A stretch of DNA of 51,219 nucleotides from Opitutales bacterium (GTDB lineage Bacteria > Verrucomicrobiota > Verrucomicrobiia > Opitutales > UBA953): the NCBI GenBank assembly GCA_017546455.1, contig JAFYWY010000030.1, positions 1-51,219 on the forward strand, written 5' to 3'. The notes under the pieces are model-generated. The model was not told the DNA's origin, made no database searches, and was given only the letters and a program-made list of their open reading frames with translations. The first letter of the stretch is position 1. Every line of letters starts with the position of its first letter. Both the position numbers and the translations under genes were made by a program. Below, piece by piece: positions 1 through 51,219 of this stretch.

Positions 1-70
1 AATGGAATGAGTTGCGTGTTTTCGCAAAAAGCGAATTTCCAGAGATTTATCTACGAAAAGAGCGCGTAGC

Positions 71-215
71 TCGTTCCATTGCGCCGCAGGAATCTCGGAG
101 ACAAATCTACGTCGCTTAGCGGCGCATAAGGCCTGAGGTCTGTCCGCGGGTTTCGGCTCTGCCTGCACCCGCGGTTATCCCATGTAGTGCACCTCCGGCG
201 CACATAACTTAATCT
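71..215 (+). repeat. Mosaic intergenic repeat, module A (copy 1)
   Basis: This stretch matches two other places in the window, 18150-18280 in the same orientation and 10690-10830 inverted. Shared landmarks are GTTCCATTGCGCCGC, CGCTTAGCGGCGCA, GTCCGCGGGTTTCGGC, CACCCGCGGTTATCC and GTGCACCTCCGGCGCAC. It is GC-rich and contains several short dyads. The reading frame that crosses it on the minus strand has no recognisable product and is not called. The other modules that accompany module A elsewhere are absent here, so this is a partial copy. Confidence 0.7.
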
Positions 216-322
216 TGAGACTGATTTTGAATTTCTAGAGATTGCCTTTAGCAAAATTTTAGCAAAAATCTCTGCAAGGAAAGGGCATTTTAGGGCAATT
301 TCAGGCACTCTTCGACTAAATC
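216..322. other. Probable decayed end of an earlier integrative element
   Basis: No gene is visible here. The stretch leading into the left attachment repeat resembles the tRNA-proximal end of the intact element (about 6930-7000): both run from a CTGCAAG(A/G)AA motif through T-rich GGC-containing sequence to AAAAAGGCAC. The similarity is partial and was judged by eye. It is what would be left if an older related element had sat at tRNA-Glu before the present one was inserted. Confidence 0.35.
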
Positions 323-409
323 AAAAAGGCACTAAAAAGCCCGCGATGCCTTTATTTATCAGCATTCGCGGGCTTTTGAAAGTGGCGCCCCTTCAGGATT
401 CGAACCCTG
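323..409 (+). repeat. attL of element 1
   Basis: This 87-bp segment is repeated at 7001-7088 with one substitution and one single-base deletion. It contains the hairpin terminator GCCCGCGATGC...GCATTCGCGGGC and the T-arm and acceptor 3' part of tRNA-Glu. The copied tRNA end has lost one G of the T-stem and is followed by foreign sequence, so it is not a functional tRNA. Confidence 0.9.
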
Positions 410-501
410 ATGTTTTCGCTTAGATAAAAGGATTGTTTTTAAAACGTAAGAAAATCGTAAAAAGTCTTGCAAGGGCAAGCCGTGGCGCATAGCGTCGAAG
501 T

Positions 502-1986
502 ATGGCAGAAAAGCGTGTAAAGATTGGCAAAGACTTTGAACATATCCCCGCCGTTAAATCCGGGCGCGGTTGGTTAGGCTTAGAAAAGGGCAAGTTTGGA
601 AAAGTGCGATTTGAAAGCCGTTCCAAAAAATTGGAACTATGGATTAAGCAAGGCAACGAATGGAAGCGCTCCCTTTTGCCCGTTGAAGAATACGCCAAGG
701 CGAACGAAGCCGCCCGCAAGGCGAATAAGGTGGGCGAGCAGGCAGGCGCGAGCTTTGGCACGCTCCGGAAAGAGGAAGAAGCCGCGTTGAAGCTTTGGCG
801 GGAATACGTAGAGCAGGAAACACGAGCGGGAACGCCGCCGCGCAATCTTGCGGAAATCATGCGGGAACTCATTGAGCGGGAACGCACGAAAGACGAAACG
901 CCGCTTTTCGAGGATGTTGCTTTTCAGTTTCTCGAACACAAGGAACGGCGCGGCGGGCTTTCCGTTTCTTATTTCGTGCAAATGAAATCCCGTCTTACGG
1001 CGCTTTCTAAGGCAATCGGCAAAAGCAGGCTTTCCGAGGTGAGCGAGCCGATTCTTGAAAAGGCAATTGCGGGCGCAGTGGTGGCTCGCGGCGGGGAATC
1101 CCTTGCGCCGAAAACGTTGAAGCATTGGCTTTCTCTCGCCCGCGAGGTTTTCCATTGGTGGTTCACACGCGAAAACGCAACGCGCCCCGCGTGGGAACGT
1201 TTGACGAATCCGCTTGAGGCGCTCGCCTTGCCGAAAATCGAAAAGGAAGCCGAACCCGAAATTTTGACGCTCGCACAAGCCCGCGCCCTACTTTCGGACT
1301 TGGCGCAAAACGCTCTCGAGCTTGTTCCGATTGTTGCGGTTCAAATGTTTGCGGGCGTTCGCAATTCTGAAGCCCTGCGCCTGCGGTGGCGCGACATTCG
1401 CGGCGGGGAAATCGTGCTTTCCTGTTCTATCACGAAAACGAAAGTTTCCCGCGTTGCTCCCGTTTCGGAGAATTTGCAAAAGTGGTTTGCGTTCTATGCG
1501 ATTGCGCGGGGAAGTGTTCCCGGTAGCGACGAATTGATTTTTGCCCCAAATCGAGGGAAGCAAGAGAGCGAGCTTAAAGCGCTTAACAAAGAATCCCGCA
1601 AGCGCGTAGAGTATGAGGGCGAACAAGCCCGCCGTGATGCCTACGGGCGAGCTTTACGCGCCGCATTTAAGCGGGCAGGGCTTGCCAAGGAGCAAAACGC
1701 ATTTCGACACACCGCCGCAAGTTGCCTTGTCCGAATCCACGGGGAAGCCGCCGCCGCGAGCTACTGCGGGCATAGCATCCGGACGCAAGGCGTTTTCTAC
1801 CGAACCGCTGTAAGCGAACAGGATGCGCAGGACTATTTCGGAATCATGCCGCCCGTAGGCGACGGCAAGGCGATAGCGTTTGACCGTTCCCGCAACAAAA
1901 ACGGGGCAAATAGCGCGGGCAAGGCACAAGGCGATGAAACGCCCGCCCCCGAAGAACCCCCCGCCGATTTAGGCGCAACAGCGTAG
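502..1986 (+). CDS. Tyrosine recombinase / integrase of element 1
   Basis: This 494-aa protein is expected to catalyse insertion and excision of the element at tRNA-Glu. The N-terminal 150 residues look like arm-binding and core-binding domains, and the catalytic domain follows from about residue 250. Visible catalytic residues are Arg287 (GVRNSEALRLRW), a beta-hairpin Lys near 312-314, Arg402 in NAFRHTAAS, His424 in YCGHS and the nucleophile Tyr433 (VFYR). The first His of the usual HxxR box is Asn399, as in the integrase at 48335-49729, with which it also shares the N-terminal KRVKIGK block. It starts 92 bp inside attL, the usual integrase position. The C-terminal 45 residues are low-complexity. 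Confidence 0.93.
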   Translation: MAEKRVKIGKDFEHIPAVKSGRGWLGLEKGKFGKVRFESRSKKLELWIKQGNEWKRSLLPVEEYAKANEAARKANKVGEQAGASFGTLRKEEEAALKLWREYVEQETRAGTPPRNLAEIMRELIERERTKDETPLFEDVAFQFLEHKERRGGLSVSYFVQMKSRLTALSKAIGKSRLSEVSEPILEKAIAGAVVARGGESLAPKTLKHWLSLAREVFHWWFTRENATRPAWERLTNPLEALALPKIEKEAEPEILTLAQARALLSDLAQNALELVPIVAVQMFAGVRNSEALRLRWRDIRGGEIVLSCSITKTKVSRVAPVSENLQKWFAFYAIARGSVPGSDELIFAPNRGKQESELKALNKESRKRVEYEGEQARRDAYGRALRAAFKRAGLAKEQNAFRHTAASCLVRIHGEAAAASYCGHSIRTQGVFYRTAVSEQDAQDYFGIMPPVGDGKAIAFDRSRNKNGANSAGKAQGDETPAPEEPPADLGATA

Positions 1987-1998
1987 GAGGAAAAGGGA

Positions 1999-2835
1999 AT
2001 GGAAGCAGAAAATTCCTTCAAAGTTTTGAGAGAAATTCTGTCCGGCGTGGAAAGTTTTCTTCAAAGCAAATACCCGGGCGGGCGCCCCGCAAACAAAGAG
2101 CAACAGCAGGCGCAAAGGGCACGAATAGAAGCAAAGAAAAAGGCTGAGCTGGATTTCCTGCGCAACATTGTAAACAGCACAAGCAACAAAGAGCAAACAG
2201 GGGAGGGGAAAAGCGTTCGCAGGGCTGAGAAAGAGAGAATTTCCGCAAGATTAAATTTTGCCGTGCTTTGCCTTTTTATCGGATTTGAAGCCGCCGAAAA
2301 GCTTACAACGTTAACGCACAGGACGAGGCTTGGCATTCCTGCAAAACGGAATAAATCCATAATTGAACTTATAGGAGCACAAAAGGAGGCAATTCTTAGG
2401 GACAAAAATTTCCGATTTGTTTTTTTGCAGAATAACCTCTCGTCCCAATGGAGGAAAAGGCTGAGCATCACCTATCCCAAAACAGTAAAGCCGGGTAAAG
2501 GGCAAGAAATGGCAGACAAGCTTGCGCATGCCCTTTTCTTTGGAAAAATCCCTGTTCTTGCAAACGTTTTGCATGCCCCAAAGAAGCAGAAAGATGCCGC
2601 AAAGCATTTTAAAATTCCCGCTTCCTATGTTTGCAATCTCTCAGGAAGCGACGCTTACGCCCAAATAAAAAAGGAACTTGAAAGCCCTACTATCTACACA
2701 AATTGGAAAGATTACATTAGAGGGATAGCAACAGCGAAAATTGTATTCATTGACCGCGCGCAAGTAGAATCGTTTGAGTTTGCGCTCTTTTGGGCGCTTT
2801 CCGATGTTGAGCGCATAAAAAATTTAGATAATTAA
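1999..2835 (+). CDS. Uncharacterised 278-aa protein of element 1
   Basis: I do not recognise this protein. It is Lys/Glu/Gln-rich and mostly helical in appearance, with a charged segment at residues 35-75 that could form a coiled coil, and no signal peptide or membrane span. The start is well supported by a strong GGAGG ribosome-binding sequence just upstream, which is unusual in this window. It begins 13 bp after the integrase stop, so the two are probably co-transcribed. Composition is more AT-rich than the integrase, especially in its second half. By position it could modulate integration or act as a cargo function, but nothing in the sequence decides this. Confidence 0.75.
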   Translation: MEAENSFKVLREILSGVESFLQSKYPGGRPANKEQQQAQRARIEAKKKAELDFLRNIVNSTSNKEQTGEGKSVRRAEKERISARLNFAVLCLFIGFEAAEKLTTLTHRTRLGIPAKRNKSIIELIGAQKEAILRDKNFRFVFLQNNLSSQWRKRLSITYPKTVKPGKGQEMADKLAHALFFGKIPVLANVLHAPKKQKDAAKHFKIPASYVCNLSGSDAYAQIKKELESPTIYTNWKDYIRGIATAKIVFIDRAQVESFEFALFWALSDVERIKNLDN

Positions 2836-2960
2836 GAAAAATTATCAAAACCGCCCTAATTTTTTCGCATTCAATTCTGCTAAATTATATCCGTCGGAAC
2901 GATACACGGCGCAACGGAGCGCCCCCCAAAGACCGACAAACAAACTCAAAAAACAAAACT

Positions 2961-3170
2961 ATGACGGATATAAATCAGATTGAACCCTACAAAAACAAAC
3001 AGCAGATTGCCGCGCATTTCGGCGTTTCTATTCGCACGGTAGAGCGTTGGATGGCTTCCGGTTGCCCGGTGCTCCGCCTTGGCGGCGAGGGCTTAGGAAA
3101 GCGTCCGCGTTTCCGGCTCTCTGACGTGAGCGCATGGATTGACACACAAGCAACCGTTTCGGCGCGATAG
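2961..3170 (+). CDS. Excisionase / AlpA-like winged-HTH protein
   Basis: This 69-aa protein has the pattern of helix-turn-helix excisionase (MerR/AlpA-like) domains: NKQQIAAHFGVSIRTVERWM provides the helix-turn-helix, followed by a wing with GKRPRFRLSDVSAWID. Proteins of this family bind DNA near att sites as recombination directionality factors, or act as transcriptional regulators. The gene follows a 125-bp AT-rich spacer (2836-2960) with no other gene, so a promoter probably lies there. No Shine-Dalgarno sequence is present; the ATG follows an A-rich leader. The next gene starts 14 bp after its stop. Confidence 0.8.
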   Translation: MTDINQIEPYKNKQQIAAHFGVSIRTVERWMASGCPVLRLGGEGLGKRPRFRLSDVSAWIDTQATVSAR

Positions 3171-3184
3171 AAAGAGGCTGAGAT

Positions 3185-3775
3185 ATGGGAAAGCCTTTTC
3201 CCCCTTGGTATAAACAGCGCCGGGATTTGGAAAACATGAAATCCGCTTGCCTTTGTTTCGGCGATTCAATCCCTGCACATTTTTACATTCTCCCGCATTT
3301 GTCGGGAATCGGAAGAAAAACGGATTCTTTGCGCGAGTGGCTGAAAATTAGCGCCGTAGAAACGCGCAATAAAGATAGGTTTGTTGACGGGCTTGCAAAG
3401 CTTGTTTCCTGTGAAAATGACCTTTTGAGCGTTGAGCCTTTCGACGTGGAAGCCGCGAAAAAACCGCTTAAAGAATCCGGAGAAATTCAGATAACGATTT
3501 TTTCCGCCTGTTATGCTTCCGCGATTGAATACCGGGAACAAGAGAACGACCGCGAGCGCAACCGCCACAAAGCCCGTAAATGCAAATCTGTTGCAAACTT
3601 GCAACAACCTTGCAACGAGGTTGCAACAAAAATGCAATGCGAATCTGAGGTTTTAAGCGGGAAAGACGGCAAAACCTGTGCACAGCCTGTGCATATAGAA
3701 AAGAAAAGACTCTCTCCTACGGAGAGAGAGTCTTTAAAAGAACAGAAAAACGAAAACCCTTACGATTACTTATAA
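3185..3775 (+). CDS. Putative replication initiator (lambda O-like position)
   Basis: The 196-aa product has no signature I can name. Three observations suggest an origin-binding initiator: it lies immediately before the DnaB-like helicase gene (1-bp gap), it is followed by a resolvase, and its own coding sequence contains four TTGCAA iterons at 3591-3627, as the lambda origin lies inside gene O. The N-terminal half (residues 1-110) is probably globular. The middle is basic and charged (REQENDRERNRHKARK). The C-terminal tail has the motif ENPYDYL at its very end, which could contact the helicase. A strong hairpin lies near the 3' end. The initiator role is inference. Confidence 0.65.
   Translation: MGKPFPPWYKQRRDLENMKSACLCFGDSIPAHFYILPHLSGIGRKTDSLREWLKISAVETRNKDRFVDGLAKLVSCENDLLSVEPFDVEAAKKPLKESGEIQITIFSACYASAIEYREQENDRERNRHKARKCKSVANLQQPCNEVATKMQCESEVLSGKDGKTCAQPVHIEKKRLSPTERESLKEQKNENPYDYL
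3591..3627. repeat. TTGCAA(C) iterons, candidate replication origin of element 1
   Basis: Four copies of TTGCAA begin at 3591, 3599, 3610 and 3621; the last two are TTGCAAC spaced by 11 bp, about one helical turn. The hexamer is itself palindromic. The cluster lies within the gene just upstream of the helicase gene. Iterons inside an initiator gene are known from lambdoid phages. Origin function here is inferred from position and repetition. Confidence 0.5.
3705..3735. promoter_or_regulatory. Strong intragenic hairpin before the helicase gene
   Basis: AAAGACTCTCTC (3705-3716) and GAGAGAGTCTTT (3724-3735) form a perfect 12-bp stem around a 7-nt loop. It lies in the last 40 codons of the upstream gene, 42 bp before the helicase start. 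The T-tract is short, so it may be an attenuator, a processing site or an mRNA stabiliser rather than a full terminator. Confidence 0.5.
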
Positions 3776-3776
3776 A

Positions 3777-5132
3777 ATGACACCTGAACAAAATTTTAAC
3801 CGCCGCGGAATTGAGCAAGAAATTATTGCTTGGCTTGTCCGCGATTTCGCAACTTCGCCGGAATCTCACAAGGCGCTTTCTGAGCTTAAGGAGGTCGATT
3901 TTTCAGACGATGTTTTCCGGCGCGCTTTTCTGCAAATACGGAAATTTGCAACCGAAGGAGTATGTTTTAACGCCCGAATGATTCAAGAGGCGACGAACGG
4001 GCACGTTCCAATGGCAGAAATTTCACCTGAGAGCTTGAACTTGGGAAGTGGGCTTTCTGACCTGCATTTGCCGCCGCTTGTCGAAATGCTAAAGAAAATC
4101 GTTCAACGCGAAAAACTTGAGTCTGCAGTGAAAAGCTTTTCGGAACAGCTGAAAGCCGATAAAGACGTTCCCGAAATTGTCGCTTCACTTCAAACGCGCC
4201 TAAACGATATTTCGACAGGCGCAAAGCCTTTCGCCCGAAGCGCTAAAAAGGCATGGCTTGAGCAAATCGCAATGCTTGAAGCGATGAGAGCGGGAACGTA
4301 TGTTGAGCCGCCCCGCCTTTCGCTTGGCGTTCCTGCGATAGATGAAGCGCTAAATGGTGGAATAGCAAACGGGCAACTTGCGATTCTTGCCGCCCGCCCC
4401 GCTTGCGGGAAAACGTCTTTTGCTGCCCATGCCGTAGCAAACGCGCTGAGAAGCGGAAAAAAAGTTTTGTTTGCATCCCTTGAGATGACAGACGGCGAAA
4501 TAATCCGCAAACTAACGGAAAACCTTGTAGGCTTTTTCGTGCCTCAAAACCTGACCCTGTGGAACATGTTTGAAAGCAGTTGGAACGAGCTAAAACTCAA
4601 AGGCTTCTCCCCGGATGACGTGTTTGACCCGGACGCGTTTGGCGATTTCGCAAGCAGGTTGCGTTTTGTCGATAACGCGCCGCACGCAGAATTTTTTCAA
4701 AAGGTGAGACTTGAATTTATGCGTGAGCGTTTCGATGTTTTCGTTCTCGATTACGCGCAAATAGTGCAAGGCTTGCCGGGAGAATGTTTTCGTGAGACCG
4801 TTTCAAAAGTTTCTGTAGGGCTTAAAACGCTTGCCCGAGAGCTTGAAATCCCGGTGCTTGCGCTTGCGCAGTTAAACCGCGATTCCTCAAAGGAATCCCG
4901 AAAGCCACGAATGACGGATATAAAGGAAAGCGGTTCGTTAGAACAAGACGCGGACGTGGTCTTTCTTCTTAGCGACGATTCAGACCCGAACGCGCAGGAC
5001 GTAAAGCACGCAAGCAAACTTACGCGCCTTGTCGAAATCGCAAAGAACAGGCACGGGGGAACGGGTTGCTTCAAACTGTCCTTTGACGCTCTCACTTCCC
5101 GCTTTACGGAAAGGAACGATTCTGATGCTTAA
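3777..5132 (+). CDS. DnaB-like replicative helicase of element 1
   Basis: The 451-aa protein has the two-domain DnaB layout: an N-terminal helical domain (about residues 1-110) and a RecA-like ATPase domain from about 180. The domain opens with LSLGVPAIDEALNGGI; Walker A is AARPACGKT (206-213, where DnaB usually has ARPSMGKT), followed by SLEM. Walker B is VFVLDYAQIV with Asp325, then a motif rich in QLNRDSS and RMTDIKESGSLEQDADVV, typical of DnaB helicases. It would unwind DNA at the element's origin, presumably loaded by the preceding gene product. It starts 1 bp after the previous stop and overlaps the next gene by 8 bp. Confidence 0.92.
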   Translation: MTPEQNFNRRGIEQEIIAWLVRDFATSPESHKALSELKEVDFSDDVFRRAFLQIRKFATEGVCFNARMIQEATNGHVPMAEISPESLNLGSGLSDLHLPPLVEMLKKIVQREKLESAVKSFSEQLKADKDVPEIVASLQTRLNDISTGAKPFARSAKKAWLEQIAMLEAMRAGTYVEPPRLSLGVPAIDEALNGGIANGQLAILAARPACGKTSFAAHAVANALRSGKKVLFASLEMTDGEIIRKLTENLVGFFVPQNLTLWNMFESSWNELKLKGFSPDDVFDPDAFGDFASRLRFVDNAPHAEFFQKVRLEFMRERFDVFVLDYAQIVQGLPGECFRETVSKVSVGLKTLARELEIPVLALAQLNRDSSKESRKPRMTDIKESGSLEQDADVVFLLSDDSDPNAQDVKHASKLTRLVEIAKNRHGGTGCFKLSFDALTSRFTERNDSDA

Positions 5133-5598
5133 ATTCTTTCTTCCCTGCAATCCGCCGCGAGCAACGGCGCAATCGACGACAAAGGTTTTCCGGAAGCCGG
5201 ACGGCTCGCTTTTCCTTGGCAAAGACAACCGAGGGCAAACAACGAGAGACGAACTCTTTTTGCTCTTGCGCCCGCATGCGCCCAAAACGCCCCTAAAAGG
5301 CGCTTTGCGCGTTGCGGTGGCATGGAGATTCCCCTTTAACAAGGGAGCGCCCAAAAAAGACCGTTTGCGGGGCGTTGCGCCCTGCACGGTTCGCCCGGAT
5401 TGCGACAACCTTGCAAAGCTCTTTCTCGATTGCATGACGCGCCTGCGCTTTTGGGAAGATGACGCGCAAATTTACGAATTGGCGTTTTCCAAGGTTTACG
5501 CCGAAGAATCCGGGATTGCGGTTGAAATCGACGATGAAGCGCCCGCAGTGCTTACGCCTGCTTTTGCGGATGCCCTACAAATGGAATTGAGCTTATGA
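5125..5598 (+). CDS. RusA-like Holliday junction resolvase
   Basis: The 157-aa protein carries the RusA family core RPDCDNLAKLFLDCMTRL followed by FWEDDAQIYELAFSKVYAE. The aspartates of the DxDN-like and DD motifs are the family's metal-binding catalytic residues. RusA enzymes cleave four-way junctions formed during replication or recombination and are common in phages. The ATG at 5125 overlaps the helicase stop (ATGCTTAA), which supports this start over upstream alternatives that would lie inside the helicase gene. Its stop overlaps the next start, so expression is probably coupled. Confidence 0.85.
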   Translation: MLKFFLPCNPPRATAQSTTKVFRKPDGSLFLGKDNRGQTTRDELFLLLRPHAPKTPLKGALRVAVAWRFPFNKGAPKKDRLRGVAPCTVRPDCDNLAKLFLDCMTRLRFWEDDAQIYELAFSKVYAEESGIAVEIDDEAPAVLTPAFADALQMELSL

Positions 5599-6086
5599 AA
5601 AAGGAACGAAAAACGGCATGGGCGAAGATTGAGCCGCGCCTTGGAGAAATCGGCAAGCTTTACGGGAACGGGATGACCCGCAAACAGATTTGCGACTATA
5701 TCGGCATTTCTGAAAATACGCTTAGAACGCACGAAAAGCAGAAAGAGGCGCTTGCGCAGGTTATGAAGCAAGCCCGGGCAAAGGTGCTCTACACGCTTAC
5801 CGGGAAGCTCTACGAACTCGCAACAGGAGCAAAGCGGAAAAGCCGAACCGTAAGCAACGGGCGAATCATTGAAACAGAGGAAACGCTTCCGCCGTCTCTG
5901 CCTGCGATTCTGCGCCTTGGTGAAATCTTGGATAGGGATTGGATAGCGGGCAACGTTGCGAATGATTCCCCGGAAGAGCTTTCCGACGCGGAAAAACGCG
6001 CCCGTGCATGCCGTATGCTTGGCATCCCTGACCCGGGCTATGACCGCTCTACGTGGAGGGACGACCTGCCCGAGCAGGAGGATTAG
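5595..6086 (+). CDS. HTH protein, possible small terminase subunit
   Basis: The 163-aa protein has an N-terminal helix-turn-helix: IGKLYGNGMTRKQICDYIGISENTLRTHEK spans residues about 17-46. Two further helical segments follow (ALAQVMKQARAKVLYTLTGKLYELATG and LPAILRLGEILDRDW). This layout, a DNA-binding N-terminus followed by an oligomerisation region, resembles phage terminase small subunits, which recognise packaging sites. A terminase-like gene without a large subunit is a known feature of phage satellites that redirect helper packaging. A plain regulatory HTH protein is the main alternative. The start overlaps the resolvase stop by 4 bp (ATGA). Confidence 0.6.
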   Translation: MKKERKTAWAKIEPRLGEIGKLYGNGMTRKQICDYIGISENTLRTHEKQKEALAQVMKQARAKVLYTLTGKLYELATGAKRKSRTVSNGRIIETEETLPPSLPAILRLGEILDRDWIAGNVANDSPEELSDAEKRARACRMLGIPDPGYDRSTWRDDLPEQED

Positions 6087-6343
6087 CGTTGCCATTTTTG
6101 CGCCCGTCTTACGCGCGGGAGAGCCTGTTCGGTTAATTTAGTTATACACCCTTTGGGGTGAGACTAACCCCAAAAAATTAAAAATAGTGGCGTGTTTTTT
6201 AAACTCTTAAGAAAAAGATTCTTGCCATAAATCTGCCGATTTTTGAAAATTTCTCTATTCAGTTAATAAATCTACACAAAAGATTTGTTGCTTTTCGCAG
6301 CGCCGCTATGAAAGAATTTTTTAAACCCTAACAAAATACAGCT
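6087..6343. other. Non-coding spacer with a hairpin
   Basis: This 257-bp AT-rich stretch shows no gene. It contains a perfect 8-bp stem, TTTGGGGT (6152-6159) and ACCCCAAA (6167-6174), with a 7-nt loop. The hairpin is followed by A-rich, not T-rich, sequence on the plus strand, so it is not a typical terminator for the upstream operon. A separate promoter for the 82-aa gene is likely here but I cannot assign -35/-10 boxes. Confidence 0.5.
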
Positions 6344-6592
6344 ATGGAAACACAAACAAACATTATCGAAGAATCAAAACCGCTCAGCCTTATAAAAGAA
6401 AAAGGCTTGAGAATGACCTCTATAGAATTTGAGGCGGTTTTCCGCAAATGCGACATGACAGAGGAACAAGTTGAGACGCTTTGCGCGCTTGCTATTGTTT
6501 CGCTGCGTCATGCAGAAAAGCACGTGGACAAGGATTACAAGCCGCTGTTTACCGGAGAAGAAGCTTTTGAGCGTCTAAACAAAAAATTTTAA
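6344..6592 (+). CDS. Small 82-aa protein of element 1
   Basis: I do not recognise this protein. It is acidic and mainly helical, without a signal peptide or membrane segment. The centre reads FEAVFRKCDMTEEQVETLCALAIVSLRHAEKHVDKDYKPLF. The gene has its own upstream spacer and a good terminator immediately downstream, so it is a monocistronic unit at the tRNA-proximal end of the element. That position is often occupied by cargo or regulatory genes. The start ATG follows an A-rich leader without a Shine-Dalgarno sequence. Confidence 0.65.
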   Translation: METQTNIIEESKPLSLIKEKGLRMTSIEFEAVFRKCDMTEEQVETLCALAIVSLRHAEKHVDKDYKPLFTGEEAFERLNKKF

Positions 6593-6607
6593 GCTGCTCC
6601 CGCTTTC

Positions 6608-6638
6608 GCCCGTTTGCTTCCCGCAAGCGGGCTTTTTT
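6608..6638 (+). terminator. Rho-independent terminator after the 82-aa gene
   Basis: GCCCGTTTGC (6608-6617) pairs with GCAAGCGGGC (6623-6632) around TTCCC, with one G-U pair, and is followed by TTTTTT. The same stem and flanking sequence reappear inverted at about 50000-50090 beyond element 2, which identifies a decayed relative there. Confidence 0.85.
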
Positions 6639-7000
6639 ATGCCAAAACAGGCATTTTGCGCCGAAAAATTGCGCTCTATCCCGCTTAGATAAACGATTTA
6701 CCCCTAAAATTTACGTGATTTTTACGAGCGCCCTGTTTTTTGCCTACGGCAAATCTCTCCCGAGGCAGTATTTAAGCGGATGAGTATTTTCCGGGAAACG
6801 CCCGAGCATCCTTTCTTTGTGAAAATCGCAGGCACGTAAAAACGCGCATTTTCCGGCTTACAGATTTTCAGAGCTTCGTCGCTTTCTATTCCGCATAAAT
6901 AAAGGGAAATCGCCCTTAAAAACTGCACGTAAATTTTTCGTAAATTTTCCTGCAAGAAATAGGCGTTTTTAGGCGTTTTCTGTCGCTTTTGAGAGAATGA

Positions 7001-7088
7001 AAAAAGGCACGAAAAAGCCCGCGATGCCTTTATTTATCAGCATTCGCGGGCTTTTGAAAGTGGCGCCCCTTCAGGGATTCGAACCCTG
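7001..7088 (+). repeat. attR of element 1 / original attB end
   Basis: This is the right-hand copy of the 88-bp direct repeat. It covers the natural terminator of tRNA-Glu and the 3' 28 bases of the tRNA, so integration leaves the tRNA gene intact. A shared 12-mer, CGCTTAGATAAA, lies 8 bp inside attL (417-428) and at 6682-6693 near this end, and could be an integrase arm site. Confidence 0.9.
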
Positions 7089-7138
7089 GTCGCCTCAGTG
7101 AAAGCGAGGTGTCCTAGGCCGGGCTAGACGAAAGGGGC
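7061..7138 (-). tRNA. tRNA-Glu(TTC)
   Basis: On the minus strand the sequence folds as a cloverleaf. The acceptor GCCCCTT pairs with AAGGGGC, the anticodon stem CCTCG/TGAGG encloses loop CTTTCAC (anticodon TTC), the T-arm is CAGGG-TTCGAAT-CCCTG, and the CCA is encoded. Its downstream terminator hairpin lies within attR. It serves as the insertion site of element 1. Confidence 0.95.
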
Positions 7139-7237
7139 GTTTGTTGAAACGCGTTGTTCAAACTGTGAAAAAGAGCATCGCATAATTTATTGTATTCGTC
7201 AACTAAAATTTTAAAAAATTTTTTATTAAAAAATGAG

Positions 7238-7266
7238 TTGACGGAATTCGGGGAATAATGTCTAAT
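7238..7266 (+). promoter_or_regulatory. Sigma70-type promoter of tRNA-Asn
   Basis: TTGACG (7238-7243) and TCTAAT (7261-7266) are separated by 17 bp, and the tRNA begins 18 bp after the -10 box. The upstream region is very AT-rich, which could act as an UP element. Confidence 0.7.
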
Positions 7267-7283
7267 AGCCAATACATTTTTGA

Positions 7284-7358
7284 TGCCCAGTAGCTCAGTG
7301 GCAGAGCAGTTGACTGTTAATCAATTGGTCGTAGGTTCGATCCCTACCTGGGCAGCCA
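7284..7358 (+). tRNA. tRNA-Asn(GTT)
   Basis: The acceptor TGCCCAG pairs with CTGGGCA. The anticodon arm GTTGA-CTGTTAA-TCAAT gives anticodon GTT, the T-loop is TTCGATC, and CCA is encoded. It has its own promoter and terminator and lies 82 bp before the likely ddl start. Confidence 0.96.
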
Positions 7359-7363
7359 CCTTA

Positions 7364-7388
7364 AGCCTGCAGTTTGCAGGCTTTTTTT
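7364..7388 (+). terminator. Terminator after tRNA-Asn
   Basis: AGCCTGCA pairs perfectly with TGCAGGCT around a 3-nt loop and is followed by a run of T residues. It ends about 50 bp before the ddl start, so ddl needs its own promoter or readthrough. Confidence 0.85.
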
Positions 7389-7440
7389 GTGTCTGCGTTT
7401 TGGCTTTAATCCGTTGCGGTCTCGGCGTAGCGTTAACGGC

Positions 7441-8388
7441 ATGATGAATTGCCAGGACTTTAAGATTGTTGTGCTTTGCGGGGCGCAGTCGCCGGAGCGC
7501 GAGGTGTCGATTCGCTCGGGGAAAGCGTGTGCGGAATCTCTGCGGCTGCGTTTTCCGGAAACGGAATTGCGCGTGCTCGAGGAAAACTCGCTTCCCGCAG
7601 ACTTGGATCCGAATCGGGACATTATCTTTCCGGTGATTCACGGCGATTACGGCGAAGACGGCGGAATTCAGCGCGACTTGGAAGCCCGCGGCTTTGCCTA
7701 CGCCGGTTGCGACGCAGCTTCGAGCGAAGTTTGTATCGATAAGGCAATTACAAAAGAACGCTTGCGCGAATGCGGCGTTCCTGTTGCGGACGATGTAAGC
7801 TTCTACGCGGATTGCCCGCCTTCGGCCTCGTCTTTGGTCGCTCGTCTGGGCGAGGCGGTGGTTGTAAAGCCGGCGGATAAAGGCAGTAGTGTCGGGCTTT
7901 TTCTGCCGACGGGTGAGGCGGAGATTCAGCGCGTTTTAGACGGCGATTTGAGCGCGGCGAAAAAATGGATTGCAGAGTCGCGGCTTGTCGGACGGGAGCT
8001 GACGGTCGGTCTTCTGGGCGGGAAGGCCATGGGAATCGTTGAGATTCGTCCGAAAGCCGGGGTCTATGACTTTACGAACAAATATACGAGCGGGAACACG
8101 GACTATCTTTTCCCGGCTCCGATTGATGCCGAATCGACGGAAAAAATCAAGGCAGCGGCAGAACGCCTTTTCAAGGCTTGCGCTTGTCGGGACTTTGCGC
8201 GTGCGGACGTCATTCTGCAGGCGGACGCTTCATTTTATTTTCTCGAAGTCAACACGATGCCGGGTTTGACGGCGACGAGCCTTTTGCCGAAGAGCGCCTC
8301 GTGCATCGGTCTGGACTTTGAAGCCCTGACGGCGGCGATGATTGCGCCCGCAATCGAGCGGTTTCGGAGCGGCTTTGCCGGAGCGTAG
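7441..8388 (+). CDS. ddl: D-alanine--D-alanine ligase
   Basis: The product is an ATP-grasp enzyme that joins two D-alanines for peptidoglycan precursor synthesis in the cytoplasm. It begins with KIVVLCGAQSPEREVSIRSG, the family's N-terminal signature. VIHGDYGEDGGIQRDLE, KPADKGSSVG and the metal-binding EVNTMPGLTATSL near the C-terminus are all diagnostic. About 315 residues is normal length. I chose 7441 (ATGATG) because conserved sequence begins at residue 6; an in-frame upstream start would lie close to the tRNA terminator. In related bacteria ddl usually precedes ftsQAZ. Here ftsQAZ is 10 kb away on the opposite strand. Confidence 0.95.
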   Translation: MMNCQDFKIVVLCGAQSPEREVSIRSGKACAESLRLRFPETELRVLEENSLPADLDPNRDIIFPVIHGDYGEDGGIQRDLEARGFAYAGCDAASSEVCIDKAITKERLRECGVPVADDVSFYADCPPSASSLVARLGEAVVVKPADKGSSVGLFLPTGEAEIQRVLDGDLSAAKKWIAESRLVGRELTVGLLGGKAMGIVEIRPKAGVYDFTNKYTSGNTDYLFPAPIDAESTEKIKAAAERLFKACACRDFARADVILQADASFYFLEVNTMPGLTATSLLPKSASCIGLDFEALTAAMIAPAIERFRSGFAGA

Positions 8389-8399
8389 CTCTTTAGCGC

Positions 8400-8690
8400 C
8401 AAGCGGCCTCGGAGAGGCAATTGCGAATCGCGAATTCCGAATCCCGAATGATTGCCGATTGGCGAATAATGAATACGTTCAGCACCCAATCAGGCCAATT
8501 TCTCTCACGGAGACACGGAGCGCTCTTCGGCAAAAGGTTTACTTCGTCTAATACTTCCAACGGTAAGCATTCGGAACTCGAGATTCGAAACAGCCTCTTC
8601 GAAGCAGTACGCCGAAGGCGCTCGCTTGATGCTCGATGTTTGATGCTTGGTGTTCCTCGGCTCCGCCGACTACGCTTGAAGCTTCCAAGT
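8400..8690. repeat. Mosaic intergenic repeat cluster between ddl and purH
   Basis: The 325-bp spacer is built from modules seen elsewhere. It has a forward copy of the GGCAATTGCGAATCGCGAATT-type module (about 8415-8450), the TTTCTCTCACGGAGACACGG module (about 8502), and CCAACGGTAAGCATTCGGAA followed by CAGCCTCTTCGAAGCAGTAC (8557-8615). The second half closely matches 22410-22530 in the same orientation. No gene is supported here. Confidence 0.75.
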
Positions 8691-8713
8691 AAATACGTTT
8701 TAATAACCGCATT

Positions 8714-10258
8714 ATGCAAAAACTTGCACTTCTGTCTGTCAGCGACAAAACCGGGCTCTTGGATTTCGCCAAGGTCCTCGTCGAAAAATACGGCTACAAG
8801 CTGCTCTCCACGGGCGGCACGTCCAAAATGCTCCGCGACGGCGGCCTGCCCGTCACGGACGTGAGCGAACACACCGGCTTCCCGGAAATCATGGACGGGC
8901 GCGTGAAAACGCTTCACCCGCGCGTGCACGGCGGTTTGCTTTGCCGCCGCGATCTCCCCGCCCATATGGAACAGGCGGCGCAGCTCGAAATCCCGATGAT
9001 CGACATGGTCGTCGTCAACCTCTACCCGTTCGAAGCGACGGTCGCCAAGCCGAATTGCGCATTTGAAGACGCGATTGAAAACATCGACATCGGCGGTCCG
9101 TCGATGCTCCGTTCCGCGGCGAAAAACCACGAAAGCGTTTTCGTCGTCACCGACCCTGCGGACTATTCCCGCGTGCTCGAAGCGATGGAAGGCGATCCTG
9201 CCGCGCTCCCGGCTTTCCGCCGCGAACTCGCGATGAAGGTCTTCTCCCGCACGGCCGCTTACGACGCGGCTATCGCCAATTATCTGGAAAAACAAACGCC
9301 GACGCCGGAAAGTGCCCCGGCCTTCCCGCGCCAGTTCAATCTCAACCTGAAGACCGCGCAGGAACTCCGCTACGGCGAAAATCCGCACCAGAGCGCCAAG
9401 CTCTTCGGCGATTTCCACAGCTTCTTCAACCAGCTCCAGGGCAAGGAACTCAGCTTCAACAACATCCTCGACATCACGGGCGCGACGAATCTCATCGCGG
9501 AATTCGACCGTCCGACCGTCGGTATTCTGAAGCACACGAATCCCTGCGGTATCGCCACGGCGGAATCGCTCGCCGAAGCGTGGGACCAGGCCTTTGAAAC
9601 GGACAAACAGGCTCCGTTCGGCGGCATCATCGTCGCCAACCGCGAAGTCGATAAGGACCTCGCCGAGCGCATCGCCAATATCTTCTCCGAAGTCATCATC
9701 GCTCCCTCCTTCTCGGCGGAAGCCCGCGAAATCTTCGCCAAGAAGAAAAACCTGCGCCTCATGGAACAGGTGAAGCCGATTTCGGCCGACAAGCTTTACG
9801 ACGTGCGCTACGCCATCGGCGGCGTGCTCGTGCAGGAACGCGACATCAAGCCGATCGATCCGAGCATTTACAAGGTCGTTACGGAACGCCAGCCGACGGA
9901 AGAAGAACTCCGCGCCATGCTCTTCGGCTGGAAGGTCGTCAAACACGTGAAGTCCAACGCGATCGTTTACGCGGGCTGCGAACGCACGCTCGGGATCGGC
10001 GCCGGCCAGATGTCGCGCGTGGACTCCTCCCGCATCGCCGTTTGGAAAGCGGGCGAAGCCGGGCTCTCGCTCAAGGGCTCCGTCATCGCAAGTGACGCCT
10101 TCTTCCCGTTTGCGGACGGCTTGCTCGCCGCTGCCGACGCCGGCGCGACGGCTGCTATCCAACCGGGCGGATCCGTCCGCGACCAGGAAGTCATCGACGC
10201 CGCCAACGAACGCGGCATGGCGATGATCTTCACCGGACACCGCCACTTCCGCCACTAA
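8714..10258 (+). CDS. purH: Bifunctional AICAR transformylase / IMP cyclohydrolase
   Basis: The 514-aa protein catalyses the last two steps of IMP synthesis: formyl transfer to AICAR and ring closure. The N-terminal cyclohydrolase (MGS-like) domain shows [42 protein letters not shown] and [16 protein letters not shown]. The C-terminal transformylase domain includes [40 protein letters not shown] and the terminal region [30 protein letters not shown]. The length is typical and the gene is complete. It stands alone between repeat-filled spacers and ends in a strong terminator. Confidence 0.97.
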
Positions 10259-10269
10259 GCTCTAAGAAA

Positions 10270-10304
10270 AGGCACGGAGAGAAATTCCTCTCCGTGCCTT
10301 TTTT
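10270..10304 (+). terminator. Terminator of purH
   Basis: GGCACGGAGAG (10271-10281) pairs perfectly with CTCTCCGTGCC (10288-10298) around a 6-nt loop and is followed by TTTTTT. It starts 12 bp after the purH stop. Confidence 0.92.
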
Positions 10305-10840
10305 GCGCCAATTGCAAATAGCGAATCCCGAATTCCGAATGCTTACCGAGAAAGGGAGAACTGATAGCTGATAACGGATAGGGGTTTTAATAACGCCGGG
10401 CGCAAAGGAAAACGGATAATTGATCGCTGATAGGTGATCCAGACGAAGCGGATCCGCGAATTTCACTAATTGCACGAATTAGAGAAGCTTCTCCTTGGCT
10501 TTGCCTATTCAACGGCTCAGCTTTTAAGCTTTTAAACTCTGCCGCAGGCGGGTGCAGGCACAGCCGAGAGGAACATTGCTTAAGCGGAGTTATTGGGTAT
10601 TGAGATTCCGTGGCGTGATTTCCCCAAAGCCAATTATCGAATTCGCTGAGCGGTAATCATTCGGAACTCGAGATTCGCTATTCGCAATTGCCTCTCTGAG
10701 ACTGTGCGCCGAAGGTGCATTACATGGGATAACCGCGGGTGTAGGCAATAGCCGCAACCCGCGGATGGACCGCAAGGCAAACGCGCCGCTAAGTGATATT
10801 GATTCGTCTCCGAAGTTCTTGCGGCGCGATGGAACGGGGA
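10305..10840 (-). repeat. Long mosaic repeat, left inverted copy
   Basis: Read on the minus strand, this segment runs through the same ordered modules as 18140-18690 on the plus strand. These are module A (CGCCGC...CCGCGGTTATCC...GCACCTTCGGCGCAC), then GGCAATTGCGAATAGCGAAT, then GCGAATTCGATAATTGGCTT, then CACCCGCCTGCGGCAGAGTT with AGCTTAAAAGC, then CTCTAATTCGTGCAATTAGT, then CCTATCAGC/ATCAATTATCCG and CGGCGTTATTAAAACC. Together the two copies form an imperfect inverted repeat of about 540 bp around the 10.8-18.1 kb region. No gene lies in it. Confidence 0.85.
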
Positions 10841-11238
10841 AACAGTGAAAAGGTATGGCTGATAGATGCCTCCGGAAGAGGATTTTTGAAAAATCCGGGA
10901 AAAATGCAAATACGCGTGATTTTCGAAAATCTTTTGCGAGTGTTTTTTTAGATGAAGCAATTTGAATGCACCTTGGCTTTGTGACAATTGACTCAAGACA
11001 GGCGTAAGAATTAATTAACAAATAATTCTTGCATTGTGTCGCAACGAGGCGCAATATTGCAAGCGGTTGCTTCAAGCAATTAGACAAATCAACTATCAAC
11101 TACTAATAAATTACCAATTATTACTATGTCGAAATCTTAATAGGAAGGATGAGTAGGGGCAAAGCCTGACATCCTCCGAATAACCGAAATCCGATTTTTT
11201 CTATTAATACACATAAAAACCATTAAACACACAAAAAT
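10841..11238. other. Non-coding leader region of the island
   Basis: No gene is supported in these 398 bp. It contains a near-perfect palindrome, GGATTTTTGAAAAATCC (10880-10896), the palindromic 25-mer described separately, and a GGATG...CATCC hairpin near 11147-11175. AT-richness increases toward the lipoprotein start at 11239. A promoter is probable but not assignable. Confidence 0.5.
10915..10939. promoter_or_regulatory. Palindromic 25-mer, copy 1
   Basis: This 25-bp sequence is identical to 16847-16871. It contains the perfect 14-bp palindrome GATTTTCGAAAATC followed by TTTTGCGA. Both copies lie upstream of a secreted or lipoprotein gene on the plus strand (300 and 130 bp respectively). 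It could be a regulator-binding site or a transcript end. Confidence 0.45.
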
Positions 11239-11742
11239 ATGAGTAACGAAACACAACATAACTCTGCGATCAGGCAAGCTCGTTCGATGAGCAAGGTGCG
11301 CAATATCGTTATAGGAGCCCTAGCGGGGCTCGCTTGCCTTGTAACCTTGGTAGGTTGCGGAGATAGCCTCGAAGATAAAGCTAAGCCCATCGTTGAGGAA
11401 GCTTACAAGCGCTTCTCTGGCGATTATATTTATGAATGCCAGAAGATTGCAAATCTCGAAGAGATTGGGCCCGGTCGCTACCGAGGAACCGCATTGATGA
11501 AGGCGGTGAATTACTCAAAAAAAGGGTTCTGGAAGATGGATAACTTTCGGAAGTCGGTGCAGAGCTATCCTCATAAGCCTGAAGATGGTACGGCGGCGAA
11601 GCTTTATTATGAGGAGGCGGAAGGCGGGCTCAAGAGGATGGAGGCGGAACACGCTAAATTCCAACGTGGGGAAGGTCCTGTGAAGAGCAGGGCAGTCTAT
11701 ATCGAAGATCTCGGAGACTACATGACAGTTGAGTTCGAGTGA
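11239..11742 (+). CDS. Putative lipoprotein, unknown function
   Basis: The 167-aa product has a basic N-terminus, a hydrophobic stretch (IVIGALAGLACLVTLVG) and a lipobox LVGC at about residue 40, so it is probably an envelope lipoprotein. An internal start at 11287 (MSKVRNIVIG) would give a more typical signal peptide. The mature part is small, with DKAKPIVEEAYKRF followed by a beta-rich region, and I do not recognise a family. It is the first gene of the island and lies 24 bp before the putative TIR-like gene. Confidence 0.7.
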   Translation: MSNETQHNSAIRQARSMSKVRNIVIGALAGLACLVTLVGCGDSLEDKAKPIVEEAYKRFSGDYIYECQKIANLEEIGPGRYRGTALMKAVNYSKKGFWKMDNFRKSVQSYPHKPEDGTAAKLYYEEAEGGLKRMEAEHAKFQRGEGPVKSRAVYIEDLGDYMTVEFE

Positions 11743-11766
11743 TAATCTCTAAAGGCTACATTTTGC

Positions 11767-12723
11767 TTGTCGGTTTTCGGGAGGAAACGCCTTTTGGTGT
11801 CTCTCGAGAACCGGTTCTTTAACCCTATCCTTGACTTGCCGGTACGGTTTCCCGTGAACTCCCCAAAACAACCAAAAGCACGATCCTCTAAACTAACGCC
11901 TTTGCAGAAGTCGTTCATTGAAGCTCTTAAGCGCATTAAGGCGCTTAAGCGGGCGGACAATAAACCCGTTTTCAGCGATTGGGAAAGTTTAGCCGACAAG
12001 GATTTTTGCAACAAAATGTTCGATGTAGAATACGCCGTTTTGAAAGAAGGGGCGGCGGGCGAATGCAAAAAAGAAAGCCCGAATTGGGCGGCAATCGTGG
12101 GAGACGTTGATGAAGAATTCCTTTTGGAGTTTCAGAATTGGGAAAGCAGTCTTTGCGCTTCCGGAATCCATGTTACCGTTTCCGTCGGCTATGCATGGGA
12201 TTCTCAAAAAGACGTGCGAGATGACGAGTTTTGGTGCTCTTTGCGTGACATTTTGACCGCGACGACGAAGAAGCTCCAAGAATTCTACGAGGGCTTGAAT
12301 GTTTTCATTAACGTTAAACGTTTACGTGCGTCTCACGGTGGCCTTATCAACACCCGGATCGTCGAATACATCGAGAATTCCGATGTTTTGGTCTTTGATG
12401 TCGCGGGAAGAAAAAGCCGTAAATACACCGAGGGCTATAATGCCAATGTTCTTTACGAATTAGGTCAGGCAATGGCGCGGAAAGAGCCGGGGAAAATCTT
12501 TCTCTGGAAGCCGGAAAAACTTCCCGTGCCTTCCGATCTCTCGTGCTACCTTTGGACCAACTACAAATTAGAAAAGGAGGACGGGAAGTTGACTCGGACG
12601 CTTGTTGATCGTCGTGGCTTTTCCGCCCAATTCCGTAGCGTTTTAGTCGAATGCATCCGCCAGAAACTTTGTGAACGGGAAAAGGCGCTTCGGGGGCAAT
12701 CGGCTTTCGATTCTTTGCAATAG
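11767..12723 (+). CDS. TIR-like / nucleotide-binding fold protein, candidate defence effector or sensor
   Basis: The product (318 aa if the TTG at 11767 is used) has a probable alpha/beta domain from about residue 130. Strand-like HVTVSVGYAW is followed by DSQKDVRDDEFW, INTRIVEYIENSDVLVFDVAG, NANVLYELGQAMARK and KIFLWKP. The pattern of a strand ending in SDVLVFD and then NVLYELG resembles TIR-like and deoxyribosyltransferase-like folds that bind or cleave nucleotides. The N-terminal 120 residues are helical and of unknown function. The start is uncertain: TTG 11767 and GTG 11797 are both possible and no conserved ATG precedes the domain. It is 11 bp from the PDDEXK gene, so the two probably form an operon. 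The fold call is by eye. Confidence 0.55.
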   Translation: MSVFGRKRLLVSLENRFFNPILDLPVRFPVNSPKQPKARSSKLTPLQKSFIEALKRIKALKRADNKPVFSDWESLADKDFCNKMFDVEYAVLKEGAAGECKKESPNWAAIVGDVDEEFLLEFQNWESSLCASGIHVTVSVGYAWDSQKDVRDDEFWCSLRDILTATTKKLQEFYEGLNVFINVKRLRASHGGLINTRIVEYIENSDVLVFDVAGRKSRKYTEGYNANVLYELGQAMARKEPGKIFLWKPEKLPVPSDLSCYLWTNYKLEKEDGKLTRTLVDRRGFSAQFRSVLVECIRQKLCEREKALRGQSAFDSLQ

Positions 12724-12734
12724 TTTTTCTATTT

Positions 12735-13997
12735 ATGGAAGATATTGTTTCCTCGATTGTCGGATTCCCCAGCAGCCGGGAATTTTTGGAATTGCAGGAG
12801 TACTATCAACGTAAGTCTTGCTGGGAAATCTTAGGGATTGCACGGGTGGAAGTGTATCACAGTGCTTTTATCGCGTGGTTGCTTGATCCGTCCGAGAGCC
12901 ACGCGATGGGTGTGTTTTGCTTGAGGCGTTTACTTGCGGCCGCCGTTCTTGTGGAATCGAAAATAGGCACGTCGTGTTGTTCCGATTGGTTGGATGAAAC
13001 GTTTCGGCAGGCAATCATCGTGGACAATTATACGATTTCGGATGTTCGCGTAGAAACGGAAAAGGTTGTTTCATCCGATAAGCCAAGAGACTCCCGTCTT
13101 GATATTTTTGTGGAGTGCAAGATTTCAATTGAGAGCAGAGGTCCTTTTGATTTGAAAATGATTATTGAGAATAAGGTCGGCAGCTCAGAGCATGGGAATC
13201 AAACTTCCCGTTACCGGGATTGGGCAGCAAAGGAGTTCCCGGGAGCAAAATTGGCATGCTTCTTTTTAAGCCCGGAGTTCGGGAGAAAGGAAGAGGCCTT
13301 GTCAGAGGCTTGTTTCTTGAGGTTCAGCTACCAGCATTTATTGGAGTATGTTATCACTCCCTTACTCGTATCGATGAGGGATTCGCAGGAGCGCGCGAGA
13401 GTGGAAGATTATGTGCGGGCGCTTTCGATTCCTGCCGGTGTTTACAAACGTGAAGATAAAAAAGATAAAGGAAATTTTAGGATGGCTATAACGGATGAAG
13501 AAAAAGGGTTGTTGAAAGCGCTATGGGCGCGTTATGAAAATATCTTACTGGCGGCAGTAGGAGTCATCGCAGAAGACAAAGTGTTTGCAGAGGAGTTGGG
13601 TTTGAGCGAAAAGGATCAAGAGTCTTGCCGCAAAGTCGTTGAACGTGTAAGTGCGAGAGACAGGACAAAGTATAATCTCAAGTACCAAGGCTGCCGACTT
13701 AATGAGTCTCCGCTTCCTAAAAACAGGGTACTTCTTGAAATCATCAAAAAAATGAAAGAAATCGGATTGGAAAGTTTTTCATCGCTGATTCAGCGGTTCA
13801 TTGGTGGAATCGGGAAGACTAAGGGGCTCCGCCTTGAAGAAAATGTAAAGGACAAGAAGCGTTGTCATTCCGAGTTTTCCGTCACGTTCGAAGGGAAGAC
13901 TTATTTAGTTTCAAACCAATGGGGGATAGGCGGAATCAACGACCTGAAAGCACTTTTAATCAAGGAGAAGTCGGACTTCGATATTGAAGAAGTGTAG
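12735..13997 (+). CDS. PD-(D/E)XK nuclease family protein (PDDEXK_4-like)
   Basis: The 420-aa protein has the N-terminal pattern EVYHSAFIAWLLDPSESHAMG (about residues 39-59) and the nuclease core: Asp123 in SRLDIFVE, Glu145 and Lys147 in MIIENK, then NQTSRYRDW (Gln156, Tyr160). This combination is characteristic of the PDDEXK_4 family, which is often found in phage-defence neighbourhoods and presumably cuts DNA with a divalent metal. The C-terminal part (about 300-420) ends with KTYLVSNQWGIGGINDLKALL, a possible accessory domain I cannot name. It follows the TIR-like gene by 11 bp and is probably co-expressed. Confidence 0.85.
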   Translation: MEDIVSSIVGFPSSREFLELQEYYQRKSCWEILGIARVEVYHSAFIAWLLDPSESHAMGVFCLRRLLAAAVLVESKIGTSCCSDWLDETFRQAIIVDNYTISDVRVETEKVVSSDKPRDSRLDIFVECKISIESRGPFDLKMIIENKVGSSEHGNQTSRYRDWAAKEFPGAKLACFFLSPEFGRKEEALSEACFLRFSYQHLLEYVITPLLVSMRDSQERARVEDYVRALSIPAGVYKREDKKDKGNFRMAITDEEKGLLKALWARYENILLAAVGVIAEDKVFAEELGLSEKDQESCRKVVERVSARDRTKYNLKYQGCRLNESPLPKNRVLLEIIKKMKEIGLESFSSLIQRFIGGIGKTKGLRLEENVKDKKRCHSEFSVTFEGKTYLVSNQWGIGGINDLKALLIKEKSDFDIEEV

Positions 13998-14035
13998 TGC
14001 GGGTAAATTTGTAAATTCTCAATTGATTCAATCCA

Positions 14036-14452
14036 ATGACAGATGACGAATTGGCTTTTGTTGTTTTTACGATAGTCGTCTGCATCGTCGGGCTGATTAT
14101 ATTTCTCTTGCCGACGATTATCGCCTTTTTTCGTGGGCATCACTACAAGTGGATTATCTTGGCTGTTAACGTATTCGGTTCGTCTATTCTCGGAGTCGGC
14201 TGGTTGGTTGCGCTGGTATGGGCGTGCTGGCCGCGGGAGACGGGCGTTGCGGATGTTGTTTTAAATGATCCGACGACGAATTCGTCGAACGCGAATAAGA
14301 AAATTTACAGTCGCTACGGAGAAAATATCCGTTCGGTGAATATGGCTTCAGCAGGAACGCCGTCCTTGCCGCCGGTGGGAGGCTTTTGTCCGCATTGCGG
14401 GAAACCGTCCCAAGGCGGCGCATTTTGTGCGTTTTGCGGGAGAAAGCTTTAA
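14036..14452 (+). CDS. Superinfection-immunity-like membrane protein with C-terminal zinc ribbon
   Basis: The 138-aa protein has two predicted membrane segments (about residues 8-30 and 40-65). The sequence between and around them, FLLPTIIAFFRGHHYKWIILAVNVF and GVGWLVALVWACW, resembles the superinfection immunity (T4 Imm-like) family. A cytoplasmic linker leads to a C-terminal zinc ribbon, CPHCGK...CAFCGRKL, with two CxxC pairs. The family name comes from T4 Imm, but most bacterial members are uncharacterised. It lies 38 bp after the nuclease gene and 13 bp before another zinc-ribbon gene. A link to the defence-like pair is inference from position. Confidence 0.7.
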   Translation: MTDDELAFVVFTIVVCIVGLIIFLLPTIIAFFRGHHYKWIILAVNVFGSSILGVGWLVALVWACWPRETGVADVVLNDPTTNSSNANKKIYSRYGENIRSVNMASAGTPSLPPVGGFCPHCGKPSQGGAFCAFCGRKL

Positions 14453-14465
14453 CCGGAAATCGGTC

Positions 14466-14999
14466 ATGTTTTGTATTCACTGTGGAAAGGAGCTTTCCGA
14501 AGAGGCGAATTTTTGTTCTGGCTGCGGGAAAGCAGTAGCGAAAACAGAGGAAGCCATTGTTGAGCCACTGTCTGCTGACGAAGTGCCACAGGCATCGGAA
14601 TCTTCTGTGCCGGAGAATTTGCCCGAGGCGGTTGCGCGTGCCGAAAACGTAGAGATTACGGAAGCCCCCGAAGCGTCGAGGGTGTTTGTTTCTGTAGAAG
14701 ATTTGTCTCCCGATGATGTTCGGAAGAACAAGATCTTTGCGTGGGCGATTGCGGTGGTTCCTCTGACGGTAGATGTCATTGTCGGCCTCGGCGGAGCATG
14801 CCTTATTTTGAACATTATTCTTTGTTACGTTGACGAAAATAATTTGAAGAATCAGCGATTGAATATGTCCGATTTCGGTTGGGAGACGTGCATCATTCCG
14901 GTCTATCTCCACAAGCGAGCAAAATTGCTTCGGGACGGCCCTGCCTACACGATTGTTTGGTGCGTGCTTTTTGCGCTGTCGATTCTTTGCGTGGCTTAA
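14466..14999 (+). CDS. Zinc-ribbon membrane protein
   Basis: The 177-aa protein starts with a zinc ribbon (MFCIHCGKELSEEANFCSGCGKAV, CxxC...CxxC), followed by an acidic linker of about 60 residues. Two hydrophobic segments follow near residues 93-119 and at the C-terminus (YTIVWCVLFALSILCVA). The ATG at 14466 is chosen because the zinc ribbon starts at its second residue. Zinc-ribbon membrane proteins of this kind are widespread and mostly without known function. It is probably co-transcribed with the preceding zinc-ribbon gene. Confidence 0.75.
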   Translation: MFCIHCGKELSEEANFCSGCGKAVAKTEEAIVEPLSADEVPQASESSVPENLPEAVARAENVEITEAPEASRVFVSVEDLSPDDVRKNKIFAWAIAVVPLTVDVIVGLGGACLILNIILCYVDENNLKNQRLNMSDFGWETCIIPVYLHKRAKLLRDGPAYTIVWCVLFALSILCVA

Positions 15000-15076
15000 A
15001 GAGTCTCCGAAATGAGGCTCCGGTAGGGTTGCGCTCGTGGATTCTCGTTGGTGTTAAATTCTGCTCTACTCTGCTT

Positions 15077-15901
15077 ATGAAAACGCTCTCTTCTTTTTGC
15101 GGAAAACTGGTTTATTCGAAGTTTGTTCAAAACTTCGTGCTCGCGTGCATTATTATCAACGCGGTGCAATTGGGCTTGGATACGAGTCCGGCGTGGAATG
15201 TCGCGTTCGGGCATATCAGCCGAATCGTCGATACGGCGTTTATCGTGATTTTCACGATTGAGATTGTGCTGAAGCTGGTCGCGGACGGCCCGCGCTTTTT
15301 TAAGTCGGGTTGGAATGTTTTTGATTTCCTGGTGGTGGCGATTGCCTTGGTGCCCGGGAATGGGGCGTTTTCGGCGTTGCGTTCGCTCCGCGTGTTGCGT
15401 GTGGCGCGCCTGTTTTCCCGTATTCCGCGCCTGAAGGTGATTACGGAATCGCTTTTCAAGTCGGTGCCGAGCATCGGTTGGATCAGTTTGTTGCTGGCGA
15501 TTTTCTTTTACATTTGCAGTGTGATTGCGACGAATCTTTTCGGGGCGGCGTTTCCGGACTGGTTTGGGAGCATCGGCAAGTCGATGTACAGTCTCTTCCA
15601 GATTATGACACTGGAAAGCTGGTCGATGGGAATTGTGCGTCCGGTCATGGAACAGTTCCCGTATGCGTGGCTGATGTTTGTGCCGTTTATCGTGATCGCG
15701 ACTTACACGGTTTTGAATCTTTTTATCGGGGTGATGTGTACGGCGGTTGCGGAATCTCAGCCGAAGCAGGAAGTGCCGGAAGACGAGTTCGGGAAGGAAA
15801 ACATGGCTTTGAATCGGCAAATCCTCGAAGAAATCCGTCGCCTGCGTGAAGAAGTCGATTCGCTCAAATCGGAAATTGGGAAGACCGATAGGAGGTTTTA
15901 A
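15077..15901 (+). CDS. NaChBac/NavAb-type voltage-gated sodium channel
   Basis: The 274-aa protein has the six-segment layout of bacterial sodium channels. S1-S3 lie in about residues 15-95. S4 carries a repeating arginine ladder (Arg102, 105, 108, 111, 115). The pore follows, with selectivity filter TLESWSM at 178-184, the same signature as NavAb, then S6 (about 197-225). A C-terminal segment with heptad character, NRQILEEIRRLREEVDSLKS, fits the tetramerising coiled coil. Homotetramers conduct sodium in response to depolarisation. The start at 15077 is chosen because it directly precedes the first conserved helix; upstream in-frame codons overlap the previous gene. Confidence 0.93.
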   Translation: MKTLSSFCGKLVYSKFVQNFVLACIIINAVQLGLDTSPAWNVAFGHISRIVDTAFIVIFTIEIVLKLVADGPRFFKSGWNVFDFLVVAIALVPGNGAFSALRSLRVLRVARLFSRIPRLKVITESLFKSVPSIGWISLLLAIFFYICSVIATNLFGAAFPDWFGSIGKSMYSLFQIMTLESWSMGIVRPVMEQFPYAWLMFVPFIVIATYTVLNLFIGVMCTAVAESQPKQEVPEDEFGKENMALNRQILEEIRRLREEVDSLKSEIGKTDRRF

Positions 15902-15928
15902 GATTTTGCCGAAAGACTCTCCGGCGTT

Positions 15929-16714
15929 ATGATGCTTTCGAAAATGTCTGCATGGCTCAGAGTCGGATTGCTTGCCGCCGTTGTTTTCGGAATCTTCGGG
16001 GCCGGCTGTGCTACGCTGGAAAAGTGTATTATCGCTTCCGTAACCATTAAGGGGCAAGCCCTTGAAGGCTACAAGAAACCGAGGACGAGTCAGGAAGTCG
16101 CCGACTTTCTCCTTTGGATTTATGACGAGTATGTCCGGCTTTGGGAATACGAGGAATTCGGGTGGCGGAAGGCGAATCGCGAGGGCGTTTTGAGCGTTAA
16201 AATCAGGAGGACCTGGTCGTGGGGGACTCCGTGGCGCTGCAAGAAAATCATCAAAACTTTGGGATTCGGTTTAAGGGAATGGCGTACCCGGGACGCGATG
16301 CGGGCGTTCCCGGGGGTGCTTCTCCAAATAAATAGATCGGGGGAACCTCTGCGACCGGAGTGCTACAATCTTTCGACGATTTTCCCTGAAGAGTCCTTTC
16401 GCCGCATGGTCTTTGAACTAATCCCCGTCTATCGGCTACGCATCGACTGCCTAAGCGCCGACGGAAGCGTACTTGTGTCCAAGTACATTCCTCTAAACGA
16501 TAACGAGAATCGGCGATTTAGATTGGCGCCTTCGTCCTGTTCGATTCATTTCAACCACCTCCGCGAAGGCGAGTTGGAGTTTTTGCCCTACGGCAACGAC
16601 GGAAAATGGGCGAATGAAATTTTCCCTGTGGAAATCGAGTTGCCGGAAGACGTGACTCCCGATTCGGTCGAAAACATCCGTTGCTCTGTCCTCAAAACTC
16701 CTCCTCTCGAATAG
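15929..16714 (+). CDS. Putative lipoprotein
   Basis: The 261-aa product has a signal sequence (WLRVGLLAAVVFGIFGAGC) with lipobox GAGC ending at about residue 28, so it is probably an envelope lipoprotein. The mature region contains WIYDEYVRLWEYEEFGWRKANREG and several beta-rich segments; I do not recognise a family. It starts 27 bp after the sodium channel gene and may be co-transcribed with it. The start is one of two adjacent ATG codons (15929 or 15932). Confidence 0.7.
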   Translation: MMLSKMSAWLRVGLLAAVVFGIFGAGCATLEKCIIASVTIKGQALEGYKKPRTSQEVADFLLWIYDEYVRLWEYEEFGWRKANREGVLSVKIRRTWSWGTPWRCKKIIKTLGFGLREWRTRDAMRAFPGVLLQINRSGEPLRPECYNLSTIFPEESFRRMVFELIPVYRLRIDCLSADGSVLVSKYIPLNDNENRRFRLAPSSCSIHFNHLREGELEFLPYGNDGKWANEIFPVEIELPEDVTPDSVENIRCSVLKTPPLE

Positions 16715-16846
16715 CGAGTGTATTTGCACGTTGAAGCTACAAACGGGAAACGCCTTCTCCGGGTTCACTTTCCTTTTCCCTTGGTTCCCTTGCGACGGAA
16801 CAGGAGAGTAATAAAAGAGATATGGTCAGAGAATTTTAAAAAAACA

Positions 16847-16871
16847 CGTGATTTTCGAAAATCTTTTGCGA
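16847..16871. promoter_or_regulatory. Palindromic 25-mer, copy 2
   Basis: Identical to 10915-10939 over 25 bp and containing the perfect palindrome GATTTTCGAAAATC. It lies 130 bp upstream of the secreted-protein gene at 17001, in the otherwise gene-free stretch 16715-17000. The identity of two copies about 5.9 kb apart argues against chance. The function is unknown. Confidence 0.45.
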
Positions 16872-17000
16872 ATGTAATCATAGGCGTCTTCCGGAAGGCC
16901 AATTGTTACTTGCTTTGAGGATAAAACATTTGACAGAAGTGTGTAGTGCGGCACAATGGGGCGCGAATCATCGTCTACTTTTTTATTACCACTAAAAGCT

Positions 17001-17981
17001 ATGAATAACGTGCCAAATTCAAATCAAATGAAAAATTCGTCTAAGAAAAAGCTGACTGTCGGAAGCAACTTTCTGGGGGCCTGCCTCATTGGTGGGGCAA
17101 TCGGACTTGGATGTCTAATAGGAGTAGCTCCAGGAGCAAATGCAGGGGAAGTGAGTTCAAAAAGCATGGAATCCATGCCACAAGATCCTCAGTACAAAGC
17201 AATTGTGACAGGGGCGAATTCAACAAATATTAATCCGGTTGCAACAAAGCAAATGAAAGCTTGGCTTGAGATGCCGGAGATAAACGAAGAAGAAGAACTT
17301 GGATTATTAACAAAGGAAGAGCGAAAAAAACGCAAGGAAGAGCGAAAGAAACGAGAAAAAGAACGAAAAGAAAACGAAAAAAAATTAGTCCCGCTATTCG
17401 AATCAGGGGCGATTGATCTTAATGCGGAAATCAATAGCCATGTTGGAAAGATTTCAATCAAACATTATTTGGTAGGTGCTGCCCTCAAAAAGTGGAAATT
17501 TATTTTCAATGGTTGGGGGTATCCTGAGGACTCGACACCGGTAGAAGTAATGTATAGACATAACCCCAAAAATCTCGAGACCGCAATAAAGCTGAAGGCG
17601 GAGGGCTATCTTTTAGGGGAACGGATGCGAGAGTTGTCACCACTTAATATGTTGCACAACCGCAAAAGCGAGGTGCTGCAACGTTTTCAAGAAGGGGATT
17701 TTTTCGAATGTGTAGATGTTCTCAAGCTACAGAAAGTTGAGTCTCCTGAAATTCGAGGATACGCTGCAAAAGTCATTGTTCGGGGCGTTTCCTTTGAGTC
17801 CCATCATGGTGCCGGAAGTGGCGAGAAAAAGCCCGTCGCTCGTTTCGTCGAAGTAAAAAATCCTGTCTGGTTGTTTTTGGGAGAGGATGACGGTAGAATC
17901 GTTCACGTGGAAATAACGAACGAAAAGGAGGTTGAGAACACGACTGCCGATCCTAATTTTACGGTAACCACAATCAAGTAA
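17001..17981 (+). CDS. Secreted protein, unknown function
   Basis: The product (326 aa from the ATG at 17001) has a basic N-terminus and a hydrophobic signal-like stretch (FLGACLIGGAIGLGCLIGVA) ending in a probable cleavage site, GANAGE. A highly charged helical segment rich in Glu, Lys and Arg follows around residues 93-118 (KEERKKRKEERKKREKERK), likely a coiled coil. The rest shows no domain I can name. Other starts at 16956 and 17028 are possible. I chose 17001 because its A-rich leader resembles neighbouring genes. It is the last gene of the island and has a strong terminator. Confidence 0.7.
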   Translation: MNNVPNSNQMKNSSKKKLTVGSNFLGACLIGGAIGLGCLIGVAPGANAGEVSSKSMESMPQDPQYKAIVTGANSTNINPVATKQMKAWLEMPEINEEEELGLLTKEERKKRKEERKKREKERKENEKKLVPLFESGAIDLNAEINSHVGKISIKHYLVGAALKKWKFIFNGWGYPEDSTPVEVMYRHNPKNLETAIKLKAEGYLLGERMRELSPLNMLHNRKSEVLQRFQEGDFFECVDVLKLQKVESPEIRGYAAKVIVRGVSFESHHGAGSGEKKPVARFVEVKNPVWLFLGEDDGRIVHVEITNEKEVENTTADPNFTVTTIK

Positions 17982-18039
17982 CATAAGTGGAGCTTTCACT
18001 AAAATTTGTTTATTGATTAGTCCTCTTTTGTCATTTCTA

Positions 18040-18078
18040 AACTCCTCCGGATGTATTTCTCCGGAGGAGTTGTTTTTG
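18040..18078 (+). terminator. Terminator at the end of the island
   Basis: AACTCCTCCGG (18040-18050) and CCGGAGGAGTT (18061-18071) form a perfect 11-bp stem with a 10-nt loop, followed by GTTTTTG. It lies 59 bp after the secreted-protein gene and just before the right long repeat. Confidence 0.85.
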
Positions 18079-18139
18079 TCGATGGCTTTCCCGATAAAGA
18101 TTTTCAATCCCTGAGTTTTTTAGCTCTGCCTCGGACAGG

Positions 18140-18690
18140 TTGCCGGTTCCATTGCGCCGCGGGCGGGTCGGAGAGACGTCAAAGTCGCTTAGCGGCGCAC
18201 GGGGGCGGAGGCCTGTCCGCGGGTTTCGGCAAAGCCTGCACCCGCGGTTATCCTAGTCGTGCACCTCCGGCGCACGGCCTCGAAAAGGCAATTGCGAATC
18301 GCGAATCTCGAATTCCGAATGCTTACCGCGAAAGTGAATTCGATAATTGGTTTTGGGGAATCATGCCTTGAGCTATCAACTCCCGATAACGCCGCTTAAG
18401 ATATACTTTCGGCTGTGCTTCCACCCGCCTACGGTAGAGTTTAAGAGCTTAAAAGCCGAGGAGAAGCTTCTCTAATTCGTGTAATTAGTGAAATTCGTGG
18501 ATCTGCTTCGTCTTGATCACCTATCAGCTATCAATTATCCGTTTTCCTTTGCGCCCGGCGTTATTAAAACCCCTATCCGTTATCAGTCATCAGTTATCAA
18601 CTATTCCTTCGCCGCAGGCGTCTTCACTTATCCGTTATCACTCTTCGCGGTAATCATTCGGAACTCGGAATTCGGAATTGGCGATTCGCG
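18140..18690 (+). repeat. Long mosaic repeat, right copy
   Basis: This is the counterpart of 10305-10840 in the opposite orientation, with the same module order over about 540 bp: module A, the GGCAATTGCGAATCGCGAAT module, GAATTCGATAATTGG, CACCCGCCTACGGTAGAGTT, CTCTAATTCGTGTAATTAGT, CACCTATCAGCTATCAATTA and CGGCGTTATTAAAACCCCTA, ending in CATTCGGAACTCGGAATTCG. It directly abuts the ftsZ stop. Reading frames that cross it have no recognisable product. Confidence 0.85.
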
Positions 18691-19935
18691 TTAGCTTCGG
18701 CTAACGCGCTTGCGTCGGGCGTCGAGTTCTTCCTGGAGTTTGATGCGGCGGCGGCGGAAGGTCGGCGTGTCCAGGTCGATGCCTTCGTAGAGCTGCTTTT
18801 TGCCGGAGGCGAAGAGGCTGCCGTGGGAGTCGATGAGCGGGAGTTCGTCTTCTTCGTCGTCCGTTTGCGAGAATTGGGAGGTCAGCACGGATTGGCCCTT
18901 TTGGGGAGCGGCGACGGTGCGTTCCCGGCGTCGTCGGGTTGCCCGTACATCGTCTGCGCCGAGGACGCAGACTTCGATGGTGTCTTCGAGGCCGGGCAGA
19001 ACGGCGAAATTGGAAATGGTGCGTTCTTCTCCGCCGAAGCGTTCCTGAATGCCCTTGGAAACGGTTTCCATTTCCTGCATGCTCGGGGCGCGTCCGGCAC
19101 AGACGCGGATGGCGAGTGTGTCGGCGTGGGTGGCGGCGCTTGCGGCTTGCAGGAACGGGCAGCGGAAGAGATCATCCAGTGCGTCTTGGAAGGCATTTTC
19201 TCCCGAGGCGCTTCCGACGGCGAAAAGCGTCCGCGTTCCCGGGACGGGGAAGATGCTTTTGAAGACGGAGAAATCGAGGCGCGTTTCGGTTTGCGCGGAG
19301 AAAATCATGGAGCAGCAGACGACGACGCTGCGCTCGATCCAATAGACGGCGGTTTTGAAGACGGCGTCGAATGCCTGATTGCTGTCGGTGACCTGGGCGA
19401 TGACTTCGTTGTCCACGAGGACGAAGGCATTGCTTTGCTCGCTGAGTTTTTCGGCGGCGACGGCGGCCTGTTCGGTGAAGTGTTTGCCTTCGTCGGAGAA
19501 GGGATTGGTCGCGAAGCAAACGACGGGGATGCCGGCGTCTTGTGCGATTTTTGCGATGACGGGGGAGGCGCCGCTTCCGGTGCCGCGGCCGAGTGCCGTG
19601 ACGAGCAGCAGCAGGTCCGTTCCGGCGAGGGCTTCCGCGATTTTCTTTTCGGATTCCTTGGCCGCTTTTTCGCCCGATTTGGCCTGCAGGCCGGCGCCGA
19701 ATCCGCGGAGGGATTTGGGACCGAGCTGAATTTTCGTGCATGCGGGAATCGTCACGGCGTCGAGGTCGGAGCAGGAGGTATCCGCCGCGATGGTGTGCAG
19801 GGGGACATCGGGAAGTTTGATCTGAGAGACAATGGCGATTCCGCCTTTACCGACGCCCATCAGCGTTACGCGAGGCAGGCCCGAGTTTTCGGACGGCGTT
19901 GCATCGGCGGGAATTTCTTGAACGGGTTCGAGCAT
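18691..19935 (-). CDS. ftsZ: Divergent cell-division GTPase FtsZ
   Basis: The 414-aa protein is a tubulin homologue that should polymerise into the division ring. GVGKGGIAIVSQ (27-38), HTIAADTS (47-54) and QLGPKSLRGFGAG (70-82) correspond to FtsZ motifs. The G-box signature is ALGRGTGSGASPVIAKIA (114-131) instead of the usual GGGTGTG. The T7 loop that activates GTP hydrolysis is RLDFSV (219-224), where FtsZ normally has NxDFxD, so the Asn and the second Asp are replaced. A C-terminal peptide DTPTFRRRR (near 390-400) resembles the FtsA-binding tail, followed by an extra basic helix. It follows ftsA by 11 bp. Confidence 0.88.
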   Translation of the reverse strand: MLEPVQEIPADATPSENSGLPRVTLMGVGKGGIAIVSQIKLPDVPLHTIAADTSCSDLDAVTIPACTKIQLGPKSLRGFGAGLQAKSGEKAAKESEKKIAEALAGTDLLLLVTALGRGTGSGASPVIAKIAQDAGIPVVCFATNPFSDEGKHFTEQAAVAAEKLSEQSNAFVLVDNEVIAQVTDSNQAFDAVFKTAVYWIERSVVVCCSMIFSAQTETRLDFSVFKSIFPVPGTRTLFAVGSASGENAFQDALDDLFRCPFLQAASAATHADTLAIRVCAGRAPSMQEMETVSKGIQERFGGEERTISNFAVLPGLEDTIEVCVLGADDVRATRRRRERTVAAPQKGQSVLTSQFSQTDDEEDELPLIDSHGSLFASGKKQLYEGIDLDTPTFRRRRIKLQEELDARRKRVSRS

Positions 19936-19946
19936 CTTATCGCAAA

Positions 19947-21164
19947 TTAAAGGTTGAAGAGCGTTTTTTTCAGGCGAGTCCAGAAGGACTGTTCCGCGCG
20001 GGCACGCAGTGCGCCGAGGCGTCGGCGGAGCAGGAGTTCGGCCATGCCGACGACGGTGCTGAACTTGGGGTCGGCGCAGAGTTTTTTGGCGAAGGCGTGC
20101 TCCGGGAAGGAGACGGAGGTTTCGGCTCCGAAGATTTCGGCGGCGACGCGCTCGATTTCGGGCAGGTGGGCCGTTCCGCCTGTGAGACGGACGAAGCCGA
20201 CGGGGGTGTCTTTGCCGATTTTTTCGCGGATGAGCTCGAAGATTTCTTTTACGCGCAGGTGGGTGACGAAGTTCAGCTTAAACGTGGAATGGCGGTTGCT
20301 GAGGTCGTAGAGCATGCTGTCAACCGGTTCTTCGGAAAGTCCGAAGGTGGATTCGACATCGGCGTCTTCGACGATTGCGCGGGCGTGTTTGATTTTGGCG
20401 GTTTCGGCGTCGGCTTCGGAAATGCAGAGGGCGCAGGAAATGTCGTTGGTGAGGTGGCGTCCGCCGACGGGGATGACGCCGGTCATGCGCACCATGCCGT
20501 CCTGGTACAGGATGTAGTCGGTGGTTCCGGCGCCGATATCGATGACGAGGCGGTTTTTGTCGGTAGTTGCGGAGCGGGTTTCGACGGCGGCCGCGGATGC
20601 CAGGGAGGCGGCGAAGACTTCCTCGACGCGCATCCCGTATTGATTCGGGATTTGAATGAGCTCGGTCAGATAGGTTTTGTCGGCGGCCATGACCCACATG
20701 TTGTAGGCGAGTTCGCGGCCGACGCGCCCTTCCGGGTTGTCCATGAATTTGCCGTCGAGGGTAAAGGATTGTTTGATGCGGTGGACGATGACTTTGCCGT
20801 TGGCCACGCGTTTGGAGTAGGCGTTGCCGCGGGCCATTTCGATGTCTTTTTCGCCGACGACTTCGTTTTCGGATTCGCAGCAGGTGGTGCCTTTGACCTG
20901 TTGCCCCACGAGCGACATGCCGGAGAGGGAGAGGCAGGCGCGGTGCACGGAACCCGAGAGCTCGCAGGCTTTTTCCGCTTCGGAGATGGTTGCGTGGACG
21001 CGTTCCATGAGGCGGCGGATGTCCGTGATTTCCCCTTTGCTCAGACCTTCCGTCGGAGCGGTGTGGACGCCGATGATTTCCACTTGGGAGGCAAGCCGTA
21101 CGAGGAGCACTTTCGTTTCTGCGCTCCCGATATCAACAAGGGCTACAATATTTTTCTGAACCAT
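19947..21164 (-). CDS. ftsA: Cell-division protein FtsA
   Basis: The 405-aa protein is an actin-like ATPase that anchors FtsZ filaments to the membrane. The phosphate-1 motif VALVDIGSAETKVLL (7-21) and the phosphate-2 motif LVIDIGAGTTDYILYQ (about 206-221) are clear, and RLTGGTAHLPEIE is the adenosine motif. The inserted 1C domain lies around residues 85-160. The C-terminus FWTRLKKTLFNL fits the amphipathic membrane-targeting helix. It is separated from ftsQ by 1 bp and from ftsZ by 11 bp, indicating one operon. Confidence 0.94.
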   Translation of the reverse strand: MVQKNIVALVDIGSAETKVLLVRLASQVEIIGVHTAPTEGLSKGEITDIRRLMERVHATISEAEKACELSGSVHRACLSLSGMSLVGQQVKGTTCCESENEVVGEKDIEMARGNAYSKRVANGKVIVHRIKQSFTLDGKFMDNPEGRVGRELAYNMWVMAADKTYLTELIQIPNQYGMRVEEVFAASLASAAAVETRSATTDKNRLVIDIGAGTTDYILYQDGMVRMTGVIPVGGRHLTNDISCALCISEADAETAKIKHARAIVEDADVESTFGLSEEPVDSMLYDLSNRHSTFKLNFVTHLRVKEIFELIREKIGKDTPVGFVRLTGGTAHLPEIERVAAEIFGAETSVSFPEHAFAKKLCADPKFSTVVGMAELLLRRRLGALRARAEQSFWTRLKKTLFNL

Positions 21165-21165
21165 T

Positions 21166-22170
21166 TTACGAGTCTCTCATACGCCCGGAGCCGCGCGTTT
21201 CCTGAAGCGGAATGATGCGCATTTCCAAAACCGGACGGCGGGTGTTTTTCCGATTGGTGATAAAAACGATTTTACTGATTTTTTCGCGTTCTGCGGGGAA
21301 GCGTTCGTAGTGTTCCCGGATTTTTTTCATGCTGTCCGCCGAAGCGAGCAGGGCCAGCTCTTTGCGGAAATTTTGTGCGGAGAACACGATTTCGCGGACG
21401 CGGGGAAGGCCGAGTTCCGGCGGGAAGGACGGCTTTACGCGCAAGACTGCCCAGGGCTGTGCGAAGTGCATCGGCAAAAGCTTGTGCGGCAGGTCTTTGG
21501 CCGAAACGCTTTCCCAGTTGCAACGGATTTTCGGATAATTGCGGCGGACGACGTTCAGGAAGTCCAAAAGCAGGTCCGCGTTGACGATCGATTCAAAGCC
21601 GTTTTTGTCCTGAGCGATTTCGACGTCGAGAACGAAGGGCAGGGTATCCTGGATCGTCGCAAAATAGGTTTCCGCGGGGAAAAGAATGCCGTCGTCGCCG
21701 ACGTTGAAAATGCGTCCGTCTTCCGCGCGAAAACGTGCGATTGCCGCGCGTTCCTGCAGCTCGATGCGCAGGACGTTGCCGCCCTCGCGCACGACGCGTG
21801 CCTTGCGGATTTGCGGGTAGGATTCGAGTTTCTTACGCAGGGAAATGACGTTGACGTTCGAGCGCGCTTCGCGGATGTTGAGAAAGCCCCGCAGCCAGTT
21901 TTCTTCGATGGCGCCGTTGGTCATCAGCTTCAGGCGTGCAAACGAAAGCCGCTCTTCCTCTTCGCCGCCGTTGGCAAGCCGTTCGGCGACGAGCGCAATC
22001 ACGATGAACATCGTAAATGCGGACAACAAAACAAAGAATACGCGAAAATACTCCCAGCGACGGCGCCCTTCCGCCACGGACGTATCCCCCATTTTTACGT
22101 CCTGACGAATCACCTTGCGCCAATCGGGAACCGCTTCCCCGCCGCGCGACTTTCTTTTCCGGAAAAACAT
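21166..22170 (-). CDS. ftsQ: Cell-division protein FtsQ/DivIB-like
   Basis: The product (334 aa) is a single-pass inner-membrane protein. It has a basic cytoplasmic N-terminus (MFFRKRKSRGG), one membrane segment at about residues 44-64 (FRVFFVLLSAFTMFIVIALVA) and a periplasmic part. That part includes a POTRA-like region, NVISLRKKLESYPQIRKARVVR, followed by LRIELQERAAIARF, the usual FtsQ pattern. I used the ATG at 22170; a TTG two codons upstream is possible. Position directly before ftsA and ftsZ supports the assignment. FtsQ links the Z-ring to the septal peptidoglycan machinery. Confidence 0.88.
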   Translation of the reverse strand: MFFRKRKSRGGEAVPDWRKVIRQDVKMGDTSVAEGRRRWEYFRVFFVLLSAFTMFIVIALVAERLANGGEEEERLSFARLKLMTNGAIEENWLRGFLNIREARSNVNVISLRKKLESYPQIRKARVVREGGNVLRIELQERAAIARFRAEDGRIFNVGDDGILFPAETYFATIQDTLPFVLDVEIAQDKNGFESIVNADLLLDFLNVVRRNYPKIRCNWESVSAKDLPHKLLPMHFAQPWAVLRVKPSFPPELGLPRVREIVFSAQNFRKELALLASADSMKKIREHYERFPAEREKISKIVFITNRKNTRRPVLEMRIIPLQETRGSGRMRDS

Positions 22171-22194
22171 TCTCAAACGAAATTAGCGCCCGCG

Positions 22195-22640
22195 GGAGCC
22201 CGTGGCGAGGCAATATTAGTATCAAGCGCCAAGCATCGAGCATCAAGCGAGTGCCGGGGGCGGAAGAAGGAATAGTTGATAACTACGGATAGGTTTTTAG
22301 TGAATAGAAACCGGTAAATAGTGAATGGGATCGGCCATTTACCGCCGAAGGCGCTTCGCCGTCATGAGTCAATCGAGGACTCGCTTACATCCCTGACGCT
22401 CCTGCGGCACAATTTCTCTCACAGAGACACGGAGCGTCCTTATTTCGCCTAATACTCCCAACGGTAAGCATTCGGAATTCGAGGTTCGAAACAGCCTCTT
22501 CGAAGCAGTACGCCGAAGGCGCACAGCTTTAGGGCCTTCGGCGGTGAATGGTGGGTGATTGGCCTACCGGTTTCTATTCACTGAGCGCCCCACCTATCCG
22601 TTATCAGTTATCAGCTACTCCTTCGCCGGAGGCGCTAACT
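22195..22640. repeat. Mosaic intergenic repeat cluster upstream of ftsQ
   Basis: The 530-bp spacer between the divergent ftsQ and SurA-like genes is made of repeat modules: CAAGCGCCAAGCATCGAGCA, two GGTTTCTATTCAC-type modules, TTTCTCTCACAGAGACACGG (about 22411), CCAACGGTAAGCATTCGGAA (22456) and CAGCCTCTTCGAAGCAGTAC (22492). The last three match 8502-8615 in order and orientation. It must also hold promoters for both flanking units, but I cannot place them. Confidence 0.75.
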
Positions 22641-22700
22641 CAGCTCGCTTTCATTTTGGTATTTCCCCGCATCGTGATTCCCATTAGTTTTTAGAGAAAA

Positions 22701-23822
22701 ATGAAATTTTCGCTTCGCAGTCTCCTTCCGCTGTCCCTGATGTTTGCCGCTTCCGCTTACGCGGATTCCGCAGCCGATGCGCAGGGCGCGAACCCGGAAA
22801 AACGCGAAAACGACAATTTGCTCCGGGCGCCCGTCGAGGAAAAAATGACGCGGGAGCGCTTTAACCGGATGTCCGATGCCGAGCGCTATGCTTTCGAATT
22901 CAAGCAGGCCATGCGCGACACGATTCGCGCAAACGTCAACGGCGAGCTCATTCTCACCGAAGATTTGCGCCGGGAAACGCATCGCGGGAACCTCATCCTC
23001 CAGCGTGAAGCCAAATCCCAAAAGGAATATTACGAAAAGGCGGAAAAACTGCTTTGGGACACGCTTAACCGCATGACGGAAATGTATCTGCTCGTCGGCG
23101 AATTTGCGGAGTCCGGCGGCATGATTCCCGACGAATACATCGATGCCCAGATTAATGCCCGCATCTCTCAGGAATTCGACGGCGACCGCGGGCGCTACCT
23201 CGCGTATCTGCGAAAAATCGGCAGCAATCCGGCCGCCGAACGCAAAAAGCTCCGCGACGCCATCATCGAGCAAAATCAGAACTGGATGATTGCCCAAAGC
23301 ATTCCTTCGGAAATTGCGCCGATGGATGTTTTCCGCGCATATCACCAGAATATCGAGCAGTACAAAACGCCCGAAAGCATCGAGTATTCGCAGATCATCA
23401 TTTACGCGGGTGCTTCCGAAACTGACAGCGCCATCGGCAAGGCTGCCCGGCTTCTTGCCAAAAACCTGCAGGAAAATCCCGACGATTTTGCCGCGGCCGC
23501 CAAAATTCATAGCCGCGACGAATTCCGCAATGAGGGCGGCTACGTCGGCTGGGCTCCCGTCGCCGACCGCAGCGAGCTCGTTGTCGAACAGCTCAAATCC
23601 GTCGAAAACGGTCGGGTGACGGATGTGCTTGAGCTCAACGATGCGGGCGGGCGTAAGATGTTCATCATTTTCAAGCGCCACAACTACCGCGAAGCCGGCG
23701 TGAAACCGCTTAGCGAAGTTCAGGGCCAAATCGAAAACTACCTTCGAGCCGCAGCGGAAAAACGGGCACGCGACGAAAAACTCGACGCCCTCCGCAAACG
23801 CTTTTACGTGCAGTGGTATTAA
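22701..23822 (+). CDS. SurA-like periplasmic peptidyl-prolyl isomerase / chaperone
   Basis: The 373-aa protein has a cleavable signal peptide (MKFSLRSLLPLSLMFAASAYADS). The N-terminal region is helical and SurA-like, with VNGELILTEDLRRETH. A parvulin-type domain lies around residues 225-325, with SIEYSQIIIYAG, DFAAAAKIHSRDEFRNEGGYVGWAPV and VENGRVTDVLELND, and a C-terminal helix completes the pattern. Such proteins assist folding of outer-membrane proteins. Conservation of the active-site residues is imperfect by eye, so the chaperone role is safer than isomerase activity. The next gene starts 2 bp after its stop. Confidence 0.8.
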   Translation: MKFSLRSLLPLSLMFAASAYADSAADAQGANPEKRENDNLLRAPVEEKMTRERFNRMSDAERYAFEFKQAMRDTIRANVNGELILTEDLRRETHRGNLILQREAKSQKEYYEKAEKLLWDTLNRMTEMYLLVGEFAESGGMIPDEYIDAQINARISQEFDGDRGRYLAYLRKIGSNPAAERKKLRDAIIEQNQNWMIAQSIPSEIAPMDVFRAYHQNIEQYKTPESIEYSQIIIYAGASETDSAIGKAARLLAKNLQENPDDFAAAAKIHSRDEFRNEGGYVGWAPVADRSELVVEQLKSVENGRVTDVLELNDAGGRKMFIIFKRHNYREAGVKPLSEVQGQIENYLRAAAEKRARDEKLDALRKRFYVQWY

Positions 23823-23824
23823 TC

Positions 23825-24790
23825 ATGGAAAACGACGCCAAATCTCCGGAAATTTTCACCGTTCCCGCCGGGACTCGCCACGAGCGCGCCGACAAGGTGC
23901 TCGCCGCAGCATTCCCCGAAATGAGCCGTTCCCGCATTCAAAAAATATTGGATGCCGGCAGCGTGCGCATGAACGGCCATGTCGTCACCCGTAAGACCTC
24001 GCTTTCCGAAAACGATACCCTCGAAATCGCTTTCCCCGAGCCGCCGAAAACCTCGCTTACGCCGACCGAAATCCCGCTCGATATCCTTTTCGAAGACGAA
24101 CACATCATCGTCATCAATAAAGACGCGGGCATCGTTACGCATCCCGGAGCCGGCACCGGCGACGACACCCTTGTCCACGCGCTGCTCCACCACACTCAAG
24201 GCCAGCTTGCGGCTGCCGGCGGAGAGTTGCGCCCCGGAGTTGTCCACCGCCTCGACAAGGAGACCTCCGGTGTCATGCTTTTCGCGAAGACCGACGAAGC
24301 TTACTACGCTCTCATCGAGAAGTTTCAGACGCGGGAACTCCAAAAGGAGTATATCGCCCTCGTGGATAAGGCTCCGGACCTCCTCGCCGGCGTCATTCGC
24401 GAACCGATTGACCGCCACCCGAGTAATCGCGTAAAAATGGCTGTGCGCGAAGACGGTAAGCCCGCGCGTACGGACTGGTTTGTCGAAGAAAAATTCGGGG
24501 ACACTGCCGCTCTTCTGCGTTGTATCCTTCATACCGGACGCACGCACCAGATTCGCGTTCACCTTTCGTTTATCGGTCACCCGATCTTGGGCGACCGCAC
24601 CTACGGAAAAATTGTCCATCGCCACGAAGGCTGGCCGCTTCCGCGCGTCATGCTCCACGCCGCGCGCCTCTGCCTTGACCACCCCGTCACCGGCGAACCC
24701 CTCGAATTCAAGGCCTTCCCGCCGCCGGACTTTGCGAATCTCGCAGATTATCTTCGCACGCGCTTCGGTTCACGCGTCACGCGACGGTAG
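23825..24790 (+). CDS. rluD: RluD-family 23S rRNA pseudouridine synthase
   Basis: The 321-aa protein has an N-terminal S4 RNA-binding domain (RADKVLAAAFPEMSRSRIQKIL, MNGHVVTRKTSLSENDTLEI) and a catalytic domain. The latter has GVVHRLDKETSGVML, containing the catalytic Asp of the HRLDKxTSG motif, then KEYIALV and CILHTGRTHQIRVHLSFIGHPILGDRTYG. It isomerises uridines in 23S rRNA; the exact subtype (RluA/C/D) is inferred from the S4 domain and length. I chose 23825 over an upstream in-frame codon that overlaps the SurA-like gene. Confidence 0.93.
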   Translation: MENDAKSPEIFTVPAGTRHERADKVLAAAFPEMSRSRIQKILDAGSVRMNGHVVTRKTSLSENDTLEIAFPEPPKTSLTPTEIPLDILFEDEHIIVINKDAGIVTHPGAGTGDDTLVHALLHHTQGQLAAAGGELRPGVVHRLDKETSGVMLFAKTDEAYYALIEKFQTRELQKEYIALVDKAPDLLAGVIREPIDRHPSNRVKMAVREDGKPARTDWFVEEKFGDTAALLRCILHTGRTHQIRVHLSFIGHPILGDRTYGKIVHRHEGWPLPRVMLHAARLCLDHPVTGEPLEFKAFPPPDFANLADYLRTRFGSRVTRR

Positions 24791-24794
24791 GCGA

Positions 24795-24950
24795 GCTTGT
24801 AGCTCGCCAATTGCGAATGGCGAATTCCGAGTTCCGAATGATTTCCGTAAGGGAAGCTTGAGGGCGAATAGCCTTCTTCCATTTGCTATTTACCGGTTTC
24901 TATTCACGGTTGCGCCCGAAATTTCTATTTGCGGGAAGGGGTGATAGGAC
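24795..24950. repeat. Mosaic intergenic repeat cluster
   Basis: The spacer contains a forward CAATTGCGAATGGCGAATTC module with TTCCGAATGATT (about 24810-24845) and a TTTACCGGTTTCTATTCAC module (24890-24908), both seen in other spacers. Nothing else is recognisable. Confidence 0.65.
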
Positions 24951-24968
24951 GGTAAAATTTTAGCCAAT

Positions 24969-27900
24969 ATGAAGTCTGCACACTGTATCCTCGCCTCTGT
25001 TGCTCTTTCGGTCTTTTTGGTTGCCTGTTCCGACGGGCAAGTCCCTGCCGAAAAAAATTACGTTCTTGCGGAAAAAATCGCTTATGCCGATGCCGGTGTT
25101 TCCCGTGAAAACTTTGACTTCGGCTGGCGCTTTGCCAAGTTCGGCAAGCACGACGATTGCCTCGCCAAACAGGAGCCGGGTGCTCCGGTCGGTATCGCCG
25201 TGGCTTCGAGCGAAGAAGCTCATAACCCCGCCGCGAACGCCTTTGACGGCAAACGCGAAACGCGTTGGTGCGCTAATGGCCGCATCCCCGCGAGCCTGAC
25301 GGTTGATCTCGGTCGCGAATGCGAGGTTGCCAAGACGCGAATTGCTTGGGAAAACGCAGCGAATTACCGCTATGTCATTTCTATTTCCGCCGACGGGAAG
25401 AACTGGTCGAAGCTGGTTGACCGAAGCGCGAAAAACATGCCGAGCCCGGAAGCCTCGGAAACGCTGGGTCGCAAGTTCCGCTATGCGAAGATCGATGTTC
25501 AGCCGGACGGTATCGCGTGGGCGAGTATCCGCGAATGGGAGTTTTACTCTCAGGCCGGCGAAAAAATTATTCCGGAAAACCCGAAAACCGGTCCGGCGCT
25601 GAAGGCGTACGAAGTGGCGTTTGACGATTCCGCTTGGCGCAAACTGGACCTCCCGCACGACTGGGGCGTGGAAAGCAAATTCCTCGCGTCCGAACCGAAC
25701 CAGACCGGGTCGCTTCCGTGGAACGCCGTCGGTTGGTACCGCAAGGAATTTACCGTGCCCGCCGAAAAATCCGGCAAGAAGTTCTTCATCGATTTCGACG
25801 GTGTGATGATGATGCCGCAGGTCTATGTGAACGGCCAGCTCGCCGGCGAGTGGAAATACGGCTATTCGTCGTTTCGCATCGATATCACGCCTTTCCTCAA
25901 GTTCGGCGAAAAGAACACGATTGCCGTGCGCGCGGAAAACCTGCCGAACTCGACGCGCTGGTATCCGGGCGCGGGGATTTACCGCCATGTTTGGATGGTT
26001 GAAAAAAATCCGACCTACATCGACTACAACGGCGTCTGGGTGAAGACCCCGGAAATCTCCGCTGTGGAAATCCGCAACGGCAAGCGCTACGCCGCAACGG
26101 CGAAAGTCACGGCGGAAACCAATGTTGTGACGGACGTAAAGGTCCCCGGAACGGAAATTGCCAAGGTCTTACGAGTCCTCAACGAAATCAAAAAAGACGG
26201 CAAAGTCCTCGCTTCCGCGGAAGGCACTGCTGCCGAACTCGCGCTCAAGGACGTTGAGCTTTGGGATATCGAAAATCCCGCGCTCTACACGCTCGTGACG
26301 ACGGTCGTCGCTGACGGCAAGGTCGTTGACCGCCACGAAACCGCTTTCGGCGTCCGCAAGTCCGAATGGAAAGCCGACGGCTATTACCTGAACGAACGTC
26401 GCGTGCCGATTCAGGGCGTTTGCCAGCACCACGACCTCGGGCCGCTCGGCGGCGCCGTCCACACGCGTGCGATGGAACGCCAAATCGAAATTCTGAAAAG
26501 CTTCGGCGTGAACGCGATTCGCACGTCCCACAACCCGCCGGCGCCGGAACTGCTCGACCTCTGCGACCGCATGGGCATTCTCGTGGACGACGAATTGCTC
26601 GACTGCTGGAAGCACCTCAAGGAAGGAAAGACCAACGGCTACAACCTTTTCTGGAATGACTGGCGCGAACGCGATGTCCGCAATTTCGTCATGCGCGACC
26701 GCAATCACCCGAGCGTGATTATGTGGTCCGTTGGTAACGAAATCGAAGAACAGCATTCCGCTGACGGACCGGAGCTCGCAAAGGACCTCGTCGATCGTTT
26801 CCACCGCTACGACCCGACGCGCCCGACGACGATCGGCAGTAACGACATTCGCGCTTCCCGTACGAATTTCGGCAAGCAGTTCGACGTTTTCGGATTCAAC
26901 TACAAGCCGAACAACTACACGGAATTTGCGACGAACAATCCGAATACGCCGTTCTACGGATCGGAAACTTGCTCGACCGTTTCTTCCCGCGGTTTCTACT
27001 CGTTCCCGGTGAACGAAAAGGATTTTGACACCGCTTTCTGGCGCCGCAATTTCTGCGATAGCCTTGCGGCCTGCCAGGTCAGCGACTATGCAATTTATGC
27101 AACGGGCTGGGGCTCGACGCCGGACATCGAATTCGGCGCGATCGAAGACCAGCCGCGTACGGGCGGACAATTCGTCTGGACGGGCTTTGACTACCTCGGA
27201 GAGCCCACGCCGTGGAATCTCGGCCGACGTCCGGCGAACGATTTCCGCGGGGCTTCGCCGGAAGAAGTGGCTCGTCTCGAAAAGGAATTTGCGGAAATTC
27301 TGAAACACGGTTCGCCGTCCCGCAGCTCGTACTTCGGCATCGTCGATTTGTGCGGTTTCCGCAAAAACGTTGCTTGGCTCTGGCAGTCCGAATGGCTTCC
27401 GAACGTGCCGATGGCGCACATCCTTCCGCACTGGAACTGGGAAGGCTCCCGTGAAGGCAAAACCACGCCGGTCTTTGTGTTCACGAGCGGTGATTCCGCC
27501 GAGCTCTTCCTGAACGGCAAGTCCCTCGGCAAGCGTGCGAAGAAAAAAGGCGCGAAGATCACGAACAAGGATCTGAACGGCGACCAGCGCGAACGCTTCC
27601 GCCTCACGTGGATGGATGTCAAATACGAACCGGGCACGCTCGAAGTCGTCGCGTATAAGGACGGCAAGGAATGGGCGCGCGACAAAGTGGAAACGACCGG
27701 TGTTCCCGCAAGTTTCAAGGCGGAAGCCGATCGCGCCGTGATTCGCGGCGACGGACGCGACCTGTCCTACATCACGATTTCCGTGACGGATGCGCAGGGA
27801 CGCGTTGTTCCGACGGCCAAGAATCCCTTCAAATTCTCCGTGCGCGGGAACGCCGAAATCGTCGGCGTTTGCAACGGTGATCCGACCGACCACGCGTCGA

Positions 27901-28040
27901 TGAAGGGCTCGGAAATGAAGGCGTTCGCAGGGCTTGCGCAGGTGATTCTGCGTTCCAAGCGCGGTACGGCAGGCGAAGCCGAACTCGTCATCGACGGCGG
28001 TGAGCTCGGTGTCCAAACGCTGAAGATTAACGTGAAATAA
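24969..28040 (+). CDS. Beta-galactosidase-like glycoside hydrolase family 2 lipoprotein with inserted F5/8C (discoidin) module
   Basis: The 1023-aa protein starts with a lipoprotein signal (SVALSVFLVACS), so it is probably surface- or periplasm-anchored. It belongs to GH2: LDLPHDWGVES, NGVMMMPQVYVNG-like jelly-roll strands, then the TIM barrel with acid/base Glu591 in SVGNEIEEQ and nucleophile Glu666 in YGSETCST. C-terminal beta-sandwich domains follow (DUF4982/Ig-like, with PVFVFTSGDSAELFLNGKSLG). A discoidin-like module of about 130 residues (IAVASSEEAHNPAANAFDG to ASIREWEFYSQ) is inserted between the first strand of the GH2 N-terminal domain (NFDFGWRFAKFG) and its continuation. The substrate is probably a beta-galactoside or related glycan; the exact specificity is not visible. 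Confidence 0.9.
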   Translation: MKSAHCILASVALSVFLVACSDGQVPAEKNYVLAEKIAYADAGVSRENFDFGWRFAKFGKHDDCLAKQEPGAPVGIAVASSEEAHNPAANAFDGKRETRWCANGRIPASLTVDLGRECEVAKTRIAWENAANYRYVISISADGKNWSKLVDRSAKNMPSPEASETLGRKFRYAKIDVQPDGIAWASIREWEFYSQAGEKIIPENPKTGPALKAYEVAFDDSAWRKLDLPHDWGVESKFLASEPNQTGSLPWNAVGWYRKEFTVPAEKSGKKFFIDFDGVMMMPQVYVNGQLAGEWKYGYSSFRIDITPFLKFGEKNTIAVRAENLPNSTRWYPGAGIYRHVWMVEKNPTYIDYNGVWVKTPEISAVEIRNGKRYAATAKVTAETNVVTDVKVPGTEIAKVLRVLNEIKKDGKVLASAEGTAAELALKDVELWDIENPALYTLVTTVVADGKVVDRHETAFGVRKSEWKADGYYLNERRVPIQGVCQHHDLGPLGGAVHTRAMERQIEILKSFGVNAIRTSHNPPAPELLDLCDRMGILVDDELLDCWKHLKEGKTNGYNLFWNDWRERDVRNFVMRDRNHPSVIMWSVGNEIEEQHSADGPELAKDLVDRFHRYDPTRPTTIGSNDIRASRTNFGKQFDVFGFNYKPNNYTEFATNNPNTPFYGSETCSTVSSRGFYSFPVNEKDFDTAFWRRNFCDSLAACQVSDYAIYATGWGSTPDIEFGAIEDQPRTGGQFVWTGFDYLGEPTPWNLGRRPANDFRGASPEEVARLEKEFAEILKHGSPSRSSYFGIVDLCGFRKNVAWLWQSEWLPNVPMAHILPHWNWEGSREGKTTPVFVFTSGDSAELFLNGKSLGKRAKKKGAKITNKDLNGDQRERFRLTWMDVKYEPGTLEVVAYKDGKEWARDKVETTGVPASFKAEADRAVIRGDGRDLSYITISVTDAQGRVVPTAKNPFKFSVRGNAEIVGVCNGDPTDHASMKGSEMKAFAGLAQVILRSKRGTAGEAELVIDGGELGVQTLKINVK

Positions 28041-28105
28041 CCGAGAGTAATCCGCGATTTCACACGTTTTCACCCATGGATTTCCCACGGACGGACGCGA
28101 AAGCG

Positions 28106-28129
28106 CTGATGCCTTTTAAAGGGCATCGG
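28106..28129 (+). terminator. Hairpin after the beta-galactosidase gene
   Basis: GATGCC (28108-28113) and GGCATC (28122-28127) can pair around an 8-nt loop, 65 bp after the stop. There is no T-tract directly after the stem, so termination is uncertain. Confidence 0.35.
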
Positions 28130-28162
28130 TGCTAATCGCCGAAGTCCGCGGGAACTTTTTTT

Positions 28163-29278
28163 ATGCTCAAAAAATTAAAATTTCTTTGGATCTTGCTTGC
28201 GGGGGCGCTTTGCTTCGGCGTTTCTCCGGGGACGCTTTGGGCGCAGCAGACGCGTAAGGCGGACGTGAAAGCAAAGGCAAACGCGGACGAATCGGACTTG
28301 GGCGAATCGAAACTCGAGGACTTGCCCGGGGAGAATTTTTCTGCCGCATGGCCGAAACTGACGAAGATTGTTGATATGCTGCCTGCTCGCGTCGTTGAGG
28401 AAAACGGCAAAAAGAATGTTTACGAGACGGAGCATTTTTCGTTTACCTGCACGGCGCCGGTCCATCTTTCGGCGATTCGTGATATCGCACGTATTTTCGA
28501 GGGAACTTATACGGCGAATCTGGCACTGCCGCTGAACTCGCCCTGCAACTATTATCAGGTCGCGGAAAAGGGCAAGCTGAAGGCCGTGCTTTTCGAGACG
28601 AAAGAGGAATATTTGAAGGTCGTCGGCTCGGAAAATAAAAGCTCGGCGGGTATTTGCCGTTCGACTTCGACGATGGAAACCTCCTGCATTTTTGTACCTT
28701 TCGAATCCCTCGGTTTGGAGAAAGCCGGGTCGAAATACAAGCGCGGGACGCGCAAGATTCCCGCGCATGTACTGGCTCATGAACTGACGCACTTTATGAC
28801 GCTCCCGGGCTATCACTATCCGAGCTGGTATCTCGAAGGGATCGCCGAATACGTCGGAATTACCGATTACGCCAACGGGCGTTTTTCTTTTGCGGGAAAC
28901 AAAAAGGAAATTGTCGCTTTTGTCTCCGCCTACGGGAAGGAAGGCAACAGCGGCCGCGGTCTCGGCAAAAACATTCGAGTCCCGATGTCGCTCGAAAAAT
29001 TCATGGGTCTGCCGTACAAGGAATTTACGCAGAATCCGCAATTTGCCTACGGCTTTTCGGCTTTGCTTGCGTATTATTTCTTCCACCTCGACGGGAAAAA
29101 GGATGCTGCACGTATCAAGGCTTTCGTCCGCGCAATTCAGGAGGGGAAAAACCACGATGCGGCGCATGCGCTTTTGCTCGACGGGCGCGACTGGGACAAG
29201 CTTGAAAAGGACGTGGTTCGCGGCTTGAAGACGCTTGGCTTCCGCATCGAATTCCCGAAGCCGGCCAAGAAAAAATAG
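28163..29278 (+). CDS. Secreted zinc metallopeptidase-like protein
   Basis: The 371-aa protein has a signal peptide (FLWILLAGALCFGVSPGTLWAQ). A zinc-binding HELTH motif is at 206-210, followed by Glu229 in LEGIAEYVG, the spacing expected for gluzincin-type metallopeptidases (His, His, Glu ligands). The YPSWYLEGIAEY stretch is common in the peptidase MA / DUF1570-like group. The active site is intact, so proteolytic activity in the periplasm or outside the cell is plausible, but the substrate is unknown. It forms its own unit between the beta-galactosidase and the BATS-domain gene. Confidence 0.78.
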   Translation: MLKKLKFLWILLAGALCFGVSPGTLWAQQTRKADVKAKANADESDLGESKLEDLPGENFSAAWPKLTKIVDMLPARVVEENGKKNVYETEHFSFTCTAPVHLSAIRDIARIFEGTYTANLALPLNSPCNYYQVAEKGKLKAVLFETKEEYLKVVGSENKSSAGICRSTSTMETSCIFVPFESLGLEKAGSKYKRGTRKIPAHVLAHELTHFMTLPGYHYPSWYLEGIAEYVGITDYANGRFSFAGNKKEIVAFVSAYGKEGNSGRGLGKNIRVPMSLEKFMGLPYKEFTQNPQFAYGFSALLAYYFFHLDGKKDAARIKAFVRAIQEGKNHDAAHALLLDGRDWDKLEKDVVRGLKTLGFRIEFPKPAKKK

Positions 29279-29345
29279 CGCGGGAAATTTGCCTTAACAA
29301 GCGATGCGGGAAAGCGTAAGCTCTGCCCATTAATACTTTTTTATC

Positions 29346-29873
29346 ATGCCGCTTTATCATATCGAAGACGTTCGTAAAGTTTTTAACCTTCCGCTTCCGA
29401 CCCTGGTTTACCACGCGCAGGAAGTCCAGCAACGTATGCTCGTGACCGACGGTATCGTCGTTCAGGAAAGCGCGGAATACGATGCCGCACCGCGTTGCGA
29501 AAACGTCGAAAGCTGCCTGCAAAAGCTCATTGAGCTTTCCAATGCGGACAAGCATCCCGAAACGCTCGCGCTCGACGCCCTGATTCCCTGCCCGCCGGAA
29601 GATCTCTTCGACTGGGTCCGCCTGACCGCACTCGCACGCGTTATGCTTCCGAAGACCCTGATTCGCATTCCCGCCGATTGCGGCAACGATGCCGTGCTTG
29701 CTCTTTGCTGCTGCGCCGGGGCCAATGCACTTTCCGGTGCGAATCCGCTTTTCGTAAACAGCCTCAAGATGCGTAACATCGATTTTGAAGAGCATCACAA
29801 AAAGGTACACGGCTGCCGCGGTGACGGCTCCTGCGGGCATTGCACCTGCGGAAAGCACGACCACCACCACTAA
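29346..29873 (+). CDS. Orphan BATS-domain protein (biotin synthase-like, no radical-SAM core) with Cys/His-rich tail
   Basis: The 175-aa protein matches two separated parts of biotin synthase. Residues 10-33 (KVFNLPLPTLVYHAQEVQQR) resemble the N-terminal helix of BioB, and residues 72-142 resemble its C-terminal BATS region (EDLFDWVRLTALARVMLPKT, CCCAGANAL). The barrel with the CxxxCxxC cluster motif is missing: only about 40 residues lie between the two parts. The C-terminus has clustered cysteines (GCRGDGSCGHCTCGK, Cys157-168) and ends HDHHH, a probable metal site. There is no frameshift and the gene looks intact. A biotin- or thiamine-pathway accessory role, or a metal-handling role, is possible; the function is unknown. 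Confidence 0.7.
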   Translation: MPLYHIEDVRKVFNLPLPTLVYHAQEVQQRMLVTDGIVVQESAEYDAAPRCENVESCLQKLIELSNADKHPETLALDALIPCPPEDLFDWVRLTALARVMLPKTLIRIPADCGNDAVLALCCCAGANALSGANPLFVNSLKMRNIDFEEHHKKVHGCRGDGSCGHCTCGKHDHHH

Positions 29874-29946
29874 GAGAAATTCCGGAGCCCGAGGTCCGAA
29901 GTTTTAATCGCCAAGCTTTCGGGAAACGCTCCTGATGCTTGGTGTT

Positions 29947-29997
29947 CCAAACAAACGTTCCCGCATCGCGTTGTGCTTTGCGGGAACATTTGTTTGG
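29947..29997. terminator. Long hairpin between convergent genes
   Basis: Arms of 19 nt (29947-29965 and 29979-29997, beginning CCAAACAAAC) pair with a single mismatch around a 13-nt loop. It sits between the convergent BATS-domain and catalase genes, 13 bp from the catalase stop. It has no clear T-tract but is the only candidate terminator for both genes. Confidence 0.65.
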
Positions 29998-30009
29998 GAG
30001 GATTTTGCG

Positions 30010-31521
30010 TTATTCCGAGCGGGTCGCGAGCAGGCGCTCCGGCTCACTCATGGCAGCGAGCGCTTCGACGCGCGCAATATCAAGGTCCAATGCCTTCGCA
30101 AGGCGAAGCCCGTAGTCCTTGTCCGCGAGATAGCAGTGCGCCGCGTGGCGGTATTTGACATTGTCGGTGACGGGAGCGATATCTGCCGCCGTGTTTGAAA
30201 TCAGCAGCTGCTTTTTATCTTCCGTCATCAGGCGGAACAAATCGCCGGCTTGGTAGAAGCAATCGTCCGTTTTATCGTCGTACGGGCTGTGGTGGTCGAT
30301 GTTGCCGTCAGCTTTCAGGTGCGGCGGGCGTACCTTCGCGTTGTCTTCCCATTCGCCGATGCTGTTGGGGGCGTAGCCCTTGGTGCTGCCGGCATTTCCG
30401 TCAACGCGCATCATGCCGTCGCGGTGATACGAATGCATGGGGCAGCGGGCGCGGTTGACCGGAATTTGGTCGTGGTTGACGCCGAGGCGGTAGCGCTGTG
30501 CGTCGCCGTAAGAGAAAAGGCGACCTTGAAGCAATTTGTCCGGCGAAAAGCTGATGCCGGGAACGACGTGTGCGGGGGCGAAGGCCGCCTGCTCGACGTC
30601 CGCAAAGTAATTTTCCGGATTACGGTTGAGCTCGAGGACGCCGACTTCGATGAGCGGGAAGACCTTTTGGCTCCACGTTTTGGTGATGTCGAAGGGGTTT
30701 TCCTTATAGTTTTGGGCCTGTTCCTCCGTCATGATTTGGAAGTAGAGCGTCCAGCGCGGGAATTCGCCGCGTTCGATGGCGTCGAACAAATCGCGTTGGT
30801 GGCTTTCGCGGTCCTTGGCGATGATTGCGGCGGCCTCTTCGTTGCTCAGGTTCTTAATACCCTGTTGCGTTTTGAAATGGAATTTTACCCAAACGCGTGT
30901 TCCCTCTGCGTTAATCAGGCTGAAGGTGTGGCTGCCGAAGCCGTGCATGTGGCGATAGCTCGCGGGGATGCCGCGGTCGGACATGACGACGGTGATTTGG
31001 TGGAGTGCTTCGGGAAGCATCGTCCAAAAATCCCAATTGTTTTGGGGTGAACGGAGATTTGTTTTCGGGTCACGCTTGACGGCGTGATTCAAGTCCGGGA
31101 ATTGGAGCGGATCGCGAATGAAAAAGACGGGTGTGTTGTTGCCGACCAAATCCCAATTGCCTTCCTCGGTGTAAAATTTGATTGCGAAGCCCCGAATGTC
31201 GCGTTCGGCATCGGCGGCGCCGCGCTCGCCGGCAACCGTCGAAAAGCGGACGAAGACGTCTGTCTTCTTCCCGATTTCAGAAAAGAGCTTGGCGCAGGTG
31301 TATTGCGTGACATCGTGCGTCGTCGTGAAGGTGCCGAACGCGCCGCTGCCTTTGGCGTGCATGCGTCGCTCGGGAATCACTTCGCGGTCGAAATGCGCGA
31401 GCTTTTCCATGAGCCAGACATCCTGCATCATGACGGGGCCGCGTGCTCCGGCGGTCTGTGAATGAATATTGTCGGAAACCGGGGCTCCGACTTCGTTGGT
31501 GAGTTTTGCTTTCTTATTCAT
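30010..31521 (-). CDS. katA: Monofunctional haem catalase
   Basis: The 503-aa protein is a small-subunit clade 3-type catalase that converts hydrogen peroxide to water and oxygen. The distal His lies in [12 protein letters not shown], the catalytic Asn in [13 protein letters not shown], and the proximal haem Tyr in [18 protein letters not shown] used the ATG at 31521 ([15 protein letters not shown]), which places the conserved region normally; an upstream in-frame codon would add 14 unlikely residues. It indicates that the organism meets oxygen or peroxide. The gene is monocistronic. Confidence 0.96.
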
Positions 31522-31631
31522 GCGATATAGCTGTTTTATGGTTGGAGTAAAACACAGCGACATTGCGCAAAAATAATGTCTGTGTAAAGCAATAATTGTT
31601 AAGTGTTCACAGGAGGTTCATTGTTTCGGGG

Positions 31632-31660
31632 AAAATAAAACGCCGGCTTTTAACCGGCGT
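31632..31660 (-). terminator. Terminator of dtd
   Basis: ACGCCGG (31640-31646) pairs with CCGGCGT (31654-31660). On the minus strand the stem is followed by TTTTATTTT, a good T-tract for dtd, whose stop is 32 bp upstream. Confidence 0.8.
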
Positions 31661-31691
31661 CAAAACGGTGATTTGTGCGAGCTTGAGGGGC

Positions 31692-32147
31692 TTACAGCTC
31701 CGGGCAGCGGGAGTCGAGGACGAGCGTGACCGGGCCGTCGTTGACGAGGGCGACGTCCATCATCGCGCCGAATTTTCCCGTGGGAACCGGCTTGCCCAGC
31801 GCTTCGGAAAGTGCGGTAACAAAGCTTTCGTAAAGCGGAATCGCTTCTGCGGGAACGGCGGCCCGGTTAAACGACGGACGTGAACCTTTTTTCATGCTTC
31901 CGAAAAGCGTGAACTGGCTGACGACGAGAGCATCTCCGCCGGCGTCGCGAAGCGACAGATTCATTTTGCCGTTCTCGTCTTCGAAAATCCGTACACGCGC
32001 CAGACGTGCAACCAACCATTCGAGATCGACCGCCGTGTCACCGGCTTCGACGCCGAGTAAGACCAAAATCCCTTTTTCAATGGCACCGACGACGGCTCCG
32101 TCAACCGTGACGCTTGCGTTTTTGACTCGTTGAATGACAGCTCTCAT
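31692..32147 (-). CDS. dtd: D-aminoacyl-tRNA deacylase
   Basis: The 151-aa protein removes D-amino acids (and glycine from tRNA-Ala) mischarged onto tRNAs. [17 protein letters not shown] is the family's N-terminus; [17 protein letters not shown] and the cross-subunit [11 protein letters not shown] (Gly-Pro motif) are diagnostic. Length and start are normal. It lies alone between the catalase and a repeat-filled spacer. Confidence 0.95.
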
Positions 32148-32189
32148 GCGCCGTATCTTAGCAGAAGGCGGAAAGAAAATTAAGTGCCA

Positions 32190-32350
32190 AAGGCGATGCC
32201 TTCGGCGGTGAATGGTGGCCGGTGTGCGGTAATCGGAATCTGTTACCTATGTCCGGTTGCGCCGGCGCCATTCACTCGTTTCCGGCTACTATTCACCAGC
32301 CACCGGTTTCCATTCACCGCTTTGGCGCCTTCGGCGACGGGCGGAATACG
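32190..32350. repeat. Mosaic intergenic repeat cluster
   Basis: The spacer between dtd and the transporter gene consists of GGTGAATGGTGG, GCCATTCACTCG, ACTATTCACC and CACCGGTTTCCATTCACCG modules, related to those in 22300-22580 and 24890-24908. The modules form partial inverted pairs. No gene is visible. Confidence 0.6.
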
Positions 32351-32421
32351 GACTTCGGCGGAGTTCATTTTTTTGAGTTTTGTGCTTTAACGAAACGCTT
32401 TAAAATGAGAAGCTTTTCGCA

Positions 32422-33798
32422 ATGAGTGAATCTACACGAGTTACATTCGGTACAAAATTAGGGATTCTGGCGGCAACGGCGGGATCCGCAGTCGGCCTCG
32501 GGAACGTCTGGCGTTTTCCGAGTGAAACGGCCAATGGCGGTGGGGCGATCTTCGTTTTTATTTACCTCGCCTGTGTAATCTTTTTCGGGATTCCGCTCGT
32601 CTTGGCGGAATTCATTATCGGACGCGCCGGGAAAGCAAATCCGGCGGGCGCCTATCGCAATCTCGCGCCGGGAAAGCCTTTCTATTTCTTCGGCATTTTC
32701 GCCGTGGCGGCCGTAATGCTGATTTCGAGCTTCTACATGGTCGTCGCCGGTTGGACCTTCGACTACTTTGCGCTCGCGCTGACGGGCAAGCTGTCGAACC
32801 TTACGGAGCCGTCGGCGTTTAAGCAAATTTTCGCCGATTTGGCCAACGATACTTGGCGGCAGACTTTTTGGATGGCCGTCTCCGTTATCAGTACGGCGGT
32901 TATTGTCGGTTTCGGGGTGAAAAAGGGCATTGAATCGGCGAGCAAGCTGATGATGCCGCTCCTGTTCCTGATCTTGCTCGTAATGTGCGTGCGCGCCGTC
33001 ACGCTGCCGAATGCCTTTGAAGGTCTCGCGTTTCTTTTCCGCCCGGACCTCTCGCACGTAACCCCTCAGGTCTTCGTGTCGGCACTCGGTCAGGCCTTTT
33101 TCTCGCTTTCTCTCGGGATGGGCTGCCTGATTACCTATGCCTCGTACTTCGGCCCGGACGTGCGCTTGGGGAAGACGGCGGGGCAACTCGCAGTCGTCGA
33201 TACCCTGGTTGCCGTGCTGGCGGGGATGACGATTTTTTCGACGGCCTTTTCCGTTGCCGGAACGGGGTCTGCGGAAATCAGCGAGGCCCTGAGCCACGGG
33301 GGTCCGGGATTGATTTTTGAGACGCTCCCGCAGCTTTTCCAGGCTTTGCCGCTCGGACAGCTTTGGGCGGCGCTCTTCTTCTTCCTGCTGATTCTGGCGA
33401 CGATTACATCGGCAATTTCGCTCTACGAAATCGGGACGGCGTTTTTGCACGAGGAATTCCATTGCTCGCGTATCACTTCTGTAATCCTGATTTCCGCGTT
33501 CACTTTGGTGACGGGATTTTTGGCCGCGGCCTCCCTCGGCGGTGACTCGCCCCTGGTTTTCTTCGGCAAGACCCTCTTTGACTGGCTCGATACGATTACG
33601 GCAACCTGGATGATGCCGATCGGCGGCCTCTTTGTCTCGTGGTTCGTCGGCTGGTACCTGGACAAAAAGCTGGTGCGCTCTCAGCTCAGCAACAACGATA
33701 CGACGGCGATCCGCTTCTTCAGGACCTACCTTTTCCTGTTGCGCTACGTCGCGCCGATCGGAATCATCATCATTTTCCTGGTCTCGCTTCTAAAATAA
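32422..33798 (+). CDS. Neurotransmitter:sodium symporter (LeuT-like) family transporter
   Basis: The 458-aa membrane protein begins with LGILAATAGSAVGLGNVWRFP, the hallmark of TM1 of the NSS family (unwound sodium- and substrate-binding helix). About 11-12 membrane segments follow; SLSLGMGCLITYASYFG corresponds to TM6 and its adjoining region. Members take up amino acids with sodium; the substrate here is not decidable. A sodium-coupled transporter and a sodium channel in the same window suggest that sodium gradients matter to this organism. Confidence 0.92.
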   Translation: MSESTRVTFGTKLGILAATAGSAVGLGNVWRFPSETANGGGAIFVFIYLACVIFFGIPLVLAEFIIGRAGKANPAGAYRNLAPGKPFYFFGIFAVAAVMLISSFYMVVAGWTFDYFALALTGKLSNLTEPSAFKQIFADLANDTWRQTFWMAVSVISTAVIVGFGVKKGIESASKLMMPLLFLILLVMCVRAVTLPNAFEGLAFLFRPDLSHVTPQVFVSALGQAFFSLSLGMGCLITYASYFGPDVRLGKTAGQLAVVDTLVAVLAGMTIFSTAFSVAGTGSAEISEALSHGGPGLIFETLPQLFQALPLGQLWAALFFFLLILATITSAISLYEIGTAFLHEEFHCSRITSVILISAFTLVTGFLAAASLGGDSPLVFFGKTLFDWLDTITATWMMPIGGLFVSWFVGWYLDKKLVRSQLSNNDTTAIRFFRTYLFLLRYVAPIGIIIIFLVSLLK

Positions 33799-33890
33799 GC
33801 CGGTCCTGAGAGAAGTTCCGTTGACTCTATGGGGGAAATCAACATGCTTCCTCCAACGTACATTTTTAGAAACCATCGACACCCTGCTTT

Positions 33891-34943
33891 ATGAGCGTCA
33901 AAAAATCTTCCCAAAAAACTGCCCCGGCGCGTCCCGCAAGCAAGACGACGGCTAAGGCGCCTGCGTCCAAGAAAACCGTAGCCAAGAAGCCGAGCGCTCC
34001 CGAGAAGAAGGCGCCGGTTGCCGCGGTCAAAAAGCCCGCCAAGAAGATCGTCGAAGCGGTGAAGGAAGTTGCGGAAAAGGAAACGGCCAAGCGTTCGCTG
34101 ATTGCTCCCGCCAAGCGCGGTCGCAAGGCGAAGACGCCGCCGGCACCCGTTAGTGCCAACGCCGGCATTTCCGTGCCGCGCGACGTTAAGGCGATGAATG
34201 CGTCTTTTTCGCACCGCAACCGTGCGCGTGCGTACAATCCGTTTGAGCTCGAGCAGTTGCTTTTCCAGCGCGGCGTAACGAACATCAACATTTTCAATCC
34301 GAACGCGGACATCGTTCCCGTTAAAAAGGCGGAAACGAAGAAAATCATTCTTACGACGCTCCCGAAGAGCAAGGAAAAGCGCACGATCGGTGCGGTGTCG
34401 CTCGACGATCTTTTCGGCTTCAATCCTTTTGCCGAAGACGCTGTTTCGCAGGAAGAAAAACTGATTCCGGAAAAGTGGCTCAAGTACTATCGCAAGCTGA
34501 TGGCGCGTAAGTCCGAATTGCAGACGAATATTTCCCGTCACTCCGAAAGCGCATTCCGCAAGGAAGGCAAGGAGGAAACCGGTGACGTTTCCGCATACAG
34601 CCAGCACACGGCGGATATCGACAACGAGGCTTTTGACCGCGATTTTGCCATCAGCCGCCTCGGCGCCGAGCAGGAAGAGCTCGCTGAAATTTCAATTGCC
34701 GTCGAACGCATGAAAAAAGGCACTTACGGCATCTGCGAAATCACCGGCAAGCCCATTCCCGCCGAACGCCTCAACAAGGTTCCCTTCACGCGCTATTCGC
34801 TCGAAGGTAAAATCGAAGCGGAAAAACAGCGCCGAGCCGAAGCCCGCCGCCGTCAGGCCAACGCGACCGGCGACATCTCGGAAGTCATCGATATCGAAAA
34901 CGATTCGCCGATTTCGCTTCCGGAAGAGCACGAAGAACCCTAA
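33891..34943 (+). CDS. DksA/TraR-like protein with histone H1-like N-terminal tail and degenerate zinc finger
   Basis: The 350-aa protein has three parts. Residues 1-85 are Lys/Ala/Pro-rich with repeated KK, PAKK and SKK motifs, like a histone H1 tail. The middle region (about 85-195) includes NPFELEQLLFQRGV. The C-terminal DksA-like domain (about 200-320) has the coiled coil and KKGTYGICEITGKPIPAERL. DksA normally binds zinc with four Cys. Here only Cys in GICE remains; the partners are Thr/Gly and, in RYSLEGK, Ser/Gly, so the site is zinc-free. It could bind DNA through the tail and RNA polymerase through the DksA part. The stop overlaps the lspA start (TAATG). Confidence 0.85.
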   Translation: MSVKKSSQKTAPARPASKTTAKAPASKKTVAKKPSAPEKKAPVAAVKKPAKKIVEAVKEVAEKETAKRSLIAPAKRGRKAKTPPAPVSANAGISVPRDVKAMNASFSHRNRARAYNPFELEQLLFQRGVTNINIFNPNADIVPVKKAETKKIILTTLPKSKEKRTIGAVSLDDLFGFNPFAEDAVSQEEKLIPEKWLKYYRKLMARKSELQTNISRHSESAFRKEGKEETGDVSAYSQHTADIDNEAFDRDFAISRLGAEQEELAEISIAVERMKKGTYGICEITGKPIPAERLNKVPFTRYSLEGKIEAEKQRRAEARRRQANATGDISEVIDIENDSPISLPEEHEEP

Positions 34944-35533
34944 TGAAGCTGCATTTAAAGCGCTTTCGGAAATACACGGTTTTCTGGCGTCTCGCCATTG
35001 CCGTGTTTCTTCTCGACCAGATAACGAAATGGCTCGTTATCGCGTTAATTCCTTGGGAACCCGGGCAGCCGACCTATTCTCTGCCCGGAGAATACGGATA
35101 CAACGTGAATTTCGAGCCGATCTGCATCGTCGATAATTTCTTCTACCTCGTCCACATCGACAATCCCGGGGCGGCGTGGAGTCTGTTTGCCGGATGCCAG
35201 GTTTTCCTGAGCCTCTTTGCTTTCGCGGCGCTCGCGGGAATTTTCTTCTGCCGTCGCCATCTCGAGCTGGAGCGCTTGCCCTCGCAAATCGCACTCGGCC
35301 TGCTGTCGGGCGGAATCGCAGGGAATCTCTTCGACCGCCTTTGGCACGGACACGTCATCGATTTTCTCGATGTTCACCTCCCGCTCTACGGCCGTTGGCC
35401 CGCATTTAACATCGCCGACTGCGGCATCGTTATCGGGGTTTTCTTCTATCTCTTTATCAACGTTATTCCGCTCTTCGGTTACAATCACCCGCAATCTAAG
35501 CGCTTCAACGAAGAAGAAACGCTGGATAAGTAG
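34943..35533 (+). CDS. lspA: Lipoprotein signal peptidase
   Basis: The 196-aa inner-membrane aspartyl peptidase cleaves prolipoproteins after diacylglyceryl addition. The conserved boxes are visible: LLDQITKWLV near the N-terminus, NPGAAWSLF, GGIAGNLFDRLWHGHVIDFLD and AFNIADCGIVIGV, which hold the two catalytic Asp residues. Four membrane segments fit the family. Translation is coupled to the DksA-like gene by the TAATG overlap. The several lipoproteins in the window are its likely substrates. Confidence 0.95.
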   Translation: MKLHLKRFRKYTVFWRLAIAVFLLDQITKWLVIALIPWEPGQPTYSLPGEYGYNVNFEPICIVDNFFYLVHIDNPGAAWSLFAGCQVFLSLFAFAALAGIFFCRRHLELERLPSQIALGLLSGGIAGNLFDRLWHGHVIDFLDVHLPLYGRWPAFNIADCGIVIGVFFYLFINVIPLFGYNHPQSKRFNEEETLDK

Positions 35534-35549
35534 GGTGTGCCTTCGGCAA

Positions 35550-35910
35550 AGCTTAAGAGCTTAAAGGTTGAGAAGTTGAATCGGCGGAGCCGAGCCTTGA
35601 AAAGGCAGTTGCAAATCGCGAATTCCGAGTTCCGAATGATTCCCGCCGACAGAGGGTTGCGGCAGTGAATGGTGAGCGGATACCGGATGTTTCACGGATT
35701 CTCCGTAAAATGATGCCTATGTCACATCCAATACTTCCAATAGTAATCATTTGGAATTCGCTATTTGGGATTTGCAATTGCGCAGCAGCCTCTTCGAGGC
35801 TGTGCTGATGCTTGGCGCTAACTTTCTTCGGCTTTTAAGCGCCTAAACTTTCGCCGTAGGCGTCCACCTATCCGTTATCAGATATCAGTTATTCCTTTAC
35901 GGAAGCTCCA
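35550..35910. repeat. Mosaic intergenic repeat cluster downstream of lspA
   Basis: This spacer carries CTTAAGAGCTTAAAGGTTGAG-like sequence, GCAGTTGCAAATCGCGAATT with TTCCGAATGATT (35603-35640), CCAATAGTAATCATTTGGAA (35737), CAGCCTCTTCGAGGCTGTGC (35787), GATGCTTGGCGCTAAC and CACCTATCCGTTATCAGATA. All are variants of modules in other spacers, in a new order, which shows reshuffling. No gene is supported. Confidence 0.7.
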
Positions 35911-35980
35911 AGCTTCCGTTTCCGCGTGATTTTGTCGAAATCCTTACGAGTATAGAGCAGGTGTACGCTCTAAAACTCAA

Positions 35981-36223
35981 TTACGCTCCTGCTTTTTCGT
36001 CTGCCTTTTCGGTGGCGGGCTTGGTCGGCTGTTTGCGCGCCCGCGGCTTAAAGTCGTACGGGAGCTCAATCTTGCCGTCGTTGCGTTTTGCGTCCTCTAA
36101 GAGCGATTTAATCGCCATGCGCACGATGTCGGCAGCATTTAAATGCCAACGTTCCGCCAGCGCTTCCAGCGTTTGGCGGTCTTCCGGATCAAGACGGATG
36201 CCCATGGACGGTTTGATGCTCAT
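35981..36223 (-). CDS. Ribbon-helix-helix (CopG-like) protein
   Basis: The 80-aa product begins MSIKPSMGIRLDPEDRQTLEALAERWHLNAADIVRMAIKSLL, a short strand followed by two helices as in ribbon-helix-helix repressors. The C-terminus is Lys/Pro/Ala-rich (KPRARKQPTKPATEK) and could bind DNA non-specifically. The ATG at 36223 is preferred to a TTG 13 codons upstream. It is divergent from another small gene with a similar helical pattern (36307), with an 83-bp shared promoter region. Confidence 0.7.
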   Translation of the reverse strand: MSIKPSMGIRLDPEDRQTLEALAERWHLNAADIVRMAIKSLLEDAKRNDGKIELPYDFKPRARKQPTKPATEKADEKAGA

Positions 36224-36306
36224 TTCACGGGAAACTATGCGTTCAATCCGCTTTTCCCGCAACTCATTTCAACTACAAGCTTGACAAAACAAAGTATCGC
36301 GGCACG

Positions 36307-36501
36307 ATGAAGCACGAAAATTCTACTTCCGATCCTAAAATGTTCGAAATTTCTCCGTCAGCCCTCCGTCTGAGCCAAGAGGAATGGAGCCTTCTCGAGT
36401 CCCTTGCGGCTTCCCAAGGGATTAGTTCCGAAGAACTTATTTCCCGGACGCTGAAAGACTTCCTGTCTGCCCCCCCCCCCCCAGAGAGACGCAATAGTTG
36501 A
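36307..36501 (+). CDS. Small ribbon-helix-helix-like protein with a poly-C tract
   Basis: The 64-aa product has FEISPSALRLSQEEWSLLESLAASQGISSEELISRTLKDFL, resembling a ribbon-helix-helix or antitoxin-like helical domain. It ends in APPPPERRNS, encoded by a run of 13 C residues. Slippage in this run would replace the last residues: 12 C would extend the C-terminus by about 12 residues, and 14 C gives a different short end. No toxin partner is adjacent. The function is unknown. Confidence 0.55.
   Translation: MKHENSTSDPKMFEISPSALRLSQEEWSLLESLAASQGISSEELISRTLKDFLSAPPPPERRNS
36470..36482. repeat. Homopolymeric C(13) tract
   Basis: Thirteen consecutive C residues lie near the 3' end of the small gene at 36307. 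It is the only homopolymer of this length that I noticed in the window. Such tracts are classic slipped-strand sites, and the assembled length may itself be uncertain. Confidence 0.85.
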
Positions 36502-36529
36502 TTCTCTTTCAGAAGGCGTCTCGGACGAG

Positions 36530-36690
36530 ACGTAAATATTGTCTCTCGCAGAGACGCGGGGACGCAGAGTCTCAAGTGAGGTTTGCTGTTTTTATTCCAA
36601 AACTTAATCCTCCGAAGAAGCTTAAATTGGAAGCGTGGCGATTTTCTTTCCGTTGTCGCTCCGTGTCTCTGTGAGAGGCTCTAAAGCAAG
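36530..36690. repeat. Diverged mosaic repeat module
   Basis: GCAGAGACGCGGGGACGCAG (36554) and CCGTGTCTCTGTGAGAGGC (36661) are variants of the TCTCTCACAGAGACACGGAG module seen at 8502 and 22411, here in both orientations. No gene is visible between the small RHH-like gene and ileS. Confidence 0.5.
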
Positions 36691-36710
36691 CTGTTCCGAT
36701 AGCGAAAAAA

Positions 36711-36741
36711 AAAGACAGACGCGTGAGCGTCTGTCTTTTTG
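36711..36741. terminator. Bidirectional terminator of ileS
   Basis: AAAGACAGACGC (36711-36722) pairs perfectly with GCGTCTGTCTTT (36727-36738) around GTGA. T-runs follow on both strands (TTTTT on plus; TTTTTTT on minus). It lies 23 bp beyond the ileS stop. Confidence 0.9.
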
Positions 36742-36760
36742 TTTTCCGAAGCGAATTCGC

Positions 36761-39571
36761 TTAGAACTCGGCAGGGAATTTTTCCATGAGAGCGTCGCGG
36801 CAACGGGCGGAAACCTTGCCGAAGTTGCCGGCTTCGACGAGTTCCGGCATCCAGCGCCAGGAGCGCGGGCAGCGGACGTAGCCGAGTGTTTCGGCTTTAA
36901 CGGCTTCGACGGAAAGCGCAGCGCCTGCGGGAGCTTCTTTGAGAACGACTTCCGAGACGATGAAGGTTTCCGCGAGGACGGCTGCATGCTTCTTCAGGAG
37001 CGCGTAGAGCGGCGATTCCGCGTCGCAGGTAATCGTGACGACGGCTTCGAGCGATTGACCGATGACCTTCGCGGAGCGGAGGGCGTCGAGCTTCAGATTG
37101 ACGTCGTCGAGCACCTTGAGCAGCGTATCGAACGCTTCCGCTTCTTCGGCGAAGACGCAGTCCGGACGGTACTCCGGCCAATCTTGCAGGAGGATGGAAT
37201 CTTCCACGTACTCGTTTTTTGCGGTGAAGAAGCCCCAGGCTTCGTCCGTCGTGAACGGCAGCATCGGAGCGAGCATCTTCAGGTAGGTCGTGAAGATCGT
37301 GTAAATCGCAGTCTGCGAGGAGCGGCGTTCACGCGAGTTTGCGGCGTAGGTGTAGAGGCGGTCCTTCAGGATGTTGTGATAGGTTGCCGAAAGCGTTTCC
37401 ACGGTAAACGCGGCAATTGCGGCGTAGGCCTTGTGGAATTCGCAGTTTTCGAAGCAGCTCGTGACGTTTGCGTGGAGCTGGAAGAGCTTCGTGAGCGCCC
37501 ACTTGTCGATGAGCGTCAGTTCCGCGAACGGGACGGCATCCTTTACCGGGTCGAAATCGTAAAGATTCGAGAGCTGGTAGCGGATCGTGTTGCGGATATT
37601 GCGGTACTGCGTCGCCGTGGCGTCGAGGATGCTGTCGGAGAGCGGAATATCGTTCTGATAGTTTTCCGAGGCGATCCAGAGGCGGACGATGTCGGCGCCG
37701 TATTTGGAAACGTAGCCGTCGGCGGTTTGCGGCTTGCCGTCGGACTTCGAAATTTTTTGGCGCGTGCCTTCGTTGACGACGAAGCCGTGCGTGATGACTT
37801 TCTTGTACGGTGCGCAGGCAAAGTTGATGACGCTCGTCCACAGCGAGGATTGGAACCAGCCGCGGTGTTGGTCGGAGCCTTCGAGATAGAGGTCCGCCGG
37901 GAAGGCGAGGTCCGGATTGCGCTTCAGGACTGCGGCGCTGGACGAGCCGGAGTCGATCCAAACGTCGAGCGTATCCGTGCCGGCGACGAGTTTTTCCGGG
38001 GTCGGCCAGTTGGCGGGAAGGTTGATGCCCGCGAGGAGTTCCGCCGGCGATTTTTCAAACCAGATGTCCGTGCCTTCAACGGCGATTTTTTCGGCGATCC
38101 CGCGGATGACGTCGGCGTCGAGGAACGCTTCGCGCGTGTCTGCGTCGTAGAAGACCGGAATCGGCACGCCCCAGGAGCGCTGGCGGGAAATACACCAGTC
38201 CGGGCGGCCTTCAACGGCGGCGCGGATGCGGTTTTCGCCGCTGGCGGGCAACCAGGCAACATCGCCGATTTGTTCGAGCGCCTTGGCGCGCATGCCGTTC
38301 TTGTCGAGCGCGACGAACCATTGGTCCATGGCGCGGAAGATGACCGGCGTTTTCGAGCGCCAGCAGTGCGGGTACTGGTGGTCGATTTTCGCGACTTTCA
38401 AAAGTTTCCCCGAAGCTTCGAGTAGTTTCAGGACTTCGATGTTAGCCGGGCACTTGCCGTTCGTATCCAGGACGGAAATACCGACGAGCGACGCGGGGAC
38501 GCGTCCGTCGTTGGCGTAAACGCCTTCGTCGTTGACCGGGCAGTAAATTTCGATGCCGTAGCGCAGGCAGGTCTGATAGTCTTCGAGACCGTGGCCGCCG
38601 GCGGTGTGGACGCAACCCGTTCCCGCATCCGTCGTGATGTAATCGGCGCAGACGACCGGGGATGTGCGGTCGCAGATCGGGTGTTGCGTTTGGATGCCTT
38701 CGAGGGTTTTGCCGAGGACCTTTGCGACGCGCGTTGCGCCTTCCAGACCGCAGTCGGCGATGAACTTGTCGGCGAGAGCGTCGGCGACGATGAAGATTTT
38801 TCCGCCGTGAGCGATTTCAACGTATTCGAGTTCCGGGTGCACGGCGACGGCCATGTTTGCGGGAATCGTCCAGGGCGTCGTCGTCCAGATGACGAAATTC
38901 TTTTCCGGGGCGTCGATTTGCGAGAACGCAACCCAGATCGACGGCGAGACGTGGCTCTTGTATTCGATTTCGGCTTCGGCGAGCGCGGTCTTGCAGGGAA
39001 TCGACCAGTAAACCGGCTTTTTGGAGCGGTAGATCAGATCGTGTGCGACCATGTTCGCAAAGGTGCGAATGATGTCGGCTTCGTAGGCGGGGTTCTTTGT
39101 TTTGTATTCTGCGGCCCAGTCGGCGAGGATGCCGAGGCGCTTGAATTGTTTGCGCTGCTTTTCGATGAAGCTTTCGGAGAATTCGGCGCATGCCTTACGG
39201 ATTTCGAGCGGCGTGAGCGTCTTTTCCTTGGCGTGGAGCTCTTTCATCACCTTGTGTTCAATCGGCAGGCCGTGGCAGTCCCAGCCGGGAACGTAGGGGA
39301 CGCGGAAGCCGCACATCGTCTTGTAGCGCATGATGATGTCCTTGAGGAGCTTGTTGAGCGCGGTGCCGATGTGGACGTCGCCGTTGGTGAAGGGCGGTCC
39401 GTCGTGGAGAATAAAGGATTTGCCCGTGCCCGCATTCTTTTCCTGAAGGCGTTTGTAGAGGTCGGTTTCTTCCCAAAACGCGATGCGCTTGGGTTCGCGA
39501 GCGGTGAGATTGGCCCGCATCGGAAAATCCGTTACGGGGAGGTTCAAGGTGTCTTTGAGTTCCACGGCCAT
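36761..39571 (-). CDS. ileS: Isoleucyl-tRNA synthetase
   Basis: The 936-aa class I synthetase charges tRNA-Ile. DGPPFTNGDVHIGTALNK contains the HIGH-type motif (here HIGT). The editing domain has TTTPWTIPANMAVAVHPE and the catalytic second half has KISKSDGK (KMSKS-type). ALDKNGMRAKALEQ and SWGVPIPVFYDA are typical too. The C-terminal zinc motif is eroded: RCPRSWRWMPEL ... SARCRDAL keeps only two of the usual four Cys. I used the ATG at 39571 (MAVELKDTLNLP), which begins the conserved region. It forms a single-gene unit with a strong terminator. Confidence 0.96.
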   Translation of the reverse strand: MAVELKDTLNLPVTDFPMRANLTAREPKRIAFWEETDLYKRLQEKNAGTGKSFILHDGPPFTNGDVHIGTALNKLLKDIIMRYKTMCGFRVPYVPGWDCHGLPIEHKVMKELHAKEKTLTPLEIRKACAEFSESFIEKQRKQFKRLGILADWAAEYKTKNPAYEADIIRTFANMVAHDLIYRSKKPVYWSIPCKTALAEAEIEYKSHVSPSIWVAFSQIDAPEKNFVIWTTTPWTIPANMAVAVHPELEYVEIAHGGKIFIVADALADKFIADCGLEGATRVAKVLGKTLEGIQTQHPICDRTSPVVCADYITTDAGTGCVHTAGGHGLEDYQTCLRYGIEIYCPVNDEGVYANDGRVPASLVGISVLDTNGKCPANIEVLKLLEASGKLLKVAKIDHQYPHCWRSKTPVIFRAMDQWFVALDKNGMRAKALEQIGDVAWLPASGENRIRAAVEGRPDWCISRQRSWGVPIPVFYDADTREAFLDADVIRGIAEKIAVEGTDIWFEKSPAELLAGINLPANWPTPEKLVAGTDTLDVWIDSGSSSAAVLKRNPDLAFPADLYLEGSDQHRGWFQSSLWTSVINFACAPYKKVITHGFVVNEGTRQKISKSDGKPQTADGYVSKYGADIVRLWIASENYQNDIPLSDSILDATATQYRNIRNTIRYQLSNLYDFDPVKDAVPFAELTLIDKWALTKLFQLHANVTSCFENCEFHKAYAAIAAFTVETLSATYHNILKDRLYTYAANSRERRSSQTAIYTIFTTYLKMLAPMLPFTTDEAWGFFTAKNEYVEDSILLQDWPEYRPDCVFAEEAEAFDTLLKVLDDVNLKLDALRSAKVIGQSLEAVVTITCDAESPLYALLKKHAAVLAETFIVSEVVLKEAPAGAALSVEAVKAETLGYVRCPRSWRWMPELVEAGNFGKVSARCRDALMEKFPAEF

Positions 39572-39649
39572 AATTAAATAAAGGACGAAAAATTTTAAAA
39601 CGAAAAGCATGCTCTTTTTCCCGCCTGCCGTCAACTGCGGGACTGCTAA

Positions 39650-39682
39650 AAAATCGGGTGCCCCGAAAAATCCGGAGCACCC
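39650..39682 (-). terminator. Terminator of the TM2-domain gene
   Basis: GGGTGCCCCG (39656-39665) pairs with CCGGAGCACCC (39672-39682) with a small bulge. On the minus strand it is followed by GATTTTTT. It lies 24 bp beyond the stop of the TM2-domain gene. Confidence 0.8.
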
Positions 39683-39706
39683 GTCGTTGGTTCTGCGAAA
39701 GCGGGA

Positions 39707-39937
39707 TTAGCAGAACGTTTTTTCCGATGCGTCTTTGGTAACCGTACACATTTCGACGATTGCCCAAATTCCGACGGCGGCAAGCGGGAGAACGAGCCAT
39801 CCCAAAAGCAGGGTAATCAGCAATTGGGCGATGGCTTTGCCCGTGTATTCGGCGTAGAAATTGTGGACGCCCAGGCAGCCGAAAAGAAGTCCGAGAACGA
39901 TGTAGGTGATGCGTGATTTTGCAGGAGTTTCGCTCAT
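39707..39937 (-). CDS. TM2-domain membrane protein
   Basis: The 76-aa protein has the TM2 pattern: a helix (SRITYIVLGLLFGCLGVHNFY) containing the G-hairpin GVHNFYAEYTGKA, and a second helix (AIAQLLITLLLGWLVLPLAAVGIWAIVEM). TM2 proteins are small two-span inner-membrane proteins of mostly unknown role. I used the ATG at 39937 (MSETPAKSR); longer in-frame versions run into the promoter region of the divergent ABC transporter. Confidence 0.85.
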   Translation of the reverse strand: MSETPAKSRITYIVLGLLFGCLGVHNFYAEYTGKAIAQLLITLLLGWLVLPLAAVGIWAIVEMCTVTKDASEKTFC

Positions 39938-40134
39938 GATAGGTTTTTGGTTAGGATGATGTTGAATGTTGAATTTTCGAATTCTACCCCCCCTAAAAGT
40001 TGTCAATAGGGATTTTCGGCGTTTTGCGCGCATTTCCGCTCCCTTTTCTTTTGCGTGGTTGGCGGGAGGGTGGTAGCATTCGCGGAAATTTGAATGCTTT
40101 CGCCCGGCGGAAGCGTAAAACACGTCACTGCTTT

Positions 40135-41952
40135 ATGAAACGTTTTCTTCCCTACTACTCTCTGCTCGCCGAAGTGCGTTGGACCTTTGCCATCGCGTTG
40201 CTTCTGGGCGTAGTGTCCGGCATTGCGAGCGGGTTCGGCTTGCCGCTGATGCTCCAAAAGGTGCTTCCCGTGCTTTTCTCCGATGCCGGGCCGGCTCAGG
40301 CGCTCGTGCTTTTCGATCCGCATTCGGAGACGGCGATTAACTACGGTTTGAGCTGGTTGCCCGCGCTGGTTATTCCTGCCGAGCATGTTTTGGCTTTTGC
40401 GATTTTGCTCCTGCCGATTGTGTTTATCATCCGCGGCGTTTCGATGTTCGGGAACACCTACCTGCTCAATGTCTGCGGGGTGCGGGTACTGGAAGGCGTG
40501 CGCATGCGCCTCTTCGCGCATCTCCAGAAAATGCACCTGGACTTCTTTCGCAAGCACAACTCCGGCGACTTGCTCAGCCGAACGATGGGCGACACGATGC
40601 TCGTCAAAAACGTGCTCGTCGAAGTGACCAATGATCTCCTCATTCAGCCGTTTACGCTTGCGGGCGCCGTCGGGTTCGTCATTTGGCAGGCCTTTCAAAG
40701 TTCCGCGACCCAGGAATTTCTTTTGAGTCTCTTGCTTGTTCCGGCGACGGTGCTTCCGGTTCGCTTCATCGGCCGCCGCATCCGCAAGCGCTCGCGCGAA
40801 GCTTTGGACAAGGCCGGCGAGCTTTCCGGAGTGCTTACCGAAAGCCTTCAGTCCCCGCGGGAAATTCGTGCCTATAATTTGCAGGAGCGTGAGTGCTCCC
40901 GTTTCCGCGGATTCGTGAGCTCTTATTTGAAGCTCCAGCTCAAGGTCATTAAGTACGACAAGATGCTGACTCCGCTAATCGAGATGCTCGCGGCCTGTAC
41001 GGTTTCCTTTGCCGTCTATCGTGCCGCCTGTGCCGGTCTCGACCAGGACACCGTCATCGCGCTTGTCGGGGCGCTTTACTTCGCTTACGACCCGATTAAG
41101 AAAATCGGCAAGGTGAACAACCGCGTTAAGGAAGGGATGGCGGCACTCATGCGTTTGGAGGAAATTATCCACGCGCCGATCGAAGTTGCCGATCCCGCCG
41201 ATCCCAAGCCCCTCGGCACCGTCCGCGGGGAGGTTGCGTTCGAAAACGTCAACTTTGCTTACGACCCCGAAGAGCCCGTCCTGAAAAATATTTCCTTTAC
41301 GGTAAAGCCCGGAGAAACCGTCGCGCTCGTCGGGCCGTCCGGAGCCGGGAAGAGTACGGTCGTCAACCTGTTGCCGCGTTTTTACGATGTCGTTGACGGC
41401 GGCATTCGGGTGGACGGAACGGACGTGCGTGATCTGCTCCAGCACGAGCTGCGCCAAAATATTGCCGTCGTTTCGCAGGAACCGATTCTTTTCTCCGACA
41501 CGATTTACAACAACCTGCTCTTGGGCAAGCCCGATGCTACGCGGGAAGAAGTGGAAGACGCGCTCAAGCGTGCTGCGGCCTACGACTTCGTGATGTCGCT
41601 TGAAGAGGGCTGGGACACGCCGGTCGGCGAACGCGGCGGACGCCTCTCCGGCGGTCAGCGCCAACGCATTGCCATCGCCCGTGCCTTCCTCAAAAATGCG
41701 CCGATTTTGATTTTGGACGAAGCCACTTCCGCGCTCGACTCCGAAAGCGAAGCCGAAATCCAGGACGCGCTGGAAGAACTCGTGAAGGGACGTACGACTT
41801 TCATGATTGCCCACCGCTTCTCCTCAATTCGCACGGCCACGCGCATTCTCGTCTTCAAGGCCGGGGAAATTGTCGCCGACGGTCCGCACGAAAAGGTGTA
41901 CGCGGAGTCCGCGCTTTACCGCGAACTTTACGACCGCCAGTCCGTCGAATAA
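40135..41952 (+). CDS. MsbA-like ABC transporter (fused permease-ATPase)
   Basis: The 605-aa half-transporter has an N-terminal six-helix exporter domain (about 1-330). The C-terminal ATPase has Walker A GPSGAGKST, Q-loop VVSQEPILFSDT, signature LSGGQRQRIAIARAF, Walker B ILILDEATSALD and H-loop IAHRFSSI. Dimers of this type export lipids or drugs; the family most like it is MsbA (lipid A-core flippase). The substrate is not decidable from sequence. The ATG at 40135 directly precedes the first helix. Confidence 0.9.
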   Translation: MKRFLPYYSLLAEVRWTFAIALLLGVVSGIASGFGLPLMLQKVLPVLFSDAGPAQALVLFDPHSETAINYGLSWLPALVIPAEHVLAFAILLLPIVFIIRGVSMFGNTYLLNVCGVRVLEGVRMRLFAHLQKMHLDFFRKHNSGDLLSRTMGDTMLVKNVLVEVTNDLLIQPFTLAGAVGFVIWQAFQSSATQEFLLSLLLVPATVLPVRFIGRRIRKRSREALDKAGELSGVLTESLQSPREIRAYNLQERECSRFRGFVSSYLKLQLKVIKYDKMLTPLIEMLAACTVSFAVYRAACAGLDQDTVIALVGALYFAYDPIKKIGKVNNRVKEGMAALMRLEEIIHAPIEVADPADPKPLGTVRGEVAFENVNFAYDPEEPVLKNISFTVKPGETVALVGPSGAGKSTVVNLLPRFYDVVDGGIRVDGTDVRDLLQHELRQNIAVVSQEPILFSDTIYNNLLLGKPDATREEVEDALKRAAAYDFVMSLEEGWDTPVGERGGRLSGGQRQRIAIARAFLKNAPILILDEATSALDSESEAEIQDALEELVKGRTTFMIAHRFSSIRTATRILVFKAGEIVADGPHEKVYAESALYRELYDRQSVE

Positions 41953-41959
41953 ATTCCGT

Positions 41960-41988
41960 TTGACAAATACGGCGATAAGGCCGAGAAT
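41960..41988 (+). promoter_or_regulatory. Sigma70-type promoter of tRNA-Pro
   Basis: A perfect TTGACA (41960-41965) is followed after 17 bp by GAGAAT (41983-41988), and the tRNA starts 16 bp further on. It begins only 8 bp after the transporter stop. Confidence 0.65.
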
Positions 41989-42003
41989 CGACACTTCCTT
42001 TTT

Positions 42004-42081
42004 CGGGCTGTAGCGCAGTCTGGCTAGCGCATTTGCATGGGGTGCAAAGGGTCGGAGGTTCGAATCCTCTCAGCCCGACCA
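42004..42081 (+). tRNA. tRNA-Pro(GGG)
   Basis: The acceptor CGGGCTG pairs with CAGCCCG. The anticodon arm TTTGC-ATGGGGT-GCAAA gives anticodon GGG, the T-arm is GGAGG-TTCGAAT-CCTCT, and CCA is encoded. Its 3' end is duplicated at 49821-49843, marking it as the insertion site of element 2. Confidence 0.95.
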
Positions 42082-42146
42082 AATTTCTCCCAAAATCGCC
42101 CGCAATCCTAATAAAATACAGGGTTGCGGGCTTTTTAGTGCCTTTT
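42059..42146 (+). repeat. attL of element 2 (with intact tRNA-Pro end)
   Basis: This 88-bp segment matches 49821-49908 with a few differences in the tRNA-derived first part. It includes the tRNA T-loop to CCA and a terminator hairpin (GCCCGCAATCC...GGGTTGCGGGC followed by TTTTT). Confidence 0.9.
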
Positions 42147-42205
42147 TGCTCGAGCGCAGAAAGTGTGTTTTTTATGCCAAAAAACGCCAAAAATACATAT
42201 ATGCG

Positions 42206-42227
42206 AACACACTTTTAACACACAGGC
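42206..42227 (+). repeat. Candidate integrase arm site, left
   Basis: A 22-bp sequence beginning AACACACTTTTAACACAC is present here and, identically and in the same orientation, at 49772-49793. The two copies lie 60 bp and 27 bp inside the left and right att repeats. Short identical sites at both ends are what an integrase N-terminal domain would bind. Confidence 0.55.
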
Positions 42228-42273
42228 GAAAACGGGCGGGAAAGTAGCAGGGAAGCGGGTTTGATCGCGGCGG

Positions 42274-42312
42274 GCGCGAAATTTCCGATTTTCCGAAATC
42301 GGGCGCTTTTTG
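42274..42312 (+). terminator. Hairpin near the tRNA-proximal end of element 2
   Basis: CCGATTT and AAATCGG pair around TCCG, extended by GCGC on both sides with a bulge, and are followed by TTTTT. It may block transcription from tRNA-Pro into the element. Confidence 0.5.
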
Positions 42313-42361
42313 TGTGTTTTTTTAAAAGTTTGCCGTGCTGAACTTGCTTTTTTGCCTATTT

Positions 42362-42456
42362 ACCTACGCGAAAGCCCGCAAAGCCTTTATTTATGCGGCT
42401 TGTATGGCGTAGTAAGTCGAAAGGGGCAACCTACGCGGGATTTTTACCTACGCGGG
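42362..42456 (+). repeat. ACCTACGCG iterons, left cluster (possible crr-like site)
   Basis: ACCTACGCG occurs at 42362, 42429 and 42446, the last two as ACCTACGCGGG. The cluster also contains AAGCCTTTATTTAT (42381-42394), which recurs at 48165 in the other iteron region of this element. No gene lies here. Relation to replication is inferred from the primase-helicase downstream and the matching cluster at 48103-48212. Confidence 0.5.
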
Positions 42457-42465
42457 CAAAAAAAA

Positions 42466-42492
42466 GCGGGAACGCGTTTTAAGCGTTCCCGC
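42466..42492. terminator. Hairpin 1 downstream of the primase-helicase gene
   Basis: GCGGGAACGC and GCGTTCCCGC pair perfectly around TTTTAA. A nearly identical hairpin follows at 42540-42566, giving a tandem pair. The minus strand reads into TTTTTTT after this stem, so it can terminate the long minus-strand operon. Confidence 0.8.
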
Positions 42493-42539
42493 CCCCGCCG
42501 TGTGGCGGGTTTCTATGTCTAACCCAGAAAGGGGGAAAA

Positions 42540-42566
42540 GCGGGAACGTGTTTTAAGCGTTCCCGC
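42540..42566. terminator. Hairpin 2 downstream of the primase-helicase gene
   Basis: GCGGGAACGTG...AAGCGTTCCCGC forms a stem almost identical to the one at 42466-42492, and on the minus strand is followed by TTTTCCC. It lies 33 bp from the primase-helicase stop. The duplication suggests a reinforced terminator. Confidence 0.7.
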
Positions 42567-42598
42567 GCCCGCTTATGCGGTGTATTCGTAATCAATTA

Positions 42599-44884
42599 TT
42601 ATCCAAAAGGGGAGACTTGCGGCGGCGAGGCTTCGGCGGCGGATCGGGGGCGGTGTATGCGATATTTCGGCGAGCTGTCCGAGCCGTTCCAACTTATTTT
42701 TTCGGGATTCTCACGGGCGAGGCGGCGCAGGATCGAGCCGATAACGCGCGGCGAAAGGGGTTTCTCGTGGTAGAAATCGGCAAGGATTGTTGCGAGCTTC
42801 GCGGCGGTGTAAGGCTTTTCGACAAAGTCGCCCGTTTTGTCGGCGGCGGCGAGTTCGTCAATTTTTGCCAAAACGTCGAAATCTATCGAAACTTCAAAGA
42901 GGGCGCGGCGAGCGGCGGGGGCGCAATAGCCTTTAAGTCCGAAACGTTCGTCTTTCCATTCTTCGGGCGCGTCAAAATACACGTCGAGCCAATAGAGAAA
43001 CGCGGGAAGCTCGCGGCGGATTGCGGCGGCGTTTTCGCGGGTTTTCGAGCCGTCGAAAGTCGCTTTTACGGCGGCGGAGTTGTTGATTGCGAGCGCCAAA
43101 AATTTATCTTCAAAATCTCCCGAAATTTCGGGGCAAGCGCGGGCGCAATTTCCGTTTTCGTCAATGTTCGCCAATAGCGTTAAAAAGTGTTGCCCGCGAA
43201 ACGTGAAGCCGTCTTTCCCTTTGCTTTCGGCATTGTAGCCTGAGCCGCCAATTATTTGCTTAATAGTCGCTTTAAAGCGGGAACGCTCTTGCGCGTTCAA
43301 GTCCTGCATTTCTGACGCTAAAACGCATTCCGCGCCGATAATCCCGCCGAGCCACTGTTTTTCCTGTGGAAACGTATCGGCGGCGGCGTGTTGGCGGTCT
43401 CCGAGGGCGGGACGGATTATTGTTTGAAATATTAAATCTTTTCCCGCTCCCGCTGTGCCTAATAGCATGAGCAACGGGACGGGCGAAACGCTCGCGCCGT
43501 TGCTTTCGCAGGCGCGCAGGAACGCGCGGCGGGCGTGCTGTAGCCATGCCAAAAATCGGGCGAGCTGTGAGAAATCCGAAAAGACGGTTTCGAGCAGGGT
43601 TTGAATCGTCGGAAAAGTGCCTTCGTCGGCGGCGATAATGTAGGGCGAGGAAAGGACAAGGGCGGGCTTTTTGTCGAAAGTGTGAAGCCCTGCGGAATGG
43701 CAGGAAAGCGCGGGGAAAACTCTGTGAACGTAGCGGGAACGGCGGACGGCGTAAAGAGCGGCGCGGGCGGTCTTGCGGTTTGCGCCGTGGCGGAATTCGA
43801 ATTCCTGCGCCGCCGCCGCGCCCGTGAGGGCTTTAATCGTTCCCGATTCGTCCTTGAAAAAGTAATCTTCTTTTCCCGCAAAATAAAATCTTTCAAAAGT
43901 TTCGGCAAAAAGGACGGCGAGGGCGGACGGCGGGAGATTTTCCCAAGCGTCGAGGGGCGGGATTTCGTCAAGCGGTGTTTCCGAGATAAACGCTTCTGAA
44001 TCGTCGGAAATAATGAAATGCTTTCGGGCTTCGCTTCCTGCGTCGAGCTTTCCGCCGAGCGGCGAAAGCACGCTTGCGGCGGCGGTGAACGCTTCGGAAT
44101 CGTTGACGGAATCGGGAACGCGGATTAAGGCTTTCAGCCCGTTTCCCGAGGGCGAGGAAAAAACGGCGAGGGTAAAAGGCAGGCGGGCGAGGCGCTCGCG
44201 TAAGGTTTTAAAGTCGGTTTTTTTATTGTCTTTGCCGTCGTAGTCCAAAACGATGAAACCGCTTTTTGTTATTAAATTTTCGTCGGATCGGCGGGCGGAA
44301 TAAACGCCGTAAGCGCAGACTTGCGGGAGCGTCGATTTTTCCCGCGTCCCGTTTCTGACGGCGGCAACTTCGTTTTTCCATTTGCCCGCCTTAATTGCGC
44401 GCAAGCACGCGAGCAAGTCCGTTTCCTTGATGCTTTCAGGCTTGCGGCATGATTCGACAATGGAACACTTTCCGAGAATCACGCGGGCGGAAAGTGTATT
44501 TTGTTTCTCTTTACGTTTTTCGGGCGCGGGCTTCGTCGGCTTGCTCGCGGCGGGCTTCGGCGCGGTCGTATCGTCGCGGGCGGCACGCTCGCGGGCTTTC
44601 TCGCTTGCGTTGTATCCGTTTTGGCTCGCGAGGAAGACAAGCGTTCCGGCTGTGCATTTGTAGTTTCCGCGTAATGATTTTATGGCGGTTTCATAGGCGT
44701 TTTTCTCCCATTCTTCTTGCCAATTTTTAAGCAGGGAAAGCGCGGCGGCTTCGTTGCCGTCGAGCGCGGCGCAGGTTGCGGCAATCACTTTGAGCCATTC
44801 TTCGCGGGAGTTCGTGCCTTTCACGGGCGGCGGAATAAAGGAAAGGAGTTCGGCAATGTCGTTTTCTGTGAGATTGTTTTTCAT
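42599..44884 (-). CDS. Primase-helicase (VirE-N/BT4734-like plus SF3-like helicase domains)
   Basis: The 761-aa protein probably starts replication of element 2. An N-terminal helical segment, NSREEWLKVIAATCAAL (about 25-41), resembles the PriCT-2 linker of primases. Residues about 180-320 contain GFIVLDYDGKDN and FSSPSGNGLKALIRV, typical of the VirE N-terminal/BT4734-like primase-polymerase-type fold. The C-terminal ATPase has Walker A LLGTAGAGKDLIFQ and Walker B-like ECVLASEMQDLN with GSGYNAESKGKD, as in phage DUF5906/SF3 helicases. The combination resembles P4 alpha, which also binds iterons. It is the last gene of the minus-strand operon and is followed by tandem terminators. Confidence 0.85.
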   Translation of the reverse strand: MKNNLTENDIAELLSFIPPPVKGTNSREEWLKVIAATCAALDGNEAAALSLLKNWQEEWEKNAYETAIKSLRGNYKCTAGTLVFLASQNGYNASEKARERAARDDTTAPKPAASKPTKPAPEKRKEKQNTLSARVILGKCSIVESCRKPESIKETDLLACLRAIKAGKWKNEVAAVRNGTREKSTLPQVCAYGVYSARRSDENLITKSGFIVLDYDGKDNKKTDFKTLRERLARLPFTLAVFSSPSGNGLKALIRVPDSVNDSEAFTAAASVLSPLGGKLDAGSEARKHFIISDDSEAFISETPLDEIPPLDAWENLPPSALAVLFAETFERFYFAGKEDYFFKDESGTIKALTGAAAAQEFEFRHGANRKTARAALYAVRRSRYVHRVFPALSCHSAGLHTFDKKPALVLSSPYIIAADEGTFPTIQTLLETVFSDFSQLARFLAWLQHARRAFLRACESNGASVSPVPLLMLLGTAGAGKDLIFQTIIRPALGDRQHAAADTFPQEKQWLGGIIGAECVLASEMQDLNAQERSRFKATIKQIIGGSGYNAESKGKDGFTFRGQHFLTLLANIDENGNCARACPEISGDFEDKFLALAINNSAAVKATFDGSKTRENAAAIRRELPAFLYWLDVYFDAPEEWKDERFGLKGYCAPAARRALFEVSIDFDVLAKIDELAAADKTGDFVEKPYTAAKLATILADFYHEKPLSPRVIGSILRRLARENPEKISWNGSDSSPKYRIHRPRSAAEASPPQVSPFG

Positions 44885-44939
44885 GGGTTCGGAGCGCTTA
44901 GGCGTTCCCGCCGTGTTCCGGCGGGAACGGGTTTGTCTT

Positions 44940-45524
44940 TTACTTTTTTACGGCAACAAGGCGGAATTCGGTTTGCGAATTTTCGGCAAATGCAAGTCCG
45001 TAGCCTTCGGGAATCCAACCCGCAGGGAGTTTATTTGCGTAAAATCCGATTGAATCGATTAAATCAAACGTCCCGTCAGAGTTGCGGACGGGGGAAAGAA
45101 TAAACTCGTTGCGGAGCTTTTGGACGTTCTTAACGTCAAATTGCGCTTCGTAAACTTTTCGGGCGGCGGAAACGGCGGCGGAATTGTATTTTTGCGCCAT
45201 GTTGAATTTCTCGCGCTCGTGTTCGGGGAGCGTTTTAAGCAGGTCGGAAAGTCCGCTTGGAATGTCTTTGACTTTGTCGATTTTCGCGGCGAGTGCGGGG
45301 TCTGCGAACACGGCGGCGGCTTCGTCGGCTTTCACGGCGCTTTCAATCGCGGATTCGAGCTTGATAAGCGCGAGCAATTCCCGAACAAGGATTTCGGGGA
45401 GAGCTTTTGCAAAAGCGTTAATTTGCGCGGGGTGCGTTTTTTCGTGTTCGTCTTTGCGGGCGAGCAGTTGGAACGTGTCAAGCTCGCGGGCGAGTTGTTT
45501 ATTGATTTTGTTTTGTGAGTTCAT
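44940..45524 (-). CDS. Helical protein of unknown function
   Basis: I do not recognise this 194-aa protein. It appears almost entirely helical through residue 140, with Lys/Glu/Ala-rich stretches such as LARELDTFQLLARKDEHEKTH and KYNSAAVSAARKVYEAQF. The C-terminus is more beta-like (FDLIDSIGFYANKLPAGW, TEFRLVAVKK). No membrane span or signal is visible. It lies 55 bp upstream of the primase-helicase gene in the same direction. A replication-associated or single-strand-binding role is possible but unsupported. Confidence 0.65.
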   Translation of the reverse strand: MNSQNKINKQLARELDTFQLLARKDEHEKTHPAQINAFAKALPEILVRELLALIKLESAIESAVKADEAAAVFADPALAAKIDKVKDIPSGLSDLLKTLPEHEREKFNMAQKYNSAAVSAARKVYEAQFDVKNVQKLRNEFILSPVRNSDGTFDLIDSIGFYANKLPAGWIPEGYGLAFAENSQTEFRLVAVKK

Positions 45525-45541
45525 TTTTTGTTGATTTGTTT

Positions 45542-45715
45542 TTAGTTTGTTTCTTTCGGCGCGGGAGTCGTTCCCGTGTCTAAATGCTTAATTTGCAAGG
45601 CGATTTCCGCCGCTTGTTCGGCGTATTTCGCCGCTAAATCGCGATAAAATGCGGACGTGATTTTAAAGTGTTCGAGCTGTTTTTTTAGGCGCTTTGCTTC
45701 GAGTGTGTTTTTCAT
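45542..45715 (-). CDS. Small 57-aa helical protein
   Basis: The product begins MKNTLEAKRLKKQLEHFK and continues with SAFYRDLAAKYAEQAAEIALQIKHLD, a likely coiled coil. Its ATG overlaps the stop of the upstream HTH gene (TAATG), which supports its reality despite its short length. It lies 17 bp before the start of the 194-aa gene. The function is unknown. Confidence 0.6.
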   Translation of the reverse strand: MKNTLEAKRLKKQLEHFKITSAFYRDLAAKYAEQAAEIALQIKHLDTGTTPAPKETN

Positions 45716-45939
45716 TATGCGGCGATTCCGAGGGCTTTTCGTTTAGCTTCGTTTCGTAGCCATGCGCGGCAATCCGCGAGGCGGAAACGTAGAGTGCGGC
45801 GCTTCGCTTCGGGCGGTGCAATGTCGAGGCACGGAAGCCCGTTTGCGAGCCAACGGGAAATGCTTCTTTCGGAGACTGAAAGCGTTTCGGCGAGGCGCTT
45901 TTTCGTGATGTAGGCAGGATTTACTTTGTTCGTTTTCAT
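45715..45939 (-). CDS. AlpA/excisionase-like HTH protein of element 2
   Basis: The 74-aa protein shows YITKKRLAETLSVSERSISRWLANGLPCLDI followed by RRTLRFRLADCRAWLRNEAK, the winged helix-turn-helix pattern of AlpA/excisionase proteins, closely parallel to the gene at 2961 in element 1. It may promote excision or regulate the element. It lies inside the operon of small genes and is coupled to the following 57-aa gene. Confidence 0.8.
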   Translation of the reverse strand: MKTNKVNPAYITKKRLAETLSVSERSISRWLANGLPCLDIAPPEAKRRTLRFRLADCRAWLRNEAKRKALGIAA

Positions 45940-45947
45940 TGTCGTTT

Positions 45948-46148
45948 TTAGCTTGTTTGAAAAATCTTGTGTGCGCCGTTTTCGGATCGTGAAACGCTAA
46001 GCCCGAGGGCGTTAAGGGTTGCGATTTTGGCGCGGTATGCGGCGGCGTGAGGCTTCGGGGATTCGTCGAGATTTTCGCCGCGAGCGCGGGCGGAAATGAA
46101 TTCAAAAGAGAGCGCGGCGGCGAGGTTCCGGAATTTACGCGGGTTCAT
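45948..46148 (-). CDS. Small 66-aa protein
   Basis: I do not recognise this protein. It reads MNPRKFRNLAAALSFEFISARARGENLDESPKPHAAAYRAKIATLNALGLSVSRSENGAHKIFQTS and is basic and largely helical. Its ATG overlaps the preceding stop by 4 bp (ATGA), and the next gene starts 9 bp after it, so it is part of a tightly packed operon. Confidence 0.6.
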   Translation of the reverse strand: MNPRKFRNLAAALSFEFISARARGENLDESPKPHAAAYRAKIATLNALGLSVSRSENGAHKIFQTS

Positions 46149-46441
46149 TCTTCGGGGCTTTCTTCGGGTTCGGCGGCGGCGTAAAATTCGGCGCGGATTC
46201 CGTCGAGGTTTCCGCCGCTTTCTACGGCGGCAAAAGCAAAATCGTTTTCGTCAAAGTCGTTCCCGCTGTTCGTCGTGGCGAGTATTAGCGGGATTGAATG
46301 GATTTTTTCGGGATAATACGGCTTCAAAAGCCCTTTCTTTTCGGCGGCTTTGCGGGTTTCCGGCGGCAGGGATTCAATCCAAGCGCGGGCGGCGTCGGAG
46401 GCGTAGGCGGCGCGGTATGCGGCACGGGCGGCGGGTGTCAT
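46145..46441 (-). CDS. Small 98-aa protein
   Basis: No family is recognised. The N-terminal half is Ala/Arg-rich and helical (AARAAYRAAYASDAARAWIE). The C-terminal half is acidic (SGNDFDENDFAFAAVESG ... EPEESPEE). It overlaps both neighbours by 4 bp, which supports translation-coupled expression. Confidence 0.6.
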   Translation of the reverse strand: MTPAARAAYRAAYASDAARAWIESLPPETRKAAEKKGLLKPYYPEKIHSIPLILATTNSGNDFDENDFAFAAVESGGNLDGIRAEFYAAAEPEESPEE

Positions 46442-46701
46442 GCGTCTTTCTCCGTGCTGTGAAAAAGTCTCCCGTCGCGGCGGTAAAGAATCGCGGGGCG
46501 GTGTGTGCGACGGTTAAGCCCGAGGCGGCTTTTCAATTGGTAAACGTTTTGCGGGCTTACACCGAATTTCGCGGCGATTTGCACGCCTGTTTTGTTCGTT
46601 GTCAAAAGCTCTAAGACCATATAGGCGCGATTTGCGGCGGACAGTCTAAGCCCTTTTTTGGCGTTCACCTGTTCGCGAGTGAGAGAGGGGCGGGCGTTCA
46701 T
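46438..46701 (-). CDS. Small HTH DNA-binding protein
   Basis: The 87-aa protein contains a clear helix-turn-helix: NRAYMVLELLTTNKTGVQIAAKFGVSPQNVYQLKSRLGLN. GVQIAAKFGVSPQNVYQLKSR is the recognition unit. It resembles transposase- or sigma-like HTH domains and may be a regulator. It overlaps the neighbouring genes by 4 bp on each side. Confidence 0.65.
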   Translation of the reverse strand: MNARPSLTREQVNAKKGLRLSAANRAYMVLELLTTNKTGVQIAAKFGVSPQNVYQLKSRLGLNRRTHRPAILYRRDGRLFHSTEKDA

Positions 46702-46934
46702 TGTTTAAAAATGATGTCGAGAATCTTTTGCCCAAGTTCGCGGGTTGCGGAAACAAGTTTATAATGTTCCTTACGCAACGCTCTAAGCTCCCTATGTATC
46801 GGGGCGGCTTCGGCAGGGTATTGCTTGCGCTGTCTCTCAAAGGCTTTTTCCTGCCTGCGGATTTCGGCGCGGGCTTCGTCGCGGGCGCGGCGTGCGGTGC
46901 AATAGTTTTCGGCGGCGAGGTCGTCGATTTGCAT
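46698..46934 (-). CDS. Small coiled-coil protein
   Basis: The 78-aa product (MQIDDLAAENYCTARRARDEARAEIRRQEKAFERQ...) is rich in Arg, Glu and Ala with heptad-like spacing, so a coiled coil is likely. The ATG at 46934 is preferred to a TTG three codons upstream because it lies just after the previous stop (1-bp gap). The function is unknown. Confidence 0.6.
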   Translation of the reverse strand: MQIDDLAAENYCTARRARDEARAEIRRQEKAFERQRKQYPAEAAPIHRELRALRKEHYKLVSATRELGQKILDIIFKQ

Positions 46935-46935
46935 T

Positions 46936-47217
46936 TTACACAAAATCCTTTTCGTATTTTTTAATTGCGGCTAAAAGATTATTGCGCACGCGTTTAAATT
47001 CTGCGTTCTTCGTGCTCTTTTTTGCGGCGGCTTCAATTAGTTCTCGCTCTGTTGCCTTGAATTCTTCGGCGGCGCTTTTGTTTTTTCTGCCGAGCGTTGC
47101 GGAGCGGGCTATCATCCAACGGTTTTGTGCGGCGGCGGCTTCGTCTCGCGCGTCGAGAAATTCGCGGCGGGCGCGGAAATAGGCTTTGAGTGTGTTTTTG
47201 CTAATTTCGATCTTCAT
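46936..47217 (-). CDS. Small charged helical protein
   Basis: The 93-aa product starts MKIEISKNTLKAYFRARREFLDARDEAAAAQNRW and is strongly charged and helical throughout. No domain is recognised. It is the second gene of the minus-strand operon, 11 bp after the membrane-protein gene. Confidence 0.6.
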   Translation of the reverse strand: MKIEISKNTLKAYFRARREFLDARDEAAAAQNRWMIARSATLGRKNKSAAEEFKATERELIEAAAKKSTKNAEFKRVRNNLLAAIKKYEKDFV

Positions 47218-47228
47218 TGTTTTCCTTT

Positions 47229-47462
47229 CTATTTATCGGCAAGAGTTGCGAGCATTCCGAGCAGTCCGAGGACGGCGAAAGCGCCGAGCATGAGGGCGGC
47301 GGGAACGGGCGAGGCGTAGCCTTTGACAATTCCCATTTCGTCGGTTTCGGGGCTATCGGAATAGCGGTTGAACGCCGAGCAGGTCGGCGGCGTGTTTTGG
47401 CTGTGTGTGGCGTTGTCTGTCATAAACTTCTTCATGATGAAGTAAGAATTAGACTTCGCCAT
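47229..47462 (-). CDS. Small single-span membrane protein, first gene of the operon
   Basis: The 77-aa product has a polar N-terminus and one hydrophobic segment near the C-terminus (VPAALMLGAFAVLGLLGMLATLA). An internal start at 47435 (MKKFMTDN) is equally possible. Two operator-like dyads (47426-47443 and 47453-47470) overlap its beginning, so expression from this end of the operon is probably repressed. Such one-span proteins in satellites may affect superinfection or the host envelope; that is speculation. Confidence 0.55.
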   Translation of the reverse strand: MAKSNSYFIMKKFMTDNATHSQNTPPTCSAFNRYSDSPETDEMGIVKGYASPVPAALMLGAFAVLGLLGMLATLADK

Positions 47463-47470
47463 GAAGAAGT
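47426..47470. promoter_or_regulatory. Pair of inverted operator-like sites
   Basis: ACTTCTTCATGATGAAGT (47426-47443) and ACTTCGCCATGAAGAAGT (47453-47470) are each dyads with ACTTC...GAAGT ends. The second, read on the other strand, matches the first at 16 of 18 positions. They are 27 bp apart start to start, between divergent genes. A dimeric repressor, perhaps the product of 47528, could bind both. Confidence 0.55.
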
Positions 47471-47527
47471 AAAGCGATTTTTTACCGATTGCCTTTTCCG
47501 CCGCTTAAATAAAGGATTCTTTTTTAT

Positions 47528-47845
47528 ATGGAAAAAGACTCTGCTCAAATTTGCGTGATGTTTCCGCTTGCTATCGTGGAAGCGTTAAATTCGCGGTTCG
47601 GCGCGAAAAAACAAGATTTTATCCGCGAGGCGGTCGCGGAAAAATTCGCTCGCGATTTTGGCGAAAAGATTTCGCCAATTTTGGAGCGGAAAAACCAAGG
47701 CAGGCGCAACGATTTAGCCCGCATTCGTGAGGCATTTGCAGGGATTGAAAGCGCGGCGGCGGGCGCGGGCAAGGCTTTGCCGAAACTCGCCGAAAAAGCC
47801 GAAAAACTTGCTAAAAAAGCCCGCAAAAAAACCCGCTCTATTTAG
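47528..47845 (+). CDS. Regulator-like protein (possible ribbon-helix-helix)
   Basis: This 105-aa protein is the only plus-strand gene inside element 2. The N-terminal region, AQICVMFPLAIVEALNSRFGAKKQDFIREAVAEKFARDF, has a strand followed by two helices, as in ribbon-helix-helix repressors. The C-terminus is a Lys/Ala-rich basic helix (PKLAEKAEKLAKKARKKTRS). It is divergent from the operon at 47462 with two dyad sites in between, the layout of a repressor controlling an operon. Its stop overlaps the convergent small gene. Confidence 0.65.
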   Translation: MEKDSAQICVMFPLAIVEALNSRFGAKKQDFIREAVAEKFARDFGEKISPILERKNQGRRNDLARIREAFAGIESAAAGAGKALPKLAEKAEKLAKKARKKTRSI

Positions 47846-47993
47846 GAGCGGGCAAGAGAAGTGCAAAGAATATCGTTATTGCGACTGATGCAAACCAAAT
47901 AATAAGGAAGCATCTAAGATAGGACGCAATTTTCTTTTGCTGTATCAGAATTTCTTCGAGAATTGTTTGTTCGTCTCTGTAGTTGTGTTTCAT
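47838..47993 (-). CDS. Small membrane protein
   Basis: The 51-aa product reads MKHNYRDEQTILEEILIQQKKIASYLRCFLIIWFASVAITIFFALLLPAPK, with a charged N-terminal helix and one membrane segment. The ATG at 47993 is preferred because the longer frame begins with TTG. It is convergent with the preceding gene. The function is unknown. Confidence 0.55.
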   Translation of the reverse strand: MKHNYRDEQTILEEILIQQKKIASYLRCFLIIWFASVAITIFFALLLPAPK

Positions 47994-48102
47994 GCGCCAA
48001 AGTCTGCGCTTTTTTGCTCTTTGTGTAAATGCTTTTTGCGGGCTTTTTCTTCTTTGCTGATAAACTTCGGCAGGGATTGCCAAAAAACGGGCGGAAATTC
48101 GC

Positions 48103-48212
48103 GTAGGTTGCGCGTAGGTGCGTAGGTGTGAAAAATCACCTACTACGCGGGAAAATCGCTTTCTAAGCCTTTATTTATCTACATTCTTTTCTTAAATCGT
48201 AGGTTCGTAGGT
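48103..48212. repeat. GTAGGT iterons, right cluster (candidate origin of element 2)
   Basis: GTAGGT occurs at 48103, 48114, 48122, 48199 and 48207, and inverted as ACCTAC at 48138. The first ones are preceded by GC (GCGTAGGT, CGCGTAGGT). An AT-rich tract with AAGCCTTTATTTAT (48165) lies between the two groups, and more AT-rich sequence follows to 48250. The 340-bp stretch 47994-48334 holds no other gene. Direct and inverted iterons beside an AT-rich stretch are typical of initiator-dependent origins. Confidence 0.6.
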
Positions 48213-48334
48213 AAAAAGATAAATTTATAAGGGAAAATTTTAAAAGGTGTGTCAGGGCGATTTTTTTTAGGGACTTGTAAAAACCTCTCGCGGTGCGCCC
48301 CGCGTTAGGTTCGCGGCGTGAAAAAAAAGATTCC

Positions 48335-49729
48335 TTAGCCCTGCGCGGGCGGGTTCGGAGCTTGCCCGCAATCCGCGAGCGGGGCGGGGGGCGGCGGAAA
48401 GATAGAAAAATATTCCTGCGCGTCGGTCTTGCTCATTGCGGCGCGGTAAAACTCGCCTTGGATTCTTACATTATGTCCGCAATAGGAAGCGGCTTTAAAC
48501 ACGTCGAAAAGCACGCAGAAAGCAGAAACGGCGGTGTGCCGGAAAGCGTTTGCGGGCTTTGAGATTCCCGCCCGCTTTTGCGCGCGTTCAAGCGCGAGAT
48601 TTACGCCCTTTTTTCGGGTTCGCTCGCTCGCGGCGGGGTAAAGATAGCTTTCCGCGTCTTGCGGGATTCCCGAGGCGGCGAGCGCGTCGAGCCATGCGGA
48701 GAGATTCGCGGAAACGGGAACGGAGCGGGAGACGCTTGTTTTCGTGATTGCTTTCGAGAGATAAAGGAAAGTTTCGTTGCCGTCGCGGCGGAAGTCTTTC
48801 CATTTTACGCGGAAAACTTCGGCGTTTCTGAGTCCGCAAAACATTTGAACGAGGACGGCGGGCAATGCCTTTTTTTCGTGTTTCCAAAGGTCTGCAAGCA
48901 AAGCGCGGGCGGCGGGAACGGTTAAAACTTCAGGCTCTTCCAAGAAAACCGCTTTCCGAGGCACAAAAAGCGCGAGCGGGTTTTTCAGTTGGTCTTTTGC
49001 GGGGCGAGCGTGATTCTCGCGGGCATACCACCAAGAGAAAATCTCTTTCATGAGCTTTTCATAATGGTTTAGCGTTTGCGGCGCAGGAACGCCGTTTTTC
49101 TTGCGTTCAATCGCGGCGGGAATTGCCGTTTCTAAGACTTCGGGCGTGATTTCGGCAAGTGTAAGCGGGTTTTCGTTTTCGTCGATGAGGGCGCGGGCAA
49201 GGCGTTTAAGGCGGCTTGCGGCGATTTCGGCGGAGTCTCCACCTTTCCAAACGCCGCTCTTTTCTTTGTATTCTAAAAAAGCGGCGGCAACTTGCGGGAA
49301 AGGCGGTGTGTTGTCTTTCGTTTCCTCGCGTTCTATGCCGTTTTTTACGATTTCGGCAAGGTCTGCGGGAGTTTCGCCTGCGAGTGTTTTTCTTAAAAGA
49401 TATTCCCGCCAAATTTTCAATGCGGCTTCTTCGTCTTTGCGGATTGCGCCAAATCTTGCGCCCGCCTGCTCGCCCTGAATGTTTGCGGCACGGGCGCGGC
49501 GGTTTGCAAGTTCGTATTCTTCTATTCTGAAAAATTCCCGTGTGGTCTTTTGTCTCTTTGTTCCTGCGTATGTTTCGCCCGTTTTTACAGTCAAAAGAAT
49601 TTGTTTGCGGGAACGTTCAAAGCTTACGTTTGCGGTTTTGCCTTTTTCGAGTCGCAACCAGCCTTTGCCCGTTTTAACCGCGGGAATGCTGTAAAATTCT
49701 TTGCCGATTTTTACGCGTTTTAATGCCAT
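48335..49729 (-). CDS. Tyrosine recombinase / integrase of element 2
   Basis: The 464-aa protein is clearly homologous to the integrase at 502-1986: both begin with M-A-x-KRVKIGK and PAVK(S/T)G(R/K)GWL. Catalytic residues visible are Arg301 (CGLRNAEVFRVKW), a Lys in KAITKTSVSR, Arg397 in NAFRHTAVS, His419 in YCGHN and Tyr428 (EFYR). As in its homologue, Asn replaces the first His of the HxxR box. I used the ATG at 49729 because conservation starts there; the longer frame adds 14 unrelated residues. It lies 92 bp from attR with an arm-site candidate in between. Confidence 0.93.
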   Translation of the reverse strand: MALKRVKIGKEFYSIPAVKTGKGWLRLEKGKTANVSFERSRKQILLTVKTGETYAGTKRQKTTREFFRIEEYELANRRARAANIQGEQAGARFGAIRKDEEAALKIWREYLLRKTLAGETPADLAEIVKNGIEREETKDNTPPFPQVAAAFLEYKEKSGVWKGGDSAEIAASRLKRLARALIDENENPLTLAEITPEVLETAIPAAIERKKNGVPAPQTLNHYEKLMKEIFSWWYARENHARPAKDQLKNPLALFVPRKAVFLEEPEVLTVPAARALLADLWKHEKKALPAVLVQMFCGLRNAEVFRVKWKDFRRDGNETFLYLSKAITKTSVSRSVPVSANLSAWLDALAASGIPQDAESYLYPAASERTRKKGVNLALERAQKRAGISKPANAFRHTAVSAFCVLFDVFKAASYCGHNVRIQGEFYRAAMSKTDAQEYFSIFPPPPAPLADCGQAPNPPAQG

Positions 49730-49771
49730 AAATGCGGACATTACGCGCCAAAAGCAGCCAGCACAAGACAA

Positions 49772-49793
49772 AACACACTTTTAACACACAGGC
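49772..49793 (+). repeat. Candidate integrase arm site, right
   Basis: Identical over 22 bp and in the same orientation to 42206-42227. It lies between the integrase start and attR, where it could also contribute to regulation of the integrase promoter. Confidence 0.55.
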
Positions 49794-49820
49794 CCGCAAG
49801 GGCGCTTAATTAAATAGGCG

Positions 49821-49908
49821 TTCAAGCCCTCTCAGCTCGACCAATTTTCTCCCAAAATCGCCCGCAATCCTAATAAAATACAGGGTTGCGGGCTTTTTCG
49901 TGCCTTTT
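49821..49908 (+). repeat. attR of element 2
   Basis: This 88-bp segment duplicates 42059-42146. The tRNA-derived part is slightly degraded (CTCGACCA instead of CCCGACCA), so only the left copy belongs to a functional tRNA. The terminator part is identical. Confidence 0.9.
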
Positions 49909-50100
49909 GGGAATTGTGTAAAAAGTTGCGAAATAATGCCAAAAAAGGACAAATTTTGCCAACAAAGTAGCAACTTTTTTTGCAACCGCGTTTTTCCGCT
50001 TAGGTATGCGGGTTAGAGCGCCATTTTTCGCCGCAAAATGCCTGTTTTGGCATAAAAAGCCCGCTTGCGGGAAGCAAACGGGCGGAAGCATTGCCCCTCC
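49909..50100 (-). mobile_element. Relict tRNA-proximal end of an element-1-type element
   Basis: Read on the minus strand, about 50000-50090 matches 6605-6690 of element 1: CGTTTGCTTCCCGCAAGCGG followed by GCTTTTTATGCCAAAACAGG and then CATTTTGCGGCGAAAAATGG. This is the terminator region found at the tRNA-proximal end of element 1. It starts just beyond attR of element 2, as expected if an older element of the first type occupied tRNA-Pro before element 2 arrived. No genes remain in it. Confidence 0.7.
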
Positions 50101-50377
50101 CCTGAGGCTGACAAAACTCATAATAAAGAAAGTGGAGGTTTTCGCGCAATGAAATGGTTGTATATGAAAGAAAAGCAAATTTAAGAAAAATTGCGGTAAC
50201 CTGCTTTTGATTTTGGGCGTGTTTTTCGGATCAGGGTGCGCGATACAATTTCAAACGAAAATTATGGCTTTGAAGCTGGGTCGGGTAAAAAGATAAATGA
50301 CGTTCATTCAGTACGATCTCGGATGGACTTTCTCGGTGTCGGCAAATGACGACACCTTCACATTAACAAAGGGATCA

Positions 50378-50584
50378 ATGATAGATATTGTTCAAAAGAC
50401 AGCAGAAAGGACATTAATCACGAAAGAAGAACTTGCCGAGCGATTAGGTATTTCCACAAGCTCAGTCGTTCGTCTTTGTGGGCAAGGATTACCGAGTATT
50501 AATGTCGGAGTAGGCGAGCGAAACCGAAAGTTGCGCTTCAGAATGAATGATGTAGAAGATTGGTTAATAATCTGCCAACATTAG
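50378..50584 (+). CDS. HTH excisionase-like protein
   Basis: The 68-aa product contains LITKEELAERLGISTSSVVRLCGQGLPSINVGVGERNRKLRFRMNDVEDWL, the same helix-turn-helix plus wing pattern as the excisionase-like proteins at 2961 and 45715. An in-frame start at 50297 would add 27 residues; the shorter one fits the domain. It may be a leftover of the decayed element next to it or a free-standing regulator. Local composition is AT-rich compared with the chromosome. Confidence 0.65.
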   Translation: MIDIVQKTAERTLITKEELAERLGISTSSVVRLCGQGLPSINVGVGERNRKLRFRMNDVEDWLIICQH

Positions 50585-50681
50585 CTCCAAATTTTAAAGA
50601 TCCAAATAAAATCAATACAAAGAATACTTCAGAATGTCTTGGGCAGGTGCTGAAATTATTAAAATCCAAATACGGGAAAAA

Positions 50682-51219
50682 ATGAAAAAGTACTTATCTG
50701 TAGGGATTACGTCATTGCTTGCGGTAGCCTGCGCGACTCCAGATTATTCGATATCCGAGCAGGCGTCAGCTTATCTCCGGGGTAGAGTTGCCTTTCCTCC
50801 GGTTCCTCGCGATTTTTTTGAGTATCACTTTCACAAAGAGCTTTCCAAAATTCCTTCGAGCTCATATCCGGCAATTTATAGTCTCGGTTGGGCAAGTGCT
50901 TTCGACGACCCCAATAATTGTGGTTGGGATTTTCATGTTATCGGCGAAGCCCCGAAAGTTATAGAAGTTACTTTTTCCGGGAACGGCTTTTCTAAGACCT
51001 ATAAAGCCGAAACAGAAGCAGGGGCTAACGGGTATTTCGAAAATGAAGTGCTTCAACGAAATCTTTTGCTGTATATGATTCCCAATGTTTCTATTGCAGA
51101 TAGGAAAGCGTGGGAGGAGTCGGAAGTTTCTGTCCGTATTAAAGGGTCAAGCGACATTTTTAAGTTCTATATTCCGAAATCGGAGAGTCCGGTGCTTCTT
51201 TGGAATCGTGGCTATGAAT
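50682..51219 (+). CDS. Putative lipoprotein, truncated by the window edge
   Basis: The frame is open from 50682 to the end of the window (179 residues seen, no stop). It begins MKKYLSVGITSLLAVACATP, a signal sequence with a probable lipobox ending at Cys17. The mature part contains GWASAFDDPNNCGWDFHVIG and a beta-rich stretch, and I do not recognise a family. AT-rich codon use resembles the gene before it. Whether it belongs to an element relict or to the chromosome cannot be seen here. Confidence 0.65.
   Translation, partial: MKKYLSVGITSLLAVACATPDYSISEQASAYLRGRVAFPPVPRDFFEYHFHKELSKIPSSSYPAIYSLGWASAFDDPNNCGWDFHVIGEAPKVIEVTFSGNGFSKTYKAETEAGANGYFENEVLQRNLLLYMIPNVSIADRKAWEESEVSVRIKGSSDIFKFYIPKSESPVLLWNRGYE

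Follow-up and report, generated by a model that had tools for sequence, protein, structure and literature searches.

The BATS domain is common to enzymes of the BioB, ThiH, HydG and HydE type. In biotin synthase (BioB) the [2Fe-2S] cluster is bound by Cys97, Cys128, Cys188 and Arg260, and in actinobacteria a biotin synthase auxiliary protein, BsaP (Rv1590), works beside a BioB that lacks one of the cluster ligands; in Pseudonocardia it is fused to BioB (PMC11099021). Literature searches, whose coverage left out most subscription papers, returned neither a stand-alone BATS protein nor a radical-SAM pseudoenzyme of the kind described below.

The gene of interest lies in a DNA stretch of 51,219 nucleotides, which we refer to as a whole as the window. 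Its open reading frame starts with an ATG at 29346, ends with the stop codon at 29873 on the forward strand and encodes 175 amino acids. The first ~39 residues of BioB lead over to the last quarter of BioB, the BATS region, and then to a Cys-rich tail, while the radical-SAM core is gone. We therefore call the product core-less.

Architecture and descent of the core-less protein

The following elements are distinguished in the window copy:

29346..29873, forward strand: core-less BioB remnant gene, an open reading frame with orthologues in four more genomes of the genus
29355..29462, forward strand: BioB N-terminal helical segment, residues 4-39 (YHIEDVRKVFNLPLPTLVYHAQEVQQRM...), aligned with the full-BioB N-termini of the genus; phmmer matches the stretch 2-31 to 1r30
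29463..29513, forward strand: linker, residues 40-56, where the radical-SAM core has been lost, from the alignment with the BioBs of G001, G003 and G006
29514..29741, forward strand: alpha-6/beta-7/alpha-7/beta-8/alpha-8 (BATS) region, residues 57-132, from phmmer, the five-protein profile on 1r30 and Pfam BATS in five of five
29790..29858, forward strand: Cys/His tail, residues 149-171, EHHKKVHGCRGDGSCGHCTCGKH, with Cys157, 163, 166, 168 and His150, 151, 155, 165, 171 invariant in five of five
29859..29870, forward strand: terminal DHHH, missing from the four orthologues

A phmmer search of the PDB found a single protein, E. coli BioB (1r30), at E = 4.8e-6; the match covers residues 58-130, and a second, weak one covers 2-31. 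A profile built from the five core-less proteins again found 1r30 alone (E = 1.1e-13). The full-length BioBs of the genus match the window protein at E = 1e-23 to 2e-25, with 47-50% identity over the retained parts and the tail. By these matches the core-less protein shares descent with BioB. The window copy itself is 50-51% identical to its four orthologues in the genus.

Along the alignment, the core-less proteins follow the BioB N-terminal segment until just before the first barrel strand. The deleted stretch runs through the strand preceding helix alpha-6, and alpha-6 to alpha-8 are kept, minus two small loops; strands and helices are named here in the established BioB barrel nomenclature. 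Absent are the CxxxCxxC motif and the equivalents of Cys97, 128 and 188, which are the Cys ligands to the [2Fe-2S] cluster. The initial annotation, made from the window alone, had described an orphan BATS-type protein without a radical-SAM core, and phmmer, profile and alignment all bear this out. It had put about 40 residues between the two BioB-like parts in place of the barrel: the barrel is indeed lost, and the unalignable linker is only about 17 residues long (40-56) because helix alpha-6 (57-71) is retained too. Four Cys within 12 residues and an HDHHH end, also noted there, are both present; the final DHHH is peculiar to the window copy, the other four stopping at H171. A search with the BATS profile, proposed as a check, gave a divided answer. 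Pfam BATS (PF06968) matches residues 78-130 of the window protein below the cut-off (15.3 bits against a gathering score of 22.2, E = 0.023), and it matches all five core-less relatives, at best with E = 5.8e-7. The biotin synthase family TIGR00433 scores 13.8 bits on the window protein against a curated cut-off of 225 bits. Judged by its residues and matches, the protein thus belongs to the BioB family by descent and is by every catalytic criterion no biotin synthase. A single-sequence AlphaFold model has a mean pLDDT of 40.5, too low to place the Cys residues or to serve as query in a fold search.

Searched with the core-less profile, 373 sampled genomes of the order otherwise yielded BioB, mostly in frames of ordinary length; the few shorter frames are interpreted as fragments or as frames cut by a contig end. 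Outside the genus, these genomes gave no recognisable stand-alone BATS protein of this kind. PADLOC and PHROGs gave no match, and a scan of viral contigs found no relative. The single match in a scan of named genomes, L032 (Peptococcaceae), was rejected as a chance similarity over a short unrelated stretch ending at a stop.

Apparent loss of the biotin pathway and purifying selection on the remnant

Where does such a protein come from? Our sample of the genus comprises eight genomes, of which five carry the core-less form (this genome, G000, together with G002, G004, G005 and G007) and three a full-length BioB (G001, G003 and G006) that scores above the curated cut-off and bears the same Cys tail. 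The two forms are mutually exclusive (5 vs 3 genomes, none with both). As the alignments read, the core-less protein arose from the genus's own BioB by in-frame deletion of the core, and the full form already carries the tail. An assembly artefact is very unlikely because five separate copies have the same architecture, though several of the genomes may be draft or metagenome assemblies.

The core-less genomes group together in the biotin-ligase tree (eight genomes; support of the deepest split moderate, 0.82) as well as in the histidyl-tRNA synthetase (HisRS) tree (six genomes), which makes one deletion event the simplest account, likely in an ancestor that all five share. Within the ligase comparison we also observed that G001 and G006 have BioBs that are 90% identical over shared columns and biotin ligases that are just 45% identical, hinting at a bioB transfer or at unusually fast ligase evolution.

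The rest of the pathway follows the same division. Matches to bioA above the cut-off occur in exactly the three full-BioB genomes, and the five core-less genomes give distant aminotransferase matches only. For bioD, G001 and G003 lie above the curated cut-off and G006 just below it (71 vs 83 bits), while each core-less genome shows a weak match alone (36-41 bits), as relatives of the family give. Biotin ligase, or the family of its relatives, has one match in every one of the eight genomes, and BioY is absent from all eight. Biotin synthesis has thus apparently been lost in the core-less genomes.

These absences bear directly on one possible role, that of an accessory to a biotin synthase or of one part of a BioB split in two, the barrel being encoded elsewhere. 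Stand-alone helpers do exist, as mycobacterial BsaP illustrates (PMC11099021). Such helpers coexist with bioB, and the BioB profile at E <= 0.001 found no barrel or full-length BioB in any of the five core-less genomes, which also lack recognisable bioD and bioA orthologues; the core-less protein therefore cannot assist a BioB. For the stand-alone accessory considered in the initial annotation, a role serving BioB or biotin synthesis is not supported. The survey for co-occurrence with bioB or biotin genes that it had suggested showed, within the genus, the core-less form and full BioB excluding each other, with recognisable bioA and bioD missing beside the core-less form. We regard an accessory or split-enzyme role as highly improbable.

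A gene left behind in genomes without the rest of its pathway could also be a neutral bioB relic on its way out, the more so as single deletions often mark decay. Selection speaks against it. Among the four closer core-less copies dN/dS lies at 0.017-0.10, for synonymous distances of 0.4-1.3 per site (33-62% of synonymous sites differ); the bootstrap upper limits for the four pairs tested are 0.045-0.119, far from the values near 1 of a pseudogene. When random substitution was simulated at distances of 0.5-1.2, the frame stayed open in about 0.05-0.6% of runs. By these measures the core-less gene is shown to be under strong purifying selection. With the frame open in five genomes and the tail invariant, the selection test refutes the relic, to which we give next to no credence, and upholds the earlier statement that the gene is intact and not simply a decayed bioB.

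Along the protein, constraint is weakest in the linker. Between two close subgroups the core-less copies are 86-87% identical, compared with 64-68% for the biotin ligases and about 91% for HisRS, a constraint tighter than that on biotin ligase. The more distant window copy shows lower identity to the subgroups' copies (52-53%) than its biotin ligase does (59-66%).

The region upstream of the gene contains a further shared element:

29281..29290, forward strand: upstream string CGGGAAATTT; a similar string precedes other core-less genes

The common string is GGGAAATTT; in four copies TATTAT comes after it, some 12 nt ahead of the ATG, which suggests that a promoter has been kept upstream of core-less genes. 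Upstream of the window copy no match to a sigma-70 consensus promoter was found, and Rfam showed no known RNA element near the gene. As for the neighbourhood, dnaE follows the core-less gene in four genomes and other genes surround the window copy; no Fe-S, metal or partner gene constantly accompanies it across the five genomes.

Two further reading frames were noted at this locus. Upstream, at 28163-29278 on the forward strand, the window encodes an exported-looking protein of 371 amino acids that has an HELTHFM (HExxH) motif and falls into no Pfam family. G004 and G005 too have homologues of it close to the core-less gene. On the reverse strand, an antisense frame of 251 amino acids (29115-29870) overlaps the core-less gene and was judged a by-product of GC-rich codons.

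New cysteines, a seemingly portable tail and possible functions

Comparing the five core-less proteins with 24 distinct full BioBs singles out four positions within the retained fold:

29514..29516, forward strand: Cys57, an Arg in 24 of 24 full BioBs and Cys in five of five core-less proteins
29664..29666, forward strand: Arg107, the retained equivalent of the [2Fe-2S] ligand Arg260 of E. coli, invariant in the five core-less and 24 full proteins
29679..29681, forward strand: Cys112, the Arg of SAGR in 24 of 24 full BioBs and Cys in five of five core-less proteins
29706..29708, forward strand: Cys121, invariant in core-less and full BioB

Counted along the 1r30 chain, with 23 extra N-terminal residues assumed, Arg107 corresponds to Arg260, and the Arg of SAGR is residue 265 and distinct from it. 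Of the ligand set, three Cys are thus deleted and the Arg260 equivalent alone is kept. Also retained are Arg92, Arg98, Lys103, the GAN motif and much of the N-terminal helix. His150, 151 and 155, ahead of the Cys motif, are gains of the core-less form, in which they are invariant; among the 24 full BioBs a single one has a His at the first of these positions. Altogether seven Cys are invariant (57, 112, 121, 157, 163, 166 and 168), including two gained from Arg, and given this pattern a role in metal or Fe-S binding appears plausible.

The tail has a history of its own. Every one of the eight genomes has its motif CxGDGxCxxCTCG on BioB or on the remnant. In addition, the motif stands at the end of HisRS in G000, G003, G004, G005 and G006 and, with one residue inserted, in G007; the HisRS comparison covered these six genomes.

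G000:C44:23123-23173: HisRS tail copy (loci L002 and L059; further loci L060, L061, L062, L063 and L072)

Elsewhere in the family no copy of the motif was found, HisRS being compared within the genus only, and Pfam gave no match on the tail at E <= 10. From this distribution the tail seems to be a portable C-terminal module. HisRS does not belong to the Fe-S enzymes, and the purpose of the tail may accordingly lie outside Fe-S chemistry. Short Cys-rich C-terminal ends are likewise found on full BioBs from other genera of the family, for example EESCGQGGCGCK, ESCGQGGCGCK and EGCGSGCGCKL, so BioB had acquired a Cys tail before the core deletion. Ends of this type (CGxGGCGCK and similar) are seen on full BioBs across the genera of the family, for instance at L012, L014, L024 and L064, and are possibly linked to cluster resupply.

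What, then, could the remnant be doing? The selection pattern, and the fact that thiolates and His have been gained and kept, suggest a small metal- or cluster-binding scaffold. We favour, tentatively and at somewhat less than an even chance, a repurposed BioB remnant that would act as a small thiolate/metal, possibly Fe-S, binder or carrier. The radical-SAM core has been lost in frame, and both BioB ends and the pre-existing Cys tail are kept as one small protein. Such a protein should have no binding site left for SAM, dethiobiotin or the [4Fe-4S] cluster, which would exclude biotin synthesis. Its BATS part could serve as a small scaffold, on which the invariant Cys57, 112 and 121 of the fold and Cys157, 163, 166, 168 and His of the tail may bind a metal or a small Fe-S cluster. 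The metal or cluster might sit between the internal Cys or on the tail, to be stored, carried, handed on or sensed. In the whole enzyme the tail may have acted similarly, for example in the resupply of BioB's sacrificial [2Fe-2S] cluster. Counting against the carrier are the lack of a constant Fe-S or metal gene nearby and of a recognised RNA element or consensus promoter, and the presence of the tail on HisRS.

The main rival to this metal/Fe-S carrier is a reading in which the remnant serves as a protein-protein adaptor or regulator and not for the sake of metal chemistry. It would have kept a BioB docking surface for an Fe-S assembly factor or dimer partner, and the tail would be a Zn-stabilised hook. 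Such a surface would fit the invariance of Arg92, Arg98 and Lys103 and of a large part of the N-terminal helix, and the recurrence of the tail on HisRS resembles that of a docking tag. No partner gene travels with the core-less gene, however, and an adaptor alone leaves the two new invariant Cys inside the domain unexplained; we consider it possible and rather doubtful. Alternatively, the remnant could help another radical-SAM or sulfur-transfer enzyme with a BATS-like end, of the ThiH, HydG or HydE type, by supplying a cluster or thiol. That these families have the BATS domain in common and that the core-less protein is rich in thiolates would agree with this role, which we nonetheless rate as improbable.

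Loss of a pathway is usually followed by decay of its enzymes. In this case the two ends are strongly constrained and new invariant Cys have appeared, although the catalytic core is gone. The remnant would be a natural case of a radical-SAM enzyme turned non-enzyme, and would show the BATS end of the barrel folding and acting alone. In its boldest form, which we think speculative and would not expect to hold in every part, the proposal reads as follows: in organisms without the vitamin pathway, an in-frame core deletion made a vitamin enzyme into a new small thiolate-based metal/Fe-S carrier on roughly a quarter of a TIM barrel, its tail being a portable metal-binding module also present on HisRS. 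The case makes the role of Cys-rich BioB tails testable and bears on how BioB rebuilds its sacrificial [2Fe-2S] cluster.

Relation to known systems

The nearest functional parallel is BsaP, likewise a small protein with a link to BioB, whose conserved Cys probably hold an Fe-S cluster. Whereas BsaP is encoded with a BioB and acts on it, no BioB partner is present in the five core-less genomes, and the parent BioB of the genus keeps all its ligands. Compared as patterns, the Cys arrangements differ too, CxxC...C in BsaP and Cx5CxxCxC in the core-less protein.

With E. coli BioB (1r30) the core-less protein shares the N-terminal helical segment, alpha-6 to alpha-8 and the Arg260 equivalent, and the parent of the genus has the same Cys tail; it differs in lacking the radical-SAM core, CxxxCxxC and Cys97, 128 and 188. 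The Pfam BATS domain, normally the C-terminal part of BioB, ThiH and HydG, here stands alone without a barrel. The tail, finally, presumably differs from SEC-C in the order and spacing of its Cys, and resembles metallothionein-like and SEC-C-like Cys tails in being a short Cys/His-rich terminal motif that is portable between proteins.
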